Positions 1 through 64,000 of a DNA stretch of 64,000 nt are shown piece by piece (the stretch's first letter is position 1; every line of letters starts with the position of its first letter). The stretch is taken from positions 1 through 64,000 of the forward strand of contig JAHFST010000002.1 in assembly GCA_023265625.1 (NCBI GenBank), read 5' to 3'. The DNA comes from Deltaproteobacteria bacterium. GTDB taxonomy: Bacteria; UBA10199; JACPAL01; JAHFST01. Under the pieces are notes generated by a model. It did not search any database. It was not told the DNA's origin and saw nothing but the letters and a program-made list of their open reading frames with translations. The translations under genes were made by a program, and so were the position numbers.

Positions 1-813
1 GATGACGAAGATGAGCCCGTTTTGAAAATGGATCATCTGGGCGAGCATGGGGATCAATTCCTCCCAGGTGAGCACCTTGAGGTCTTTGCCTAAGATTTTA
101 TCCCGTAAGTCATGCACCACGTCCGTGATGGAAAAGCGCGGATCGATATGCAGCGCAAACTTGGAGACCTTTTGATCGTAGGAGAGGAGTTGCTGCGCGG
201 TTTGTTTCAAGAGCATCACCGTGCCATTGTCAATTTGGTCGTTCCCGGTTGAAAAGGTTCCCACCAGGGTATACTGGCCGCCGGCCATGGAGCCATAATA
301 GTCTTGTGCGGTCACGACAATCTTATCGCCAATGTTGAGTTTTAAGACCTGCCGCATTTTTTCCCCAATGGCGGCCGAGGCCGTGTCGGAGGCATTCATG
401 AGCCGACCCTGAACGGCCGAGCGGCGGCTCTTGATGGCGGTTTCCTGATCGGGATCGAACCCAACGATGAAGGTGGCCATTGAATCATTTTCGGAAGAAA
501 TCAAGCCTCCGCCCAAGATGCGTTCCGCAAATCCCAGGATGCGCGAATCTTCGCGCAGTAAGACTCGAATTGATTCCGGATCATCAATGACACCGTTGGT
601 GTTGTAGATATTTTCCAGGGAGGTGGGGACAATCTGGGCGTCGCTGGTCAGCGTGGCCGTGATATTTTGAATCATCTGGGTCTGGGCCCCGAAGATAAAG
701 CTGCGCAGGAAGATGAGGGCCCCGAGTCCAAAGCTGATGGCTGAGATGGTGATGAGGGAGCGTTTTTTATTGCGCAGGATATTCCTCAAGGCGAGCTTGA
801 AGAGCAGCCTCAT
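1..813 (-). CDS. ABC transporter permease, FtsX/MacB/LolC family (partial)
   Basis: The reverse-strand frame begins at the ATG at 811-813 and runs off the left edge, so only about the first 271 residues are visible. It opens with MRLLFKLALRNILRNKKRSL, the cytoplasmic lead-in and first membrane helix typical of MacB/LolC-type permeases. A soluble periplasmic domain of the MacB_PCD type follows, with motifs such as GDKIVVTAQDYYG. Its start overlaps the stop of the upstream ATPase gene by four bases (ATGA, 810-813), so the two are translationally coupled. With the LolA-like gene before it, it probably forms a transporter acting on lipoproteins or another envelope substrate. The family is clear; the substrate is inference. 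Confidence 0.88.
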   Translation of the reverse strand, partial: MRLLFKLALRNILRNKKRSLITISAISFGLGALIFLRSFIFGAQTQMIQNITATLTSDAQIVPTSLENIYNTNGVIDDPESIRVLLREDSRILGFAERILGGGLISSENDSMATFIVGFDPDQETAIKSRRSAVQGRLMNASDTASAAIGEKMRQVLKLNIGDKIVVTAQDYYGSMAGGQYTLVGTFSTGNDQIDNGTVMLLKQTAQQLLSYDQKVSKFALHIDPRFSITDVVHDLRDKILGKDLKVLTWEELIPMLAQMIHFQNGLIFVI

Positions 814-1511
814 GCCGCCTGGCCCTCGGCGACGACTTGGCCATCCTTGAGACGGATCACGCGGCGGGCCCGTTCGATAACCATGGGGTCATGGGAGGCA
901 AACAAAAAGGTGGTCTGAAATTGTTGGTTCAGTTCCCGAAAGAGGTCGATCAGGTCTTTGCCGGTCTGGGAGTCCAGATTGGCGGTCGGCTCGTCGGCCA
1001 AGATAATCTGAGGTCGGGAGGCGAGCGCTCGGGCGACGGCGACTCTTTGTTGTTGTCCGCCGCTCATCTCGCCCGGGCGTTTGCGAATCTGATCGGCCAA
1101 CCCAACTCGCTTCAGCAGATCCAATGAACGGGTTGCGCGTTCTTGAGCGGCCAGCCCCTGCAAGAGGAGGGGATACTCGACATTTTCCCGAGCGGTGAGG
1201 ACTGGGATGAGGTTGTAGGCCTGGAAGACAAACCCAATGCGGTTGAGGCGAAATTGGGCCAATTCTTTTTGGGACAGTTTGCCAAGGTCCGCTCCGCCTA
1301 CCAAGACCTTGCCGGTATCGGCCCGGTCGAGTCCGCCGATCATGTGAAGCAGCGTTGACTTGCCCGAACCGGAAGGGCCCGCCAAGACGGTAAATTCACC
1401 CGAACCTATTCGCAGATTGATATGGTTCAGCGCATGAACCGGAATGCCATTGGACTGATAGTTTTTTCCAACGTCCTCTAAGAGGATTTGCGGCCCCAAG
1501 GATCTCTCCAT
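810..1511 (-). CDS. ABC transporter ATP-binding protein, LolD/MacB type
   Basis: A 233-residue nucleotide-binding subunit. It shows Walker A (AGPSGSGKSTLL, about residues 44-55), a Q-loop (FVFQAYNLIPVLTA), the signature MSGGQQQRVAVARAL, Walker B with the LolD/MacB-type ILADEPTANLD, and an H-loop histidine (FASHDP). Length and motifs fit the LolD/MacB/FtsE class that powers FtsX-like permeases. It starts two bases after the stop of the LolA-like gene and overlaps the permease start by four bases, so the three genes form one operon. This set is commonly seen in envelope lipid or lipoprotein trafficking; the actual cargo cannot be read from the sequence. Confidence 0.93.
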   Translation of the reverse strand: MERSLGPQILLEDVGKNYQSNGIPVHALNHINLRIGSGEFTVLAGPSGSGKSTLLHMIGGLDRADTGKVLVGGADLGKLSQKELAQFRLNRIGFVFQAYNLIPVLTARENVEYPLLLQGLAAQERATRSLDLLKRVGLADQIRKRPGEMSGGQQQRVAVARALASRPQIILADEPTANLDSQTGKDLIDLFRELNQQFQTTFLFASHDPMVIERARRVIRLKDGQVVAEGQAA

Positions 1512-1513
1512 AT

Positions 1514-2335
1514 TTAAGGCCTCAAATTCCTTTCGGTAAATGTTGACTCGGGAATGGCGGGGGATGGATCAAAGTCAATGGATTGCAGCTGGAGCGTGGT
1601 TTTTTGCCCCGGTTTCAGGACGGCGCTCATCTCCCAATGGGTTGGGAGCAGGACCCCGTCGAGGGTTTTAAAATCGGTGAAGAGCAGCCGTTTGATTAAT
1701 TGCCCCTTCTCATCCAGGAATTGTTGCTCGACGGGGAGGTCATCCTGTTCGCGGACCCAATAAATGACCTTGCCCCAAACCACCGGGGCCTGGGGATGCG
1801 GGATCATTTCAATCTTCACGAGCGACAACCCATCACGCTGTTCCTTCGCGACCTGCTGATGGTCATAGTCATCAATGTAACTCGACTCCTTGACCAAGTC
1901 ATCGTTGGTAAAATCGCTGCCCATCCAGGGTTGGAGCATCATGGAGGGGGGGATCTTCAGGACCTTTTCGACACTCGGGAGATAGTTCCAGAGGTTATAA
2001 TCGAGCCTCAAGAAAGAGGTTCCATTGTCCTTGGCGGGATCGGTGATGCGCACAAAGACACGCTTGCGGGTGCGATCGTCCCAGATCCTCATCTTGACAG
2101 AACGACTCCAAGCGGGGCGTTGCACCGTCATCTCATATTCGGAGACGTTGATGTGCCCGCGCATCTTGTGGATCATGCGTTCGACCCGGTCATGGGCACT
2201 TTTATCGTCGGTAGCCAGGGCAGGCCTAACCGCAAGTAGGGCCAAGAAGATTGATAAAAACAGGCTGGGGAGATGTTTTGAAAGCAACGAGATCTTATAG
2301 ACTATTTTGCCAAAAAGGACAATAAAAGTGTCCAT
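1514..2335 (-). CDS. Outer-membrane lipoprotein-sorting (LolA-like) protein
   Basis: A secreted protein of about 273 residues with a hydrophobic signal segment (SLFLSIFLALLAVRPALA) ending in an Ala-x-Ala-type cleavage site. The mature part has the all-beta, basic and aromatic character of the LolA_like (PF17131) family, for example GTSFLRLDYNLWNYLPSVEK and WGKVIYWVREQDDLPVEQQF. I prefer the ATG at 2333-2335; an upstream in-frame ATG at 2350 would extend it by five codons. The divergent methyltransferase starts at 2334, so the two start codons practically coincide and the promoters must lie inside the opposite gene. It is first in an operon with the ABC ATPase and permease and is probably their periplasmic partner. 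Confidence 0.85.
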   Translation of the reverse strand: MDTFIVLFGKIVYKISLLSKHLPSLFLSIFLALLAVRPALATDDKSAHDRVERMIHKMRGHINVSEYEMTVQRPAWSRSVKMRIWDDRTRKRVFVRITDPAKDNGTSFLRLDYNLWNYLPSVEKVLKIPPSMMLQPWMGSDFTNDDLVKESSYIDDYDHQQVAKEQRDGLSLVKIEMIPHPQAPVVWGKVIYWVREQDDLPVEQQFLDEKGQLIKRLLFTDFKTLDGVLLPTHWEMSAVLKPGQKTTLQLQSIDFDPSPAIPESTFTERNLRP

Positions 2336-2975
2336 GTCCCAGCATTTCATCCCAGCCCTAAAATACCCGATTCTGACGCGATTTTACGACCATTTGGCCG
2401 AATGGTATTTTCAACGGGGGACATTTCGCCCTAACTTGATCGATGCCCTTGATTTGCAGGCAGGCCAGCGAGTCTTGGATTTGGGTTGTGGCCCGGCTAG
2501 GCTGGCCATCTTGCATAAACGCGCTCATCGTAGCCTCGAGGTCACGGCCGCTGACTGCGATCCAGAGATGTTGTTCATTGCGGAGCGTAATGTGCGCAAG
2601 GCAAAGGTCGATGTTCAAGTCGTCAAACAAGACCTGGGTCATCTGACCTTAAAAGGTCCTTACGATCGTATTTATTCCGCGCTGGTGTTTCATCACCTGA
2701 CCGTACAATCCAAAAAACGAGCCCTGAAAAAAATCAGCGAATTACTTGCTCCCGGCGGGCGCTTTGTGTTGGGGGATTTTTGTCAGTCGGAGCGACTGAA
2801 GGAGCGGATGCAATTTCTCCGCTTGCAATTTTTTGATGGCTTCAAAACCACCTCGCCCCACGCCGAGGGTTGGCTGGAGAGAAACCTACCGCTCTATTTC
2901 AAGCACGTGGAACGCATCCATAAAGTCAGCACCTTCGTGGGGCCGATGGGGGTGTTTGTGTGTCGGAAGTTGTAA
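2334..2975 (+). CDS. Class I SAM-dependent methyltransferase
   Basis: A 213-residue Rossmann-fold methyltransferase. Motif I reads RVLDLGCGPARLAIL, followed by an acidic motif II (VTAADCDPEML) and motif IV/post-I (YDRIYSALVFHHL). The line APGGRFVLGDF is typical of the UbiE/COQ5-like Methyltransf_25 group. I chose the ATG at 2334 because it directly precedes a compact N-terminus; an in-frame ATG at 2307 would add nine basic residues and overlap the divergent LolA-like gene. The substrate is unknown. It ends four bases before the convergent neighbour, and nothing in the context indicates a pathway. Confidence 0.85.
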   Translation: MSQHFIPALKYPILTRFYDHLAEWYFQRGTFRPNLIDALDLQAGQRVLDLGCGPARLAILHKRAHRSLEVTAADCDPEMLFIAERNVRKAKVDVQVVKQDLGHLTLKGPYDRIYSALVFHHLTVQSKKRALKKISELLAPGGRFVLGDFCQSERLKERMQFLRLQFFDGFKTTSPHAEGWLERNLPLYFKHVERIHKVSTFVGPMGVFVCRKL

Positions 2976-2979
2976 ATAG

Positions 2980-4134
2980 TTAATTCGCCAAGAATCCCCT
3001 GATTCCTTGTCCCGATAGTTCTTTGCGGGTTACTGGAGTCAGAACCTGACGTTCCCGGGGGACGACATGGATGAGGGAGTTGGCCTCTTGAACTTGCATG
3101 CCGGCGTAACCGAGATGGGGGAATTGTTTATACCATTGGGATGAGATGATCAGGTCGCCATTGAGGCGATCGAGGGTCATTCCGGTTACACGCCAATGTT
3201 TCTGTGGCATGCCTGGAAAGGAGATGAGGCTAATTTCTCCAGTATTAAAATTCCAACTCTGGAGAAGACTTGCATTATTATAGCGCATGTCTGGACCACC
3301 ATCCCGGGCGGAACCGAGACTGCTTTCATCCATGGCCAGCGCGACAAAGATTTGATTACTTTCATGATCCGCCACAATACCAGCCACAGCCGGTTCTTTT
3401 CTCACATAGCCGTCTTCAGTATGGGTGAAGGAACTTGGCAATTCGACGCAAGATTCACTCCCTCTTTCCAAATCAATTCCACGTAGGCGTCCTCCATAAG
3501 AGTCGAAGAGGAGCCAGCCGCCCACAAGGGCCATGCCGGACTGAGGCCATAGTTCCCAATCTAACGGGCCGTAAGATCGGATGTAGTCCCAACTAGTCAG
3601 ATCAAAAAAGTGAAATTTGCCAGATTGCTTGTCAAAAAGTATGAATTGATCACCAGAAACCCCCATGACGCCAATTTTCAGAGCGGTTTCGGAGGGGACG
3701 AGGTCGTGGATGGATCTTTCCCAAACTGGTTCTCCAACCGAGGAGTGCTTGGTGAGCAATCCCCTATTCGAAAAGAAAGAATAAACGTTGCCTGCGCCGT
3801 TGCATTGTAAACGTCCCGGCATGAAGGAGGGGGGCATGAATCCCAGGAACTCTCCCGTTGCCTCCGAGAAGCAGAAAAAGGGTTGTCCGCTGTCATCTAA
3901 CATGGGGGACCTGCTGGAAAATAACAGGGCGACGTCTCCCCCGAAATTCCTGACGGTGCAAACGTTTTGTGCCGGTTCGCGTCGAAAAGTATTTCGTGTG
4001 GCATCGATGTTTAAAAGATTGATGCACATAACTTCCCGATCCTTCCTGGGCGCGGTAATCAGGGCAGTTCCCTGATCAATACCTAGGGAGTGAAAGTTGG
4101 GAACTCGCAATGCTGGAAGATTGGTTGATGTCAT
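2980..4134 (-). CDS. Hypothetical protein with beta-propeller-like features
   Basis: A 384-residue protein I do not recognise. It has no signal peptide and no membrane helix. It contains repeated short hydrophobic strands separated by turns with aromatic and Asp residues, such as DQFILFDKQSGKFHFFDL, GGWLLFDSYGGRLRGIDL and LLQSWNFNTGEISLISF. This pattern suggests a WD40/NHL/PQQ-like propeller, but no repeat is exact enough to assign a family. Coding is supported by its full-length open frame, start-to-stop, in a gap between convergent and same-strand genes. The function is unknown. Confidence 0.7.
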   Translation of the reverse strand: MTSTNLPALRVPNFHSLGIDQGTALITAPRKDREVMCINLLNIDATRNTFRREPAQNVCTVRNFGGDVALLFSSRSPMLDDSGQPFFCFSEATGEFLGFMPPSFMPGRLQCNGAGNVYSFFSNRGLLTKHSSVGEPVWERSIHDLVPSETALKIGVMGVSGDQFILFDKQSGKFHFFDLTSWDYIRSYGPLDWELWPQSGMALVGGWLLFDSYGGRLRGIDLERGSESCVELPSSFTHTEDGYVRKEPAVAGIVADHESNQIFVALAMDESSLGSARDGGPDMRYNNASLLQSWNFNTGEISLISFPGMPQKHWRVTGMTLDRLNGDLIISSQWYKQFPHLGYAGMQVQEANSLIHVVPRERQVLTPVTRKELSGQGIRGFLAN

Positions 4135-4177
4135 GCTTCATTGTTGTCGGCCAAATGAGGATTAAGTTGCGCTTTTT

Positions 4178-4459
4178 TTAGTGTCTTTTTTTGAGATCCT
4201 CATAAATAGTCTTCCTCGCCCCCAGTGTCAGCACATGGATATGCCGGTGATCCTCATCGATTTGGTAGATAACCCGGTGGCTCCCCACGCGTAGACTCCG
4301 GAATCCGGTCAGATCTCTCTGCAGCGGTTTGCCGAGCCAAGGGTTTAGCTGAAGTTGCTCCAGGCTGGTACGGAGCGTTTGTTTGAGCGGGGGAGGGAGG
4401 TGGGCGATCTTGTTTTTGGCCTCGGGGGTGTAGCGTAGGACATATTTCCGGACGGTCAC
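4178..4459 (-). CDS. RelE/ParE-family toxin
   Basis: A 93-residue basic protein with the RelE fold signature: an N-terminal YTPEAKNKIAHLPPPLKQTL helix and a C-terminal LRVGSHRVIYQIDEDHRHIHVLTLGARKTIYEDL strand run, typical of ribosome-dependent mRNA interferases. Its start overlaps the stop of the upstream antitoxin gene by four bases (4456-4459). Antitoxin-first order and tight coupling fit a standard type II module. Expression is probably repressed by the antitoxin-toxin complex at the inverted repeat at 4729-4759. Confidence 0.88.
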   Translation of the reverse strand: MTVRKYVLRYTPEAKNKIAHLPPPLKQTLRTSLEQLQLNPWLGKPLQRDLTGFRSLRVGSHRVIYQIDEDHRHIHVLTLGARKTIYEDLKKRH

Positions 4460-4725
4460 GACTTGAAGACCTCTCGATGGGAGTGATATTTGCCCTGCCG
4501 ATGTTCCCGGAGGGCCTTGGTCAGGGATTTCATCAAAGAGCGGTCTTGCAGGATCTCCAGGGTTTCCATCAGACCTTCATAGTCCTCCAAACCCATCAGG
4601 ATGCCGGCCGCACTCCCATCCTTGGTGATGGCAACCGTGCCGCCCTGTTTTTGCAGGCGTTTGAGAAGTTGCATCAGCTCTTTTTTGACCTGTGTGACCG
4701 GAAGGATTTCTTCGGCATGAATCAT
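4456..4725 (-). CDS. Phd/YefM-family antitoxin
   Basis: An 89-residue antitoxin. The N-terminal half (ILPVTQVKKELMQLLKRLQKQGGTVAITKDGSAAGILMGLEDYEGLMETL) is the classic Phd/YefM DNA-binding and dimerisation domain. The C-terminal tail, rich in Lys, Arg and His, would wrap the toxin. It precedes the RelE-type toxin and overlaps it by four bases. Directly upstream of its ATG lies a 9-bp-arm inverted repeat that is a good candidate for its own operator. Confidence 0.9.
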   Translation of the reverse strand: MIHAEEILPVTQVKKELMQLLKRLQKQGGTVAITKDGSAAGILMGLEDYEGLMETLEILQDRSLMKSLTKALREHRQGKYHSHREVFKS

Positions 4726-4728
4726 AAG

Positions 4729-4759
4729 GATACCTTTAAATGACTCTTTAAAAGGTATC
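4729..4759. promoter_or_regulatory. Inverted-repeat operator upstream of the RelE/Phd module
   Basis: The arms GATACCTTT (4729-4737) and AAAGGTATC (4751-4759) are perfect inverted copies, with a 13-base AT-rich spacer, four bases upstream of the antitoxin ATG. Autoregulation through such palindromes is standard for Phd/YefM systems. The core ATACCTTTA also occurs upstream of the unrelated HigBA pair at 38054. Confidence 0.65.
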
Positions 4760-4784
4760 TTAAACTTTGATGAGCGTCAAGAGG

Positions 4785-5900
4785 TTAAACTTTTAGGAGG
4801 GAGGTTACTTCCATGGGGGTTCGTGCACGCATGGCCTGGGAGCGAATTACGGAGGCCTCGGGGAAGTGGCTCAGGTAGCCGCTGAGGTGTTTTTTGATGC
4901 TTTGGAAGTGATAGTCACCGCGCAGTTTGAGGAAGTAATCCATGTGTTCCAAGGCGACGCGGAAGCGTTCGGCGGGTGCCACGAAGGGGTTGGGAAAATC
5001 GCATGGAGTTCCTTGTTTCAAGGAAGCCTTGAGGCGGTCCTTGTCACGGAAGACCCAGGGGTTGCCGATCGTGCTGCGACCGAGCAGGACACCGTCGACG
5101 CCTGTTTCCGTGATGCGTCGTCCCGCCTCTTCCAGCGAGCGGACGTCGCCGTTGCCGAAGATGAGTGTGCCACTTCCCTTGGCCACCTGAACGGCGCGGG
5201 CGATGGCCCCCCAGTCGGCCTCGCCGCGGTACATCTGCTTTAAGGTTCGGCCATGGATCGAAACGACCACCGGTTGTTCCTGGAGGAGGATCTCGATCCA
5301 CCATTCGATGACGACCGAATCGAAACCGATCCGCGTCTTGACCGAGACGGGGATAATCTGGCGGTTTCCTGTAGGGGCGTATGGCAATACGCCCCTACAA
5401 CGCTGATCATTCATTGCTCGCACCACTTTCAAAACCTTCTCCTTGATTTTTAAACCTTCCAGTGTCTGTCCGCTGGCCCAATCGTGCACGCCCTGCCTCG
5501 TGGAACGGATGATCTCGAGGGCGAGGTCGGGGACGGTGATCAACTTGGCGCCGCAGTTGCGCTGGGTGACGGACTTGGAGGGGCAGCCCATGTTGATGTC
5601 AATGCCGTCGAAGCCCAACTCGCAGACGATGTGGGCCGCCCGATAAAAATCTTCCGGGCGGTGGCCATAGATTTGGGCCACGATCGGGCGTTGCGCCTCT
5701 TCATATTCAAAGTCGCGCAGCAGTCGGTCGGGCGCGTAGAACAGCCCCTCGGCGCTGGTGAATTCGGTGAAGAGCACGTCCGGACGGCCATGCAGGGCGA
5801 CGATCCGGCGGCAGGCGAGATCGGTCACCCCGTCCATCGGGGCGAGCCCGATCACTGGTTTTTCCAGAGAATCCCAAAAGCCTGGATAGCGTTGATCCAT
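4785..5900 (-). CDS. dus: tRNA-dihydrouridine synthase
   Basis: A 371-residue FMN-dependent enzyme that reduces uridine in the D-loop of tRNA. The N-terminus reads PVIGLAPMDGVTDLACRRI. Next come the NMGCPSKSV motif with the conserved cysteine, VKTRIGF (about residue 190), IHGRTLKQMYRGEADW and GVLLGRSTIGNPWVF, in the order seen in Dus TIM barrels. A C-terminal helical domain (FQSIKKHLSGYLSHFPEA) completes it. Between VVRAM and IPVSVKTRIG, where family members have only a few residues, there are about 17 extra residues (NDQRCRGVLPYAPTGNR). They are encoded by a perfect GTAGGGG-type hairpin at 5371-5398. The insertion keeps the frame, so the gene is probably functional. Confidence 0.93.
   Translation of the reverse strand: MDQRYPGFWDSLEKPVIGLAPMDGVTDLACRRIVALHGRPDVLFTEFTSAEGLFYAPDRLLRDFEYEEAQRPIVAQIYGHRPEDFYRAAHIVCELGFDGIDINMGCPSKSVTQRNCGAKLITVPDLALEIIRSTRQGVHDWASGQTLEGLKIKEKVLKVVRAMNDQRCRGVLPYAPTGNRQIIPVSVKTRIGFDSVVIEWWIEILLQEQPVVVSIHGRTLKQMYRGEADWGAIARAVQVAKGSGTLIFGNGDVRSLEEAGRRITETGVDGVLLGRSTIGNPWVFRDKDRLKASLKQGTPCDFPNPFVAPAERFRVALEHMDYFLKLRGDYHFQSIKKHLSGYLSHFPEASVIRSQAMRARTPMEVTSLLKV
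5371..5398. repeat. GTAGGGG palindromic repeat inside dus
   Basis: A perfect hairpin with arms GTAGGGGCGTAT and ATACGCCCCTAC and a 4-base loop (ggca). It lies in frame inside the dihydrouridine synthase gene and encodes GVLPYAPT on the minus strand. It belongs to the family also seen at 7272, 7955, 14880, 51197 and 55125. Confidence 0.9.
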
Positions 5901-5965
5901 CGGGTGGCTATAACTGAGAATCTTCTCGTTGTCGATAACGAGAAAGACTGCTAAAATTGAACCTT

Positions 5966-6727
5966 ATGATGACAATTGATGAACGTCAGGCGCTTTTGCA
6001 GGTCTTACCCTCGTTTCGTAACTTACCCCCGACGGCCTTACAGGAATTGGTGATGTATCTTCAGGAGATTTCGTTTCCGGCGGGTGAGGTTGTGGTGCGG
6101 CAGGGCGATAAGGCGGATGGATTGTATGTCATTCAATCCGGAAGAGGGGAGGTCTCGGTCTTGGTCAAGGGTGAGAGTGCTCCGAAGGCCTTAGCCGTCT
6201 TGCATGCCGGGGAAATTTTTGGCGAACTGGCCTTTCTCAAGATGAATTGCAAACGGAGTGCGACCGTGACGGCGCTCGAACCCTTGAAACTGATGGTCTT
6301 GCAGGGGGCCGCTTTTTTGAGATTTTTGAAGAAATATCCCTCGGTGCGACCGGTGTTTGCCGCGACGGCCGAGGAGTTACGTATTTATAACTTCCTTAAA
6401 TTGCTCAGCCCCTTTCAGGCCTTGGAGCAAAGGCGACTGCATTTGTTGTGTGACGCCGTTCGGACGCTCATTGTGCCGGCTGGACAGGAAATCCTTCGGC
6501 AGGGAGAGGCGGGAAAATCATGTTACCTGATTCGTTCTGGGAGGGCGGAGGTGTTCCGGCGTGATGCCGCGGGCCTGGAAAATTCGTTGGCGGTTTTATC
6601 CGAGGGGGCCTTGTTTGGTGAGGAGGCCCTCGTGACCGAGGCGCCGAGGAACGCGACGGTGACGGCCTTGGAGGATTGTAAGTTGTATGTCCTGTCTAAG
6701 GCGGATTTTATGCGGAGTCGGACTTGA
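5966..6727 (+). CDS. Protein with two cyclic-nucleotide-binding domains
   Basis: About 253 residues made almost wholly of two CAP_ED (cNMP-binding) domains. The first (about residues 10-125) has FPAGEVVVRQGDKADGLYVIQSGRGEV and GEIFGELAFLKMNCKRSATVTAL. The second (about 140-250) has VPAGQEILRQGEAGKSCYLIRSGRAEVF and GALFGEEALVTEAPRNATVTAL. There is no DNA-binding or catalytic domain, so it may be a stand-alone sensor or adaptor. I take the ATG at 5966 (a second ATG follows at 5969); an in-frame TTG at 5957 is less likely. Its stop overlaps the TTG start of maf (TTGA, 6724-6727). The patatin gene at 20579-22633 carries two similar domains fused to a lipase. Confidence 0.88.
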   Translation: MMTIDERQALLQVLPSFRNLPPTALQELVMYLQEISFPAGEVVVRQGDKADGLYVIQSGRGEVSVLVKGESAPKALAVLHAGEIFGELAFLKMNCKRSATVTALEPLKLMVLQGAAFLRFLKKYPSVRPVFAATAEELRIYNFLKLLSPFQALEQRRLHLLCDAVRTLIVPAGQEILRQGEAGKSCYLIRSGRAEVFRRDAAGLENSLAVLSEGALFGEEALVTEAPRNATVTALEDCKLYVLSKADFMRSRT

Positions 6728-7275
6728 GGATCGTTCTGGCCTCCACCTCCCCACGCCGGCGCGAATTGTTTGCCACCCTGGGGATTCCGTTTGAGATCAT
6801 GGCCCCAAAATTCGAAGAACAGTCCACTCCGCTGCCTCCGAGTGAGGAGGCGATGTATTTTGCCGAGCAAAAGGCGCGATCCTTGGTTGATCTTTGTCCA
6901 GATTCTTTGCTCCTGGGCAGCGATACCCTCGTGGCTTGTGATGGTGAGAAGTTGGGAAAGCCAAAGGACATCGAAGATGCGATCCGTATCTTGCGCAAAC
7001 TTTCCGGGAAAACGCACTGGGTCCACACCGCGCTGGTCTTGCTTGATACCGCAACCGGTTCCTTGAAAAGCCACGTAGAATCTGTGGCCGTCACCTTTTA
7101 CCCCATATCCGAAGAAGATAATTTTAATTATGTAAAATCTGGAGAACCGATGGGCAAGGCTGGGGCTTATGCCCTTCAAGGAAAGGGGCGGGCCTTTATT
7201 AGCCGAGTTGATGGGGATGAGGAGGCGGTGATTGGTTTGCCGTTGACGCCGATTCGGAAATGGTTGGGACTGTAG
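6724..7275 (+). CDS. maf: Maf family nucleotide pyrophosphatase
   Basis: A 183-residue house-cleaning nucleotide pyrophosphatase. The N-terminal motif RIVLASTSPRRRELF is diagnostic. LLGSDTLVACDGEKLGKPKD contains the conserved catalytic Asp region, and GKTHWVHTALVLLD follows. The usual late motif appears as the divergent FISRVDGDEEAVIGLPL. The start is a TTG overlapping the stop of the cNMP-binding gene by four bases, so the two are coupled. The TAG stop at 7273-7275 is provided by the first bases of a GTAGGGG palindromic repeat. Confidence 0.92.
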   Translation: MRIVLASTSPRRRELFATLGIPFEIMAPKFEEQSTPLPPSEEAMYFAEQKARSLVDLCPDSLLLGSDTLVACDGEKLGKPKDIEDAIRILRKLSGKTHWVHTALVLLDTATGSLKSHVESVAVTFYPISEEDNFNYVKSGEPMGKAGAYALQGKGRAFISRVDGDEEAVIGLPLTPIRKWLGL

Positions 7276-7344
7276 GGGCGCACCCATGTGTGCGCCCTCA
7301 CCCCGGTGGCCACGACGGGGGCAGACACATGGGTCTGCCCCTAC
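7272..7344. repeat. GTAGGGG palindromic repeat (two-hairpin form) after maf
   Basis: A 73-base element that begins GTAGGGGCGCAC and ends GTCTGCCCCTAC. It contains two hairpins: GGGCGCAC with GTGTGCGCCC on the left, and GGGGGCAGAC with GTCTGCCCC on the right. It fills the space between the convergent genes maf and the glycosyltransferase. Its TAG is the stop codon of maf, and it could serve as a bidirectional transcription barrier. Confidence 0.88.
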
Positions 7345-7349
7345 AGGGC

Positions 7350-8417
7350 CTACATGAATTGTTGCATGCTATCGATCAACACCGTCGTCATCCGTTCCCA
7401 AGAAAATTCCTCTCTTATCTTTTGCCCAGCCAGGGCCGCTTGTTGTTTAAATTTTGGGAGCTGAGCGACAAGTTGTTCGAGGACCCGCTTGGCATCATCC
7501 AAATCTGCGGTCGCCCCGAGGCCGTTGTGATCGCTCCCCGTTGGGTTGAGTGGAACCATCTTTGAAACCTTGACTAGATGCGCATTGGTGTCGTCCAGAT
7601 AATCCAGAATGCTGCCATAGCGAGTAGTGATCACTGGCAGTCCTGAGGCGAGCGCCTCCAAACAATTTAATTCAAAAGCCCCTCCGCGATGCAGCGAAAG
7701 CAACAGATCGCAGTTGTGGTAGAGCGAGGAAAGATCGGCTTCACTGAGCCACTCTTGGATGAGTAGGATGTTTTCCTGTCGGGTGATAGAATTTACACCC
7801 TGCTTCATAGGCCCGCGGATGACAAATAACAGTTCGGGAAATTGCGGAATCAGTCGTTCTACCAAATCCCATCCCTTGCGGAATGGCTCGTGCAACATAA
7901 AGACCAGCACCTTAGGGATTTTTTCTTGTTTCAGAAAATCAAATTTGCCCTGCTGTAGGGGCGCCGCTTGCTGCGCCCCCCCTGTGGGATCTACCCCCAC
8001 ACCATGCGGAATAAGGACCAACGGCGTAGTGACCCCTGAATTTTTAAACGCCTGCATGGAAAATTGCGACGGCAGAAAGAGGCTCGTTAGTCCTGGATGA
8101 TTGGCCCAGGAGACAAATCGATCTGAGATAGAAGTAGTATCGGCAACTTCCATCCCAAAGATGAATCGATGCCGGAACTGTAATGTCTCCACAATCTGCG
8201 GGAAAGTCAGGCCCTGCCAATTTGCAAAATAAAAGAGCGGATGAACAATGGCGATGGAATTATCTTGAGGCTCGGTGGTTTTCAACCATTCGGGGGTAAA
8301 GAGGAGATCACGCACTTGAACCGTGACACCTTGATGGCGTAATTCTTGGACGTAGTGCTCGGCGACTAGGTGGAATGAGACCGTGGGATTGGGAGGACGA
8401 TAGTAGGTGATATGCAT
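7350..8417 (-). CDS. Glycosyltransferase, group 1 (GT4-like)
   Basis: A 355-residue GT-B glycosyltransferase. The N-terminal half is divergent (MHITYYRPPNPTVSFHLVAE). The C-terminal half has the group 1 features: VLVFMLHEPFRKGWDLVERLI, the segment LSSLYHNCDLLLSLHRGGAFELNCLEALASGLPVITTRYG containing the EX7E-type motif, and a closing helix ERMTTVLIDSM. The acceptor sugar or protein is unknown. After IPHGVGVDP, at the hinge between the two Rossmann domains, a GTAGGGG-type repeat inserts the in-frame segment TGGAQQAAPLQQ. It lies divergent to the TPR-glycosyltransferase gene, so the two may act in the same glycosylation route. Confidence 0.85.
   Translation of the reverse strand: MHITYYRPPNPTVSFHLVAEHYVQELRHQGVTVQVRDLLFTPEWLKTTEPQDNSIAIVHPLFYFANWQGLTFPQIVETLQFRHRFIFGMEVADTTSISDRFVSWANHPGLTSLFLPSQFSMQAFKNSGVTTPLVLIPHGVGVDPTGGAQQAAPLQQGKFDFLKQEKIPKVLVFMLHEPFRKGWDLVERLIPQFPELLFVIRGPMKQGVNSITRQENILLIQEWLSEADLSSLYHNCDLLLSLHRGGAFELNCLEALASGLPVITTRYGSILDYLDDTNAHLVKVSKMVPLNPTGSDHNGLGATADLDDAKRVLEQLVAQLPKFKQQAALAGQKIREEFSWERMTTVLIDSMQQFM
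7955..7987. repeat. GTAGGGG repeat half-element inside the glycosyltransferase
   Basis: It begins GTAGGGGCGCCGC and folds with GCTGCGCCCC downstream (arms GGGGCGC and GCGCCCC), ending in a C-run and CTGTGGG. The reading frame passes through it, giving TGGAQQAAPL in the protein. It closely matches the left end of the copy inside gcvPB at 51197. Confidence 0.8.
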
Positions 8418-8432
8418 AAGGGTACCCGTGCT

Positions 8433-8512
8433 GTCATCCTGAGGGCTTTAGCCCGAAGGATCTCATGGTGTCAGCGGTCTCCGTGAGGTCCTTCACTAAC
8501 GTTCAGGATGAC
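8433..8512. repeat. Dispersed intergenic palindrome of the GTCATCCTGAG type
   Basis: The element starts GTCATCCTGAGGGC and ends GTTCAGGATGAC, so its ends are inverted copies. It carries an inner GGGCTTTAGCCC hairpin and GAAGGATCT / AGGTCCTTC arms. It fills the divergent spacer between the glycosyltransferase and the TPR protein. This looks like a commonly seen bacterial repeat type, distinct from the GTAGGGG family. Confidence 0.75.
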
Positions 8513-8579
8513 AACCAGAACTGACACATCTTAGTAAAATATTGAAGAAAAGATTCTAAATAGCTAATGAGAACAACAG

Positions 8580-10493
8580 ATGTCCCAAATCGATCTCATC
8601 CAAAAGGCCATTTCCCAACATCAGTCAGGTCGTCATTCCGAGGCCCTGCGCCTCTATCAAAAGATTCTCAAGCAGGAGCCGCGGCATGTCCAGGTCTTGA
8701 CTCTCTTGAGTGCGCTTCATTTTGAACGGGGCTACTATGAAGAGGCCGAGCGTGTTGTGCGGCGGGCCTTGGAGGTCGATGCACAATCCGACCAGGCGCA
8801 TTGCAGTCTTGGCAATATTCATCAGGCCCGTAGCCGATTTGCCGAGGCGGCGGCATGTTACCAGCGGGCCATTGCGCTGAACGCGACCTATCACAATGCT
8901 TACAATAATCTCGGCATGGCCTGGAGGAAACTGGGGAAGTTGCGCGAGGCCTTAGAACCATTACAGACGGCCATACGCATCGACCCAGATCGAGCACTTT
9001 ATCAGCACAACCTTGGATTGGTGTACCACGACCTGGGCGAGTTGGCCCTGGCCCGGGGTTGTTTTGAACAGGCCTTGCAAATGGGGCCCCCGACGGCCGA
9101 ATTTTTGTGTTCGTTGGGGGCGGTGCTCAATGACCAAGTTGAATACGACCAGGCCTTGCTGGTCTTGGACAAGGCGCGTGAGTTGGAGCCCAATAATGCC
9201 ACCGTGTATCTTAATATGGGTAACATTTTTCGCAATGAGGGAAAATTTCAAGAGGCCTTGATGATCTACGCCCAGGCCCTGAAATTGGCGCCTAAGCAAG
9301 ATAACATTTGGATCAGCCTGGGGCTCACCTTGCAAGATTTGGAAAAGTACGAAGAAGCCCAGGACTGTTTTCGCAAGGCGTTGGAGTTTGTTCCAGAATC
9401 GGTGGGGGCCCTAGACGGTCTCGGGGTGTTGCTGGATGAAATTGGCGAGAGTGAAAAGGGCTTGGAGTGTCTTGCCCAGGCCCTGGCTCGGGAGCCGGAG
9501 AATTTTAACCTTCATTTTCATCGCGGCACAATTTTATTGAAACTGGGTCGTGTTGCCGAGGCCTGGCCCGAACTGGAATGGCGCTTGCGGGACAAAAATT
9601 ACCAGTATGTCAGGTCCTATAAACAACCGGCCTGGGATGGAACCGCATTGCAGGACAAGAAGATCCTGATCCATGGGGAGCAGGGGATTGCCGATGAATT
9701 GATGTATGCCACTTGTCTGGGGGAGGTGATAACCCAGTCGGGTTATTGCATCCTGCAGGCCCATCCGAAGCTAGTGACTTTGCTAAAGCGTTCCTTTCCT
9801 GGCGTCCAGGTAGAGACACGGGACCAAAATCAGGCGAGTTTCCTACGTTTGGCGCAAGATCGTTCCATCGATTTTCAAGCCGCGATGGGGAGTTTGATGA
9901 CCTGGCTGCGTCCCAGCGCGGCCACTTTTGTCCGGCATTCCGGTTATCTCGTGGTGGATCCTGCTTTGCAACAAAAGTGGCAGGAGCGGGTCAAGTCTCT
10001 CGGTGCTGGATTGAAGGTGGGGATCTCGTGGCGTTCGCTCCTGCTCAAACGAGGGGTCTTGACCTCCGACCGGATCAAGGGATCGACAGATTTATCGCAG
10101 TGGAGAGAATTGTTTTCGTTGCCCAATGTTTCCTTCATCAAGTTGCAATATGGCGATGTGGCCGAGGAAATAGTCCAGGCGAGGCATGATCATGGGATGC
10201 AGTTGCACGATTGGGAGGATCTCGACCCAACCAACGACTTAGAAGGCCTGGCGGCCCTGATTGCCAATCTTGATTTGGTGATTTCCATTGATTCCACCGC
10301 CGGGGCGCTGGCCGGGGCTTTAGGAAAACCCGTCTGGACCCTGGTGGCCTACGGCGCCGGCAACGCCTGGCCGCTCGTTCACCCCGACGAGACCTGGTTC
10401 CCGTCGATGACCTTTTATCGCCAGGAAAGGCCGGGGGATTGGGCGGGGGTGTTTCAGAGAATTGCTGCAGCTCTGAGCCGATTATGTTCCTGA
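8580..10493 (+). CDS. TPR repeat protein with C-terminal glycosyltransferase-like domain
   Basis: A 637-residue protein. Residues 1 to about 320 are nine or so tetratricopeptide repeats, for example AHCSLGNIHQARSRFAEAAACYQRAIALN and AYNNLGMAWRKLGKLREALEPLQTAIRIDP. The C-terminal part (WDGTALQDKKILIHGEQGIADELMYATCL ... VISIDSTAGALAGALGKPVWTLVAYGAGNAWPL) matches the GT9/GT41-like domain commonly fused to TPRs. This suggests glycosylation of proteins or surface structures. There is no signal peptide, so it should act in the cytoplasm. It follows a divergent glycosyltransferase and a dispersed repeat. The ribosome-binding site before the ATG is weak. Confidence 0.88.
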   Translation: MSQIDLIQKAISQHQSGRHSEALRLYQKILKQEPRHVQVLTLLSALHFERGYYEEAERVVRRALEVDAQSDQAHCSLGNIHQARSRFAEAAACYQRAIALNATYHNAYNNLGMAWRKLGKLREALEPLQTAIRIDPDRALYQHNLGLVYHDLGELALARGCFEQALQMGPPTAEFLCSLGAVLNDQVEYDQALLVLDKARELEPNNATVYLNMGNIFRNEGKFQEALMIYAQALKLAPKQDNIWISLGLTLQDLEKYEEAQDCFRKALEFVPESVGALDGLGVLLDEIGESEKGLECLAQALAREPENFNLHFHRGTILLKLGRVAEAWPELEWRLRDKNYQYVRSYKQPAWDGTALQDKKILIHGEQGIADELMYATCLGEVITQSGYCILQAHPKLVTLLKRSFPGVQVETRDQNQASFLRLAQDRSIDFQAAMGSLMTWLRPSAATFVRHSGYLVVDPALQQKWQERVKSLGAGLKVGISWRSLLLKRGVLTSDRIKGSTDLSQWRELFSLPNVSFIKLQYGDVAEEIVQARHDHGMQLHDWEDLDPTNDLEGLAALIANLDLVISIDSTAGALAGALGKPVWTLVAYGAGNAWPLVHPDETWFPSMTFYRQERPGDWAGVFQRIAAALSRLCS

Positions 10494-10556
10494 ATTGATG
10501 AATGACCTTGATTTAATAAGTTAGAAGATGAGTATCAAAATTTCATGGAGGCTACT

Positions 10557-11057
10557 ATGAAGACAAGGAAATGGGTGAGTTGGATGCTGGTGTTGGGGAG
10601 CTTCGTTATGATGGGAAGCAATGGGGTGGCCGAGACGCCTTCCTCTTATGGCCCTAAGTCTAAACGATTTGGGGTGGGGCTCCATCTTGGGGAACCGACT
10701 GGTTTTACCGTGAAGGGTTATCTCACGCGAAGATTGGGCTTGGATGGGATTGCGGCCTGGTCGTTCACGGAGGATGCCTTTACCTTGATTGGCGACGTGA
10801 CTTACAAATTTTTAGATATCCCGGTCGATTCAAACACCGTGACATTACCGTTTTATGCCGGTGCCGGTTTCAAGCTTGGTGTGGATGCGGGGCCTGGCGA
10901 TGACACCATCTTTGCCGTTCGTGTTCCAGTGGGGTTGGCGGTGCAGTGGGTCAAGCACCCCATCGAGATATTTTTTGAGCTTGCCCCCGGCGTGGCCATG
11001 GCACCTGACACTGATTTTGACCTGACCGGAGGAATTGGGGCGCGGTTCTATTTTTAG
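10557..11057 (+). CDS. Small secreted beta-barrel-like protein
   Basis: About 166 residues with a signal peptide (MKTRKWVSWMLVLGSFVMMGSNGVAE). The mature part alternates hydrophobic and polar residues with Gly and aromatics: FGVGLHLGEPTGFTVKGYLTRRLGLDGIAAW, LPFYAGAGFKLGVDAG, and a C-terminus ending ARFYF, with the terminal Phe typical of outer-membrane barrels. The ATG at 10557 is preceded by GGAGG with five bases spacing, which favours it over upstream ATGs. It is probably an outer-membrane protein of eight strands or so; the role is unknown. Confidence 0.75.
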   Translation: MKTRKWVSWMLVLGSFVMMGSNGVAETPSSYGPKSKRFGVGLHLGEPTGFTVKGYLTRRLGLDGIAAWSFTEDAFTLIGDVTYKFLDIPVDSNTVTLPFYAGAGFKLGVDAGPGDDTIFAVRVPVGLAVQWVKHPIEIFFELAPGVAMAPDTDFDLTGGIGARFYF

Positions 11058-11130
11058 TCTTGCTCCAAGGGGAGGGCTGATTCACGATTGTCTCCCGTCC
11101 TGTGTTTGGGATTCTGTAAGGAAATTGTTT

Positions 11131-12177
11131 CTACGCCGATCCCAACGAGAAAAAAATATGTGAACGTGTAACGCTCACATAAACCTCTTTGCCCAGATGA
11201 AACCCGCTTTGGGCCGCGACGCCTGTGGGGACGTGGGCGGTGATGGTGTGGCCTTTGTCGAGTTCGATCTCCAGGGATTCGGTGGCACCCAGAAATAAGA
11301 TGGAGCGGATGACTCCCGCGGTGTGGGCCTCGCCGGGTTGTGAGGCGACGTAGACATCATTGGGGCGGAAGTGCACGGTGACCTTGGAACCATCGGGCAC
11401 ATAGTAGGAACCGAAGCGGAGCGGGCCCCAGTAAACCTCGCCATCTTGCACGATGGCCTCCACGCGGTTGGTCTCGCCGACAAACGCGGCGACAAATTCC
11501 GTGGCGGGTTTGTCAAAGATCGCCTGCGGCGCCGCCTCTTGTTCGATGCGGCCTTGGTTCATGACCAGGACCTTGTCGGATAGTTCCAGGGCCTCTTCCT
11601 GATCGTGGGTGACGAGCAGGGTTGTCAGCTTGATGCGCTCGTGCAATTTTTTTAGCCAGCTGCGCAGTTCCTTCCTGAGTCGGGCATCCAGCGCCCCGAA
11701 GGGTTCGTCCAAGAGCAGCAGGCCCGGTTCCGGGGCGAGCGCCCGGGCTAGGGCCACGCGTTGCCTTTGTCCGCCGGACAATTGGGTCGGCATCCGACGA
11801 TCCAGGCCGGAAAGTCCCACCAGGTGCAACAATTCCTTGGCCTTGGCCTCGCGGACACTGCGTTTGACGCCGCGCACCTTGAGGCCAAAGGCGATATTAT
11901 CCAAAATACTCATGTGACGGAACAGGGCGTAGTGTTGAAACACGAAACCCACCTTGCGTTCTTGGACCGGGATGCGCGTGACGTCCTCGCCGTTGACTTC
12001 AATGATCCCCGAGTCGGGGCTTTCCAGACCGGCGATCAGCCGTAGCACCGTGGATTTTCCCGAGCCGGAGGGACCCAACAACGTGACAAATTCCGACTCG
12101 GAGACGGTGAAGGAGACGTCGTTGACGGCGGTAAAGTCGCTAAAATTTTTTCTCAGGTGTTCGATCTTAATATTCAT
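11131..12177 (-). CDS. cysA: Sulfate/thiosulfate ABC transporter, ATP-binding subunit
   Basis: A 348-residue importer ATPase. It starts [20 protein letters not shown] and has Walker A (LLGPSGSGKSTVLRLIAG), the signature QLSGGQRQRVALARALAPEP, Walker B LLLLDEPFGALDARLR and the H-loop VTHDQEEALELSD. A C-terminal TOBE-like beta domain (VYWGPLRFGSYYVPDGSKVTVHFRPNDVYV) follows. The longer upstream open frame is only the antisense of cysW; the true ATG at 12175-12177 overlaps the cysW stop by four bases. It is the last gene of the sbp-cysT-cysW-cysA operon. EALELSD is the CysA-type wording. Confidence 0.95.
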   Translation of the reverse strand: MNIKIEHLRKNFSDFTAVNDVSFTVSESEFVTLLGPSGSGKSTVLRLIAGLESPDSGIIEVNGEDVTRIPVQERKVGFVFQHYALFRHMSILDNIAFGLKVRGVKRSVREAKAKELLHLVGLSGLDRRMPTQLSGGQRQRVALARALAPEPGLLLLDEPFGALDARLRKELRSWLKKLHERIKLTTLLVTHDQEEALELSDKVLVMNQGRIEQEAAPQAIFDKPATEFVAAFVGETNRVEAIVQDGEVYWGPLRFGSYYVPDGSKVTVHFRPNDVYVASQPGEAHTAGVIRSILFLGATESLEIELDKGHTITAHVPTGVAAQSGFHLGKEVYVSVTRSHIFFSLGSA

Positions 12178-12977
12178 AACTCCCCTTGTTTTTTGACCAA
12201 AACCTTGGCGATCAGGGTGCCGATGGCCAGGAAGGCCAAGATGGAAGCGACGCAGAACGCCCCGACCAGATTGTATTCGTTGTACAAAATTTCCACATGC
12301 AGCGGAATGGTATTGGTGAGCCCGCGCACATGCCCGGACACAACCGAGACGGCGCCAAACTCCCCCATGGCCCGGGCATTGAGCAAAATTACCCCGTAGA
12401 TGAGCCCCCAACGGATGTTGGGGAGAGTGACGTGATAGAAGGTCTGCCAACCATTGGCCCCCATGGTGACCGCGGCCTCTTCTTGATCGTTGCCTTGGGC
12501 CTGCATGATGGGGATCAATTCGCGGGCCACGTAGGGGAAGGTGACGAACAGGGTGGCGATAATAATCCCCGGGATGGCGAAGATGACCTGGATGTCATGG
12601 GCCGCCAACCAGGGACCCAAGAGTCCCTGCGCGCCAAATAACAACACGAAGATTAAACCCGAGACGACTGGTGAGACGGTGAAAGGGAGATCAATCAAGG
12701 TCATGAGGATTTTTTTCCCGAAGAAATCAAATTTGGCGATAGACCATGCCGCTGAAATTCCAAAGATCAGGTTGAGCGGCACCACCACCGCGGCCATTTT
12801 GAGCGTCAATAAAATGGCGGCCCCCGTGATGGGGTCTTGCACCTCATGGAAGGCATTGGCGAATCCCTTCTCCAAGGCCCCACCAAATACCGTGCCGAGC
12901 GGGACGATCAGGACGAGGCCGAGGAAGGCCAGGGCGATGCCGATCAAGACCCTGCGCATCCAAGTGGATTCGGTCAT
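12174..12977 (-). CDS. cysW: Sulfate ABC transporter permease
   Basis: About 267 residues with six membrane helices. The permease signature is [28 protein letters not shown], and [33 protein letters not shown] is characteristic of CysW. I start at [14 protein letters not shown] (ATG 12975-12977), which overlaps the cysT stop by four bases. The sequence then reads [24 protein letters not shown], typical of the CysW N-terminus. It pairs with CysT to form the channel of the sulfate importer. Confidence 0.95.
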
Positions 12978-13804
12978 AGGGCCTCTTTGCTGGACCGTTG
13001 GGTATGGGCCCACCAGGAAAGACGGTTGATCAGAAACAGGACGGCAAAAGAACTGAACAGCATCACGGTCGCAATGGCCGTTGCACCGGCGTAATCGTAT
13101 TGTTCCAATTTGGTGATAATCAGCAGGGGAGTGATCTCGGTCTTCATCGGCAAGTTTCCCGCGATGAAAACTACGGAACCGTATTCTCCCAAGGCCCGGG
13201 CGAAGGCCATGGCAAATCCGCTAAATGCCGCGGGCAAGAGGACGGGAAGGATCACATTGATAAAGGTCTGCCAACGGTTGGCCCCAAGGCAGATGGCCGC
13301 TTCTTCGACGTCCCTATCCAGATCCTTCAAGACCGGTTGCACGGTCCGGACCACGAAGGGGAGGCCGATGAAGGTCAGCGCGACGATAATGCCCAAGGGC
13401 GTGAAGGCGACATTAATGCCCATGGACTCCAAGGTCCGGCCGATGGGTCCGCTAGAGAAGGCGGTGGTCAAAGCGATCCCGGCCACAGCGGTTGGGAGGG
13501 CGAAGGGTAGGTCGATCAGCATGTCGATAAAACCCTTGCCGGGAAAGGGGTAGCGGACCAAGACCCATGCGACTAACAGGCCAAAGACCAGATTGATGGA
13601 GGCCGCGGCGAGTGAAGCCCCAAAACTCAAGCGGTATGCGGCCAGCACGCGCGGTGAGGCGACCGCCTCCCAAAAGGCCGGCCAGGTGAGGGAGGTGGTC
13701 TTCAAGATCAGCATCGAGAGTGGCAGGACCACCAAGATTGAGAGATAAAAAATGGTAAACCCTAAGGTCGGTCCGAATCCGGGGATGACGCTTTTATCCT
13801 TCAC
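12974..13804 (-). CDS. cysT: Sulfate ABC transporter permease
   Basis: A 276-residue permease with about six helices, also known as CysU. It has [18 protein letters not shown] at the start, [32 protein letters not shown], and the EAA loop [59 protein letters not shown] identifies the CysT subtype. The start codon is GTG (13802-13804), overlapping the sbp stop as GTGA, which supports translational coupling. Confidence 0.95.
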
Positions 13805-14814
13805 CTCGCCCCCGCATAAATTTGGTCGAAGATGCCGCCGTCATCAAAGTGGGCCTTTTGGGCCTTAGCCCAGCCGCCAAATAATTCATTGATCGTCACT
13901 AGGTTGATCTTGGGGAATCGCGAGGCGTATTTTTGAGATGCCAGCCGGGGCCGGTAATAGTGTTTGGCGGCGATCTCCTGGCCTTCCGGCGAATAGAGAT
14001 AATCCAGATAGGCCTGGGCGACGACTCGAGTCTTCTTTTTATCGACGACCTTGTCCACCAGGGCCACCGGCGGCTCTGCCAAGATGCTCAAGGAGGGCGT
14101 GACGATTTCAAATTTATCCTTGCCCAGTTCGTTGAGGGCCAAAAAGGCCTCATTTTCCCAAGCGAGCAACACATCGCCAATCCCGCGTTGGACAAACGTA
14201 ATCGTGGCCCCGCGGGCCCCGGAATCGAGGATGGGGACATTTTTATAAAGGGTACTGACAAATTCCCGTGCCTTGGCCTCGTTGCCATATTTCTTTAGCG
14301 CAAAGGCCCAGGCGGCCAGGTAGTTCCAACGGGCCCCACCGGAGGTCTTGGGATTGGGGGTAATCACCGCGACGCCCGGTTTGACGACGTCCTCCCAATC
14401 CTTGATCCCCTTGGGATTCCCCTTGCGCACCAAAAAAACGATGGTGGAGGTGTAGGGGGTGCTGTTGTTGGGCAGCCGGCTTTGCCAGTTGGCGGGCAGC
14501 AGCTTGGCCTTTTCGGCCATGGCGTCAATGTCGTAGGCTAGGGCCAAGGTGACCACATCCGCCTCCAAACCATCAATCACCGAACGTGCCTGTTTACCCG
14601 AACCACCATGTGACTGTTGCACAGTGACGGTGTCGCCGGTCTTGGCCTGCCAATATTTGGCGAAGGCGGTATTGAAATCTTGGTAGAGTTCCCGGGTGGG
14701 ATCATACGATACGTTGAGCAGTTTCACCTCGGCGGCTAGTGCTGGGGAGATGGATGTCAGGGCTATTGAGAATCCGATCAGTAACAGAATATTCCTAATT
14801 TTTAAGGGGTTCAT
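13801..14814 (-). CDS. sbp: Sulfate-binding periplasmic protein
   Basis: A 337-residue secreted solute-binding protein. A signal peptide ([20 protein letters not shown]) precedes [54 protein letters not shown] follows, and [19 protein letters not shown] is the other strongly conserved block. It captures sulfate or thiosulfate for the CysTWA importer encoded immediately downstream. It is first in the operon, and the 28-base palindrome at 14880-14907 separates it from the upstream same-strand gene. Confidence 0.95.
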
Positions 14815-14879
14815 GAGTATTCTCTTTAATTATTATCTATAATTTTAGCAAGCCAGTTGGAATCGTGATTTTGCCAACG

Positions 14880-14907
14880 GTAGGGGTTCAAAATTTTGAA
14901 CCCCTAC
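14880..14907. repeat. Perfect 28-base GTAGGGG palindrome
   Basis: The arms GTAGGGGTTCAAAA and TTTTGAACCCCTAC meet without a spacer. It lies between the HD-like gene and sbp. Its right-end CTA (14904-14906) is the TAG stop codon of the HD-like gene. The outer seven bases match the other GTAGGGG elements; the inner part is AT-rich and unique. It may act as a transcription terminator or barrier upstream of the sulfate operon. Confidence 0.9.
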
Positions 14908-16091
14908 GCGGATTGCGACAGGCGGGCCAGGTGGAAAAAGAGCGGGGGGGTGATTTCAGGGCCGGTGACGGATGTCCCATCGATCAAATAAATTGTATCA
15001 CCACCGCTGGAGTCACTTTTTGTCCAATCCACCAGTTGGACTAGATCCAGGACGCCTTCCAGTCTTGTGTTGATCTCGCCATACACCGTTTCCAATCCCG
15101 TGACCTGGCCGTAATGGGCCAGGAAATTCACCTGGTGTTGCGACTGACGGGGCAGACTGGTCAGGACCTCGCGCAACGCATCGACTGGGGTCTTTCCCCA
15201 ACTCGTTATTTTTTCGACGAAGATCTTGCGGACTCCGCCTTCGAAAGTTCCATTGGCCCGAATGAGTCCCCCTTGATCGAGTCGGTCGAGGGCGGTGTGC
15301 AGGTAGGCGAGCCGGTCGCCCGCGATTGGCAGAGGGTAGGGACCGGTGATCGGTTTAAAATAATCCAGTCCCCAGAAGGAGGAGACCAGACCGGCTCCCT
15401 CCACGGCGCCACCCTCTAAGCAGGAGGTCTCCGGTCCATTATGGGCGAAAAATGCGTTCAACACCCGGCGTGGCACCTTCCAGGAGTGGGCCACGGCGTA
15501 GCCCGGGATTTCATGAAAATAAAGGCCCAAGGGAAACCAGCTGGTTTCCCCTGAAAAAATAATTTTTGAAAAGCGCAGGGCCTGAAAACGATCCAGAACG
15601 GTCGCTTCGCCGCCGACCTTTCCTTCCATAGCGAATGCTTCTAGACCCCAGGTCTCCAGTTTGGAGGCGATGCCCTGGGTGGGTGATTTTTTCCCCGGAG
15701 CACGCAGTCGTAACGGCACCCTTGCCTCACGCTGGTAGAGCCTCAGCCAATCCATGACCCCTTCGAGGATGCGATGTGGACGACTGAGAATCGAACGGTC
15801 CAGGTGATTTGGCCGTTCGAAATCCCGGTAGTGTGTGAAACAGGGGACAAAACGTCGGTTCACCCAATCGAGATTTTTCCCAATATCGCTGAAGGCCATC
15901 GCCTCCTTGAGCCAAATGCATTCTTGCGGGGTGAGACCGAGCATGGCGCCAAATTCCGAGGAAAAGGCCCGAATGCGTTCCACGTGGGCCGCATTCTCAA
16001 TATTGACGATATTTCCCCCTCCGATACCGAGATAGGCCGTCATTATTCTGCGATCGTGGATGATGTTGCTGATTGCCGGAGATGCGGACAT
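14904..16091 (-). CDS. HD-domain-like protein with degenerate metal site
   Basis: A 395-residue cytoplasmic protein. Residues about 35-75 read AAHVERIRAFSSEFGAMLGLTPQECIWLKEAMAFSDIGK, the layout of HD/HD-GYP phosphohydrolases. The usual HD pair is replaced by Ser-Asp in SDIGK. A later RPHRILEGVMDWLRLY resembles the HP-x-x-G helix of HD-GYP proteins. The rest is unrecognised. A shorter start at the ATG 16041-16043 (MTAYLGIGGG) is possible. It is divergent from the diiron protein, with a palindrome between them. The stop codon comes from a GTAGGGG repeat. The catalytic state is unknown. Confidence 0.65.
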   Translation of the reverse strand: MSASPAISNIIHDRRIMTAYLGIGGGNIVNIENAAHVERIRAFSSEFGAMLGLTPQECIWLKEAMAFSDIGKNLDWVNRRFVPCFTHYRDFERPNHLDRSILSRPHRILEGVMDWLRLYQREARVPLRLRAPGKKSPTQGIASKLETWGLEAFAMEGKVGGEATVLDRFQALRFSKIIFSGETSWFPLGLYFHEIPGYAVAHSWKVPRRVLNAFFAHNGPETSCLEGGAVEGAGLVSSFWGLDYFKPITGPYPLPIAGDRLAYLHTALDRLDQGGLIRANGTFEGGVRKIFVEKITSWGKTPVDALREVLTSLPRQSQHQVNFLAHYGQVTGLETVYGEINTRLEGVLDLVQLVDWTKSDSSGGDTIYLIDGTSVTGPEITPPLFFHLARLSQSA

Positions 16092-16132
16092 ATCTTGATT
16101 TCGGAGAGACCGTGAAAATGTTGCGCGTTTCT

Positions 16133-16151
16133 TGTGACGTGGTGCGTCACA
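16133..16151. promoter_or_regulatory. Palindromic operator between divergent HD-like and diiron genes
   Basis: The arms TGTGACG (16133-16139) and CGTCACA (16145-16151) are perfect inverted copies around the 5-base spacer tggtg. The site lies in the 126-base divergent intergenic region. The 9-base gap between TGTGA and TCACA does not fit the CRP/FNR spacing of six, so another dimeric regulator is more likely. Confidence 0.6.
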
Positions 16152-16217
16152 TTTTTTGGAAGATTACGCCGTTATTTGCTATACGCAGGGTCCAACAACT
16201 GCTACTGCGCCATACTT

Positions 16218-17117
16218 ATGCCCAGCAAACACCTTTCCATTTTTTCCAAGAGCACCGAGGCCGAGAGAAAAGACAATTTTGAGGACTATTGGGGTTTCAC
16301 CCAAAGACACTCCGGCGTCATTTTTGAGGCGGAGCAGACCCTTTCCAAAAAGAAGGAGCGGTTGGGTTATTTTCAGGAACATCCGGTACGTTCCCGAAAA
16401 CCGTTGCCCGATCCGGCCCTTTTTTACCGCAACTACGTCAATCTCGAGGATGACCCTGCCACCTTTGATCGTAAGACCCTGTTGCTGACCTGTATTTACA
16501 AGTTTGCCCGCCATGAATGGGTGGGGATTTCCGCGGCGTGGGATTATTTGCCGGCCTTGAGTGAGGCCAAATCCACGACGGATAAAATTAGCCGTTACCA
16601 TCTCTGCGAGGAATTTTGTCATGTGCGGTTTTTTCATGAGATGTTTCGGACCTTCCATCTGGAAGACGTCAAATGGGTTCCTCTGGGCAAATGGATGAAT
16701 CGAATTTATCGGATGTTTCCCTATTTCCCCGAATTTCTCATGAGTGCCCCGGCCTTTGTCACCGAATTGATGGGGATCACTTTTTACACCCATGTGGATC
16801 ATTTACTCGATACGGTGTTTGCGGATGAACCGGAGGCGCGGGATCGGGTGCGCGAGCTACTTTATGAAATTATGGTCGACGAGTTGGCCCATATTGGCCA
16901 GAGGCGTAATTTCATGGGGCCCATCGCGGTGCGATTTGCCCGCAAACAGCTCCCGGCGCTGTTTCGCCTATTTTTTCGCGATATTCCGGAATCGAAATAT
17001 CTCTTGGATGTCGACAAGATGATCCAAGAGGCCCTCGATTTTGATTATCGTACCGTGCCGCAGCAGTTGTTAGCGAAGAGTTGGATCCCCTCCTATTGTC
17101 AGTTGAAAAGTGCTTAA
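16218..17117 (+). CDS. Ferritin-like (AurF-type) diiron protein
   Basis: About 299 residues starting MPSKHLSIFSKSTEAER (ATG 16218). The central helices contain two E/D-x-x-H metal motifs: CEEFCHVRFFHEMFRTF (about residue 137) and YEIMVDELAHIGQRRN (about residue 221). This matches the paired helices of AurF-like N-oxygenases and other ferritin-like diiron enzymes. There is no signal peptide. The chemistry is unknown. It is followed on the same strand by the ATP-grasp/alpha-E/transglutaminase cluster and may modify its substrate or product, but a gap of about 135 bases leaves co-transcription open. The longer open frame upstream lacks family features. Confidence 0.7.
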   Translation: MPSKHLSIFSKSTEAERKDNFEDYWGFTQRHSGVIFEAEQTLSKKKERLGYFQEHPVRSRKPLPDPALFYRNYVNLEDDPATFDRKTLLLTCIYKFARHEWVGISAAWDYLPALSEAKSTTDKISRYHLCEEFCHVRFFHEMFRTFHLEDVKWVPLGKWMNRIYRMFPYFPEFLMSAPAFVTELMGITFYTHVDHLLDTVFADEPEARDRVRELLYEIMVDELAHIGQRRNFMGPIAVRFARKQLPALFRLFFRDIPESKYLLDVDKMIQEALDFDYRTVPQQLLAKSWIPSYCQLKSA

Positions 17118-17251
17118 TAATCAATCACCCGCCCAATAATAAGGCAGATAAAAACATTGTTACACACGGGCCTGCTACAAATAACCCTCTATTAACGCTC
17201 ATTTTATTAAACGCGGGTATTTTTTTGAGTTGGTTCCATTTTTGCATTGGC

Positions 17252-18745
17252 ATGGGGCGGACACGTGCGCCTATGACGAGAGCCTCTCTGAGTTTAATTA
17301 ACGACACCCCTTCGATCCTGCATCGGTATAGCTTTGGCGATAATTTTGATGAGATGTTTGATCATCATGCCAATCCCAGGGAACTTTTTTTGGGGGTTTA
17401 TCAATTACTGAACTCTTTGACGAAGCAGCAACTGAATATCAGGCAAAAGGCCTCCGACCTGTCTTTTCTCAATCAGGGAATTACCTTTACCGTTTATCAT
17501 AATAGCGAATCGAGTGAGCATATTTTTCCGTATGATCTCATCCCTCGGCTGATTGATGCCCAACAGTGGCGGATCTTGGAGGCGGGGCTGATCCAGAGGA
17601 CCTTGGCGCTTAATTTGTTTCTCCATGATATTTACCATGAGGCCCATATTTTGAGGGATAAGGTCATCCCCGTAGAATTGGTTTACACCTGCAAACACTT
17701 TCGGCGCGAGATGATTGGAATCAATGTCCCCAACAAACAATACATCACCTTGGCGGGGATCGATATTATTCGGGATCATCACGGCAAATGGTTTGTGTTA
17801 GAGGACAACCTGCGCGTTCCCAGCGGGGCCAGTTATGTCTTGTCCAACCGTGAGGCCTCGCAACGGGCCTTTCCATCGCTCTTCAATCAATACGGCATTC
17901 GATCCGTGAATCATTATCCCCAACTTTTGCTGAATGCACTGAAAGAACTCGCACCGCATGGCAAGCAGGATCCTATGATTGTTTTGCTGAGTCCCGGGGC
18001 TTACAATTCGGCCTATTATGAGCATTCCTTCTTGGGGGCGCAAATGGGGGTGCCCATTGTGGAGGGGAGAGATTTAATTGTTCATGACAATCATGTCTTT
18101 TTGCGGACCACTCAGGGTTTGCAGCCTGTCGATGTGATCTACCGTCGTCTCGATGATGACTTTCTCGACCCGCTCATTTTTCAATCGGATTCACTTTTGG
18201 GGGTGCCGGGTTTGTTCAATGCCTTTCAGGCGGGCAATGTCGCCTTGGCGAATGTCCCGGGGACGGGTGTGGCCGATGATAAGGCCATCTATTCCTTTGT
18301 CCCAGCCATTATTAGGTATTATCTCCAACAGGAGCCCCTGATCGACAACGTCACCACTTACCTGCCGGAAAACCCGGAGCACTTGGATTTTATCAAGGAG
18401 AACATCGATCAACTGGTGATCAAGCCGGTCGGTGGGGCGGGGGGCTATGGGCTGCTCATTGGTTCTCAGGCCAGTGATACCGAGAAGCAGGTGTGTCTGG
18501 AGCAAGTGATAAAAAATCCCAGGAATTATATTGCGCAACCGATCATCCGTTTGTCGACTTCACCTTGCTACATCGATAGTCGTTTAGTCTCACGGCACGT
18601 TGATTTACGTCCCTTTGTTGTTTTTGGCAAAAAACCAACGGTCTTACCGGGTGGGTTGACGCGCGTGGCCCTCAAAGAAGGCTCCCTGGTTGTCAATTCT
18701 TCCCAAGGGGGCGGTAGCAAAGACACGTGGGTGCTCACAGGATAA
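17252..18745 (+). CDS. Circularly permuted ATP-grasp protein (DUF404/DUF407)
   Basis: About 497 residues, the usual family length. Conserved blocks include NFDEMFDHHANPRELFLGVYQLL, FLNQGITFTVYHN, FPYDLIPRLIDAQQWRILEAGLIQRTLALNLFLHDIYHE, FVLEDNLRVPSGASYVLSNR and VIKPVGGAGGYGLLIG. These place it in the CP_ATPgrasp family, predicted to form amide bonds. ATGs at 17252 and 17273 are both plausible; a longer frame from 17081 overlaps the diiron gene and is unlikely. The alpha-E gene starts four bases after the stop. ATP-grasp, alpha-E and transglutaminase-like genes are a recurrent conserved trio of unproven function, thought to make or process a peptide-like compound. Confidence 0.9.
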   Translation: MGRTRAPMTRASLSLINDTPSILHRYSFGDNFDEMFDHHANPRELFLGVYQLLNSLTKQQLNIRQKASDLSFLNQGITFTVYHNSESSEHIFPYDLIPRLIDAQQWRILEAGLIQRTLALNLFLHDIYHEAHILRDKVIPVELVYTCKHFRREMIGINVPNKQYITLAGIDIIRDHHGKWFVLEDNLRVPSGASYVLSNREASQRAFPSLFNQYGIRSVNHYPQLLLNALKELAPHGKQDPMIVLLSPGAYNSAYYEHSFLGAQMGVPIVEGRDLIVHDNHVFLRTTQGLQPVDVIYRRLDDDFLDPLIFQSDSLLGVPGLFNAFQAGNVALANVPGTGVADDKAIYSFVPAIIRYYLQQEPLIDNVTTYLPENPEHLDFIKENIDQLVIKPVGGAGGYGLLIGSQASDTEKQVCLEQVIKNPRNYIAQPIIRLSTSPCYIDSRLVSRHVDLRPFVVFGKKPTVLPGGLTRVALKEGSLVVNSSQGGGSKDTWVLTG

Positions 18746-18749
18746 AACG

Positions 18750-19712
18750 ATGCTTTGTTCCTTAGCCGACAATTTATTTTGGTTGGGACGCTACCTGAAA
18801 AGAGCGGACCACATGATTCGCCTTTTTGAGGTGAATTTGGAGATCATGACCAATAGTAATTATCATTTAACGGAATATCGCTGGTGGTTGATGCTTACGA
18901 GCCTAGGCATTGTGCCGCAGCCCAACAAGAGCAGCACTCGGGAAGATGAAATTTTCAAGCTCTACCTATTTGATGAGAAAAATTATCAATCCGCCCTCTA
19001 TTGCATTGCGCAAGCCCGGATGAACGCCAGGCAGTTGCGCTCCATTATCTCCAGTGAGATCTTTGAGAGGATCAACGAGCTTTTTTTGGCGGTAAAATCG
19101 GCGACGCCGCAAGAAGATCAGGATTCACGGTGGCATGATTTTTTTAAAAAAACCAAGAGTCAGCTCAATTTGATCCAGGGATCCACCCAAGAGGTGATGT
19201 TACGGGATGATGGCTGGGCTTTTTTGCAACTGGGGAAGTACTTGGAACACCTTGGTTCGGTGGCTTCGTTGCTCAATGTCTTTTTTTCAGATTATCAAGA
19301 TCAGGTGGGTAGTCAGGTCAAACCGTCTGACTACATCGAGTGGGTGGGATTGCTTAAATCGGTGTCCGCATTTGAATCTTATTTAAAGGTTCACACCAAT
19401 AATTTAAAACCGGAGCTGATCGTAGACTTACTGGTGTTTAGCCAGGTTTTCCCGCAGTCGATACGGTATTCCGTCGATAAAATTTTTTCCGCGCTCAAAA
19501 AAATCAAGGAATGTTCCAAACAGCCCATGCAAGATCAGGAGATTCACGAGGCTTTACATGGCTTGGAAGTGGTTTCTAAGTCGGGAGGCGAGGAATTTAT
19601 TCATAGTAATAGAGGGGTGTATTTCAACGAAATCCAAAGAAAATGTATTCACCTCAACAACTTGATTTATAAAACCTACATTGAATTTCCAAATAGTTAT
19701 TTCGTCAATTAA
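18750..19712 (+). CDS. Alpha-E domain protein (DUF403)
   Basis: A 320-residue all-helical protein of the Alpha-E family. The start MLCSLADNLFWLGRYLKRADHMIRLFEVNLE is diagnostic. Helices with LRSIISSEIFERINELF, GWAFLQLGKYLEHLGSVASLLNVFF and LKSVSAFESYLKVH follow in family order. I use the ATG at 18750, four bases after the ATP-grasp stop; an earlier in-frame start would overlap that gene. The biochemical role is not established. In this trio it is assumed to be a scaffold or partner of the ATP-grasp enzyme. Confidence 0.9.
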   Translation: MLCSLADNLFWLGRYLKRADHMIRLFEVNLEIMTNSNYHLTEYRWWLMLTSLGIVPQPNKSSTREDEIFKLYLFDEKNYQSALYCIAQARMNARQLRSIISSEIFERINELFLAVKSATPQEDQDSRWHDFFKKTKSQLNLIQGSTQEVMLRDDGWAFLQLGKYLEHLGSVASLLNVFFSDYQDQVGSQVKPSDYIEWVGLLKSVSAFESYLKVHTNNLKPELIVDLLVFSQVFPQSIRYSVDKIFSALKKIKECSKQPMQDQEIHEALHGLEVVSKSGGEEFIHSNRGVYFNEIQRKCIHLNNLIYKTYIEFPNSYFVN

Positions 19713-19714
19713 TT

Positions 19715-20572
19715 ATGCATTACGCCATTTCACATGAAACCGTGTATCAATACCACAAGCCGATCAAGCGCTGTGTGATGGAATTGCGCATGCAGCCCAG
19801 TGATAATCACACGCAAGCTATTTATGGGTATCATTTGGATGTTTCCCCGGCCGTGCCGTTGTTTTCCTACATGGACTGGCTTGGCAATCGGGTTTTACAC
19901 TTCAACTGCAGAGAGGAGACGAATGCTCTCAGGATTAAGGTGCAATTTGACGCGGAAATAACCGAGGGTTTATTGGATGAGTCATCGTTAAGCCGCCAGT
20001 CATGGAGTTCTTTCGAATCTTTAAAAAATAGTCGGGACATGATCGATTGGCTTTTGCCGAGTCATTATTGTTCTTCCGTGCCGGAACTTGTCGCTTTTGA
20101 ACGAGATATTGCGGGTGAGACGGAGGCTCGTTCACCTTGGCACTATGTTCGAAGTGTCAATCAGACGTTTAAAAAGCACTTCACCTATGCGCCGAAGTCC
20201 ACGAATGTGCATTCGGGCATTCAGGAGGCTTTGGTGAGTCGGATGGGGGTCTGTCAGGATTTTAGTCATATCATGATCACCCTGTTTCGGAAAAAAGGGA
20301 TTCCAGCGCGGTATGTCAGTGGTTATTTATTTCACAATCAAGATGTCTCTGCCCCGGACGCCTCTCATGCCTGGGTAGAGGTTTATATCCCCGGGCAGGG
20401 CTGGGTGGGCTTGGATCCGACCAATGATCTCGTGGTGCAACAGCGCCATATTAAGATAGCCATCGGTCGAGACTACAAGGATGTTCCACCGAGTAAGGGG
20501 GTCTTTTTTGGGGATGACTGTCAGCATGATTTGTCGGTGGCGGTGAGTGTGCAGCAGGCGCAAAATCAATAG
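19715..20572 (+). CDS. Transglutaminase-like cysteine protease-fold protein
   Basis: A 285-residue protein. It has the bacterial transglutaminase N-terminal domain (YAISHETVYQYHKPIKRCVMELRMQPS) followed by the catalytic core. The Cys lies in SRMGVCQDFSHIMITLFRKKGIPARYVSGYL, the His in ASHAWVEVYIPGQGWVGLDPTND and the Asp in that same block, forming the Cys-His-Asp triad. No signal peptide is seen. It begins two bases after the alpha-E stop and completes the ATP-grasp/alpha-E/transglutaminase operon, probably as hydrolase or transferase on the product. It converges on the patatin gene with a six-base gap. Confidence 0.92.
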   Translation: MHYAISHETVYQYHKPIKRCVMELRMQPSDNHTQAIYGYHLDVSPAVPLFSYMDWLGNRVLHFNCREETNALRIKVQFDAEITEGLLDESSLSRQSWSSFESLKNSRDMIDWLLPSHYCSSVPELVAFERDIAGETEARSPWHYVRSVNQTFKKHFTYAPKSTNVHSGIQEALVSRMGVCQDFSHIMITLFRKKGIPARYVSGYLFHNQDVSAPDASHAWVEVYIPGQGWVGLDPTNDLVVQQRHIKIAIGRDYKDVPPSKGVFFGDDCQHDLSVAVSVQQAQNQ

Positions 20573-20578
20573 GTTAAA

Positions 20579-22633
20579 TTAGCGCCGGACACAAAAGGTG
20601 CGGTACCTCTCCTGCAATGTGATGAGAAATGGATCAAGGGTTTCTTCCGCTTTTTTGACAATTTCCAAGGCTTGGGAAAATTCCGAAGAAGAAAAGAGCG
20701 ATAAGTCAGGCTTAAACACCAAATCGGCGCACGAAGCCTGTTGCTCTCCCGCCTGATTCATCAAAATATAAAAAGACCGGACCAGATCCTTGATGCGGGA
20801 ACGCGGCCACAGGGCCGATTGGAGCTGCGCCAAAAAATGATCCTTCAGATGGGTGGCGATTTTTTGCGGGGCGGGGATGACATTGGAGGCGATAATGAAG
20901 TCGGCACCTTCCTCCGCCACCACACTCGCCGGGACATTGTTGAGCACCGCCCCGTCAACGTAGCGTTGTCCCCCCAAGATGGCTGGCGCAATCAGGGCCG
21001 GGAAGGCACAGCTGGCCTGGAGGCTTTTGGCAATGGAACCTTGCCGAAAGGTCCTCTCTTCACCCGTCATGATATTCACCGCCACCGGTAAGAACGGGAT
21101 CTCCAAATCCTGGAGCTCATGATGGCGTAAGATGTCCTGGACGGCCTTGGCCATGGGCCAGGTTGTCCAGTAGACGCATTTGGAGACCCAGTGCATGCGC
21201 CGGCGTTTCTCCAGAAGTTGATCCAATCCCCGTTGTTGGGTGCTGGCAAAACAGGCGCCAATAATGCTGCCAAAACTGGTGCCTGAAATAATATCGATTG
21301 GAATCCGGGCTGAGACCAAACCCCTGAGTAGGGCGATATGGCCTAGTCCCCAAGCACCTCCACCTCCCAGGGCTAGGCCCACCAAACGATGGCTGAGGGC
21401 GCGGGTGAGTCGGTCGATAGACGTGCGAATAGGCGTTGGTAACTGGGCCCATGAGGTTTCAGTAAAATCCTGAGGCCAATGAAGCCGCACCGCCCCGCGT
21501 CGAGCGATCGTTGGGGAGTTTTTGCCTTGTGTAACAACGGCATGGAGCGTGTTGAGTGTCTGAGACACGGGGTAGGGTAAGGTTTGCTGATCGGAGGAAA
21601 CATACAGCAGGGTGAAAAGATATTTTTGCAGTGTTTCCAACAAGAAACGTTCCTGATCACGAGGGGGTACGACAAAAACATAGTGGAACTCCCCCGATAT
21701 TCTTTTTTGCAGGGCCTCGGTTGCCTCCGTGACGACACAGGCCTTCTCAAAAAACTGGACTTTCAGGGATTCACAGAGCCAATCGGCGAGTGCGGCATGA
21801 GGTGTATGATTGATGATAAGGATCAGTTCGGCCGTTTTCTTTAAATTTTCATGGATCCCCAACCGTTCTTCCATCAAGGCATGGATGGCATGGCGAAAGA
21901 TCGACGATTGTTCGCTCAAGGTTTGGAAATCCTGTTGGTCAAAGATGAGTAGGGTGGCATCCTGGGTAGCAGTGGCGGAGGCATTGCGGGGCACCTTTTT
22001 CAAGAGGGCGATTTCACCAAAGCTATCTCCGGGATACAAATAGGACAGGGTTTTTTCTGCGCGTGAGATGGCAATTTCGCCATTGACCACCAAGTAAAAA
22101 GATTCACCCAAGGAGCCTTCCGCAAAGATAAGTGTGCCTGAAGGAAAAAAAGATAAGGTAGCGCCTTCCACCATGCGCCGCAGCAGTGTCGGGCTCATCC
22201 CACGAAACAAGGAGGATCGCTTGAGGAGTTCTAAGATTTCCCACAATCGTTTGGTGAGAGAGATGCGTGTTAGGAATTGCTTCTGGAGAAGGGGGAATTT
22301 GTCAAATTGCCTGGCAATCACGTCTCGCGGCCAGATCCAAAACCGCGCCGGTCCGGTGCTGGTAAATGTTGCCTGCTCCGGTTCCTGATTGAGTGGGCCC
22401 CGGCCAAACACCGATCCAGGTTTTAGACTCCGCACCAGTTCCTCCGCGCTTTCCCCGTAATGTGAGACATTCACTTCGCCTTCTAAGAGAAGATACGCCT
22501 TGGGAGAGATATCGCCTTCTTGGATCAAGACTTTCTTGTCGGGAATGATGAGTTCAGTTGCCGTCTCGGCAATGGCCCGTAGGATATCTGGATCAAGATA
22601 ACGGAAAAATGGGGAATTTTTAAAGTGAATCAC
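20579..22633 (-). CDS. Patatin-like phospholipase with two cNMP-binding domains (NTE-like)
   Basis: A 684-residue protein. Two cyclic-nucleotide-binding domains (about residues 8-120 and 140-260; GSVFGRGPLNQEPEQATF and GDSFGEIALLKKVPRNASATA) precede a linker. The patatin domain then starts near residue 415. It has the oxyanion motif ALGGGGAWGLGHIALLRGL, the nucleophile motif GTSFG and the DGAVLNNVPASV Asp, so the Ser-Asp dyad is complete. This architecture matches neuropathy-target-esterase-type lysophospholipases. It probably acts at the inner membrane face, and whether it binds cNMP is unknown. Confidence 0.9.
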   Translation of the reverse strand: MIHFKNSPFFRYLDPDILRAIAETATELIIPDKKVLIQEGDISPKAYLLLEGEVNVSHYGESAEELVRSLKPGSVFGRGPLNQEPEQATFTSTGPARFWIWPRDVIARQFDKFPLLQKQFLTRISLTKRLWEILELLKRSSLFRGMSPTLLRRMVEGATLSFFPSGTLIFAEGSLGESFYLVVNGEIAISRAEKTLSYLYPGDSFGEIALLKKVPRNASATATQDATLLIFDQQDFQTLSEQSSIFRHAIHALMEERLGIHENLKKTAELILIINHTPHAALADWLCESLKVQFFEKACVVTEATEALQKRISGEFHYVFVVPPRDQERFLLETLQKYLFTLLYVSSDQQTLPYPVSQTLNTLHAVVTQGKNSPTIARRGAVRLHWPQDFTETSWAQLPTPIRTSIDRLTRALSHRLVGLALGGGGAWGLGHIALLRGLVSARIPIDIISGTSFGSIIGACFASTQQRGLDQLLEKRRRMHWVSKCVYWTTWPMAKAVQDILRHHELQDLEIPFLPVAVNIMTGEERTFRQGSIAKSLQASCAFPALIAPAILGGQRYVDGAVLNNVPASVVAEEGADFIIASNVIPAPQKIATHLKDHFLAQLQSALWPRSRIKDLVRSFYILMNQAGEQQASCADLVFKPDLSLFSSSEFSQALEIVKKAEETLDPFLITLQERYRTFCVRR

Positions 22634-22643
22634 GCCATTGCTT

Positions 22644-23954
22644 TTAAGGCCTAGATCTGACGGGTTTCCGGGCTTTCACGATCTCGTATTTACAGTTTGC
22701 GCTGCAACCATCGTAAGACTTTGTGTTGCCGTCATCACAATCTTCACCAGGATCGAGTATCCCGTTTCCACAGATTGTCAAGAATCTATTGATATTGGGG
22801 GCCCTTAAAGGGCCAGTATCACCAATGCCAGGGGGTGGGACTGGGATTGGATTTCGTCCGGGGTTAGTTGGAATCATGGAAGGGCTTGAGGGCCTCTTGG
22901 TGACAGTGTTGGCATCAGTGGGGGGTGGATTAGGCGGAGGTGGAGGAGGCGGAGGTGGAGGAGGCGGAGGCGGAGGTGGAGGTGGAGGAGGTGGAGGTGG
23001 CGGAGGTGGCGGAGGTGGAGGTGGTGGTGGAGGTGGTAGAGGTTCCTTGGTGCACTTGGCGGAACATCCGTCGCCATCGTTGGTATTGCTGTCATCACAG
23101 GCCTCACCCGGGTCGACTATGCCATCACCGCAGATATGCTTTTTTTGACACTTGCCTTCAATACAGCAGTTGTCCGGATTTTCCTTGGGACAATCAAGTT
23201 TACAATCAACGGCGTAACCATACTCGTTGCAACATTTTTGCACCAACGAATTCCCTTCACAGAAACTGGAATCATAGACCTTAGTTTGCTGGGGAATACT
23301 GTCCGTTTTGAAGACGACCTTATAAGGTTTTCCATCAGAACTGGGCGATTTTTGGCCTTCACAGCTAGGGACAGGTTTGTTGCCTTTGACACATTGATTG
23401 AGTGTTGAGTCGCACACTTCCCCAAATGGACATGAGATAGAGCAAAACGTCCAATTTTTTCCTGTGCTGTCACAACAGTATTCCAAAATGGAGCTGCTTC
23501 CCTGGCAAAAATAAAAAGACGAAACCGTTTCCATTTCGGTACTGCCGGGTTTTGTGTATTGGACCGTATAAGGTTTTCCGTTCGAGGAAGGGATTTTTTG
23601 GCCGATACACTCCTGTTTGGGGCCATCGCCTGGGAGGAGCTTGGACAGTCCGTCTTGCGGGTCCTTCCCGCAGTAATATCCGGGCTTTTTGAGTTTACAC
23701 TCGATGGGACCGTCGGGGGTGCAACAATGTTGCAAGAGTTCTCCCGTGGGCGTGCAGATGCTGTAAGAATCTTGTTGGCTCTTTCCGTCTTGAGTCATTG
23801 TGATTGTATATTTTCCATCCGGATTGGGTTCGCTTTGTCCTTCGCATTTGGGGCAGTCTTTGCACAATTTTGGGTCGAGTGGATCGGCCTTCAGTGGCAT
23901 TGAATACGGGAGGATGATAATCAAACCTACAACGATGGATGTAAATAACCTCAT
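22644..23954 (-). CDS. Secreted cysteine-rich protein with DUF4215 repeats and a 35-proline tract
   Basis: A 436-residue exported protein (signal MRLFTSIVVGLIIILPYSMPLKA). The N-terminal half has repeated Cys-rich units beginning GQKIPSSNGKPYTVQYT or GQKSPSSDGKPYKVVFK and ending with CC and C-x-C pairs. Two Myxococcus-type cysteine-rich (DUF4215) repeats follow: CGDGIVDPGEACDDSNTNDGDGC and, at the end, CGNGILDPGEDCDDGN. Between them lie 35 consecutive Pro codons (22932-23036). The extreme C-terminus is basic (VKARKPVRSRP). It is likely a surface or secreted protein; its function is unknown. Translation of the Pro run should require EF-P. Confidence 0.85.
   Translation of the reverse strand: MRLFTSIVVGLIIILPYSMPLKADPLDPKLCKDCPKCEGQSEPNPDGKYTITMTQDGKSQQDSYSICTPTGELLQHCCTPDGPIECKLKKPGYYCGKDPQDGLSKLLPGDGPKQECIGQKIPSSNGKPYTVQYTKPGSTEMETVSSFYFCQGSSSILEYCCDSTGKNWTFCSISCPFGEVCDSTLNQCVKGNKPVPSCEGQKSPSSDGKPYKVVFKTDSIPQQTKVYDSSFCEGNSLVQKCCNEYGYAVDCKLDCPKENPDNCCIEGKCQKKHICGDGIVDPGEACDDSNTNDGDGCSAKCTKEPLPPPPPPPPPPPPPPPPPPPPPPPPPPPPPPPPPPPNPPPTDANTVTKRPSSPSMIPTNPGRNPIPVPPPGIGDTGPLRAPNINRFLTICGNGILDPGEDCDDGNTKSYDGCSANCKYEIVKARKPVRSRP
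22932..23036. repeat. Low-complexity GGN tract encoding polyproline
   Basis: 35 successive codons of the form CCN on the minus strand, seen on the plus strand as an uninterrupted G-rich run of NGG triplets. Codon choice varies (CCT, CCA, CCG, CCC). The tract is prone to slippage and assembly error. Confidence 0.85.
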
Positions 23955-24078
23955 ACCTTAATGGGGATGCAAGGATCGGGCCATAGGGTATAATTTTATA
24001 ACTATCTAATATTTAATGATTTATTAAAGATGAGATTATCTTTAGAAGCGTCAAAAAGGTGGAAACTCACCCGATCGG

Positions 24079-24094
24079 TGTCAAAATATTGACA
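24079..24094. promoter_or_regulatory. Short palindrome upstream of the DUF4215 gene
   Basis: TGTCAA (24079-24084) and TTGACA (24089-24094) are inverted copies around aata. The site lies between the topoisomerase VI A stop (24110) and the DUF4215 start (23954). It could be an operator or part of a promoter for the DUF4215 gene; the TTGACA also resembles a -35 element. The rest of this 155-base gap is AT-rich with no other clear signal. Confidence 0.35.
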
Positions 24095-24109
24095 TTCAGG
24101 AAGTGGCCC

Positions 24110-25252
24110 TCAGACAAAATTCTTGTTCTTAATCTTCTCGATGATGATCTTCTCCGGCATCAAAGGATCCCGGGGATTGACGGAGAAAAAGGCCTGCTGT
24201 TCGCAACGACGCTTGTGTTGGAGAAGCCAGCGCAGGATGTCGGAGACTCCCTTGTTTTTTTTATCCTTAAAAAATGGGTCATTCTGCAGGGCGTCGCGGG
24301 CCTTCTTGAGGGCGCGTGATTCTACGGCGTCATTTTCTCGGACGGCGTAGTCGGGCAGATCGTATTTTTTGATGTCTTCGGGGAGGACCCCGAGAAATTT
24401 TACCTCCGGGGCACTGAAATCGGCATTGCGGATTAGGCTCGCTGCTGACCCTGCCTTCAGGGTGCGGAAGATGTTTTGCATGGTGTAGGCGTCGAGGTCT
24501 CCGAAGAAGTAGCAGGGGACGTCCAACTCGTCCTGGATAAGTTTTGTCCAACCACGCACCGCATTGGACGGCACCCCTTGTGCGCCGAGCAGGATGACGG
24601 GATGACGTTTGGTAAAGCCACTGTTGACCAAGGTGTTGGCCGTGCCCTCCGACTCGACGATCAGGCAGAAATCTATTTTCTTTTTGGCCTTGAGTTTCAA
24701 ACTTTGCGGCCGGTTCTTGGGTTGAAAGGGGGCCGTGCCCAACTTGGAGAGGTCGATGGTCGCCTTGGTCCCGTCGGGCATGGTTTCCATGACCATCAGT
24801 TGTTGGCTATAGGTCTGGCCGCCGCGATCATTGGCGAAGCAGTTGAGGTCTTCACGGTAGCACTCCATCATTTCACAGATGAAGTCGACAATGGCATCAC
24901 TCTCGTCCTGGTCGTCAAAATCGAGCGGTCTGAGGGCTGGATTGTGCTTAATCTCACCTTTGGAAATATAGTACAACTCACGCTTGGTGTTGGTCGCTCC
25001 AACATCTAGGTTGCGCAAGATCAGCTCAATCATAAAAATGGCCCGTGACATCTTTTGCACGGAGCTGACATTTAGTTCCGTGGCGACTTTTTTGTCTCCC
25101 GGGGTGAGGTAGCCCACCTTCGGGTTGTAAAAACAGTTGTCGAGCGCGCATTTGGTGGCCTGGAAGACGGGGCGCCGGGCCTTCTCCAGGTCGCGGAGCA
25201 ACCGCTCACACATGTCAACCGACAACTGCTTGACGTTAACATCGGTGGCCAT
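24110..25252 (-). CDS. top6A: DNA topoisomerase VI subunit A
   Basis: A 380-residue Spo11/TopoVI-A family protein. The winged-helix (CAP) domain carries the candidate catalytic tyrosines in TKRELYYISKGEI (about residue 112). The Toprim domain shows the metal-binding ESEGTANTLVNSG glutamate and the acidic FGDLDAYTM motif. It cleaves DNA as part of an A2B2 enzyme that relaxes and decatenates double-stranded DNA. Its ATG overlaps the TGA of subunit B by one base (TGATG), so the two are coupled. Topo VI is universal in archaea but sporadic in bacteria, which makes this locus notable. Confidence 0.9.
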   Translation of the reverse strand: MATDVNVKQLSVDMCERLLRDLEKARRPVFQATKCALDNCFYNPKVGYLTPGDKKVATELNVSSVQKMSRAIFMIELILRNLDVGATNTKRELYYISKGEIKHNPALRPLDFDDQDESDAIVDFICEMMECYREDLNCFANDRGGQTYSQQLMVMETMPDGTKATIDLSKLGTAPFQPKNRPQSLKLKAKKKIDFCLIVESEGTANTLVNSGFTKRHPVILLGAQGVPSNAVRGWTKLIQDELDVPCYFFGDLDAYTMQNIFRTLKAGSAASLIRNADFSAPEVKFLGVLPEDIKKYDLPDYAVRENDAVESRALKKARDALQNDPFFKDKKNKGVSDILRWLLQHKRRCEQQAFFSVNPRDPLMPEKIIIEKIKNKNFV

Positions 25253-26946
25253 CAGCCCTTGCCTTTCTTCTTCGGTTTTTCTTCCACGACAGGAGGTTCC
25301 GGAAGAATGCCGGTCATTTGTTCCATCTTCATAACGGCCTCTTCGGCGTGTTCAATGGCCACCTTCAATTCCTTTTCGGCTAACGCAGCGTCGCGTCCCA
25401 GGAGTTTGGCCAATCCCTCCAGGGCACGCTCCCGGCGATTCTTGGGAGAGCGGGTGATCCGGCAGGCCCCGTCCACGAGGATGGGGGCGAACATCTCAAT
25501 ATGTTGGCGCTTCTTCTCGAGGTCCGCCTCTTTGGATTCTCTGCGAATATGTTTGGAGAGCCTCTGGCCGGCTTGAATCAAGGTACGGCGAATCTCTTCG
25601 ACCAGTTCATCACTGGCATCGACCGTTTCCTTGGAGGCATTTTTGAACTTGATGAAAGGCGACACGACGCTCACGGCGACGATGTAAGGCCCCAGCGGCA
25701 GGCTATCTTTGGGCTGGTTGAGCCCATAAGAACGCCAGTTCACGGACTCGGCGGCCTTGGTCATCGCACAGGCTGATTTGTCAAATTGCAGCGGAACGCG
25801 GTTGGCAAAGCGCAGGAGGGTCACCGCTCCATCTTCCGGCATGTCCCGATCGATGAGTCGCGCGATGGCGACTTCCACCAGGACGGGTTTAAAATCACAA
25901 ATAGTTGGTTTACGAGAGACGACGGCAAAAAAATCAACCTGGCCGATGCGCTGAATACTCTTTGCCATGGCCGTCTCTCCGATACTCAAAACGCTTTTGG
26001 TCGAAGGGGCCATCAAGTTCACTTTTTGCAGCGCGGAAAAAACATTTTTAAAGTTTTCCTCAGTGATGGTATCCACACTCGTATCCAGGAGAGACTGCTT
26101 CAGTCCTGCTTTTTTGAGATCAGTCAGCACCCCATCTGAGATGCGAGAAAACCCCTTTTTGAGCCAAGCCCCGATAGTGACCCTGCCAAAGAGGTGGGAG
26201 TGGGCGATGAATTCGCCCAATTTCATGGTATGGGGATGCGGGTCGGTGGCTTCCGGAATTTCCGGAATGGTGTCGGTCACGCGTGCGACTTCCACCCAAT
26301 CTTGCTCGAGAATCTTGTAACGGAGTGTTAAGTGAGGATTCACCAAGGTGGTGCCACTGAGGTAGGCGAGTAACCCGCCCTCACCCTGGAGTTGAATGCG
26401 GGCGTCGATGATGAACTCACAGGTCAGTCCATGGTCCCGGTCCCAATCGATGACCTCTTTGGATTTCAACACCCCTTTGTTGTGCTTGATGTCGACCTCG
26501 ACCACGCACTGACACGCCTTGCGCATTTTTTCGGTCTTGGTGATGACCGATGCGCCACGGGCGCTGGTCAGCTGGGCCCAAGTGGTGACCGCGGAGATGC
26601 CGATCCCTTGTTGTCCCCGACTGCAGCGTCCTCGGCCAAACTTAGAACTGGCCAAATATTCGCCAAAAACCTTGACGATATCCTCCACTTCTAAACCTGG
26701 CCCGTTGTCTTCGATACGGATCTTGATGGAGTCGGAATTTTTGGCGGTGCCTTCACCGATCTTTTCGATTGTCACGGAGATCTCGGGCAAGAGACCGGCT
26801 TCTTCACAGGCGTCTAATGAATTATCCACCGCCTCCTTGAGAGTGGTGAGGGCGGCTTTGGTGTACGAGGAAAAACCAACTTGTTGGAGATTCTTCGAAA
26901 AATATTCCGCGCTACTGGCAGAAGTGATGGATTGTGTTTTGGCCAT
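25252..26946 (-). CDS. top6B: DNA topoisomerase VI subunit B
   Basis: A 564-residue GHKL ATPase. It starts MAKTQSITSASSAEYFSKNLQQVGFSSYTKAALTTLKEAVDNSLDACEEAG, which includes the N-box. The G1 box IRIEDNGPGL and the lid KFGRGRCSRGQQGIGISAVTTW follow. A helix-two-turn-helix and transducer region (VEVAIARLIDRDMPEDGAVTLLRFANRVPLQFD) completes it. The C-terminal 60 residues are charged and end VEEKPKKKGKG. The ATG at 26944-26946 is chosen because it begins the conserved region. A 16-codon lysine-rich ORF lies 76 bases upstream on the same strand. Confidence 0.93.
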   Translation of the reverse strand: MAKTQSITSASSAEYFSKNLQQVGFSSYTKAALTTLKEAVDNSLDACEEAGLLPEISVTIEKIGEGTAKNSDSIKIRIEDNGPGLEVEDIVKVFGEYLASSKFGRGRCSRGQQGIGISAVTTWAQLTSARGASVITKTEKMRKACQCVVEVDIKHNKGVLKSKEVIDWDRDHGLTCEFIIDARIQLQGEGGLLAYLSGTTLVNPHLTLRYKILEQDWVEVARVTDTIPEIPEATDPHPHTMKLGEFIAHSHLFGRVTIGAWLKKGFSRISDGVLTDLKKAGLKQSLLDTSVDTITEENFKNVFSALQKVNLMAPSTKSVLSIGETAMAKSIQRIGQVDFFAVVSRKPTICDFKPVLVEVAIARLIDRDMPEDGAVTLLRFANRVPLQFDKSACAMTKAAESVNWRSYGLNQPKDSLPLGPYIVAVSVVSPFIKFKNASKETVDASDELVEEIRRTLIQAGQRLSKHIRRESKEADLEKKRQHIEMFAPILVDGACRITRSPKNRRERALEGLAKLLGRDAALAEKELKVAIEHAEEAVMKMEQMTGILPEPPVVEEKPKKKGKG

Positions 26947-27022
26947 GGGACAGTTGAACAACCCTTGTCTCTCCAAGGGGCCACGCTATCAGGCCGCGTT
27001 TGCCTATTACCACTTCCTTAAA

Positions 27023-27073
27023 CTACCTTTTCTTCTTTTTCGCTCCGGCCTTCTTTTTTTTCTTAGCAGCCAT
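27023..27073 (-). CDS. Tiny lysine-rich peptide upstream of topoisomerase VI
   Basis: A 16-codon ORF with ATG at 27071-27073 and TAG at 27023-27025, encoding MAAKKKKKAGAKKKKR. A good ribosome-binding site (AAGGAG five bases before the ATG) precedes it. The product resembles a bare histone H1-type or lysine-rich C-terminal tail and would bind nucleic acid electrostatically. It may be a real small protein, a leader peptide controlling the topoisomerase genes, or a chance product of an A-rich stretch. The ribosome-binding site and operon-like position favour expression. No function is known. Confidence 0.5.
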   Translation of the reverse strand: MAAKKKKKAGAKKKKR

Positions 27074-27198
27074 GTTTTCTCCTTTCTCTTTATGCGGTAT
27101 TTATTTTGTAAATATCACGATAAAGAAAATATTAGATACCAATGTAATCTAAAAAGTGAATCCTGGCAAGCACTTGATGGGATAAAACGAGATTTTTC

Positions 27199-28989
27199 TT
27201 ACTCCAACTCCGCCCAACGTTGATAGAGTCGGTCGATTTCTGTTTTTAATTTTTCCATTTCTCGGGAAATTTCTAAAAGACGTTTGGCGTTACTCGCAAT
27301 TTTTGGCAGTTCGCTCTCCTGCTGCAAGGTGCTGTGCTTAAGCTCTAGCGCGTGAATGGTAGATTCCATCGAATCAAATTCCAGTTGATCTTTGTAGCTC
27401 CGTTTTTTCTTTTTGTCGGAGTTTTTTGAGTTTGATGAGGCGGTGGTGGGTGAGGGGAGGGGTGTCTTCTGATTTTCGACAAACCACTCTTCCCATTGGT
27501 TGAGATCCGAAAAAGTATGCAAGGCCGGCGAGGTGGGAGAAAAAGCGACAATCTTGTTGGCGACTTGATCCAGGAAATAGCGATCATGAGTCACGAGTAA
27601 GATGGCCCCTTCAAAATCGGTGAGACAATCTTGCAGGACGTTGAGGGTCGCCATGTCGAGGTCGTTGGTGGGTTCATCGAGGACCAGGAGATTGGCGGGT
27701 TGCAGCATGAGTTTGGCGATCAAGATGCGGCTTTGTTCCCCGCCGGAGAGAAGTTTGACGGAAAGATCCATCTGCTCTTGGGTAAATAAGAATCGATCCA
27801 GATAGCTCTTAATATGAATCATTCGCCCGCGATACTCGACATGCTCCCCTTGGGGACACAGGGTCTTGGCGACACTCATATTGGGGTCCATGGTCTCGCG
27901 ATTTTGTTCAAAGTAGGCGACCGAGAGTTGCTCCGAACGCATGACTTCCCCCTGATCAGGCGTTTCTTGGCCTAGCAAGACGCGAATGAGGGTTGATTTA
28001 CCGGCGCCGTTAAGTCCCAAAAGACCGACGCGAGTGCCGGGCGATATCAGGAGATTGAAATGGGCGAAGAGCTTCTTATCTCCATACGATTTCGTAATCC
28101 CCTTGGCCTCGAGGAGCCTTTTAGGCAGGGCGCTGTTTTGAAAGTCAATATTGGCGGTGCGCACCTGGTTTCTCTCCGACAGCTCGCTGACGGTGTCCTG
28201 CAGATCGTAGGCCCGATCAATGCGGGCTTGTTGCTTGGTTGAGCGAGCCTTGGGGCCGCGTCGCAGCCATTCTGTCTCTCGGCGCAGGGTATTTTTTAAA
28301 ATCACCTCGCGCTTTTCCTGCGCATTCATCAATTGGTCCTTGGCGGCGAGATAATCCGTATAACTGCCCCGAATGCTCAAGATACCCCCGGCGTTTCTCC
28401 GATCCAATTCTAGGATGCGATTGGAGATCCTTTGGAGAAAGAGCCGGTCATGAGTCACCGTCAGCGTTGCAAAAGAGGCGTTGGCGAGGAATTTTTCCAG
28501 CCAAAGGATACTTTCCACATCGAGGTGATTGGTGGGTTCGTCGAGGATGAGCAGGTCCGGTTGTTTGACCAACTCTCGCGCCAGGGCGACCTTCTTCTTC
28601 CATCCCCCGGAAAGTTTGCCAATCAACGCCTGGGGATCGAGGTTTAATCGTGCAATTTGATTTTCGGCGAGGATGTCGAGTTCCCAATCGTCCATGGAGC
28701 CTTCGGAACCTGCCAGGCCTTCACGGACTATGGCCATCACGCTTGCCTCATCCGGTAGCGTTGGAACTTGTTCCAAGAAACCTAGCTTCAGCCCTTTTTG
28801 ATAAGAAATGGTACCGGCATCCGGTGAGACCTTACCGGTGAGGATTTTGAGCAGCGTTGTTTTTCCAGCGCCATTGGGGCCGATGAGCCCGATGCGTTCT
28901 TTTCCCTCAATGCCAAACTTCAAGTCATCAAAGAGACGTTTGGCCCCAAATGATTTTGCCAGATTGTGGACGCTGAGGAGTGTGGGCAT
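27199..28989 (-). CDS. ABC-F family ATPase (Uup-like)
   Basis: A 596-residue duplicated ABC protein without membrane helices. Half one has LIGPNGAGKTTLLKILTG, KLSGGWKKKVALARELVKQPDLLILDEPTNHLD. Half two has LLGLNGAGKSTLIRVLLG, KLLSGGEQSRILIAKLMLQPANLLVLDEPTNDLD. The P-site tRNA-interaction linker falls between (about residues 235-290). The C-terminal 70 residues form a charged coiled coil (LEISREMEKLKTEIDRLYQRWAELE) after a basic stretch, which is the Uup subtype. These proteins act on ribosomes. It is divergent from the acyl-CoA dehydrogenase gene. Confidence 0.93.
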   Translation of the reverse strand: MPTLLSVHNLAKSFGAKRLFDDLKFGIEGKERIGLIGPNGAGKTTLLKILTGKVSPDAGTISYQKGLKLGFLEQVPTLPDEASVMAIVREGLAGSEGSMDDWELDILAENQIARLNLDPQALIGKLSGGWKKKVALARELVKQPDLLILDEPTNHLDVESILWLEKFLANASFATLTVTHDRLFLQRISNRILELDRRNAGGILSIRGSYTDYLAAKDQLMNAQEKREVILKNTLRRETEWLRRGPKARSTKQQARIDRAYDLQDTVSELSERNQVRTANIDFQNSALPKRLLEAKGITKSYGDKKLFAHFNLLISPGTRVGLLGLNGAGKSTLIRVLLGQETPDQGEVMRSEQLSVAYFEQNRETMDPNMSVAKTLCPQGEHVEYRGRMIHIKSYLDRFLFTQEQMDLSVKLLSGGEQSRILIAKLMLQPANLLVLDEPTNDLDMATLNVLQDCLTDFEGAILLVTHDRYFLDQVANKIVAFSPTSPALHTFSDLNQWEEWFVENQKTPLPSPTTASSNSKNSDKKKKRSYKDQLEFDSMESTIHALELKHSTLQQESELPKIASNAKRLLEISREMEKLKTEIDRLYQRWAELE

Positions 28990-29099
28990 AACAACCTTTC
29001 TTGGGTGCCTTCCCTAGCGTATGGGGAGGCGTTGGTCTACTAAAAGGATGTTCGAATGAAAAGGTTCATGCTATGCTGACAAAAAAAGGGGACATACTT

Positions 29100-30866
29100 A
29101 TGAGCGATCAAGCAACATTGCCGGTGGGTGGAGGTTTTTTGTGGGAGGAGACGGGGGCGCGCGAGGTGATGGCCCCGGAGCATTTTACGGCGGAGCAAAA
29201 AGAAATGGCCGCGGCCGGACGCGATTTTTCTGAGAAGGAGATTTTGTCGCGGGTCAAAGATATTGAGGCCAAGAAGCCCGGATTGGTTCCTGAACTTTTG
29301 AAAAAGGCCGGAGAGTTGGGTCTGCTCATGGTGGATATCCCGGAGGAGTTTGGCGGATTGGGGTTGGGGAAGACCACCTCGATGCTTTTGGCGGAGCAAT
29401 TTTCTCCCTTGGGGTCTTTTTCGGTATCGTTGGGGGCCCATACGGGGATTGGGACCATGCCGATTGTTTATTTTGGCACGGATGCGCAAAAGGCGGACTA
29501 CTTGCCGGATCTGGCCACGGGTAAACGTCTTGCGGCCTATGCCCTGACGGAGGCCTCGTCGGGTTCTGATGCCCTGGCGGCGAAGACGAAGGCGGTTTTG
29601 ACTCCGGATGGCAAGCACTGGATCTTGAACGGCACGAAGCAATTTATCACGAATGCGAGCTTTGCCGATGTCTTCACTGTTTTTGCAAAAGTGGATGGGG
29701 AAAAATTTACGGCCTTTTTGGTGGATAGGACCATCCCTGGCCTGACGATTGGACCGGAGGAGCACAAGATGGGTATCCGCGGGTCTTCGACCTGTGCCCT
29801 GACCTTTGAGGATATGAAGATACCGGCCGACCGCGTCTTGGGAGAGATCGGCAAGGGGCACAAGATAGCCTTCAATATCCTTAACATTGGCCGCATCAAG
29901 TTGGGGGTAGGGACGATTGGCGGATGTAAGTACGCCCTGGAGTTGGCGGCCCGTTATGCCAAGGAGCGGCAGCAGTTTGGCAAACCCATCGCGGCCTTTG
30001 GCTTGGTCTCGATCAAACTGGCGGAGATGGCGATTATTTCCTTCGTGGGTGAGACCATGGGGTATCGCACGACCGGCATGATCGATGATCGTCTCCAACC
30101 CGCTAAAAATGACGTCGATAAGGTGAAGGCCATCGAGGAGTTTAGCGTGGAGGCCTCCATCATCAAGGTGTTTGGTTCCGAGGCCTTGGATTATTGCGCC
30201 GATGAGGCCGTGCAGATCCATGGGGGCTACGGGTTCATCGAAGAGTATAATCCGGAAAGACTCTTGCGTGATTCGCGCATCAACCGGATCTTTGAAGGCA
30301 CCAATGAAATCAATCGCCTGATTATCCCGGGCACGATCCTGAAACGGGCGATGAAGGGCGAGATCCCGCTCTTGGAACACTCCATGGCCATTCGGGAAAA
30401 ACTGGCCTCGGGAAATATCCCAAAACCGGCGGGTGGAGAACTCTCCATTGAGCGGCAAGTGTCAGAGTTTTGCAAATGGATCGCGCTGTATGTGCTCTCG
30501 GTAGCCGCTGAGACCTATCATGTGAAGGTGGCCGAAGAGCAGGAGGTCTTGGGAGATATCGCCGACATGATCGGGAAGGTCTACGCCCTGGATTCAGTCG
30601 TGCAACGTGTCAGCCACATCTTGGCCGGCACTGACGCCAAAAAGAAGACCATTGCCCGCGATATTCTCACGGCCTTTGCCCCGGTCGCCTATGGCTTCAT
30701 CGTCCACACGGGGCGTCACATCCTGATGGATATTTGCGACACGGCCTCCTTGGGCGGTCATCTCAAGGCCCTAGATAAACTGCGGACTGATTGGCCTAGC
30801 AAGGTGATCGAGGCCAAGCGCCGCATCGCTTTGGCGGTGCTAGAGGCGGATGGGTATCCGTTGTAA
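29100..30866 (+). CDS. Acyl-CoA dehydrogenase family protein
   Basis: A 588-residue flavoprotein. The N-terminal helical domain has VPELLKKAGELGLLMVDIPEEFGGLGLG. The FAD/substrate block reads AAYALTEASSGSDALAAKTKAVL. The C-terminal helical domain has QIHGGYGFIEEYNPERLLRDSRINRIFEGTNEINRLIIPG. An extra C-terminal region of about 150 residues, as in VLCAD/ACAD9-like enzymes, ends LDKLRTDWPSKVIEAKRRIALAVLEADGYPL. I start at MSDQATLPVGG (ATG 29100); MLTKKG at 29073 is an alternative. It oxidises an acyl-CoA to the enoyl-CoA and would donate electrons to ETF. A glyoxalase I gene follows two bases later. Confidence 0.92.
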   Translation: MSDQATLPVGGGFLWEETGAREVMAPEHFTAEQKEMAAAGRDFSEKEILSRVKDIEAKKPGLVPELLKKAGELGLLMVDIPEEFGGLGLGKTTSMLLAEQFSPLGSFSVSLGAHTGIGTMPIVYFGTDAQKADYLPDLATGKRLAAYALTEASSGSDALAAKTKAVLTPDGKHWILNGTKQFITNASFADVFTVFAKVDGEKFTAFLVDRTIPGLTIGPEEHKMGIRGSSTCALTFEDMKIPADRVLGEIGKGHKIAFNILNIGRIKLGVGTIGGCKYALELAARYAKERQQFGKPIAAFGLVSIKLAEMAIISFVGETMGYRTTGMIDDRLQPAKNDVDKVKAIEEFSVEASIIKVFGSEALDYCADEAVQIHGGYGFIEEYNPERLLRDSRINRIFEGTNEINRLIIPGTILKRAMKGEIPLLEHSMAIREKLASGNIPKPAGGELSIERQVSEFCKWIALYVLSVAAETYHVKVAEEQEVLGDIADMIGKVYALDSVVQRVSHILAGTDAKKKTIARDILTAFAPVAYGFIVHTGRHILMDICDTASLGGHLKALDKLRTDWPSKVIEAKRRIALAVLEADGYPL

Positions 30867-30868
30867 AA

Positions 30869-31252
30869 ATGAAATACCTACACACCATGATCCGTGTCAC
30901 CGATTTGGACAAATCGCTCGCCTTTTATTGCAACGGCCTGGGGTTTGAGTTGGTGCGGCGTGAGGATCATGAAAAAGACCGGTTCACACTCGCCTTTTTG
31001 CGCTCCAAGGATGATCCAGTAGACGGACCACTGATGGAGTTGACTCACAATTGGGATACCCATGCTTATAATCGAGGGGACGCTTACGGGCACATGGCCT
31101 ATGCGGTGGCATCGATTGAGGTGGTTCAGCAGCAATTGAAAAAACATGGCTATGACCTGAGCTGGGGACCCGGCCTCACTCCCAGTGGCAAGACCAAGAT
31201 GGCTTTTGTGGATGATCCGGATGGGTATGAGATTGAGTTGTTGGAAGGGTGA
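30869..31252 (+). CDS. gloA: Lactoylglutathione lyase (glyoxalase I)
   Basis: A 127-residue VOC-fold enzyme. It begins MKYLHTMIRVTDLDKSLAFYCNGLGFELVRREDHEKDRFTLAFL with metal ligand His5. MELTHNWD supplies a Glu ligand, AYGHMAYAV the second His, and the ending DDPDGYEIELLE the last Glu. The four ligands fit a metal-dependent GloA that converts the methylglyoxal-glutathione adduct to lactoylglutathione. It starts two bases after the acyl-CoA dehydrogenase stop, so they share a transcript. A T-run follows its stop at 31265-31273. Confidence 0.92.
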   Translation: MKYLHTMIRVTDLDKSLAFYCNGLGFELVRREDHEKDRFTLAFLRSKDDPVDGPLMELTHNWDTHAYNRGDAYGHMAYAVASIEVVQQQLKKHGYDLSWGPGLTPSGKTKMAFVDDPDGYEIELLEG

Positions 31253-31273
31253 GGGGGTTGTGCGTTTTTTTTT

Positions 31274-31290
31274 GGTGCCAGGCACGCTTG
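31274..31290. repeat. Left 17-base terminal inverted repeat of the RAYT element
   Basis: A 17-base sequence containing the palindrome GTGCCAGGCAC. Its exact reverse complement occurs at 32106-32122, on the other side of the transposase gene. Confidence 0.85.
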
Positions 31291-31332
31291 CAACCTATTG
31301 AAAATAAAGGGGTACGATCTTGCCAAACTTGT

Positions 31333-31971
31333 TTAACCTGGGGATAACCCTAGTTGTCGACCAAATAATTCCGACCCAATAAAAGGGGCATCACTCCATT
31401 CCGGTCTTCTAGTATTGTCTCCGGGGAGTACCATGCAAACGTAATCAACAAAGGCTTGCTGTCGCATTTTGGGTTGCAAACTTAGTCCCAAATAAGATGG
31501 ATGGTGCTCCAGCAAGGTATTTGGTTCTCCGTAGGCATAAAAGCGATACCCACTCCATTTCCAATCTCCGGGACTCTGAACCATACCGGCACGGACTGGA
31601 TTGAGGTTGATATAACGCATGAGATCCAAGGCATATCGGTCGGTTTCAACAGGAATTGACTTGTATCGGTCTAACCAGAAGTGACCTTTTCTGCTTTTTC
31701 GTCTGTTGTAGTCTCTGGCGAACGACCAATTGATGAGCAGCATTGTTTTGTAGAGAGAGATGTGCGGTGATGGTTGTAGTAAAAGATGAACATGGGAATT
31801 CATGAGCGCGTAATTGAAGAGAGAAAAATGATGTTTTTGTTTGAAGAATCTCAAAATGTCCAAATAGATCGCGAAGTCTTCATTGGTCTCAAAAGAAAAT
31901 GCGTTATTGTTACAACGAGTGATGACATGAAAATGGAATTCAGAGTGTTGAATTCGAGGTGGTCTTCCCAT
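31333..31971 (-). CDS. REP-associated tyrosine transposase (RAYT, Y1/HUH family)
   Basis: A 212-residue transposase of the Y1_Tnp family. It begins MGRPPRIQHSEFHFHVITRCNNNAF. The HUH metal-binding pair is in YALMNSHVHLLLQPS, and the catalytic Tyr region lies in FARDYNRRKSRKGHFWLDRYKSIPVE. YALDLMRYINLNPVRAGMV is a RAYT hallmark. Such single-strand nickases act on REP hairpins. Inverted repeats flank the gene on both sides, and a REP-like hairpin lies upstream. The frame is intact. Confidence 0.92.
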   Translation of the reverse strand: MGRPPRIQHSEFHFHVITRCNNNAFSFETNEDFAIYLDILRFFKQKHHFSLFNYALMNSHVHLLLQPSPHISLYKTMLLINWSFARDYNRRKSRKGHFWLDRYKSIPVETDRYALDLMRYINLNPVRAGMVQSPGDWKWSGYRFYAYGEPNTLLEHHPSYLGLSLQPKMRQQAFVDYVCMVLPGDNTRRPEWSDAPFIGSELFGRQLGLSPG

Positions 31972-32044
31972 GATAAGGATGAGTAAGCAATTACGATGCC
32001 AACCAAAACCAGCCTTAAAAACCGTATTTTCTTTCCAAAACAGA

Positions 32045-32079
32045 CCGAATTTCGGACGGTAGCGTTCGATTTTCGGACG
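32045..32079. repeat. REP-like hairpin sequence upstream of the RAYT gene
   Basis: It starts with the stem CCGAA-T-TTCGG and contains CGGACGGTAGCG. A close copy of the core lies at 63756-63797 near the right end, where it is again followed by GTGCCTGGCAC. Confidence 0.8.
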
Positions 32080-32094
32080 ATGACTATTTACTTT

Positions 32095-33699
32095 TCATGG
32101 GGTTACAAGCGTGCCTGGCACCTTTGTTCGGGCAGACAGCTCAGAGATAGCCTCGGGCATTCTTCTCAGATGGACCAAGGTCCTGCCGTCCCGAGTGATC
32201 GACAGGGCGCGGGCTTCGAGCAAGTAATTCAACGTCACCACGATCCCTTGGGCATGGGCACCGGACGTTCCCTTGCGCAGGGTGCCGAGACAACGGTAAA
32301 TGTAGGTGACGTAAATCTCCTCTAAGAGCTGTCTTGAGATGAGTCCCAGTGTGACCGCGGTCTTGGCATTGTGGAGACCGACCATGTCGGCCCTCAGTTC
32401 CTCAGCGCTTCCCCCCAGGGGGCCAAGTGCCTTGGTTGCGTCTCGTGTGGGGTCCGCCACCAGGTGTTCCCGACCGTTGCCATGAGCCTCCTCATGAAAG
32501 AAGACGAAAAGGGTTATCGCCCGAGCGGTAATCAAGGCCCGTTGCGACGGATAAATACCCATTTCCATGAGTTTCCTACCTGCGGGGTTGCCTGTTTCTC
32601 GAGTCTCGACCAGATTATTCATGATGACGATTCGGCGTCCCACGGCTTTCCGCACCATCATGTCATTGGGACGGTTATAGGCGATGCCGATATGTCCCCC
32701 GGCATTTTGGTGAGCGGTGGCAAAAAGGTTGTCGACCACAAAAACGGGTGGGGGGATCCGTTGCTTCCGAGGTTTTTTGAAGACATCCTCCACGGGCAGA
32801 TGCTCTTCGAAGAGTGGATAAGCTGCTTTGAGTGCTGCCAAACTTGCCTCTTTCTCGGGACTCTTGATCTGAATCACCCCTAAAAATTGGGCCAACCACC
32901 CGCGAATTTTATCCATGTATTGTTCTACGGCACCGATGTTCATGTCCAGGCCCCCTTCGGTGAGTCCCACCCAGGCGCGGTCATTGTTGGCAAAATCGTT
33001 GGTGCGGAAGGCGATTGCGGCGGTGCGGAGATAGTGGGCCACTTGCGGTGTGTCGGCGGCAAATAGGTTGGCTGCCCCATCCAGTAGGTCCGCCGCAGGA
33101 CTCAGCCAATTTTGGAACACCTGGCAATAGGGGATGGCTTCCAATGTTTCGGGTGTTTTCCACTGAAAGATATGTCTCTGATGACTATCCAAGTCCGATC
33201 CTTTTGGGACCAAACGATGGAACTCCTCAGCGGTCCTGATCTCTGGGGGATACATGCCGCCACCTGGCGGTCGTGTCACGTCTTCCCATCCGGGTAAGAA
33301 ACAATGGGGCTGATTTTGGCTATCCGGTTGGAGAAAATCAAAAGGCCCGGCAAATCGAACATAGTAGGGTCGTAGCGGGGCATAGGCCGGCGTCTCCATC
33401 ACAAGCCGCTCAAAGGTCTGTCCGTAGGCGTTACTTTGCAACCGATGCGGCACGGCCAGGAGTTGCATCGCCCTCCCGACCATTCTTAATCCCTCCTGTT
33501 GCGCGGTGGGAAGGGCATAGAAAGCGGGAGGGACCGGTAATCGCACTTCGTATAACAGTCCTTTGAATCCATCGGCGCGAGTCTGAATGGCAGCTGGATC
33601 GAGTGTCAGTGGGAGACCGAAGTGTTGTTCCAATGTCGCCACGTCAGCGGCGTTGGGGATGCCAAAATTGCTCAGGGCTTGGGTGCGTGAAGTCATCAT
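32095..33699 (-). CDS. M49 (dipeptidyl-peptidase III)-like metallopeptidase
   Basis: A 534-residue protein without a signal peptide. The zinc site is visible as FFHEEAHGNG (His402, Glu403, His406), followed about 30 residues later by EELRADMVGLH (third ligand Glu near 433). RIVIMNNLVE, another M49-typical block, precedes it. M49 enzymes usually carry HExxxH; the five-residue HExxH form seen here is known from some divergent bacterial DPP III members. The N-terminal 250 residues are less conserved. The last residues (KVPGTLVTP) are encoded by the RAYT terminal repeat, so the original C-terminus was probably replaced. Substrate unknown. Confidence 0.75.
   Translation of the reverse strand: MMTSRTQALSNFGIPNAADVATLEQHFGLPLTLDPAAIQTRADGFKGLLYEVRLPVPPAFYALPTAQQEGLRMVGRAMQLLAVPHRLQSNAYGQTFERLVMETPAYAPLRPYYVRFAGPFDFLQPDSQNQPHCFLPGWEDVTRPPGGGMYPPEIRTAEEFHRLVPKGSDLDSHQRHIFQWKTPETLEAIPYCQVFQNWLSPAADLLDGAANLFAADTPQVAHYLRTAAIAFRTNDFANNDRAWVGLTEGGLDMNIGAVEQYMDKIRGWLAQFLGVIQIKSPEKEASLAALKAAYPLFEEHLPVEDVFKKPRKQRIPPPVFVVDNLFATAHQNAGGHIGIAYNRPNDMMVRKAVGRRIVIMNNLVETRETGNPAGRKLMEMGIYPSQRALITARAITLFVFFHEEAHGNGREHLVADPTRDATKALGPLGGSAEELRADMVGLHNAKTAVTLGLISRQLLEEIYVTYIYRCLGTLRKGTSGAHAQGIVVTLNYLLEARALSITRDGRTLVHLRRMPEAISELSARTKVPGTLVTP
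32106..32122. repeat. Right 17-base terminal inverted repeat of the RAYT element
   Basis: The exact reverse complement of 31274-31290, with core GTGCCTGGCAC at 32111-32121. On the minus strand it encodes the residues KVPGTLV near the end of the M49-like protein. Confidence 0.85.
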
Positions 33700-33715
33700 T
33701 CCCTATCTTCGTATG

Positions 33716-33737
33716 TTTGACAAAATAAGTTGTCAAA
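33716..33737. promoter_or_regulatory. Operator palindrome upstream of the M49-like gene
   Basis: The arms TTTGACAA (33716-33723) and TTGTCAAA (33730-33737) are perfect inverted copies with the spacer aataag. The site lies 17 bases upstream of the M49-like ATG on its strand and about 210 bases before the XRE gene. The remaining spacer up to 33828 shows nothing recognisable. Confidence 0.55.
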
Positions 33738-33828
33738 TTAAGGATTTTTTTCAAAGACGCAACTCAAGACCCATCATCTGACGAAAAGAGGCAGTAGCAA
33801 GCGAGTTTGTCTTAAATTTCATTGTTGA

Positions 33829-33957
33829 ATAATTCACCATTTAGGTGTACAAAGGTCCATACGTTTGAATCGGAGTTATCGGGCAATTTATGAGGTTCGC
33901 TCGGAAGGGCCGCCGCGAATCATTGAAGTTCAGGAGGTGACGAAACATGGCTACTGA
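33829..33957 (+). pseudogene. Truncated RelE/HigB-type toxin remnant
   Basis: The frame is open from 33829 to a TGA at 33955-33957 and encodes 42 residues that match the C-terminal part of RelE/HigB toxins: RSIRLNRSYRAIYEVRSEG and IIEVQEVTKHGY. There is no start codon and the N-terminal half is missing; an in-frame TGA lies just upstream (33826-33828). The stop overlaps the XRE antitoxin start by 11 bases, the usual toxin-antitoxin coupling. I read it as a toxin that has decayed while its antitoxin survived. Confidence 0.7.
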
Positions 33958-34246
33958 CGCCGCAAAATTTTTGGAGGCCAAATTTGGGCCACTCACTTTG
34001 GGACGGCTTGTGATGGCCATTCGCCAATGTGAGGAACTGAGTCAGGTCGAGTTTGCCAAGCAGCTTGGGATCTCAAAATCCCATCTTTGTGACATCGAAC
34101 AAGGGCGAAAAAACATTAGCCCCGAGCGGGCTGCCCGTTTTGCCCGCCTTTTGGGCTATTCCGAGCCGCAATTTGTCCGGCTGGCGCTGCAGGGCTTGCT
34201 GGATGAGGCGAAGATTCGGATGGTGGTGAGTGTGAAGGCGGCGTAG
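33947..34246 (+). CDS. XRE-family antitoxin/regulator
   Basis: A 99-residue protein with a helix-turn-helix at residues about 30-65: ELSQVEFAKQLGISKSHLCDIEQGRKNISPERAARFARLLGYSE. The family fits HigA-like antitoxins. A strong ribosome-binding site (AGGAGGTGA, 33932-33940) precedes the ATG. The frame overlaps the 3' end of a decayed RelE/HigB-type toxin, so it is probably an antitoxin orphaned by toxin loss, possibly retaining a regulatory role. Confidence 0.85.
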   Translation: MATDAAKFLEAKFGPLTLGRLVMAIRQCEELSQVEFAKQLGISKSHLCDIEQGRKNISPERAARFARLLGYSEPQFVRLALQGLLDEAKIRMVVSVKAA

Positions 34247-34249
34247 GTA

Positions 34250-35317
34250 TTAGCTTATCGGTAGCGTGGCCACAATCCAATCGAGGGTCAATATCATGGG
34301 GTTGGTGTCGCCCTGGGTCATACGGTAATAATATTTGCGCAGGCTGTCGGTTTGGGGGGCGGTGTAGTGGGGAATGGGGAGTCGGGTGACGGTAAAACCC
34401 TTTGCACTCAAAAAGCGGTAGGCCTCGTCGGCGGTGTCGGGTCGTTCGGTTACCAACTGCAGGAGGGTCCCCGGCTTGGCCATTTTTAGGGCTGGTTTGA
34501 GATAGTCTTTCACCTGGTCTGGATTGGGCAGAAAAATATAGATACCGTCCAGACTCAGTTCGCTTGATGGACCGTCCTTCTTTCGATTGCGAAGTATTTT
34601 GAGCACATTTTCAAAAGTGGCCCCGCCTAGAGGGAAAACATTCTTCGGTAGTTGAAATCTTTGCAGCGCGCTAGATTTTGCATCAATGGCGACTACCCTG
34701 GATGTGGGGTGGCGTCGGGCCAGTTCGATACTCAACTCTCCATCGCCGGCCCCCAAATCACCGATGAATTCCATGGACTGTGAGTGGTAAAAATAATGCT
34801 CAAAGATTGCTTGCCCCTCACCACAAGAGGGGGCATGCCAAATGGCCTCTGCGATGGTTTCCCCAGCAGTGAACAGATCTTTGGGACCATTCATATGGTG
34901 TTGGGTGACATAGGGAGTGTCATTCTTGCCGCATGGAACGGCCACCTCACCGATGGTCGGGTCCGTCAATTCGGCGAGGGGAATTTGGTTCATAGCAGCC
35001 AAAAATACCAACCAAGAGGCCGACGATTGATAGCTGGAGGTTGCGCCGGTCTGAAAGATGCTCGAAGAGTCAATGTGCCGTCCCGCCAGGAGTTCGCTAA
35101 GACCGTTGCGTAGATCGTGCGGGAGCATGACCGCCAGTTCGGCTGAAAACTCTCTGCGCAGGGAGACGAGCGTGGGTTGATCCCTTTCTTGTCCTGAGGA
35201 TGGAAGGTCGCTGATACGAGACAGCCATGCTTGTTGCCGTGTGTTAGGCAGTTTGGATAAGTGGGCCAGTGCTAATTCGAAGATGGGAATGCGAAGGGAT
35301 GTTGAGCCATTGACCAT
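34250..35317 (-). CDS. SAM-dependent methyltransferase-like protein
   Basis: About 355 residues from MVNGSTSLRIPIFELALAHL (ATG 35315-35317). The C-terminal half is a class I methyltransferase fold: MEFIGDLGAGDGELSIELARRHPTSRVVAIDAKSSAL (motifs I and II), LDGIYIFLPNPDQVKDYLKPALKMAKPGTLLQLVTERP and a closing YYYRMTQGDTNPMILTLDWIV. The N-terminal 150 residues are helical and unrecognised. The frame extends upstream to 35413 but overlaps the divergent SUI1 gene, so the later start is preferred. Substrate unknown; it converges on the XRE gene three bases away. Confidence 0.75.
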   Translation of the reverse strand: MVNGSTSLRIPIFELALAHLSKLPNTRQQAWLSRISDLPSSGQERDQPTLVSLRREFSAELAVMLPHDLRNGLSELLAGRHIDSSSIFQTGATSSYQSSASWLVFLAAMNQIPLAELTDPTIGEVAVPCGKNDTPYVTQHHMNGPKDLFTAGETIAEAIWHAPSCGEGQAIFEHYFYHSQSMEFIGDLGAGDGELSIELARRHPTSRVVAIDAKSSALQRFQLPKNVFPLGGATFENVLKILRNRKKDGPSSELSLDGIYIFLPNPDQVKDYLKPALKMAKPGTLLQLVTERPDTADEAYRFLSAKGFTVTRLPIPHYTAPQTDSLRKYYYRMTQGDTNPMILTLDWIVATLPIS

Positions 35318-35373
35318 ACTTGCTTTTCGTCGGTTGTGAGATAAAGTTGCCTCCGGAGTTTCAAAAAGGTGAT

Positions 35374-35736
35374 ATGAATAAAAACACCCGTCTCGTGTAT
35401 TCCAGCAACCCAACCCTGAACCAGAAGTGCCCCAAGTGCCAAGAGAATATCACTGAGTGTGTTTGTGTTCCAGAAGTTGAGGTGAGTTCCTATCATTTTG
35501 TCGCGGTACTGCGCATTGAAAAGGCCGGGCGTGGGGGGAAGACGGTGACGGTGGTGGATCAGTTGCCCAAATCGGAAATCTTTCTGCGGGAGCTGTGCAC
35601 TGAGCTCAAGAAGAAGTGCGGTGCGGGCGGGACCTATGTCATGAGCGGCAAAGAGGGGGTGATTGAGATTCAAGGGGATAAGCGGGAGTCGATTCGGGGT
35701 CTTCTGGGCAAGAAGGGGATGAAGGTTAAAGGTTAG
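35374..35736 (+). CDS. SUI1/YciH-family translation initiation factor
   Basis: A 120-residue eIF1-like protein. A small N-terminal zinc-ribbon-like piece, NQKCPKCQENITECVCVPE, precedes the SUI1 domain: AGRGGKTVTVVDQLP, LRELCTELKKKCGAGGTYVMSGKEGVIEIQGDKRESIRGLLGKKG. Bacterial YciH proteins of this form influence start-codon fidelity. The ATG at 35374 follows AAAAAGGTGAT. It is divergent from the methyltransferase and 33 bases upstream of the S9 peptidase, perhaps in one transcript with it. Confidence 0.9.
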   Translation: MNKNTRLVYSSNPTLNQKCPKCQENITECVCVPEVEVSSYHFVAVLRIEKAGRGGKTVTVVDQLPKSEIFLRELCTELKKKCGAGGTYVMSGKEGVIEIQGDKRESIRGLLGKKGMKVKG

Positions 35737-35769
35737 CAACATCTCTATAAATCTTCCGATAACCTAATA

Positions 35770-38019
35770 ATGTTCCGCGATCTATCAAGATTGTATCAAC
35801 AACCGCAGGTGCAAGGCCTCCTGGGCTCGATGGCGCGATTGGGAAGTCAGGGGGTTCAACAGCTGCTGGATGTCACCAGACGTCTGTCGGGGCGGCTCGA
35901 CTCGTTTGAATCCTTCCCCCCTACGCAAGGCATGAAAATGGTTAGGGAGGGGCTGGCTATTGCCGATCAAGGCCTGCAAGGGGCTGCTAAACAATTGGCT
36001 GATTATGTGGCCCAGGTAGAAGAGCCATTTGCGTGGTTTGTTGATGCCGTCAAAGAACAAGGCGTTCGATCAATTCGGCTAGAGGCCTTCATTCGATCAC
36101 AAAACGAGCGAACGGCAAGTTTGATTGCTTCCTATCCGGAACGTGACCGTTTTGCCGCGGCCCTGGCAGAAAAAGCGAGCCAGACGGAACATGGGGTCCC
36201 CCTCCCAACCAAGACGGGAAATTTTTATAGCCGCCGCGATCCGGGGCAGGCACAGCCCATCTGGTATTATCAAGATAGCACCGGTGCAGAAAGAGAACTA
36301 CTCAATCCGACTACGATGAGTACGGCATTGGGGCGGCCCGTTACGATCGCTGAAGTTCGTCCTTCACCCTCCGGTCGTTATGTGGCGTACCTGGTTCGTG
36401 AGTCTACGAGTGATGTTTCGCATCTTTACATTAGGGATGTGTCTGACGGTAAGAATCTTTATGATGAAGGCATTGCGGGAACCATGGCCGCCGATGTTCA
36501 GTGGCGTCCTGACGAACTGGGATTTTATTACATGGGGATGCCGATGGGCCCTTACACCCATCCAAAAACCTCTATTCGTTTGCATCAAATCGGCACCGGT
36601 GTGGCCAGCGACAGGGTGATCTATGAGGCGCGTCATCCGGTCAATTGGGTTTCGCCAAAATTGTCACCTGATGGCAAGCTATTGATCATTGGCGATTACA
36701 AATCCCGCGACCAAACAGATTATGTGGCGGTTGATACCACCAAACCGGATCATCCCGTCCGTGACCTATTGAGGGATTGCCCATGGAAGGTCCATTTCAT
36801 CGCAGGCTATGACCGCATTTTTCTCCTCACGAACGAAGCGGCGCCGAACTGGCGGGTTCGGGTTCTGGACACATTTGGGGCTGATTTTTCCGAGCGGCGT
36901 GATTTGATCGCGGAAGCGGATCCCATGATTGGGGAATACAATCTTCTGGGGGGCGAAGGATCAATGGTGGTGACATCGAAATATTTGTTGATTCACACCA
37001 TTGTTGAGGGAGGCAGTGAGCTAAAGATTTATGATCTTGGTGGGAGATATCAGCACAGCCTCAATTTGCCCGGGGCGGGGCAGGTGAGTCATCTGACTGT
37101 CAATCGTTTGACAGAAACGGTGAGTTTCCATTTTGAATCTCCGCTTTATGCGCTTCAAGTGATGGTGGGCGATTTGGCGACAGGAGAGGTCAAAGCGATT
37201 CATGCCGCGACTCCCTTGATTGATCCTAAAAATTTCACGACGGAGCGAATCACCTTTGATTCCACGGAGGGGGCACGACCCACGATGATTGTGGTGCGTC
37301 CCAAGGATAAACCGTTGCATGGTACGATGCCCATGTTGGTCCACGCATATGCGGGTGGTGGGTCGGCAAAACTCCCGGAGTTTCGTCCCGAACATGCCGT
37401 CTGGTTGGAGGCCGGTGGGGCCATTGCCTTGGTTCAGGCCCGTGGGGGCGGTGAGCAGGGCCAGGCCTGGGTTCAAGCGGGGTTACGCGAACATAAACTG
37501 AACAGCGTGCGAGATGTGATTGCGGCTACGGATTATCTGGTACGACATCAATACACCTCACGACGTCATCTGGCTTTTTGGGGTCGTAGTTGGGGCGGAT
37601 TGTTGGCCAATATGTTGATTGCCTTTGTCCCGGGAGAATTTGCGGCGATTTCACCGGTGGTTCCGATGGCGGACATGGTGCGTTATCCAGAGATGGGGAT
37701 AGGTAGGATGTGGAAGGACCAGTTTGGTGATGCCGCCAATCCGGAAGAACTAGCTTGGATGCGGTCCCTTTCGCCGTTACATCAACTTCGGGAGACGCGC
37801 TATCCTGCCGTCCTGACCCTGTGCGGAGAGAAGGATGACCGAGTGGGTCCGGCGCACAGCTACATGATGACAGCGGCCCTCCAGCGTAAACAACAAGGTC
37901 CGGCCCCCATCCTCCTACACACCCAATACGGTGCCGGCCATAGCGGGATTGGCAACCGGACCGATGACGACCGGGTCAGTGCCATGATGTTGGCGTTTTT
38001 GTGGAATCACACAAGATAG
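35770..38019 (+). CDS. Prolyl oligopeptidase family (S9) serine peptidase
   Basis: A 749-residue protein. An unusual N-terminal helical extension of about 110 residues (MFRDLSRLYQQPQVQGLLGS) precedes the S9A beta-propeller, which starts around YSRRDPGQAQPIWYYQD. The alpha/beta-hydrolase domain has the nucleophile motif GRSWGG (Ser607), the acid in CGEKDDRVGPAHS (near 689) and the His in GAGHSGIGNR (724). PMLVHAYAGGG and ALVQARGGGEQGQAW are typical S9A blocks. No signal peptide is present, so it is probably cytoplasmic. It would cleave short peptides after proline or related residues. Confidence 0.92.
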   Translation: MFRDLSRLYQQPQVQGLLGSMARLGSQGVQQLLDVTRRLSGRLDSFESFPPTQGMKMVREGLAIADQGLQGAAKQLADYVAQVEEPFAWFVDAVKEQGVRSIRLEAFIRSQNERTASLIASYPERDRFAAALAEKASQTEHGVPLPTKTGNFYSRRDPGQAQPIWYYQDSTGAERELLNPTTMSTALGRPVTIAEVRPSPSGRYVAYLVRESTSDVSHLYIRDVSDGKNLYDEGIAGTMAADVQWRPDELGFYYMGMPMGPYTHPKTSIRLHQIGTGVASDRVIYEARHPVNWVSPKLSPDGKLLIIGDYKSRDQTDYVAVDTTKPDHPVRDLLRDCPWKVHFIAGYDRIFLLTNEAAPNWRVRVLDTFGADFSERRDLIAEADPMIGEYNLLGGEGSMVVTSKYLLIHTIVEGGSELKIYDLGGRYQHSLNLPGAGQVSHLTVNRLTETVSFHFESPLYALQVMVGDLATGEVKAIHAATPLIDPKNFTTERITFDSTEGARPTMIVVRPKDKPLHGTMPMLVHAYAGGGSAKLPEFRPEHAVWLEAGGAIALVQARGGGEQGQAWVQAGLREHKLNSVRDVIAATDYLVRHQYTSRRHLAFWGRSWGGLLANMLIAFVPGEFAAISPVVPMADMVRYPEMGIGRMWKDQFGDAANPEELAWMRSLSPLHQLRETRYPAVLTLCGEKDDRVGPAHSYMMTAALQRKQQGPAPILLHTQYGAGHSGIGNRTDDDRVSAMMLAFLWNHTR

Positions 38020-38053
38020 ACCAATATTCTTGCTAAAAATACCTTGATATGGT

Positions 38054-38070
38054 ATACCTTTATTAGGTAT
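38054..38070. promoter_or_regulatory. Inverted repeat upstream of the HigBA module
   Basis: ATACCT (38054-38059) and AGGTAT (38065-38070) are inverted around ttatt, ten bases before the toxin ATG. GGTATACC at 38051-38058 is a further overlapping palindrome. The core ATACCTTTA is shared with the operator at 4729-4759. Confidence 0.55.
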
Positions 38071-38079
38071 TAAAGGTTA

Positions 38080-38370
38080 ATGGCGATTCAGTCTTTTAAG
38101 GAACTGGAACTTCAGGTCTTTTTTGAGTCCGGAAAGGTTCCCAAGAAGGCCGAATGGCAAGGCGTTAAGAAAATCGTAACCAGAAAGCTTGATATGTTGC
38201 ATTATGCCCATGTCTTGGATGACTTAAAATCGCCACCTGGAAATCGACTCGAGTCTTTGCAAGGTGAACTAAAGGGGCAACACAGTATTCGAGTCAATGA
38301 CCAATGGAGAATTGTTTTTGCATGGACTCCTCAAGGGCCCGCGAAGGTTTATGTTACGGACTATCATTAA
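38080..38370 (+). CDS. higB: HigB/RelE-family toxin
   Basis: A 96-residue toxin of the plasmid-maintenance (HigB) subgroup. It has a central VKKIVTRKLDMLHYAHVLDDLKSPPGNRLESLQGELKGQHSIRVNDQWRIVFAW block and ends KVYVTDYH. Toxin-first order, with the antitoxin ATG 18 bases after its stop, is typical of higBA. The short inverted repeat just upstream fits autoregulation by HigA. Confidence 0.9.
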   Translation: MAIQSFKELELQVFFESGKVPKKAEWQGVKKIVTRKLDMLHYAHVLDDLKSPPGNRLESLQGELKGQHSIRVNDQWRIVFAWTPQGPAKVYVTDYH

Positions 38371-38387
38371 GATTTAGGGAGGTTTGT

Positions 38388-38687
38388 ATGAAGAGAAAAC
38401 CAACGACGCCTGGAGCGATTTTACAGGAGGAATATTTACTCCCTCTGAGACTGACTCAAAAAGAGTTTGCGGATCATATAGGTTGCGATGTGAAGGTGAT
38501 CAACCGCTTAGTCAACGGGCGCACTGGTGTCACTGCCTCTCTCGCCCTAAAACTTGCAGCCACACTCAATACAAGCCCGGAATTTTGGCTCAACGCGCAA
38601 AAGGCCGTTGATATTTACAAGGCCTCAAAAATTATTGGCAGACTACCCAAGGCCCTGATTATTGGTGGTCATCTGGCTCATGCTTAA
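38388..38687 (+). CDS. higA: HigA-family XRE antitoxin
   Basis: A 99-residue antitoxin that begins MKRKPTTPGAILQEEYLLPLRLTQKEFADHIGCDVKVINRLVNGRTGVTASLALKLAATLNTSPEFWLNAQ, a typical HigA helix-turn-helix. The ATG at 38388 follows GGGAGG with six bases spacing; longer upstream frames overlap higB and are discarded. Its last 29 bases overlap the 3' end of the convergent aquaporin gene. Confidence 0.92.
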   Translation: MKRKPTTPGAILQEEYLLPLRLTQKEFADHIGCDVKVINRLVNGRTGVTASLALKLAATLNTSPEFWLNAQKAVDIYKASKIIGRLPKALIIGGHLAHA

Positions 38688-39354
38688 TGGGGACCATTCG
38701 TGATTTTTTATCCCCTTCAAACCATTGAAAGAGGCATGTGGCCACGAAGGCCCCAAAAATTTGGGCGATGATGAATGGCAGGACATCGGCGGGGCGGATG
38801 CCGGCAAAGGTGTTGGTGGTGGCGCGTGCGATGGTCACCGCCGGATTGGCGAATGACGTCGAAGCGGTAAACCAGTAGGCCGAAGTAATGTATCCCCCCA
38901 CGGCAAAGGCGATGATGGGCGTGCTGTAGCGTTTGCAGCCGTGGATGACGGCTAACAGCCCCAAGGTCGCGATCCACTCGCTGAACCACTGAGAAGCTCC
39001 CCCACGGGCATGCTGGGAAATCATTAAAATGGGATGACCAAACATCAGATGGGCGCACCAAACACCCAGAAAGGAGCCCATGATCTGGGCCAAAAGATAA
39101 GTCGTGACTTCGATGCGAGACAACCGTCCTTCTAAGGCCATCGACAGCGTCACGGCAGGATTGAAGTGAGCCCCTGAAATGGGGGCGAAGATCAAGATCA
39201 GGACAATCAAGGCGGCACCGGTGGCCAAGCTATTGGCCAGCAGGGCCAAGGCCACGTTCCCACCCGCTAATTTTTCCCCCATGATGCCCGAACCAACCAC
39301 GGCACACAGCAAAAAAGCGGTGCCGAGTAGCTCGGCAACAAACCGACGGTTCAT
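38659..39354 (-). CDS. Aquaporin / MIP-family channel
   Basis: A 231-residue membrane protein with six helices and two half-helices. The NPA motifs are in GAHFNPAVTLSMALEG and TSFANPAVTIARATTNTFAGI. The start MNRRFVAELLGTAFLLCAVVGSG is typical. The residue after the second NPA-region arginine and the absence of a glycerol-facilitator Asp block suggest a water or small-solute channel, but selectivity is uncertain. It overlaps the DoxX-like gene by four bases, so the two are coupled; its 3' end overlaps convergent higA. Confidence 0.9.
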   Translation of the reverse strand: MNRRFVAELLGTAFLLCAVVGSGIMGEKLAGGNVALALLANSLATGAALIVLILIFAPISGAHFNPAVTLSMALEGRLSRIEVTTYLLAQIMGSFLGVWCAHLMFGHPILMISQHARGGASQWFSEWIATLGLLAVIHGCKRYSTPIIAFAVGGYITSAYWFTASTSFANPAVTIARATTNTFAGIRPADVLPFIIAQIFGAFVATCLFQWFEGDKKSRMVPIKHEPDDHQ

Positions 39355-39797
39355 TGGTTATCCTGCCGCTCGCCAAATAACTTCGCATCCAGCGAAAACT
39401 TCCCCGGTCCCACCGTCATCATGAGGATGGCAATCCCCAAATAGACCAAGGCTGGTTCGTAGGATAATCCCCCCGTCGGATTCACAAAGGAATCATGGCG
39501 TATCATCAGGTGCATATGGACCGCGACTGTCATCGTGCAGGCGATGCCGAAGGAGGCTAGGGGTGTCAACAAACCAAATATCCAGGCAATGCCTCCGCCG
39601 AACTCGGAAATGGCGGCCAAAAATTGGAAAAAACTGGGCACCGTGGCCTCGGGGCCCATCCAATGGAAGGGATGTTGTATTTTTCCCGCCCCATGGATGA
39701 TGAATGCGCTTCCAACAATCAAGCGGAGCAGCAAAAGTGCGGCGGATGCCAATGGTTGTTGTGGCGTCGGTTGAAAGATGTTTTTCAATTTAATCAT
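39351..39797 (-). CDS. DoxX family membrane protein
   Basis: A 148-residue integral membrane protein with four helices. LLLRLIVGSAFIIHGAGKIQHPFHWMG and the block AAISEFGGGIAWIFGLLTPLASFGIACTMTVAVHMHL are characteristic of DoxX/YphA proteins. AAAGGAG precedes the ATG. It is first in a two-gene unit with the aquaporin. Members are linked to redox or respiratory functions, but the exact role here is unknown. Confidence 0.9.
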   Translation of the reverse strand: MIKLKNIFQPTPQQPLASAALLLLRLIVGSAFIIHGAGKIQHPFHWMGPEATVPSFFQFLAAISEFGGGIAWIFGLLTPLASFGIACTMTVAVHMHLMIRHDSFVNPTGGLSYEPALVYLGIAILMMTVGPGKFSLDAKLFGERQDNQ

Positions 39798-39928
39798 TTG
39801 GACTCCTTTCTATTGTGCGATTTATCCTACTTTATTAGTTATAAGATAGGTGGGGCTGAGAAATCCAAGGTATTTTTAATAGACGGAGAAGATTGACGAA
39901 TCCAAAAAAATCGGTAGATCTACCTTAA

Positions 39929-40561
39929 ATGAAAAAGCTCATCCAAGGGATCATTGATTTTCGCAAGCACGGGATGGCCGACTATCGCGAGAAGTTTTCC
40001 AAGCTGGCCTTGGGGCAATCTCCAGACACGCTCTTCGTTGCCTGTTCGGATTCGCGGGTGGTGCCTAACTTATTCGCCTCCACCGACCCTGGCGATTTGT
40101 TTGTCATTCGAAATGTCGGCAACCTCGTGCCTCCCTGTGATGCGGACGGTCATTCAGAGGGAGACAAATCCGAATGGGCGGCCGTCGAGTTCGCCATTCT
40201 TCAGCTCAATGTTTCCGATATTGTCGTGTGCGGACATTCGGAATGCGGGGCCATTCGAGCCATTCTCCAGGGGCGCCAAAAAATTGCGGGCGAACATCTC
40301 AGCTCCTGGCTTGAATTTGGCGAACAAGCCTCTTCGATGCTGGCTAAGATTGAATTTCCCAAACCATTTCTTGCCGAACACAACAAGATCTCCCAGGCCA
40401 ATGTCCTGCTCCAACTGGACCATCTTAAAACTTATCCCCTGATTCAGGAGAGAATGAAGGCGGGGCGTTTGCACCTCCACGCTTGGTGGTTTGATATTGC
40501 TTCAGGTGATGTTTGCGCCTTCGATGAAAACACAAAACGGTTTGCGCTGATTGATGGATAA
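39929..40561 (+). CDS. can: Beta-class carbonic anhydrase
   Basis: A 210-residue zinc enzyme interconverting CO2 and bicarbonate. The first ligand Cys and catalytic Asp-Arg dyad lie in LFVACSDSRVVPNLFAST. The His and second Cys ligands lie in SDIVVCGHSECGAIRAI. VIRNVGNLVPP is the usual adjacent block. The length matches the family. It is divergent from the DoxX gene and converges on the cytochrome operon with an 11-base gap. Confidence 0.93.
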   Translation: MKKLIQGIIDFRKHGMADYREKFSKLALGQSPDTLFVACSDSRVVPNLFASTDPGDLFVIRNVGNLVPPCDADGHSEGDKSEWAAVEFAILQLNVSDIVVCGHSECGAIRAILQGRQKIAGEHLSSWLEFGEQASSMLAKIEFPKPFLAEHNKISQANVLLQLDHLKTYPLIQERMKAGRLHLHAWWFDIASGDVCAFDENTKRFALIDG

Positions 40562-40572
40562 AGAATGGCGGG

Positions 40573-40893
40573 TTACGGCACGACACCGTTGGTGCCGTGA
40601 CAGGAGGCGCAGCTGCTCAACCCTTCATCCAAGGCCTGTTGGTAGATTGCTTGGATGTCGATCGGAAGCCCGGTGCGGTTTTCCAAATGAATATTTTCGA
40701 GATTGTGGCACAGGGTGCACTCGGCGCGTCCCCACCCTTCGGGATGTTCTTCCTCAGTGAGCAGTAAGCCTTGCGGGGAGGTGAGGAGGTTGCCGAAGTC
40801 TTCGCCGTCGTTGGTCGCGCTTTGGTTGCACGACGACAAGCCCATCCAAGCCGGCAGCAGGAGCAGCCATAACGCATATTTTAGTGGTTTCAT
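40573..40893 (-). CDS. Diheme cytochrome c lipoprotein
   Basis: A 106-residue lipoprotein with lipobox LSSC (Cys22). Two heme-binding motifs, CTLCH and CASCH, are present. It starts with the ATG at 40891-40893, overlapping the stop of the 7-heme gene by four bases; the longer open frame upstream is the antisense-frame shadow of that gene. It is the last gene of the four-gene multiheme operon and could relay electrons at the inner or outer membrane surface. Confidence 0.88.
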   Translation of the reverse strand: MKPLKYALWLLLLPAWMGLSSCNQSATNDGEDFGNLLTSPQGLLLTEEEHPEGWGRAECTLCHNLENIHLENRTGLPIDIQAIYQQALDEGLSSCASCHGTNGVVP

Positions 40894-41462
40894 CGGATCG
40901 ATGTCCCCCTTCCTGCATGGCAGCTCTGGCAATAGTCGACGGTGTGGCAGGCATCGCATCGGTGCGGATTGGATCGGGCCTCGATCGAATGAAAGAAACG
41001 GAAATTTCGCGGGTGCATCCGAGTTTGGATGGTATCGCGCCGGCTGTGGCAATTGAGACAAAACATCGCATTGGTGTGGCATTGGACGCACTCCTGGGGA
41101 TTTTGCTTGGCATAGACTTGGTGCTTGTTTAGCCAGTCGGTCAGGTGACTCTTGGGTTTGGGCGGGATTTTGCCGTGACAGACGGTGCACTCGTTCGTGG
41201 CTGCCAGGGGTGGGTTGGGGTTATTGTGACAGAGGTGGCACCCCATTTTGTTGATTTTTTCCCGGTTGCCAAAAGAATCTGGGTCGGCATGGCAGGTTTC
41301 GCAAGCGACCGAGGCCGCTTCAAAGAGCGGCGTGTGCATCTCATGGTCGTAGAGGTCGAATGGGTGCGGTTTCTTTTTTCCCCGAGCGGCCAGGGAAAGA
41401 CCCGAAAACAGGATAATGAGACAGAGGCCAGCGATGGTGATGCGCTTAAATTTTGTGTCCAT
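40890..41462 (-). CDS. Periplasmic heptaheme cytochrome c
   Basis: About 190 residues with a signal peptide (ITIAGLCLIILFSGLSLAARG). It has seven CxxCH motifs: CETCH, CHLCH, CTVCH, CVQCH, CLNCH, CDACH and CQSCH. I prefer MDTKFKRI at 41460-41462 as start; MITT at 41474 is an alternative. Either start overlaps the 3' end of the barrel gene. The spacing of paired hemes resembles small periplasmic electron shuttles. It probably delivers electrons to the barrel-cytochrome conduit encoded upstream. Confidence 0.9.
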   Translation of the reverse strand: MDTKFKRITIAGLCLIILFSGLSLAARGKKKPHPFDLYDHEMHTPLFEAASVACETCHADPDSFGNREKINKMGCHLCHNNPNPPLAATNECTVCHGKIPPKPKSHLTDWLNKHQVYAKQNPQECVQCHTNAMFCLNCHSRRDTIQTRMHPRNFRFFHSIEARSNPHRCDACHTVDYCQSCHAGRGTSIR

Positions 41463-42681
41463 AGTGGTAATCAATCCTCATGGAACCGCGAACGTCACGG
41501 GTCAGCAGGTTGTTATTGTTGTATTCGATGCCAGCGGCAAGGGTCCAATCCTTCAGAATCTCATATCCGGTCCAAAAATTACTCGAGAAGGCGATGTCAT
41601 TGTCATTGGTGATCTTCCGATAGCTCGCGAAATCGACCGCCGCATCGATGAACCATCGTTCGGTGAGATCTTCATGGGCCGAGAGACGCACGCCCTGCGC
41701 GTTACCACCGAAACTGCGGGACAGATAGTAACTTGGCTGAAAATAAAGCCCGATCGTTTCCCATGAGACGGGGAGTCCAACCTCCAAGAGGTGACCGTTG
41801 CGCCGGTCGTTTTTGTGAGCCTCGATGCTCTGGTAGGCATAGCTTTCAACCAGTTGCAGATAGCGGGTGAAGGTCCATGTGGAGGAGAAACGCCAAGTCA
41901 ACATGTGACCTTGAGTAAACAGGCCGAGAATCGTGGGGCGGTTGGTGTCTCGGTTCACATTGAAATAGTTGAATTCCGTATTCAGGGCGAGCCAGCGGGT
42001 CGGGTAGAGATCAATCCCGGCGGTCCCGGTGTTTAGCACCTTGGCGGTCGTATCATATTCGGCCAGGGCATAGAGTGTCTGGGTGCCTTGAAACTGTTGG
42101 GATAGGTCGAGCCCAACCAGGAATGCGTCATTACGTCTCAGATCGTTGAGGCGGGTGTTGTTCTTCTGCCACGCCGCATGAAGCCGCACGCGGGTATGCG
42201 CTAGGTCGCGCAGCCCCACTGAGAGACCGGTGATCAGACCGTCGTTTTGATTGAAGTCGCCTCGTTCCACGCTGCGGGGAATGCCCGAGTAAACGCCGAT
42301 CTCTAACAATCGGTGCGGGTAGAACGTCGTTTGGATCCCGTCGAGCATCTGCACTGAAAAACCCTGATTGACGAATTGGCGGCCAAAGTCGACTTGAACG
42401 GACTCGACCGGTCGAAAATGAAGCAGCGCCTGGTAGAGGTCGTAGTCATGCAGCGATTGCTGAAAGTCCCGAACATAGCGCATATCGGTCTGGACGCCCA
42501 ATTGCCATTTGCCAATTTCCGCAACCCCCAGACCAAGGTATTCATTGATGGGGAGTTCTTGCCGACCATTCACGGCCTCACGGGCCTGACCCAAGGTCGT
42601 GGTGTCCCATTGCAAAGAGGCGGCCTGTAGGGGAGCCGCGAGGCAGAGGAGGGAACACAAGAGGGGAGCGTAGTTTTTCAT
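41446..42681 (-). CDS. Outer-membrane beta-barrel (porin-like) protein of the cytochrome operon
   Basis: A 411-residue secreted protein (signal MKNYAPLLCSLLCLAAPLQA). The mature part has some 16-20 amphipathic strands with girdle aromatics, for example WQLGVQTDMRYVRDF, VQVDFGRQFVNQGFSV, MLTWRFSSTWTFTRYLQLVESYAYQS and IGLYFQPSYYLSRSF. No heme motif is present. It starts three bases after the stop of the 33-heme gene. By analogy with MtrB/PioB/Geobacter porins it would hold cytochromes across the outer membrane; sequence identity to those families is not evident from reading alone. Confidence 0.82.
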   Translation of the reverse strand: MKNYAPLLCSLLCLAAPLQAASLQWDTTTLGQAREAVNGRQELPINEYLGLGVAEIGKWQLGVQTDMRYVRDFQQSLHDYDLYQALLHFRPVESVQVDFGRQFVNQGFSVQMLDGIQTTFYPHRLLEIGVYSGIPRSVERGDFNQNDGLITGLSVGLRDLAHTRVRLHAAWQKNNTRLNDLRRNDAFLVGLDLSQQFQGTQTLYALAEYDTTAKVLNTGTAGIDLYPTRWLALNTEFNYFNVNRDTNRPTILGLFTQGHMLTWRFSSTWTFTRYLQLVESYAYQSIEAHKNDRRNGHLLEVGLPVSWETIGLYFQPSYYLSRSFGGNAQGVRLSAHEDLTERWFIDAAVDFASYRKITNDNDIAFSSNFWTGYEILKDWTLAAGIEYNNNNLLTRDVRGSMRIDYHYGHKI

Positions 42682-42684
42682 ATT

Positions 42685-45600
42685 TTATTCCTCACACAAC
42701 GCCGGGTCATTCTGACAAGGATCGGTGTATGGTACCGGCGGACAATCGGGTAATTTGGGTGCCGGTGGTTTCGTGGTACCGTGGCAGTAACTGCCGCAGA
42801 GCCCATCCTTGTTTCCGTTGCTGTTGTAAGAGCGATAGCCGTCAAAATGACAGGAACCGGCCGTCCCCCCGCCGCAGGTATTGCCGATAGCCGCGGTCCA
42901 CAAGGGACTGTTGGTTGGGGTGATTCCGATGACCGGTGTGACCCCGTCTTTGGTGGAAAACAGCGGGCTATAAAAGAGGAAAAAGGCGTGGGACCAATTG
43001 GTGATCTTGGGCGGTCCGCACTGGTTCGTGACCACCGGTTCCCACGCTGCATCCTCATAGCTGACATGCGGGTAGGCCCAGTGGCAGGTGTAACAGAGTG
43101 ACTGTGATTTGAGCGAGGCCTTCGTGTCCGTCGGTTGGAAGGGGAGCGGACCGCCATGGCATTGTTGACAGGTCGCATTGTAACTTTTTCCATGACCGGC
43201 GCCGGTTGCCCATCCCGAGGCGGGATGAGGATAGCCCGCATGACACTGGGAACAAGAAACCTTCGAGCCTCCTCCGTCCAGCGCGGCGCCATGACAACCC
43301 TGGCAGCCTCCCTTTGCCTTCTCGAAGGTGTTGGCCCCCGGCAGGCCCAGGACATATTTTCCATGCTGGGTCTTTTCTTTCCAACCCGACTCATGGGGAT
43401 AGCTGGCATGACAGCTCTTGCATCCTTGGCTGGCGGTACCCGCCTGGTCCTCATTCTTGTGGCAGGTTTGGCATTCGGCGATCTTGCCCGCGGTATTCAA
43501 GATCATCGTGCCATGCCCCTCCTTGTTCTGCCAATTGGGATCGGTGTGGGGATAGCTGGCATGGCATTGGGTGCAGGAGACCTTGGAATGGCCCCCCTTG
43601 AGGTCGTTTCCATGACAGAGTTTGCAACTAGTCTTGTCATTCTTGAGCGTCTCCAAGACGAATTTTCCGTGACCTTCCCCTTGTTTCCAGTTGGGAACCG
43701 TGTGCGGATAATTTTCATGACAACTCTTGCAGCTCTTGTTGGAGATCCCTCCCGTGTAGTCAGTCCCATGGCAGGTCTGGCATTCCGTCATTTTTTTACC
43801 CGTGGGATCGCCCAGCAGGTACTGGCCATGCCCTTGAAAGGTCCCCCAGCTGACCGGTTCAATGCCCGCTGATTGATGCTTCAAATAGCTGGGATGGCAG
43901 CTTTTGCACGATTGAAAGCCGTTGGGCGCCTTGTCCAGGCCGCTGCCATGACACGTTTTGCAAATTTTTATATCCTGTTTGGCCAAGGGGCCATGGACCC
44001 ACCCCGAATCCCAATCGGCGGGATGGGGATACGTTTTGTGGCAGCCGTTGCAGCCAATCCCCTGGGCTACTCCCGGGATGGGTGACAAATCGGTGCCATG
44101 ACAGTGGGCCGTGGCGCACGAGGTGTTGCCATTGGTGACCACGTACGAGCCATGCTGGTTGGATTGTTTCCAGTTGGCGGTATGAGGGTAAGGGGGGTGA
44201 CAGCTGAAACACGAGGGATTTTTGCCCCCTTTGAAATCATTCCCATGGCATGGCGCGCATTCCGTTCGGGAATGGAGCAGGGTGTATTGCCCATGCCCTT
44301 CATAATCGCGCCACGCCTTTCCCTCCGATTTATTGAAGGACTGATTCAATGTTTTGTGCGGAAACGAGGCATGACAGCTGAAGCAATTATAACCGTCCTG
44401 TTTGACGGTCAGGTCCGCGCCGTGGCATAGCGTGCACGTTTGCACACTCCCTTGATAGGCGGTTTGGACCCGCTCGCCATGTCCGCCTTGGAAGGGGACC
44501 CATAATTTTTTCTCGGGATGGGGATAGTCCGCGTGACAGGAGTAACAATTTTTCCCGCCCAACATTTTCTGAAAGTCATTGCCATGACACTCTTGGCAGA
44601 CGGTTTTGCCCAGGGTTGTAGCGGTGCTGCCATGCTCTTTCAGCCAGGTGGCGGGATGGGGATAGATCTGGTGGCAACTGTTACACGAGACCTCCGAGAT
44701 GCCCCCCTTGAGGTCGCTGCCGTGGCATTGCGTCGCGCACTCTTCCTGGCCATTTTGCAAGACAAAGGCGCCATGCGCGTTTTTATCCCCCCAGCCTGGA
44801 GCGTGAGGGTAGTTGTCGTGGCACTGATAACAGCTCGTCTGGCTGTTTCCACCCTTGAGATCGGCGCCGTGACAAACCTGGCAAAGCTCTTTGCCCCGCT
44901 TCTTGACGGCCATCCCATGTTCTATTGCCTCCGACCAATTGTCATTGTGGGGATAGGTGGTGTGGCATTGTGTGCAGGATACTCCGGAGATTCCCCCCTT
45001 GAGGTCGCTGCCGTGACATTGGGTGGCGCAGCCGGCCTGACCGTTTTTCAGAACAGCGGCCCCATGCTGGGCGGGATCCTCCCAACCCTCTTCATGCGGA
45101 TAGGTGGTGTGACACTGAAAACAGCCTACGTTGCTGTCCCCACCTTTTAAGTCCGCTCCGTGACACGCACGGCAAAGCGACTTATTATTTCCTTTCGCCA
45201 GGATGCCATGCTTTTCTGGCGTTCGCCAATTGGCGGTGTGTGGGTAGACGGAGTGACAGAGATTGCATGAGACCTGGGAGAGACCTCCCTGCAGATCGGG
45301 GCCATGACACTGGGTTGCGCAGGAAGACTTACCATTTTTCAGCGCCCATTGTCCGTGCTGATCCTTGTTCACCCAGTTTTTTGGGTGGGGAAATTGGTTA
45401 TGACAGGAGGTACAGGCTGGCGGAGCCCCTTTTTGCGCATCGGTCTTGTGGCATTGTAAACAGGCATCAAAGCCATACTGCTGGGCGGCCGGACCATGTT
45501 TTTGGGGTTCTTTCCATCCCTCGGGATGTGGAAAAATGGGGGGGAGGGGGGTGCTGCTATCCGGCGATATGCCGGAACTGTCTACCGTATCCCCTGAGGG

Positions 45601-45699
45601 ATTACCGGCATCGGCCCCGCCCGAGCGCAACTTATCTTGCGCGCATCCGACCAGGACCAACAGGATCAATGGGACAAATGTTTTCACCAATGATCTCAT
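42685..45699 (-). CDS. Giant multiheme c-type cytochrome lipoprotein (33 heme motifs)
   Basis: A 1004-residue lipoprotein (signal ending LVLVGC, Cys19). By direct count it has 33 heme-binding motifs: 28 CxxCH, four CxxxCH (three CATQCH and CGSYCH) and one CxxxxCH (CATAHCH). About 16 tandem modules of 45-60 residues repeat the pattern HG...C..CHG.DLKGG.S.VSC.QCH..YPH...W, each carrying two hemes. Residues 20-55 are a Ser/Asp-rich linker and the last 130 residues carry one heme. It is first in an operon with a barrel protein and two smaller cytochromes. It is probably a surface-exposed electron conductor for metal, mineral or interspecies electron transfer. Confidence 0.93.
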   Translation of the reverse strand: MRSLVKTFVPLILLVLVGCAQDKLRSGGADAGNPSGDTVDSSGISPDSSTPLPPIFPHPEGWKEPQKHGPAAQQYGFDACLQCHKTDAQKGAPPACTSCHNQFPHPKNWVNKDQHGQWALKNGKSSCATQCHGPDLQGGLSQVSCNLCHSVYPHTANWRTPEKHGILAKGNNKSLCRACHGADLKGGDSNVGCFQCHTTYPHEEGWEDPAQHGAAVLKNGQAGCATQCHGSDLKGGISGVSCTQCHTTYPHNDNWSEAIEHGMAVKKRGKELCQVCHGADLKGGNSQTSCYQCHDNYPHAPGWGDKNAHGAFVLQNGQEECATQCHGSDLKGGISEVSCNSCHQIYPHPATWLKEHGSTATTLGKTVCQECHGNDFQKMLGGKNCYSCHADYPHPEKKLWVPFQGGHGERVQTAYQGSVQTCTLCHGADLTVKQDGYNCFSCHASFPHKTLNQSFNKSEGKAWRDYEGHGQYTLLHSRTECAPCHGNDFKGGKNPSCFSCHPPYPHTANWKQSNQHGSYVVTNGNTSCATAHCHGTDLSPIPGVAQGIGCNGCHKTYPHPADWDSGWVHGPLAKQDIKICKTCHGSGLDKAPNGFQSCKSCHPSYLKHQSAGIEPVSWGTFQGHGQYLLGDPTGKKMTECQTCHGTDYTGGISNKSCKSCHENYPHTVPNWKQGEGHGKFVLETLKNDKTSCKLCHGNDLKGGHSKVSCTQCHASYPHTDPNWQNKEGHGTMILNTAGKIAECQTCHKNEDQAGTASQGCKSCHASYPHESGWKEKTQHGKYVLGLPGANTFEKAKGGCQGCHGAALDGGGSKVSCSQCHAGYPHPASGWATGAGHGKSYNATCQQCHGGPLPFQPTDTKASLKSQSLCYTCHWAYPHVSYEDAAWEPVVTNQCGPPKITNWSHAFFLFYSPLFSTKDGVTPVIGITPTNSPLWTAAIGNTCGGGTAGSCHFDGYRSYNSNGNKDGLCGSYCHGTTKPPAPKLPDCPPVPYTDPCQNDPALCEE

Positions 45700-45793
45700 C
45701 GCTCATGATTAGCACAAGTTGTTCTTTTTTTTGATGATCTTCGTCATATGATTGGGTAAGCCTCGTCATGGCTTAAATGGAGGAACGGGTTGT

Positions 45794-47929
45794 CTAGAGA
45801 CCTGCTCGCTTGAGTCTCAGGGCATTGGCTATCACCGAAACAGAACTCAAACTCATGGCGAGAGCGGCGATCATTGGGTTCAGGAGTAGCCCAAAAAATG
45901 GATACAGCACTCCCGCGGCAATGGGGACACCGAGGGTGTTGTAAGCAAACGCAAAGAAGAGGTTTTGTTTAATGTTGCGCATGGTGGCCCGACTCAGATG
46001 CCTGGCGCGCACTATGCCGCGCAGATCTCCCTTGACTAAGGTCACTCCGGCACTTTCCATGGCCACGTCCGTGCCGGTGCCCATCGCAATACCCACATGG
46101 GCTTGTGCGAGGGCCGGGGCGTCGTTGATGCCATCGCCGGCCATTGCGACTTGATAGCCTTGGGCTTGTAGTTCCGTTATTTTTTGGGCTTTTTGTTCCG
46201 GGAGGACGCCGGCGATCACGTCATCAATGCCTAACTTCTTTGCGACAAATTCGGCGGTCGTTTGATTATCACCCGTCATCATCACGATGCGAATATGATC
46301 CTCCCGCAAGGCCCGGATCGCTTCTGGCGTTGTTTCCTTGATGGGATCGGCCACTCCCAGTAACCCTGCCAGTTGCTGATTAAGCGCCACATACATCACT
46401 GTCTGTCCCTGGGAACGGAGCTCATTGACATGGGCCTCAACCGATAAAACAGCAATGCCAAGATCTTCCATGAGACTTTGATTTCCCAGGGCCACACTTT
46501 GGGTGCCAATTTTTCCTTGCACGCCTTTGCCGGTGATGGATGCGAAGCCGTCGACTTTTTCAAGCACGAGCGATTTTTCTTTTGCCGCTCTCGCAATGGC
46601 GTTGGCCAAGGGATGTTCGCTGCCGGCCTCCAGACTGGCCGCGTATTTGAGCAGATCATTGGAGGGTAAGCCTGTTTGGGGCTCCAGTGTCACCAGTTTG
46701 GGCTGGCCCAGTGTCAGTGTGCCGGTTTTATCCACCACGAGCGTATCGATCTTACGCAGTATTTCGATGGCCTCGGCATTTTTAAACAGGATGCCAAGCG
46801 TGGCCCCTTTGCCCGTCGCCACCATGATCGAAAGTGGCGTGGCGAGCCCCAGCGCGCACGGGCAGGCAATGATGAGGACGGCGACGGCATTAATGATGGC
46901 AAAGGCCATGCGCGGTTCCGGTCCAATCAGCGACCAAGTCGCAAAGCTCACCGCGGCAATCCCGATGACCACGGGCACAAAATAACTGGAAACCACGTCG
47001 GCCAATTTTTGAATGGGCGCACGGCTGCGTTGAGCCTCGGCCACCATGTGAATGATTTGCGCCAGTAGGGTGTCCGCACCGACCCTTTTGGCGGCGATAA
47101 TCACCGAGCCGGTGCCGTTGACGGTGGCGCCAATCACGGTATCGCCGATATTTTTTTCAACAGGGATCGGTTCACCGGTAATCATGGATTCATCAATGGA
47201 ACTTTGACCTTCCAGGACCATGCCGTCCACCGGCACCTTTTCACCGGGACGGACACGGATTTTATCGCTTATTTGTACTTGATCCAGTGCCACGTCTTGT
47301 TCCGTACCATCGGGATTTACTCGTCTTGCAGTCTTGGGTGATAAGCCCAGCAGGGACTTGATGGCCGCGTTGGTCTGTGATCTAGCCTTGAGTTCCAAGA
47401 CCTGCCCCAAGAGAATGAGTGTCACGATCACGGCCGCCGGTTCAAAGTAGGTCTCGACGGTGCCCGTTCCATCTATCAATGATACTGGGAACAGGGTCGG
47501 CATCAGCGTCGCGACCAAACTATAAAAATAAGCCACTCCAACTCCCAGACTGATGAGCGTAAACATGTTGAGCGAACGATTTACGAGAGATTTCCAACCA
47601 CGCACAAAGAACGGCCAGCCGCACCATAAGACTACCGGTGTCGCCAGGATCAATTCCGACCAGCGCATCCACTCATGGGAAAACATGGCGAAGATAAGCG
47701 GCATGCTAAAAACGCAGCCAACCCAAAATCTTTTTTTCATGTCTTTCAGTTCATTTTGATCATCGTCCACGGAGGCTGTCGTTGTTTCCAAGGCCATGCC
47801 GCAAAGGGGGCAGTCCCCCGGCCGGTCCCGAATGATTTCGGGATGCATCGGGCAGGTGTATTGGTGATGGGTTTGATGAGGAGGTGAAATCGACTTTACG
47901 GTCTTGCAACAAGCATGGTCTTTTTGCAT
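45794..47929 (-). CDS. copA: Copper-translocating P1B-type ATPase
   Basis: A 711-residue heavy-metal pump. An N-terminal heavy-metal-binding domain ([25 protein letters not shown], about residues 24-48) replaces the usual HMA domain. Eight membrane helices are predicted, with the ion-binding CPC in [22 protein letters not shown]. The phosphorylation motif is [22 protein letters not shown] is the A-domain, and [16 protein letters not shown] the hinge. The C-terminus [20 protein letters not shown] matches Cu+ ATPases. It exports Cu+ (or Ag+) to the periplasm, which may also serve cytochrome assembly. Confidence 0.93.
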
Positions 47930-47946
47930 CTCTTGGCTGTATCAAA

Positions 47947-47983
47947 GATTTTTCTTCATAACAATCAGGGGATTTTTCTTCAT
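47947..47983. repeat. Two 13-base direct repeats in the copA / cysteine-rich gene spacer
   Basis: GATTTTTCTTCAT occurs at 47947-47959 and again at 47971-47983, with 24 bases between the starts, roughly two helical turns. They lie in the divergent promoter region, so they may be tandem regulator-binding sites. Confidence 0.45.
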
Positions 47984-48026
47984 GATTTTTTTCCAGTTAT
48001 GTTATTGTTCTTAAAGGAGAAAGATT

Positions 48027-49052
48027 ATGAATAAAGCTCTAAGCTTTGGTGGTTTGGTTTGGGTGTCTTGGCTTTTTTTGCAGCCAGCTTTGGCCGCATC
48101 AAACTCAGATCCCGAAGCCCAATATTGCGTTTTTGAACAGCAGGATCGTTCCAAGGTGGCCTCACGGGTTGATTGGCTCTCGATCGTCAAATGCTTGGAT
48201 GCCGCGAGCATTGCGGGGGTAGGGTGGGTCAAGATTGAAGGTCCGATGACCTACCCACAGGCTGCCTCTCTCGTAGACGCGATGCGGGTCAATGGAGGGA
48301 AGGATCCTGCCTCCGAATCGGATCGCTTTCACAGCCATTGCGATCATCATTACGTGGTTTGGAAAAATAATTCTGTGCAACCGCCCAAACGGTCTTTTTC
48401 CCGGGCCGATGCCAATCCCGGGCCGGGTTATAGCCTGGAACAACCGAATCTTTGCTGCGAGGATGCGGCGGCCATTGTTTTTCCGGATAATAACGGAGGC
48501 AGCGATTGTCGCGCCTTTGACTTGATGTCGGTGCCTGGGGTTCGAGTGTCGTTGGTGAGCCGTCGTTGGGTTTCCTTGAGCGGTCCGGTCACTATTAATC
48601 AAAATCCGCCCATCCTGCTTGCACCGCTGGCTGGAGCACCCAGCTCGTCTTCTCCCGTTAATTGGTCGGGTAGTTATCATGGCCCCTGCACTTACGAAGA
48701 CTTGAGCGTCAATTTGAAACAAACGGGCGAGGCCACCATGGAAGTGAGTCAAAAAGGTCCTCAAACCTTGACTCTCACTGCGCCTGGTGCCGCCCCGTTA
48801 GACTTAACGATCACCAGCGACCCCGCTACGGCGAAGGGGACTCTTGTGAATAAAATCGGGACTGCGGCCTCGGGCGGTGGGGCCAACATGGAGTACACGG
48901 CGGTCCTCAAGGGGGATTCGCTTTCGTTGATCATGGCGGCGATGACTGAGGGGCATCTTAACTTGTCTAACGGTTTGAACGGTACTCACAAGGGGAGTGC
49001 TTCCATGAACTGCTTGATGGTTCGGGGTGCAGCACCTAAGGATCCACGCTAA
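48027..49052 (+). CDS. Secreted cysteine-containing hypothetical protein, paralogue 1
   Basis: A 341-residue exported protein (signal GLVWVSWLFLQPALA). The N-terminal domain (to about residue 190) carries conserved Cys, His and Trp: YCVFEQQDRSKVASRVDWLSIVKC, TYPQAASLVDAMRVNGG, DRFHSHCDHHYVVWK, DANPGPGY, NLCCEDAAAIVF and CRAFDLMSVPG. The next gene shares all these blocks in order. The C-terminal domain (about 215-341) is a different, Thr/Ala-rich beta-like domain (GSYHGPCTYEDLSVNLKQTGEATMEV). AAAGGAGA precedes the ATG. I do not recognise the family. Confidence 0.8.
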   Translation: MNKALSFGGLVWVSWLFLQPALAASNSDPEAQYCVFEQQDRSKVASRVDWLSIVKCLDAASIAGVGWVKIEGPMTYPQAASLVDAMRVNGGKDPASESDRFHSHCDHHYVVWKNNSVQPPKRSFSRADANPGPGYSLEQPNLCCEDAAAIVFPDNNGGSDCRAFDLMSVPGVRVSLVSRRWVSLSGPVTINQNPPILLAPLAGAPSSSSPVNWSGSYHGPCTYEDLSVNLKQTGEATMEVSQKGPQTLTLTAPGAAPLDLTITSDPATAKGTLVNKIGTAASGGGANMEYTAVLKGDSLSLIMAAMTEGHLNLSNGLNGTHKGSASMNCLMVRGAAPKDPR

Positions 49053-49073
49053 AATAACTTGAACAACTTTTAT

Positions 49074-49129
49074 GGACATCCTGAGCTTGTCGAAGGATTA
49101 ATTTATGGTTCGACAAGCTCACCATGTCC
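49074..49129. repeat. Dispersed palindrome with GAGCTTGTCGA arms
   Basis: Nested arms GGACAT ... ATGTCC and GAGCTTGTCG ... CGACAAGCTC form a long hairpin between the two cysteine-rich paralogues. It resembles a widespread intergenic repeat type and may act as transcription attenuator or mRNA stabiliser. Confidence 0.75.
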
Positions 49130-49179
49130 GTATTATTTTGGTGTAGTTCTCAAGCCATAAATACAAAAGGAGAAAAAAT

Positions 49180-50100
49180 ATGAAAATGATATTCCTCGAG
49201 GTTTTGAGTGTGGCTGTATTGTTTCTTCTTATGAATCGAGTGTGGGCCCAAGGGGGCGGAGAATACTGCGTCTTCGAACAGATGAATTCGAACAAGGTCA
49301 TCAGTCGCATCGATTGGCTGTCCGTCGCCAAGTGTAGTGATGGCGGCCTGTTGGCGGGCGGAGGTTTGCAATCCATCAAGCAAGGCCTGTCCTTTGCCGA
49401 GGCGGCTGCGCTTGTGGATGCGATGCGGGTGAACCTGGGGACTTCTTCTTCGGGAGAGCAGGACCGATTTCACAGCCGATGTGACCACAGTTACCAGGTC
49501 TGGAAGCGAACCGATGGCGGGTCTCCGTCCAAGGCCTATACCCACGCGGATGCCAACCCGGGTCCGGGATATGCGCCCGATGTCTCCCATCTCTGCTGCG
49601 AGGATGCGGCAGCCCTGGTGTTCCCCAAGACGGGCAACGACGATTGCCGAAGTTTTGAGCTCATGTCGGTACCAGGGGCCCTGGTGACCTTACGGAATGG
49701 GCATTGGGTGTCCTCCGCCCCGCATACGGCTATTCCGAGTCATCCCCCGATCAATCTATCTTCTGCCAGTGGAGACAGTTCAGCACCCTCCAGCCTGCAA
49801 AATGTCGGGACTTGGCACGAGTGCGAAACACTTAGCAGCGAGATCTGTGGCACCTGGACTTGGAACGCCTCCAAGAAGCAATTCGATGCCCAATGGGCCA
49901 ATGGCGCCAAGGCGCACCTCAAATTAGACAGGTTCGAATCCGACTCGGTCGTCGTGACCCGCGACGACCATGCGGGAGTTTCCGCGGGGATGATGGCAAC
50001 CTATGTGGGACAGCGCAGCGGCAATTCCATTAGCGGCAACGTCACCTGGACTTACCGGGGAGGCATGCACAAAGGCACTTGGCGGGCGGAGATTAGGTAG
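49180..50100 (+). CDS. Secreted cysteine-containing hypothetical protein, paralogue 2
   Basis: A 306-residue exported protein (signal VLSVAVLFLLMNRVWA). The N-terminal domain aligns block by block with the previous gene: YCVFEQMNSNKVISRIDWLSVAKC, SFAEAAALVDAMRVNLG, DRFHSRCDHSYQVWK, DANPGPGY, HLCCEDAAALVF and CRSFELMSVPGALV. The C-terminal domain (about 205-306) differs: GTWHECETLSSEICGTWTWNASKKQFDAQWANGAKAHLKL, which looks like a small beta-barrel. AAAAGGAG precedes the ATG. The two genes seem to be a tandem duplication with exchange of the C-terminal half. Function unknown. Confidence 0.8.
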   Translation: MKMIFLEVLSVAVLFLLMNRVWAQGGGEYCVFEQMNSNKVISRIDWLSVAKCSDGGLLAGGGLQSIKQGLSFAEAAALVDAMRVNLGTSSSGEQDRFHSRCDHSYQVWKRTDGGSPSKAYTHADANPGPGYAPDVSHLCCEDAAALVFPKTGNDDCRSFELMSVPGALVTLRNGHWVSSAPHTAIPSHPPINLSSASGDSSAPSSLQNVGTWHECETLSSEICGTWTWNASKKQFDAQWANGAKAHLKLDRFESDSVVVTRDDHAGVSAGMMATYVGQRSGNSISGNVTWTYRGGMHKGTWRAEIR

Positions 50101-50628
50101 CTACTTCCTAACCCGCGTAAATTCCGTCGTCATCGGTTTTTCACCCTTCCCCTTACCTTCGCATGTTTGTGCCATGTGATTTTTGTCTTTAAACACAATG
50201 GACAGCTGGCTCATGCTCGGGTCTTTTTTGGATTTGGCGCCTTCGATCTTCGCCAATCGGAAGGAGAGGGTGTCTTTGCTGCTACTGGTCAGCTTTAAGG
50301 TGGGGCGGTTGCGCATGATGCAATAATGGGTCATCGTGAGCTTGCCGTTATCGTCATAATAGACGGAGGCCATTTCATAGGGGGTACCGGGGAAGATTCG
50401 TTCCAACACGGCGCTGCCGCCGGCGGTCACCTCATATTCAGTAAACAGGCGTTGGCGTTTGCCAAACATCGAACTCACGGTACTCCATCGTCCGGCCAGG
50501 CCCTTGATGCGTTGTAATTCCGGTGAACTGGTGTCGGGCGGCATTTTCACGCCGCCGGCATTGGCAACCGTAACCAGCGTGAGTGCGAGAACCGAAATCA
50601 TCATGAGTACTTTAAAAGCATGTTTCAT
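50101..50628 (-). CDS. Secreted DUF1579-like protein
   Basis: A 175-residue protein with a signal peptide (VLMMISVLALTLVTVANA). The body reads IKGLAGRWSTVSSMFGKRQRLFTEYEVTAGGSAVLERIFPGTPYEMASVYYDDNGKLTMTHYCIMRNRPTLKL, the pattern of a calycin-like or DUF1579 barrel. The C-terminus is Lys-rich. Its stop abuts the end of the convergent cysteine-rich paralogue. Ligand and role are unknown. Confidence 0.75.
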   Translation of the reverse strand: MKHAFKVLMMISVLALTLVTVANAGGVKMPPDTSSPELQRIKGLAGRWSTVSSMFGKRQRLFTEYEVTAGGSAVLERIFPGTPYEMASVYYDDNGKLTMTHYCIMRNRPTLKLTSSSKDTLSFRLAKIEGAKSKKDPSMSQLSIVFKDKNHMAQTCEGKGKGEKPMTTEFTRVRK

Positions 50629-50667
50629 ATTGGCTCCTTTATAGGATTTTAGGATTTGTTCATCTTG

Positions 50668-52191
50668 CTAAAATTGGTAACGAACTTTGAGCTCCCGTGC
50701 GGCCTTCGCTTCATCCAAACGTCGATGTCCGGAGAGGTGGGGGGCTTTTTGGAGTTTTTCTGGATCGGTTTGGGCTTCTTGGGCGATGGCGATCATGGCG
50801 TCGCAGAATTGGTCGAGGGTGGACTTGGTCTCGGTCTCGGTCGGCTCGATCATCAGGGCGCCAAACACAATCAATGGAAAATAGATGGTGGGGGGATGGT
50901 AACCGTAGTCGATGAGACGTTTGGCAATGTCGAGCGTCGAGACATGGAAGTCTTTTTGTTTCTTGTCGGAAAAAACTGCTTCATGCAGCGTCCCTTCGCC
51001 AAAGGGGAGGTGATAGTGGGGGAGGAGTCGGGCCTTGATGTAGTTGGCGTTTAAGACGGCCAGCTCGGAGGCGCGCTGCAGGCCATCGGGACCCATCTCT
51101 CGGATGTAGGTGTAGGCCCGGACCAACATGCCAAAATTACCGAAAAAGGCGCGCACCCGGCCGATGGATTGGGCTTGGTCGAAATCAAGGGCATATGTAG
51201 GGGCGCCGCTCCAGCCAGAGGCTGGTCCGCCTCCGGCGGATGCTGCGCCCCCCCCGGGTAGCATATTAATTCTCGGCACCGGCAAAAACGGTTCCAAAAA
51301 CTTTTTCACCGCCACCGGTCCCGCCCCAGGTCCACCACCGCCATGCGGGGTGGTGAATGTTTTGTGGAGGTTGAAGTGGAGGATGTCGATCCCAAGGTCG
51401 CCCGGCTTGGCCTTTCCCATCAAGGCGTTCATGTTGGCCCCATCACCGTAAACCAGGCCACCGCCCTCGTGGACGATACCCGTCACCTCCAAGATCTGGC
51501 GCTCAAACAAGCCCAAGGTGTTGGGATTGGTCAGCATCAAGCCGGCCACATCGGGTTTCATGTATTCGCGCAACACTTCGGGGGTCAGGATGCCATCGCG
51601 CCCTGTGCGGATCTGGACCACCTCAAAGCCCCCAAACGCGGCGGTGGCCGGGTTGGTGCCATGGGCGGAATCGGGGATCAGGATCTTGCGCCGTTTTTCA
51701 CCCTTGGATTGGAGATAGGCCTGCATGATGAGGATGCCAGTCAATTCGCCATGGGCCCCCGCCGCCGGTTGCAACGTAACGGCAGACAAGCCGCTGATCT
51801 CGGCCAAGTAACGCTCCAATTCATACATCAATTGCAAGCAACCCTGCACGGTCTCCTGCGGTTGGAGGGGATGGACGTGGGCAAACCCGGTGTAGCGCGC
51901 CACTTCTTCGTTCAATCGCGGGTTGTACTTCATCGTGCAGGAGCCCAGCGGATAAAAATTGGTGTCGATAGAAAAATTCCACTGGGACAGTCGCGTGTAA
52001 TGGCGGATGACCTCGGGTTCGGAAATTTCCGGAAGTCGTGCCGGTTGCCGGCGCGCCAGTGCGGGTGGAATGTCGTGTTTTTTTCCCTTCCAAGTGGGAA
52101 AGGAACAACCCTTCCGGCCCGGGGTGGAATTTTCGAAAAGCAGCGGTTCCTCAAATTGAATGCCCGAACGGGTTAAGTTGCCATTTTTCAT
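50668..52191 (-). CDS. gcvPB: Glycine dehydrogenase (decarboxylating) subunit 2
   Basis: A 507-residue PLP subunit of the glycine cleavage P-protein. LSQWNFSIDTNFYPLGSCTMKYNPRLNEEVAR and the PLP-lysine block HFNLHKTFTTPHGGGGPGAGPVAVKKFL are diagnostic. The start is the ATG at 52189-52191, overlapping the gcvPA stop by four bases. Just after VPRINML, the segment PGGGAASAGGGPASGWSGAP is a foreign-looking Gly/Ala-rich insertion encoded by a GTAGGGG palindromic repeat at 51197-51257; the conserved sequence resumes at SIGRVRAFFGNFG. It lies at a surface-loop position in the C-terminal half, so activity may be preserved. Confidence 0.95.
   Translation of the reverse strand: MKNGNLTRSGIQFEEPLLFENSTPGRKGCSFPTWKGKKHDIPPALARRQPARLPEISEPEVIRHYTRLSQWNFSIDTNFYPLGSCTMKYNPRLNEEVARYTGFAHVHPLQPQETVQGCLQLMYELERYLAEISGLSAVTLQPAAGAHGELTGILIMQAYLQSKGEKRRKILIPDSAHGTNPATAAFGGFEVVQIRTGRDGILTPEVLREYMKPDVAGLMLTNPNTLGLFERQILEVTGIVHEGGGLVYGDGANMNALMGKAKPGDLGIDILHFNLHKTFTTPHGGGGPGAGPVAVKKFLEPFLPVPRINMLPGGGAASAGGGPASGWSGAPTYALDFDQAQSIGRVRAFFGNFGMLVRAYTYIREMGPDGLQRASELAVLNANYIKARLLPHYHLPFGEGTLHEAVFSDKKQKDFHVSTLDIAKRLIDYGYHPPTIYFPLIVFGALMIEPTETETKSTLDQFCDAMIAIAQEAQTDPEKLQKAPHLSGHRRLDEAKAARELKVRYQF
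51197..51257. repeat. GTAGGGG palindromic repeat inside gcvPB
   Basis: It begins GTAGGGGCGCCGC. Outer arms GGGGCGC and GCGCCCC enclose two small hairpins, CCAGCC-aga-GGCTGG (51211-51225) and TCCGCC-tcc-GGCGGA (51226-51240). The gcvPB reading frame passes through without a stop, adding about 20 residues. Confidence 0.88.
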
Positions 52192-53537
52192 GTTAAGATT
52201 CCTTGCAGGGCCTCGACATATTTGTCCAAATGATCCTGCTGATTCATCTCGGTGATGCAAAACAGCCAAGAGTCTTTGAGCTCAGGATACCAGCGCCCCA
52301 AGGCAATCCCACCCAGGATCTTTTGGCTTTGTAGTTGCTCGAGAATTTGTGGGGGCGGGCGTTCTGAACGGAGCACAAATTCATTAAACGTTGTCCCGGA
52401 GAATTTGAGTTTGATCCCGGAGATCTTGCCCAAGCGCGTCTTAGCCGTCTCGGAGAGTTGGAAGTTCAAGTCAGACAATTCGCGATATCCTTCCTTCCCC
52501 CAGAGGGCCATGGTGATGGCGCTGGAGAGGGCGCAGAGGGAGACATTGGTGCAGATATTGGAAGTGGCCCGTTCGCGGCGGATGTGTTGTTCCCGCGTGG
52601 CTAAGGTTAAGACAAAGCCCCTTTGGCCCGACTTGTCCACCGTCTCACCGACCAATCGACCCGGCAGATTACGAATGAACGCTCGTTTGGTGGCAAAGAA
52701 GCCGAGAAAAGGCCCGCCAAAACTGATGGGGACGCCCAGTGATTGGCCTTCGGCGACGGCAATATCCGCCCCCATTTCACCGGGGGATTGAAAAATCCCC
52801 AGTGAGAGGGCCTCGGAGGTGGCGGTAATGAAAAGGCCTTCGTGTTGATGGATCAGAGCGGCCACATCACTCAGGTCTTCCACGACCCCAAAGAAATTCG
52901 GATAACCGGCCACGACACAGGCCGCGTCTTGGTTCACTTCCTTTTTCAAGAAGTCGCGATCCAGGGTGCCTTCCGGGGTGAAAGGGATCTCGCGTATTTC
53001 TGCGTCTTGGTTTTTCAGATAGGTTTGCAATACTTCCCGGTATTCTGGATGCAAACTGCGGGCAACGAACACCCGCTTCTTTTCGGTAACGCGCAGGGCC
53101 ATGAGCACGGCCTCGGCCACGCCGGTCGAGACATCGTAGTTGGAGGCATTGGCGATTTCCAGGCCCAGGATCTCGGCCACCATCGTTTGGTATTCATAAA
53201 TGGCCTGCAGCGTGCCTTGGGCCACCTCGGGTTGATAAGGGGTGTAAGACGTGAGGAACTCGCCTCGTGAGGTCAAGGCGGGCACGGCACTGGGGATGTA
53301 ATGAGAATAGGCGCCGCCCCCCAAAAAACTGATCCAATCTTCCCCATGGGCATTTTTTCGACTGAGGTCACGCAGCGTATTGCGGAGGTCAACCTCGGAG
53401 AGCGCTTCAGGAAGGGCTAAAGGCGAGGCACATCGCTTGCTAGCCGGGATGCTGGCAAAGAGATCGTTGATCTCCTTGACTCCAACCGTCTGCAACATGG
53501 CTTGAATTTCATCCGGGGTATGAGGAAGGTAGCGCAA
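52188..53537 (-). CDS. gcvPA: Glycine dehydrogenase (decarboxylating) subunit 1
   Basis: A 449-residue subunit of the split P-protein. It begins MRYLPHTPDEIQAMLQTVGVKEINDLFASIP. FLGGGAYSHYIPSAVPALTSRGEFLTSYTPYQPEVAQGTLQAIYEYQTMVAEI and VAEGQSLGVPISFGGPFLGFFATK are typical blocks. It forms the heterotetramer with GcvPB that decarboxylates glycine and loads the aminomethyl group on GcvH. It starts two bases after the gcvH stop and overlaps gcvPB by four bases. Confidence 0.95.
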   Translation of the reverse strand: MRYLPHTPDEIQAMLQTVGVKEINDLFASIPASKRCASPLALPEALSEVDLRNTLRDLSRKNAHGEDWISFLGGGAYSHYIPSAVPALTSRGEFLTSYTPYQPEVAQGTLQAIYEYQTMVAEILGLEIANASNYDVSTGVAEAVLMALRVTEKKRVFVARSLHPEYREVLQTYLKNQDAEIREIPFTPEGTLDRDFLKKEVNQDAACVVAGYPNFFGVVEDLSDVAALIHQHEGLFITATSEALSLGIFQSPGEMGADIAVAEGQSLGVPISFGGPFLGFFATKRAFIRNLPGRLVGETVDKSGQRGFVLTLATREQHIRRERATSNICTNVSLCALSSAITMALWGKEGYRELSDLNFQLSETAKTRLGKISGIKLKFSGTTFNEFVLRSERPPPQILEQLQSQKILGGIALGRWYPELKDSWLFCITEMNQQDHLDKYVEALQGILT

Positions 53538-53539
53538 GG

Positions 53540-53929
53540 CTATTCACCTTCCTCCTTCAGGAAGGCCTCGTACTCCTTGGCGGACATCAGATCCTTGAGC
53601 TCCCTGGGGTCGGTCAGCTCGACCTTAATCAACCAACCCTCCGCGTAAGGGTCTTCATTGAGAATCTCCGGGGTTTCGACGACGGGGTCGTTTGACTCGA
53701 TGACACGCCCACTGACCGGCGCATAGATGTCATTCACCGATTTAACGGATTCCACCACCCCAAAGGTCTCGTCTTTCTCAAATTCTTCCCCGTCGTTGGG
53801 CAATTCGACAAAGACAATCTCGCCTAATCGCTCCTGGGCATAATCCGTGATCCCAATGGTCGCCGTTTTGCCATCTGATTTGACCCATTCGTGCTCCCGC
53901 GAGTATTTGAGGTCTTCCGGTAAATTCAT
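53540..53929 (-). CDS. gcvH: Glycine cleavage system H protein
   Basis: A 129-residue lipoyl carrier. The lipoylated lysine is in ETFGVVESVKSVNDIYAPVSGRV. YSREHEWVKSDGKTATIGITDYAQERLGEIVFVELP is the conserved N-terminal block. The end is Glu-rich (LKEEGE). It shuttles the aminomethyl group between the P and T proteins encoded on either side of it in the operon. Confidence 0.96.
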   Translation of the reverse strand: MNLPEDLKYSREHEWVKSDGKTATIGITDYAQERLGEIVFVELPNDGEEFEKDETFGVVESVKSVNDIYAPVSGRVIESNDPVVETPEILNEDPYAEGWLIKVELTDPRELKDLMSAKEYEAFLKEEGE

Positions 53930-53943
53930 AATGATCCGCTCCC

Positions 53944-54015
53944 TTACAGGTTATTTTTTTGTAACAGAGAAACGATAATCGCCTCTCTTTTTTTGCCCTC
54001 GATGTCAACCTGAAT
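53944..54015 (-). pseudogene. Duplicated fragment of the gcvT 3' end
   Basis: Directly after the gcvT stop the same strand can be read, one base shifted, as 23 codons (IQVDIEGKKREAIIV and on) ending in TAA. Over 15 residues it matches the real GcvT C-terminus (LQVDIRGKKYGAIVV) at 10 positions, and the following bases also align with a small indel. No start codon is present. It looks like a decayed tandem duplication of the last 70 or so bases of gcvT, or the tail of an older copy. Confidence 0.7.
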
Positions 54016-54016
54016 T

Positions 54017-55111
54017 TTAGGTTTTTTTGTAAAACGGTGTTGGGACAACAATGGCTCCGTATTTTTTACCTCGAATATCAACTTGCAATGTCGTACCATC
54101 CGCCGCAAATTCAATCGGGACGTATCCCATGGCGATGGCCTTGCCCAGGGTAGGGGTTTGGGTGCCACTGGTGACTTCGCCAATCTCTCTTTCTCCGGAA
54201 AAGAGTCGATAGTGTTCGCGTGCGACCCCTCTTTCTGTGAGCTCGAGGCCGACCAATCGGCGAGTCTCATTCCCCTTGATGCGACGCAACGCCTCTGCCC
54301 CGATGAAATCTCCTTTGTCCAATTTCACAATCCATCCTAGCCCCGCCTCCAAGGGGTTGATGCTTTCACTTATTTCGTGACCATGGAGGCAAAGGGCGGC
54401 TTCCAGGCGTAACGTATCCCGTGCGCCGAGTCCGCAGGGCAGGATATTTTCACCCCCCACTTCAAGAAGCCGTGCCCACAGGGCTGGGGCTTGTCCAGGT
54501 TCGCAAAAAATTTCGACACCGTCTTCTCCGGTGTAACCGGTTCGGGCCACCAACAGGGCTCCAAACTCACTGGCAATGGCGGTTAACCAGAAACGTTTGG
54601 CGGGTATCGCTGCTGCGCCCAGCACCCGTTCCAGGATGGTCAGTGCCATCGGGCCTTGCAGGGCCAAGAGGGCGTAATCGTCGCTGCGGTTGATGACTTC
54701 AACATCCCCGGTCCGATGGCTTCGAATCCACTCAAAGTCTCTAGTGGCATTGGAGGCGTTAACACACAGAAAAAAATGGTTATCCGCTCTGCGATAGACA
54801 ATCAAGTCATCGATGACACCCCCCTCCGGCGTCAGGAGGGCGGAATATTGGCCCCTGCCTGGTTGGAGCTTACTGGCGTCGTTGCAAGTGACCTGTTGCA
54901 CCAGCGCCAACGCGCCCGGGCCGGTGACATCGATTTCCCCCATGTGGCTTACGTCAAAGAGGCCCGCTTTTTGCCGAACGGTTTGGTGTTCGGTTACGAG
55001 ACCCGCCTTGTATTGAACGGGCATCTCCCAGCCGGCAAAGGGAACCATTCTAGCTCCCGCTTTTATATGGGCATCGTAGAGCGGGGTTCTGAGACAAGAT
55101 AAATCGGTCAT
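54017..55111 (-). CDS. gcvT: Aminomethyltransferase (glycine cleavage T protein)
   Basis: A 364-residue folate-binding enzyme. It begins MTDLSCLRTPLYDAHIKAGARMVPFAGWEMPVQY (ATG 55109-55111; the longer frame runs back into the repeat). FDVSHMGEIDVTGPGALALVQQVTCNDASKL, YTGEDGVEIFCE and LEAALCLHGHEISESINPLEAGLGWIVKLDKGDFIGAEAL are family blocks. It transfers the one-carbon unit to tetrahydrofolate, releasing ammonia. It follows folD, with a GTAGGGG repeat in the spacer. A vestigial duplicate of its 3' end follows its stop. Confidence 0.96.
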   Translation of the reverse strand: MTDLSCLRTPLYDAHIKAGARMVPFAGWEMPVQYKAGLVTEHQTVRQKAGLFDVSHMGEIDVTGPGALALVQQVTCNDASKLQPGRGQYSALLTPEGGVIDDLIVYRRADNHFFLCVNASNATRDFEWIRSHRTGDVEVINRSDDYALLALQGPMALTILERVLGAAAIPAKRFWLTAIASEFGALLVARTGYTGEDGVEIFCEPGQAPALWARLLEVGGENILPCGLGARDTLRLEAALCLHGHEISESINPLEAGLGWIVKLDKGDFIGAEALRRIKGNETRRLVGLELTERGVAREHYRLFSGEREIGEVTSGTQTPTLGKAIAMGYVPIEFAADGTTLQVDIRGKKYGAIVVPTPFYKKT

Positions 55112-55124
55112 AATATTCTCCTTT

Positions 55125-55195
55125 GTAGGGGCGTCCCGGTGGGACGCCCTCCGCGTGATGCCGAGGTCCAGGGCGACCCACCGGGTCGCCCCTAC
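55125..55195. repeat. GTAGGGG palindromic repeat between folD and gcvT
   Basis: A 71-base element starting GTAGGGGCGTCCCGG and ending CCGGGTCGCCCCTAC, with inner hairpins GGGCGTCCC/GGGACGCCC and GGGCGACCC/GGGTCGCCC. Its right-end CTA (55192-55194) is the TAG stop codon of folD. It sits inside the one-carbon operon and could modulate downstream gcv expression. Confidence 0.88.
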
Positions 55196-56037
55196 AGTTT
55201 CGCCGCCTGTAACGTATTCCACAACAGCATCGTAATCGTCATCGGCCCCACACCGCCAGGCACCGGTGTGATGTAAGCAGCCCTCTGGCTTGCCCCGGTA
55301 AAATCAACGTCTCCCTTGAGTTTGCCATCCGGAAGCCGGTTGATCCCGACGTCGATCACGAGCGCCCCCGGTTTGATCCACTCTCCGCGGATGACTTCCG
55401 GCCGGCCGAGCGCGGCCACCACGACATCGGCCCGGCCGATTTTTTCCGGAAGATTCGCCGTCTTGCTATGGGCGATGGTGACGGTGGCGTTTTGCTGCAT
55501 CAGGAGGAGGGCGATCGGCTTGCCCACAATGTTGGATCGCCCCACCACAATCGCTTCTTTACCCTCCAACCGATAACCGATGGACTCAATCATCCTCATA
55601 ATGCCCAACGGCGTGCAGGGCACCATGCTGGGTTGGCCGATCAGGAGATTGCCCATGTTGACGGGATGAAACCCATCCACATCTTTTTTGGGATCGATCG
55701 ATCGGAGGATTTTTTGTTCATCGATATGTTTGGGGAGGGGCAGTTGCACCAAGATACCATGGACCTTCGCGTCCCGATTGAGTTGATCGATTAATTGAAG
55801 CAGCTCTGTCTCGCTGGTGGTTTCCGGCAGATGGTGTTGCTCGGCAAGGAACCCGGCCTTTTTGCAGGCAAGCTCCTTGTTACGGACGTAGACCTTCGAG
55901 GCCTCATTGTTCCCAACCAACACCGCCACCAGCCCGGGCACAATCCCCTTGGAGGATGAAAGCCGTGACACTTCCGTGGCGATTTCCCCCTGAAGCTGCG
56001 TGGCTAATTTTTTTCCATCAATGATTTGGGCCGGCAT
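55192..56037 (-). CDS. folD: Bifunctional methylenetetrahydrofolate dehydrogenase/cyclohydrolase
   Basis: A 281-residue FolD. Signature blocks are AVLVGNNEASKVYVRNKELACKKAG (catalytic Tyr and Lys), VQLPLPKHIDEQKILRSIDPKKDVDGFHPVNMG, GKEAIVVGRSNIVGKPIALLL and ITPVPGGVGPMTITMLL. It converts methylene-THF, the product of the glycine cleavage system, to formyl-THF. It lies at the head of the operon, and its TAG stop is part of a GTAGGGG repeat. Confidence 0.96.
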   Translation of the reverse strand: MPAQIIDGKKLATQLQGEIATEVSRLSSSKGIVPGLVAVLVGNNEASKVYVRNKELACKKAGFLAEQHHLPETTSETELLQLIDQLNRDAKVHGILVQLPLPKHIDEQKILRSIDPKKDVDGFHPVNMGNLLIGQPSMVPCTPLGIMRMIESIGYRLEGKEAIVVGRSNIVGKPIALLLMQQNATVTIAHSKTANLPEKIGRADVVVAALGRPEVIRGEWIKPGALVIDVGINRLPDGKLKGDVDFTGASQRAAYITPVPGGVGPMTITMLLWNTLQAAKL

Positions 56038-56100
56038 CGAGGGTGGGAGTTAAGCTGGAAAAATACGAATTGGCAACGTTTTTCAGGCAGCCCAAATAAT

Positions 56101-56985
56101 TTAGTAACTCACCCGATTCCGCCCCGAATTTTTGGAGTGGTAGAGGAGTTCATCGGCCATCTTGAGCATGGCCTCGTGGGTTTTTAGGTTTTCGTGGGGG
56201 AGGGTGGCGACGCCCATGCTGATGGTGACGTGCAGTTGTTTGCCTTCAAATTCAAATACGTATTCGTCAATCTCTTTGCGGAGCCGTTCCGTCAGGGTGA
56301 TGGCGCCTTCCGAGGGGGTGCCCTTGAGGATGATCGTGAACTCCTCGCCGCCAAAGCGGGCCAGGACGTCTTCGTTGCGGATCACGGAGCGGGTCAACTG
56401 GATGATCTTGCACAGCACGTAGTCACCGGCGGGGTGGCCGTAGGTGTCGTTGATTTTTTTAAAGTGATCGACATCCATCATCACCAAGGAGCAGGGGAGT
56501 TGGCTGCGCACGCTGTAGCTGAACTCTTCCTTGAGACGATCGTCAAAGTAGCGCTTGTTGTAGGCCCCGGTGAGCGGATCCACGACCGCCATCTTGTACA
56601 GTTCCTTATGAAAGACATTTTCGACATTGTCCTGAAAGGCAAACTTCAGGATGGTGGAAGAGGAGAGCTGGATCTTGTCTCCGTCCATCAGTTGGGCCTG
56701 GGTCACGCGTTGACCGTTGACGAAGGTGCCATTGGTGCTGCCGTTGTCTCGGATCGTGACCTTGCCTTCAGACAGTTTCAAAACGGAGTGCTGTCGGGAA
56801 ATGGCGGGGTCATCGATCACCAAGTTGGCCTTGGGATCGCGTCCCAGGATCAGTTCGCCTTCTTGGAGGTGATGGATTTTTCCGACATGGGTGCCCGCCA
56901 AAAAAATGATGTAGGCGTTGCGCTCCTTTTCCGAAAGATCGGTGATGGAGGCGATGATGGTCTCTTCTCTCAGTTCTTCTTCCAT
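56101..56985 (-). CDS. Diguanylate cyclase with N-terminal FHA domain
   Basis: A 294-residue cytoplasmic protein. An FHA phosphothreonine-binding domain (about residues 36-110: GELILGRDPKANLVIDDPAISRQHSVLKL, IRDNGSTNGTFVNGQRV) is followed by a GGDEF domain (about 135-292). That domain has DPLTGAYNKRYFDDRL, DVDHFKKINDTYGHPAGDYVL and the signature GGEEF in ARFGGEEFTIIL. The ending KNSGRNRVSY is typical. GGEEF variants can be active, so c-di-GMP synthesis is likely. A Ser/Thr kinase lies just upstream on the same strand, a natural source of FHA ligands. Confidence 0.93.
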   Translation of the reverse strand: MEEELREETIIASITDLSEKERNAYIIFLAGTHVGKIHHLQEGELILGRDPKANLVIDDPAISRQHSVLKLSEGKVTIRDNGSTNGTFVNGQRVTQAQLMDGDKIQLSSSTILKFAFQDNVENVFHKELYKMAVVDPLTGAYNKRYFDDRLKEEFSYSVRSQLPCSLVMMDVDHFKKINDTYGHPAGDYVLCKIIQLTRSVIRNEDVLARFGGEEFTIILKGTPSEGAITLTERLRKEIDEYVFEFEGKQLHVTISMGVATLPHENLKTHEAMLKMADELLYHSKNSGRNRVSY

Positions 56986-57134
56986 AGGGGCGTAACCTAA
57001 GTCTGCATAATATATGCCAACTTATTGTATTATAACCTATTGGATTTGTTAGGTATAGTAAAAATTAAGGCCAAAAAAACACGGAAAAATTATCATTTTG
57101 AAAATTATCGCGTAGATTGATAAGAAATTCACCC

Positions 57135-58931
57135 CTAGCGGAGTTTTTTCAAACTTGCGCTGACGACCTCATTTTTGCCGCCAAAGATCTTAATTCCGCC
57201 AGACCAATCATGGTAGCCGGGTAGGGTCAGTTGGATTTGGTACGTCGTTTCTGGCGGCACTTGGGCCAGCCGAAAGGGGGTGCTGCCGATCATTTGGCCA
57301 TTGAGCGAGACACTGGCCCCGGAGGGAATGGATTGGATCTCTAGCCCGCCAAAATTCATTTCCAGCGGGATGTTGAGGGTGGTGGGGGTTGCGTTGGTGA
57401 CGGTGATGGTCCCCTCCCAAAAACGGTATTGTCCTAGCAGGAGGCCCACTTTTTTAACGGTGCCAATGGCCAAGCCCGTCAGTTGAGTCGGCGTGACCTG
57501 GTCTGTTTCCTGATCGTCAAGGAAGAGCCGTGCTCCCGGTGGGATAGAATTGATTTGAATGGAGCCCGTCACGGGTTGTTGGGTCACCAGGCGCGGCGGC
57601 GGTACAAACTGGGTGATCGCCACCGGGTCTTCATGTCTCCTGGGCAGGCCTTTGGGATAGAGGCGATGGATCACGATGCCGACGGTGATGATCAATAAGG
57701 CTGCCGTGGCCGAGTAGATATATTTCTTTTGCCAAGCTATCAGCGGTTGTTTCTTTTTTACGGGTGGGAGGGGTGACTCTTCTTCGGGTTCTGGAGGCAG
57801 GGCGACAACGGGTAGTGGTGTAGGTTCCGCTTCTACCAAGGGTTTGGGGGCAGGGGGCGTGATCTTCGGTGGGGAATAGAGATCGATCATGTCGAGGCGC
57901 AAACGCAGGCTTTCGGTCCGGGCGATCTTGGTCTCTTCTTCCTCGGGGAGGTGCTCCTTGACGGTTTTTTGCGAATTGACGATCTTCTTCTTTTCAGAAA
58001 CCTCTTCCTCCGGAAATAACTCCTTGAGGATTTTGACCAGGTCTTTCGAGGAAAAGCTGGGGTAGAATTCCACCAGAAACCGGGTCAAATCTTGCTGAAA
58101 GGCAAAGGCGGTTTGATAGCGTTTTTCGCGATTGCGTTCCAGGGCCCGGAGCACGATGCCATCCAGTTGGGCATTCATGCCATCGCGCAATTCCGACGGA
58201 GGCGAGATACGGCCCCGTTTGACGTTGCGCACGGTTTCACGGTTATTTTTTCCCTTAAAGAGACGTTGGCCGGTGAGCAGTTCGTGCAGGATAATGCCGA
58301 GCGAAAAAATATCGGTTCGTTGATCGAGCGACTCTCCATCCGCGTGCTCCGGCGACATGTACGCAAATTTTCCCTTCACGACGCCGGAATCCGTTGTGGA
58401 GATCTTGGATTTGGCCTTGGCGATGCCGAAGTCGATGATCTTGACGGTCCCGGAATTAGACAGAATCAGGTTTTGCGGGCTGATGTCGCGATGGATAATG
58501 TTGAGTGGATTGCCAAATTCATCGGTTTTGCGATGCATGAAATCGAGCCCGTTGGCCACCTCGATGCAGAGGGCCACGGCGACCGGGGTGGGCATCATCA
58601 GGCCGCGGGTCTGGAGCCGCTTCATCATTTGGGAGATGGTCTTGCCTTCGACATACTCCATCACGATGAAGTAATCGTCGGCCACCTTACCTAGGTCGTA
58701 CACATGGGCGATATTGCCATGGGTGAGCATGACCGCGATCTTGGCCTCGTCGATCAGCATTTTGACAAACTCCGGGCTGGCCGCGATGTGGGGCAGGATG
58801 CGTTTGATCACCACCGGTTTTTCGATGCCATGCGCATCGAGGGCCTTGCCCCGAAAAATCTCGGCCATCCCGCCTTGGGCAATTTTTTCAATCAGTTGGT
58901 ACTGGCCAAGTGGGGGGTGGGAGGATTCCAT
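57135..58931 (-). CDS. Ser/Thr protein kinase with PEGA domains
   Basis: A 598-residue Hanks-type kinase. The catalytic domain spans about residues 10-290, with IAQGGMAEIFRGKA (P-loop), VVIKRILPH, the loop HRDISPQNLILSNSGTVKIIDFGIAKA and SPEHADGESLDQRTDIFSLGIILHELLTG. A charged, Pro-rich linker and a membrane helix (IYSATAALLIITVGIVIH) follow. Two PEGA-type beta domains (INSIPPGARLFLDDQETDQVTPTQL and IQSIPSGASVSLNGQMIGSTPFRL) lie outside. It is probably a membrane sensor kinase. An FHA-GGDEF gene downstream suggests phospho-signalling into c-di-GMP. Confidence 0.93.
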   Translation of the reverse strand: MESSHPPLGQYQLIEKIAQGGMAEIFRGKALDAHGIEKPVVIKRILPHIAASPEFVKMLIDEAKIAVMLTHGNIAHVYDLGKVADDYFIVMEYVEGKTISQMMKRLQTRGLMMPTPVAVALCIEVANGLDFMHRKTDEFGNPLNIIHRDISPQNLILSNSGTVKIIDFGIAKAKSKISTTDSGVVKGKFAYMSPEHADGESLDQRTDIFSLGIILHELLTGQRLFKGKNNRETVRNVKRGRISPPSELRDGMNAQLDGIVLRALERNREKRYQTAFAFQQDLTRFLVEFYPSFSSKDLVKILKELFPEEEVSEKKKIVNSQKTVKEHLPEEEETKIARTESLRLRLDMIDLYSPPKITPPAPKPLVEAEPTPLPVVALPPEPEEESPLPPVKKKQPLIAWQKKYIYSATAALLIITVGIVIHRLYPKGLPRRHEDPVAITQFVPPPRLVTQQPVTGSIQINSIPPGARLFLDDQETDQVTPTQLTGLAIGTVKKVGLLLGQYRFWEGTITVTNATPTTLNIPLEMNFGGLEIQSIPSGASVSLNGQMIGSTPFRLAQVPPETTYQIQLTLPGYHDWSGGIKIFGGKNEVVSASLKKLR

Positions 58932-59052
58932 AAAGGGCTATTTTTGTGGCTGATGAAACCCCGATTCTACTGGAAATATTGGGAAATATCAATGAATTGT
59001 GGTATCTTAGCACCTTGAGCACCGGGAGTTGACGATACTCTAAATAAGCGAG

Positions 59053-60144
59053 GTGAGTGTGCCAGGTGGCGGCGGCGGGGGCGACAGCTCCCAGGAAAAA
59101 ACCGAAGATGCGACCCCCAAACGATTGCGGGAGGCGCGCAAAAAAGGGCAGGTCTTTAAAAGCCAAGACATGGAAGGCTTTATGGTCCTGTTGGCGGCCT
59201 TTAGCAGCCTGGCCTTGTCCTTTACCTTCATCTCCGACGAAATCTCCGGTCTGATGAATACGATCTTTACGGCGATTGCGAAGCCGGAGATCTCCATCGA
59301 GGAGACCTTTCATTTGGGAAAAATCGCATTTTTTACGGTCATCAAATGTTGCGCGCCCGTCATGATCACGGTTTTTTTGGTGGCGGGCATCGTCGGATTT
59401 TTGCAGGTGGGCCCGGTTTTTTCCATCGACCCCTTGATGCCGGATCCCAACAAGCTCAACGCGATTGAAAACCTCAAAAATATGTTTAAGCCAAAAATCT
59501 TTTTTGAACTGGCCAAAAACATTTTTAAAATAGTGGTGATCTTCTACCTGGCCTATCGCCTCATCAAGGGCATGTTGGACGCCTTCTTGTTGACCGTGAC
59601 GGCCCCGGTGCTCGGTTCGGCACAACTGGGCGGGATGGTGATCAGCAAGTTTTTGATCCAGTTCTTCATCCTGTTTTTTCTGCTCTCGATCCTCGACTTC
59701 ATGTTTCAGCGCAAGGAATATTTAAAAAACCTCAAGATGTCGAAGGACGAGGTCAAGCGCGAATACAAGGAGGACGAAGGGGATCCCTTGATCAAGGGCC
59801 ATCGCCGCCAACTCCACATGGAGATGGCGATGTCCGACACCCGCAGCAATGTCAAAAACGCCGACGCCGTCGTCACCAACCCGACCCACATCGCCGTGGC
59901 GGTGAAGTACAACAAAAAGGACATGAACGCCCCGGAGATCGTCGCCAAGGGCCAACGCCTCTACGCGGAGTTCATCAAAGACCTGGCCAAGGAATACAAT
60001 ATCCCCATTGTTCGCAATATCCCGCTGGCGTGGTCGTTGATCGAGTTGGAGATTGGGGATGAGATCCCGGAAAAGCTTTATCTGGCGGTTGCGGAGATTT
60101 TGACCTTTGTCTATCGGATGAAGGAGGAGCAGGAGAAATCTTAG
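59053..60144 (+). CDS. Type III secretion export apparatus protein, SctU/FlhB family
   Basis: A 363-residue export-gate protein. EKTEDATPKRLREARKKGQVFKSQDM is the N-terminal signature. Four membrane helices follow, then the linker YLKNLKMSKDEVKREYKEDEGDPLIKGHRRQLHMEMAMS and the autocleavage motif NPTH in VVTNPTHIAVAVKYN, with a cytoplasmic substrate-specificity domain. The start may be GTG at 59053 or 59059. It has an unusual Gly-rich lead (VPGGGGGGDSS). No other secretion gene is visible nearby, so the rest of the system must lie elsewhere. It overlaps the convergent toxin gene by four bases. Confidence 0.93.
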   Translation: MSVPGGGGGGDSSQEKTEDATPKRLREARKKGQVFKSQDMEGFMVLLAAFSSLALSFTFISDEISGLMNTIFTAIAKPEISIEETFHLGKIAFFTVIKCCAPVMITVFLVAGIVGFLQVGPVFSIDPLMPDPNKLNAIENLKNMFKPKIFFELAKNIFKIVVIFYLAYRLIKGMLDAFLLTVTAPVLGSAQLGGMVISKFLIQFFILFFLLSILDFMFQRKEYLKNLKMSKDEVKREYKEDEGDPLIKGHRRQLHMEMAMSDTRSNVKNADAVVTNPTHIAVAVKYNKKDMNAPEIVAKGQRLYAEFIKDLAKEYNIPIVRNIPLAWSLIELEIGDEIPEKLYLAVAEILTFVYRMKEEQEKS

Positions 60145-60407
60145 GGCCGTCTGAAGATCTCGTGCGTTCCAATGTGTCTCAAGTAAAGAAACTCCGGAAA
60201 TTTCTGGAAAGTGATGCGGACCGCCATGGTGACGCTCATTTCCATGATCGGCGGTTCCTCGTGATAGCCTTGGACTTTTTTGACCCTCAAGCTTGGATGG
60301 GACATGTTGTTTAGGAAAAGGGCCAGTTTTTTATGGGACAGTTTCCGGAGATTGCCTGGCAGCTTTTTGAACTCCCCCGCAAAATCGGTCGAGACTTTGA
60401 TCACCAT
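60141..60407 (-). CDS. RelE-like toxin of an AbrB-type module
   Basis: An 88-residue protein: KVSTDFAGEFKKLPGNLRKLSHKKLALFLNNMSHPSLRVKKVQGY, then MSVTMAVRITFQKFPEFLYLRHIGTHEIFRR. Length, helix-rich start and closing strands fit RelE/YafQ-like interferases. It follows an AbrB-like gene, and the two frames overlap by seven bases (60401-60407), supporting a toxin-antitoxin pair. Pairing of a RelE-like toxin with an AbrB/MazE-type antitoxin is less common than Phd or XRE. Confidence 0.8.
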   Translation of the reverse strand: MVIKVSTDFAGEFKKLPGNLRKLSHKKLALFLNNMSHPSLRVKKVQGYHEEPPIMEMSVTMAVRITFQKFPEFLYLRHIGTHEIFRRP

Positions 60408-60682
60408 TCTTTGAGGGCCTTCAGGAAGTCACGCTTGTTTTTGTAGGTTTTTACCTTGCCTTTTTGCAGGTCTTCCGAGGCTTTGCGCTCCTTCTTTAGC
60501 CAAGAAGGGCTATGAAATCCCAGCTGATTTCTAGGGATCGCCTCGATGGGGGTGATTTTCAGGGAACCGTCCTCATTGAGGGAGACGTTGACATAATGGT
60601 TGGGCTCGAACCCGGCCTTGCGAAACTGCGCCGGGATCGTTAGCACGCCGTTGCTGTTGATTTTCATCAATTCCCCTTCCAT
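60401..60682 (-). CDS. AbrB/MazE-type antitoxin
   Basis: A 93-residue protein starting MEGELMKINSNGVLTIPAQFRKAGFEPNHYVNVSLNEDGSLKITPIE, a swapped-hairpin AbrB/SpoVT DNA-binding domain. Its C-terminus is Lys-rich (LKKERKASEDLQKGKVKTYKNKRDFLKALKEW) and would bind the toxin. It could also start at MKINSNGV. The region upstream (60683-60779) is very AT-rich and likely carries the promoter and operator. Confidence 0.85.
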   Translation of the reverse strand: MEGELMKINSNGVLTIPAQFRKAGFEPNHYVNVSLNEDGSLKITPIEAIPRNQLGFHSPSWLKKERKASEDLQKGKVKTYKNKRDFLKALKEW

Positions 60683-60940
60683 GAAACCTCCCTCAATCTA
60701 ATGATTCATTATAATTATGATTTATTATATATTGATTTACAAGTGGTTTTTTCTCGGGGCGATCGAGCGCCGAAGGTGATCAAAAAATGGATGCCTGTTC
60801 ACCTATGAATTGGACAAGGCCCGCTCGTCCGGCCTCAATCCTTACAGGACGGGCTTGTTCTTCTTCCGTCGCGGGACGGGTAATTTGGATGGAAGTTCGG
60901 CCCTGGTCGGTGGCCACCCGGAGATAACGGTATCCCTTGG

Positions 60941-60960
60941 TGATGTCAGTGCTGACATCA
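60941..60960. promoter_or_regulatory. 20-base palindrome after the patatin gene
   Basis: The arms TGATGTCAG (60941-60949) and CTGACATCA (60952-60960) are perfect inverted copies around tg, four bases downstream of the patatin stop. It may be an operator or an mRNA hairpin. The flanking interval 60783-60971 has an open minus-strand frame of 63 codons without a start codon. Confidence 0.5.
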
Positions 60961-60963
60961 TCT

Positions 60964-62247
60964 TCAACTCCCTAAAAAAAGAGCTTCCAAAGCCGCAGTC
61001 GCCATGGCTTCGGAGAGGTCCATGATTTGACCAACTCGTGTCGGTCGAAATTCACCAAAGCGGATCACGTCATCAGGGAAATGGTCGGGTAGGAGGGGAA
61101 GGGCGTAAAGACGAATCCCTCGTTCTGCGGGATTGAGACTGGTATTTGACATGGTTGCCACCACATCTCGTGGTTGAGTTTTCTCTCGCAAGGCTTTGGT
61201 GGTACCACTAATGACTCGATGGAGCCGACGAGGATGACTGATCACCTCGGCTGCTTTTGAAACCTGACAGGCCCCTTTGAGGATGGCGGCTGAGACGTCG
61301 TTCCAGTGAATATTAGCGTAGGCACTATCGGTCACAACGATGATATCTGTCGCCCCGAGCAGTACGGCTTCCGTTACCGCGGCCCCCATAGCAATGGCCC
61401 CGTCCAAGAATCGTGTGGTGGTTCCATGGGGACCTAGCTCTGCCACCATGGAGTGTCCTAACCCAAACAACCCTGGGAGGTTCATGGTGGCCAACATCGC
61501 CCCATGCATTTCATCCGCATCACGAACCACCCTGACCTGTTCCGGTTTCTCAACCCCTGAAGGGAGGTGATTGACCCAGCCCACAGGCTTCCAAGCAAAT
61601 CGAAGCGCCCTCGTGGCCGATTTATATTGGACGGCGGCAACTCGAGGCAGGTCTTCACTCTCAGGATTGACGAGATATTGGCCAAGCGTCACGGCCAACC
61701 CGCCCAAAGCGCCTAGGAATGGACCCGCCTGATCTTTGAATACATTTTGTGCCCCGACGAGGCCGACGGTGGTTGGGCTTGTCATGACGGCCTCGAAATC
61801 AATGCCGGCGATCAGGGCATCTCTGACCTCATGTTGTGGCAGTGGAACTCCACGACTCAGAAGACTCCTGAGGAGGTGGCCGGGCCGTGAAAGTAGGCGA
61901 TGAGCTCCCAGCCACATGGCTTCGATATCCGCACGCGAAACTTGTCCAGCCTTGCCCAATGCGGCCATACCTGCAATAGCGGCGGCAGGCCCACCAGAAG
62001 ATGACCCAATAGCCCCTAACGGAGTCGCATAACCTCGCTCCAGCATCCCCTCGACCAATAGTTTTCCCATGAGTCCATGACCAAGTCCGCGAAAGCCCTG
62101 CCCGGGAAAAAGAAATACCACTTTACCCTCTTTAGGAATGGGCCCCGGCGAGCCATCATTATTGGTACGAAACTGGATAGGGAGATCGGTCCCCTTAGGC
62201 AAGGTAAAATCGGTAACAAGTCGAGCGGTTAGATTTAGGCTTCCCAT
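60964..62247 (-). CDS. Patatin-like phospholipase family protein
   Basis: A 427-residue protein without a signal peptide. The patatin elements are VFLFPGQGFRGLGHGLM (oxyanion loop), AIGSSSGGPAAA (GxSxG, Ser83) and TRFLDGAIAMGAAV (DGA Asp), so the Ser-Asp dyad is present. The C-terminal part (VVATMSNTSLNPAERGIRLYALPLLP) matches distal patatin strands. The N-terminal 40 residues are a divergent lead. It is likely a cytoplasmic acyl hydrolase on phospholipid; substrate unknown. Confidence 0.85.
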   Translation of the reverse strand: MGSLNLTARLVTDFTLPKGTDLPIQFRTNNDGSPGPIPKEGKVVFLFPGQGFRGLGHGLMGKLLVEGMLERGYATPLGAIGSSSGGPAAAIAGMAALGKAGQVSRADIEAMWLGAHRLLSRPGHLLRSLLSRGVPLPQHEVRDALIAGIDFEAVMTSPTTVGLVGAQNVFKDQAGPFLGALGGLAVTLGQYLVNPESEDLPRVAAVQYKSATRALRFAWKPVGWVNHLPSGVEKPEQVRVVRDADEMHGAMLATMNLPGLFGLGHSMVAELGPHGTTTRFLDGAIAMGAAVTEAVLLGATDIIVVTDSAYANIHWNDVSAAILKGACQVSKAAEVISHPRRLHRVISGTTKALREKTQPRDVVATMSNTSLNPAERGIRLYALPLLPDHFPDDVIRFGEFRPTRVGQIMDLSEAMATAALEALFLGS

Positions 62248-62305
62248 AGAAAAATATCAACTCCCTCAAGGTTGATTATCGGCAGGGATACCCAGAAGTT
62301 GCTTA

Positions 62306-62743
62306 CTAAAAACCCTTCGCGAGGATTTGGCTGAGGTGGTGCACTTTTGGGAAGAAGTGTTCGATGAGCAGGCCTACGATGAACCAGACGGGGATGTAGT
62401 AGAGGGTGATTTGGCCCTTGATGTTGAAGCGGTCCGTGTAGTGCCAGATGTGTTTGCCGGTCAGGCGGGTGAGGAGGGTGCCGGTCAGGTATTCTACGGC
62501 GAAGATGAACAGCATGTAGATGATGCCCCGAATCAGCCAGGGGTAGGCGTCAATGGTCCAATACAGGGTGGGAAAAAAGATCGAGATGAGGCCGTAGATC
62601 GGGAACATCCAGAGGTAGGTAACGCCTTGGAGTTGCCAGCTTCGGCTTTGGATTAAGGTTTGAGTGGCGGTGAAGCAAATTTCCCCGAGCATCCCGAGGC
62701 CGCCAAACAAGACAAAACGCCATATTGAGGGTGAAGACAGCAT
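62306..62743 (-). CDS. Integral membrane protein, CmpB-like (PF06541)
   Basis: A 145-residue membrane protein with four helices: RFVLFGGLGMLGEICFTA, LWMFPIYGLISIFFPTLYW, LIRGIIYMLFIFAVEYLTGTLL and TLYYIPVWFIVGLLIEHFF. EYLTGTLLTRLTGKHIWHYTDRFNIKGQITL is the family hallmark. The name ABC_trans_CmpB is historical; a transport role is not proven. It starts one base after the rhodanese stop, so the two are coupled. Confidence 0.82.
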   Translation of the reverse strand: MLSSPSIWRFVLFGGLGMLGEICFTATQTLIQSRSWQLQGVTYLWMFPIYGLISIFFPTLYWTIDAYPWLIRGIIYMLFIFAVEYLTGTLLTRLTGKHIWHYTDRFNIKGQITLYYIPVWFIVGLLIEHFFPKVHHLSQILAKGF

Positions 62744-63172
62744 TTATTTTTTAGCTTTTTCAAGGAGAGATTCGTATCCAACCCCCGGGCCAGCATCAGC
62801 GCTGACCGGTAGCCCCAGCTGCGACCAACCGGGCTGATCGGGGGAACCGCCGAAGCCACCGCGGATGTTGCTTAAGTCGGTGTAGCCTATCCGTTGCATC
62901 AGTTCACAGGCCCGCTGGGAACGTCCCCCCATCTGGCAGCCGACCACTAACCTCTTGTCTTTGGGCAAAATGGCCTCCACCACTTTGGGGAAATCCTGAT
63001 TGGGGCTCATCTGTCCGGAGCCGGTGTCGTAATGCATCAAGGGAATATTGATCGCCCCCGCCGCATGTCCCTTGGCAAACTCGGGGATGGAACGGACGTC
63101 GACATAAAGGGCTTGTTGATTCTCATCCAGGATCTTCTTGGCCTCGTCGGGCGTGATTTGTGGAATGGGCAT
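62744..63172 (-). CDS. Rhodanese-like domain protein
   Basis: A 142-residue single-domain rhodanese. ITPDEAKKILDENQQALYVDVRSIPEFAKGHAAGAINIPLMHYD is the N-terminal block. The active-site loop is RLVVGCQMGGRSQRACELMQRIGYTDLSNIRGGFGGSP with Cys74-type nucleophile, Gly-rich and Arg present. It has no signal peptide. Sulfur transfer is likely; the tight link to a CmpB-like membrane protein recurs only loosely in other genomes. Confidence 0.92.
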   Translation of the reverse strand: MPIPQITPDEAKKILDENQQALYVDVRSIPEFAKGHAAGAINIPLMHYDTGSGQMSPNQDFPKVVEAILPKDKRLVVGCQMGGRSQRACELMQRIGYTDLSNIRGGFGGSPDQPGWSQLGLPVSADAGPGVGYESLLEKAKK

Positions 63173-63225
63173 TGGGTCTCCTTAAATTAGGTGGATAGAA
63201 AATCCCAGGAATCTTGACTGGTATC

Positions 63226-63285
63226 CGCCGGTTTCACAAGAGTAGGCCTAACGCAGCTGGGATTTGAATTCAATGGGGGATTTTG
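63226..63285. repeat. 60-base direct repeat, copy 1
   Basis: Identical over 60 bases to 63928-63987 in the same orientation, including GAGTAGGCCTAACGCAGC. It lies between the rhodanese start and the BrnA-like gene's end. Confidence 0.93.
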
Positions 63286-63304
63286 GGCTGATTTATGAAA
63301 ACAT

Positions 63305-63520
63305 TCAAGCCGCCCATTTTAAGGAGGGTTTTTTGCGGCTTCTGACGCAATCGAGCAGGTAGAGATCGATCAATTTTTGATAAGGGATGCCGGACTTTTC
63401 GGCCATCTTCTTGAAGTAGTCGATCACCTCGGGACTCAGATTAATCCCGACCGCCTTTTTTTTGCCTACGTAGGGATTTTTTACCTCTTTCATCTTTGCA
63501 AAATCGTATTCCTTCTTCAT
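63305..63520 (-). CDS. BrnA/CopG-like antitoxin without an obvious toxin
   Basis: A 71-residue protein from MKKEYDFAKMKEVKNPYVGKKKAVGINLSPEVIDYFKKMAEKSGIPYQKLIDLYLLDCVRSRKK, a ribbon-helix-helix BrnA-type antitoxin. I choose the ATG at 63518-63520 because it begins the conserved MKKEYDF and has GAGG nine bases upstream; the frame runs open up to 63589. No BrnT-like gene precedes it, so it may be orphaned. An AT-rich palindrome lies upstream. It is bracketed by 60-base direct repeats. Confidence 0.8.
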   Translation of the reverse strand: MKKEYDFAKMKEVKNPYVGKKKAVGINLSPEVIDYFKKMAEKSGIPYQKLIDLYLLDCVRSRKKPSLKWAA

Positions 63521-63609
63521 AAAAATTAACCTCGAACCAAACCCCATGTTTTGAGCGATTGGTCTTGTTTTTAATTTCATCCCATTCAAATTTAATCGTC
63601 ATGTATATT

Positions 63610-63632
63610 ATATCTATATTTTATATAGATAT
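63610..63632. promoter_or_regulatory. AT-rich operator palindrome upstream of the BrnA-like gene
   Basis: The arms ATATCTATA (63610-63618) and TATAGATAT (63624-63632) are inverted around tttta, about 90 bases before the ATG. Ribbon-helix-helix antitoxins typically bind such sites. Confidence 0.55.
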
Positions 63633-63755
63633 CAATTAATGGTTTTTATACGATAGCGGAGCGGTTGAGGGAAGCCATGGTCAGGATTAAAGCAAATTTC
63701 AGGCCAAACAACACAGGACAATAAATCAAGGGTTTAGGATGATAAGAACGAAGAA

Positions 63756-63797
63756 ACCGTCCGAAAATCGGACGGTAGCGTCCGAGAATCGAACCAT
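63756..63797. repeat. Distant REP-like hairpin matching the RAYT element
   Basis: The arms ACCGTCCG (63756-63763) and CGGACGGT (63769-63776) flank aaaat, followed by AGCGTCCGAGAATCG. TCGGACGGTAGCG is shared with 32052-32064. It belongs to the gene-free end of the window (63521-64000). Confidence 0.8.
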
Positions 63798-63853
63798 CGT
63801 CTGAGTAACCCAGAATGGATCAAAACTTCTTTAACCCTGATCAAGCTAAGAAG

Positions 63854-63862
63854 TTATCCACA
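63854..63862 (+). other. Perfect DnaA-box sequence
   Basis: TTATCCACA matches the consensus DnaA box. A single box is not an origin, and no other box cluster is visible near it. Confidence 0.3.
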
Positions 63863-63904
63863 GGCAATCTTGATTTTTATTTTATATTTCAGCTGGTTAC
63901 GCTG

Positions 63905-63915
63905 GTGCCTGGCAC
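63905..63915. repeat. Third copy of the GTGCCTGGCAC terminal palindrome
   Basis: GTGCCTGGCAC, preceded by GGTTAC as in the copy at 32101-32122. With the REP hairpin about 130 bases upstream it reproduces the right end of the RAYT element without any transposase gene. Confidence 0.8.
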
Positions 63916-63927
63916 CATTGCACCATT

Positions 63928-63987
63928 CGCCGGTTTCACAAGAGTAGGCCTAACGCAGCTGGGATTTGAATTCAATGGGGGATTTTG
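63928..63987. repeat. 60-base direct repeat, copy 2
   Basis: Identical to 63226-63285; the two copies are 702 bases apart and enclose the BrnA-like gene, its operator and the REP-like sequences. The rest of 63521-64000 shows no gene. Confidence 0.93.
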
Positions 63988-64000
63988 CCCGAAGTAGTTT

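Follow-up and report, generated by a model that had tools for sequence, protein, structure and literature searches.

A predicted four-gene porin-cytochrome module with a conserved diheme lipoprotein in an uncultured bacterial class

Porin-cytochrome conduits (Pcc) were described by Shi et al. 2014 as sets of adjacent genes encoding an outer-membrane barrel of 18–22 strands, a periplasmic cytochrome with 5–14 hemes and an outer-membrane multiheme lipoprotein cytochrome, with atypical heme motifs confined to the surface cytochrome (PMC4245776). In that study the clusters of Desulfurobacterium thermolithotrophum and Thermovibrio ammonificans were assigned to Pcc group III, the same class as OmbB-OmaB-OmcB (PMC4245776). 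Four families of conduit porin (MtrB, OmbB, ExtB/E and ExtI) have been set apart, and OmbB-like sets were reported in Ignavibacteria (PMC7399161).

Here, we analysed a stretch of DNA of 64,000 nucleotides (referred to as the window) that contains a compact set of four genes encoding a large cytochrome, a barrel, a 7-heme cytochrome and a small diheme protein (Table 1). Along this order the genes were spaced by +3, -17 and -4 bases, such that the 7-heme gene overlapped the barrel gene by 17 bases and was itself overlapped by the diheme gene over 4 bases (ATGA). The first-pass annotation of this DNA had proposed the same four genes, order and spacings, which were reproduced by translation and motif counts. 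It had also described the large cytochrome as a 33-heme protein, and this number held when read as 28 canonical CXXCH motifs plus 4 CX3CH and 1 CX4CH; the remaining genes, in order, encoded none, 7 and 2 CXXCH motifs. Apart from the three cytochrome genes, no open reading frame of 60 residues or more in the 64-kb window contained a CXXCH motif. Consensus promoters and terminators scored at or near chance level; thus, the operon structure proposed here is based on gene overlaps.

Table 1. Genes of the predicted porin-cytochrome module (window positions; stop codons counted in)
Product	Position	Strand	Description
Large multiheme c-type cytochrome	42685..45699	-	1004 aa; predicted outer-membrane lipoprotein
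Outer-membrane beta-barrel, porin-like subunit	41446..42681	-	411 aa including the signal peptide; predicted 22-strand barrel; no heme motif
Periplasmic 7-heme c-type cytochrome	40890..41462	-	190 aa from ATG; signal peptide
Small diheme lipoprotein	40573..40893	-	106 aa

The barrel protein carried a Sec-type signal with predicted cleavage at about LQA|A, leaving about 391 mature residues, in agreement with the approximately 390 given earlier. Its sequence matched nothing in Pfam, NCBIfam or the PDB, and a few of its homologues weakly matched generic porin or barrel models. An AlphaFold2 model built from 21 aligned sequences (mean pLDDT 87, pTM 0.74) contained 22 strands, within the range given for Pcc barrels, and its Foldseek matches were outer-membrane barrels such as pilus ushers, Occ porins and AlgE, with ordinary solute porins among them; MtrB was absent from the 50 matches listed. 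The predicted fold of a 22-strand outer-membrane barrel is consistent with the original reading of this gene as a porin.

The large cytochrome carried an LVGC lipobox-type motif in which Cys19 is the predicted lipid anchor, and contained about 16 tandem two-heme repeats of ~50 residues each, with the pattern YPH..W..HG...C..CHG.DLKGG.S..SC..CH and 71 His in the whole protein. Shuffling its residues 2000 times produced a mean of 0.4 CXXCH motifs and a maximum of 4, cf. 28 observed, and its Cytochrome_C7/Cytochrom_c3_2 repeats exceeded the Pfam cut-off. The CX3CH sites (CATQCHG) were spaced 97 residues apart, i.e. in every second repeat, and were followed by CATA[HN]CHG. Homologues of this protein adjoined the barrel in related genomes at 30–41% identity, with 9 to 33 motifs across the close group, and those with 35–41% identity had atypical motifs in closely matching repeat positions, which argues that the CX3CH and CX4CH sites bind heme. 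A conserved C-terminal CX7CH (CGGGTAGSCH) was left out of the count of 33; a C-terminal CX6-7CH was seen again in several of the homologues. With its lipobox, 28 CXXCH and 5 atypical motifs, the protein resembled the lipoprotein cytochromes of the Pcc class, in which atypical motifs are frequent, although its 28 CXXCH exceeded the 1–15 found in Pcc surface cytochromes (PMC4245776).

The adjacent periplasmic cytochrome contained 7 CXXCH, within the Pcc range of 5–14, no CX3-4CH motifs, and 16 His, a number sufficient for bis-His ligation. Its shuffled sequences (2000) contained a mean of 0.09 CXXCH and a maximum of 2. The AlphaFold2 model of this protein was poor (pLDDT 66), too weak for a fold search, and profile matches to PDB entries (MtrF, a 16-heme cytochrome and others) were set aside, since shared CXXCH spacing alone can yield such scores. 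Homologues with 32–65% identity were adjacent to all barrels in the close group whose surroundings were readable; in three loci (L038, L040 and L042) the 7-heme protein was replaced by a homologue keeping only the last four hemes. The diheme lipoprotein had an LSSC lipobox-type motif (Cys22) and shared 46–58% identity with its counterparts in most class members. In an alignment of 17 sequences both CXXCH motifs were invariant, as were its only four His (H50, H63, H69 and H99), as would be expected for two bis-His hemes.

In a first search, 22 of 99 genomes contained a barrel homologue (E ≤ 0.001), and a profile search was positive in 50 of 385 genomes, comprising 21 of 46 class members and genomes outside the class, other phyla among them. 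A scan of genome contigs returned one homologous contig only. One class member contig, JACQOY010000036.1, was labelled Deltaproteobacteria and came from groundwater. Genes and heme motifs surrounding the barrel homologues were called by script. The usual order in the close group was large multiheme cytochrome, barrel, 7-heme and 2-heme protein, so that the four-gene order, for which a search of other genomes had been suggested, was present in many class members. One locus (L035) had its large cytochrome on the opposite strand, and two (L030 and L028) had two large cytochromes each. Outside the class, the cytochrome downstream of the barrel had 5 to 14 CXXCH.

Among 41 barrels, some of whose loci ended at contig ends, the script rule identified a downstream gene on the same strand for 35, with at least 4 CXXCH in 34 of these; the remaining gene (L041) was cut by the contig end after 3 CXXCH. 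Three further barrels (L103, L106 and L115) were also followed by a multiheme gene, with an overlap longer than the rule allowed, and the other three lay at contig ends. No barrel homologue without an adjacent multiheme gene was seen among these 41 where the neighbour was readable. In two relatives heme motifs and a same-family barrel were encoded in one chain, with 12 CXXCH (L041) or 4 heme motifs (L043) N-terminal to the barrel. Mirror-tree comparison gave rank correlations of 0.85 between barrel and 7-heme protein (20 loci) and 0.80 between barrel and diheme protein (16 loci), with none of 2000 permutations as high in either case; these values partly reflect shared host descent. Within the 10–11 closest loci the barrel/7-heme correlation was still 0.79, and that of barrel and diheme protein was weaker (0.42, permutation 0.04).

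A homologous pair of barrel and 7-heme genes was found in D. thermolithotrophum (G055, locus L047), a published Pcc carrier. The barrels were 22% identical in the alignment (E 2.1e-16 and 25% identity in a single-sequence search), and the 7-heme cytochrome, 32% identical to that of the window, was encoded directly after the barrel. The cluster then differed from that of the window, its next genes encoding another 7-heme protein and an inner-membrane cytochrome with 6 hemes, the latter fitting Dester_0351, and the stretch around it contained neither a large upstream lipoprotein cytochrome nor a diheme lipoprotein. The statement in the first-pass annotation that the module does not look like the Geobacter OmbB/OmaB/OmcB set was thus only partly right: it stood for gene order, heme counts and the additional diheme protein, but not for the barrel/7-heme pair, given its homologues in a Pcc cluster. 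The module is most likely a diverged form of the Pcc type whose fourth subunit is conserved.

The genes around the module were different in the window and in related genomes. In the window, the neighbours were a carbonic anhydrase gene and, on the strand of the module and 94 bases upstream of it, a heavy-metal P-type ATPase gene; both were counted against the conduit and Fe(III) reading discussed below. In relatives, NrfD, a 4Fe-4S protein and/or a membrane-anchored tetraheme protein adjoined the module at six loci (L028, L031, L035, L036, L038 and L039), and related sets of this type were near it at two more (L029 and L034). At L028, L032 and L033 the module lay beside FeoB and a DtxR/FeoA-type repressor. 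Protoporphyrinogen oxidase, a late enzyme of heme synthesis, was encoded nearby, as a family match at L028 and L032 and as homologues at L029, L031 and L033. These neighbours suggest quinol-driven Fe(III) reduction, and the iron and quinol-module genes support an outward flow of electrons with iron as a likely target. The window's own genome encoded FeoB on another contig, and its sole NrfD lay within an alternative complex III (L096), also on another contig. A search of this genome for NapC/NirT was negative, as was one, run without a positive control, for a tetraheme quinol dehydrogenase like that of the relatives.

The 22-strand predicted fold, the conserved gene order, the multiheme neighbour, the barrel-heme fusions and the correlated divergence together bear out the earlier proposal of a porin-cytochrome conduit through the outer membrane, to which we assign a probability of roughly 85%; its role in extracellular electron transfer we infer, together with complex formation, the topology of the diheme protein, the direction of flow and the substrate. 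Electrons in the periplasm would arrive at the outer membrane, where the diheme lipoprotein, anchored in that membrane and probably facing the periplasm, would pass them to the 7-heme cytochrome. The latter, situated inside the 22-strand barrel, would act as an insulated wire and deliver electrons to the large lipoprotein cytochrome on the outer face, whose approximately 16 two-heme repeats would serve to distribute or store charge and to reduce an acceptor outside the cell, with Fe(III) as the most probable one. That electrons flow outward to Fe(III) through this module, in particular, we consider only somewhat better than an even bet; not all Pcc carriers reduce Fe(III) (PMC4245776).

The same conduit might instead run inward, taking up electrons outside the cell, for instance from Fe(II), and feeding them to a terminal oxidase. 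The genome of the window encodes, in addition to the alternative complex III, a second conduit-like set (L097) directly beside aa3-type oxidase genes; the analogous Pio/Mto conduits run inward in Fe(II) oxidisers, and direction is not readable from sequence. Against this stand the NrfD/Fe-S/tetraheme quinol modules, FeoB and iron repressor to which relatives tie the module, as well as published surveys in which known Fe(II) oxidisers lacked a Pcc cluster (PMC4245776) and the OmbB-type set occurred in none of 73 FeOB genomes (PMC5566968). We regard inward flow as unlikely. Similarly improbable, in our estimation, is a conduit serving an extracellular acceptor other than Fe(III), such as elemental sulfur, Mn(IV), humics or a partner cell. 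The nearest of the named relatives reduces sulfur, and Shi et al. suggested sulfur for it (PMC4245776), but the iron-handling genes that neighbour the module in several class members speak for iron. An ordinary solute porin that lies among cytochrome genes by chance, with the cytochromes storing electrons or forming a network in the periplasm, would fit the solute porins among the Foldseek matches; however, barrel and multiheme gene were invariably adjacent in many genera and in several phyla, and the correlated divergence and the barrel-heme fusions also speak against this explanation, which we consider very improbable.

What appears to be new in the porin-cytochrome conduit reading is the conserved diheme lipoprotein as a fourth subunit, the constant placement of the atypical motifs within the repeats, and the 4-heme wire in three relatives. 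A bolder proposal, which we put forward as doubtful, is that this is a distinct four-subunit type of Pcc whose wire includes the diheme lipoprotein as an obligate component, that the tetraheme and diheme proteins of L038, L040 and L042 carry electrons through a barrel of this family, and that the fixed CX3CH/CX4CH sites carry real, differently tuned hemes. If true, the tetraheme plus diheme arrangement would be an unusually short heme chain across the outer membrane. The extension of Pcc conduits to an uncultured class implies that such bacteria may exchange electrons with minerals or partners. Moreover, one barrel family would provide a natural series of wires with 4, 7 or 9–14 hemes, either separate from or fused to the barrel, making the number of hemes needed for crossing the outer membrane testable by comparison.

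Geobacter OmbB-OmaB-OmcB likewise combines a porin-like barrel, a periplasmic 8-heme cytochrome and an outer-membrane 12-heme lipoprotein in one cluster. Compared by description only, the large cytochrome gene comes first in the window and last in Geobacter, and the window has 7 rather than 8 periplasmic hemes, 33 motifs rather than 12 hemes in the large cytochrome, and the added diheme lipoprotein. The Geobacter ExtABCD, ExtEFG and ExtHIJKL conduits similarly pair a barrel with periplasmic and lipoprotein cytochromes, and ExtC, like the diheme protein, is a small lipoprotein cytochrome (PMC6148476); their heme numbers (12+5+12 or 5+12) are unlike those of the window. None of the curated NCBIfam models of the Ext (selenite/tellurite) operon reached its cut-off for the window proteins: the large cytochrome scored 15.5 bits with the ExtN model (cut-off 200), and the barrel and 7-heme protein had no match.

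MtrCAB, MtoAB and PioAB share with the module the combination of barrel, multiheme wire and surface cytochrome. The claim that it is not MtrCAB was upheld: MtrB_PioB (PF11854) had no match in 21 barrels of this family or in the window's own genome, ruling out membership of that family, and the module has 7 hemes rather than the 10 of decaheme MtrA and a smaller barrel than MtrCAB/PioAB. Two other class members (G014 and G033) had an MtrB-type barrel elsewhere in their genomes. In PCC3, too, the surface cytochrome contains numerous hemes arranged in repeats, but the PCC3 porins have up to 42 strands and occur with a periplasmic cytochrome rich in hemes and with a conserved inner-membrane protein (PMC5566968), whereas the window had 22 strands, 7 hemes and no PCC3-type genes among the module's neighbours. 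Finally, in the fused porin-cytochromes Cyc2 and GM18_3465 (Geobacter M18), heme domains and barrel form a single polypeptide. The window's barrel, unlike Cyc2, is a separate chain with no CXXCH; its relatives L041 and L043 are likewise fused, with 4–12 heme motifs N-terminal to a barrel of the window's family.

The genome of the window carries another conduit-like gene set (L097), the barrel of which matched the profile of the window's barrel only weakly in a profile search (E about 1e-4). Genes for an aa3-type oxidase adjoin this set, and 9-heme sets resembling it were present at L113 and L114. In the window's own genome just one NrfD-type locus was found, L096 (contig C16), an alternative complex III gene cluster that includes a pentaheme subunit. 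Two genomes of the same class that also have the present module, G014 and G033, encode MtrB_PioB-type barrels (L120 and L121, respectively); each of these genomes has two unrelated conduit types.

Features in the window and at related loci
Locus	Coordinates	Strand	Feature
Window	45794-47929	as conduit genes	heavy-metal P-type ATPase, HMBD domain
Window	48027-49052		predicted secreted protein
Window	49180-50100		predicted secreted protein, adjacent paralogue
L097 (G000:C25, identical coordinates)	4487-9557		456-aa barrel, 9-heme protein, 982-aa lipoprotein with 8 CXXCH
L041	320-2497		N-terminal 12-CXXCH multiheme domain, barrel
L043	7382-9040		N-terminal 4-CXXCH multiheme domain, barrel

Upstream of the conduit genes, the P-type ATPase gene ends 94 bases away, and the two may possibly be co-transcribed. 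The paralogous secreted proteins share 43% identity over 270 aa, and neither matched Pfam.

In two relatives (L041 and L043), a multiheme domain lies on the same chain as a barrel of the window's barrel family, fusions that are possibly an evolutionary parallel to Cyc2-like porin-cytochromes.
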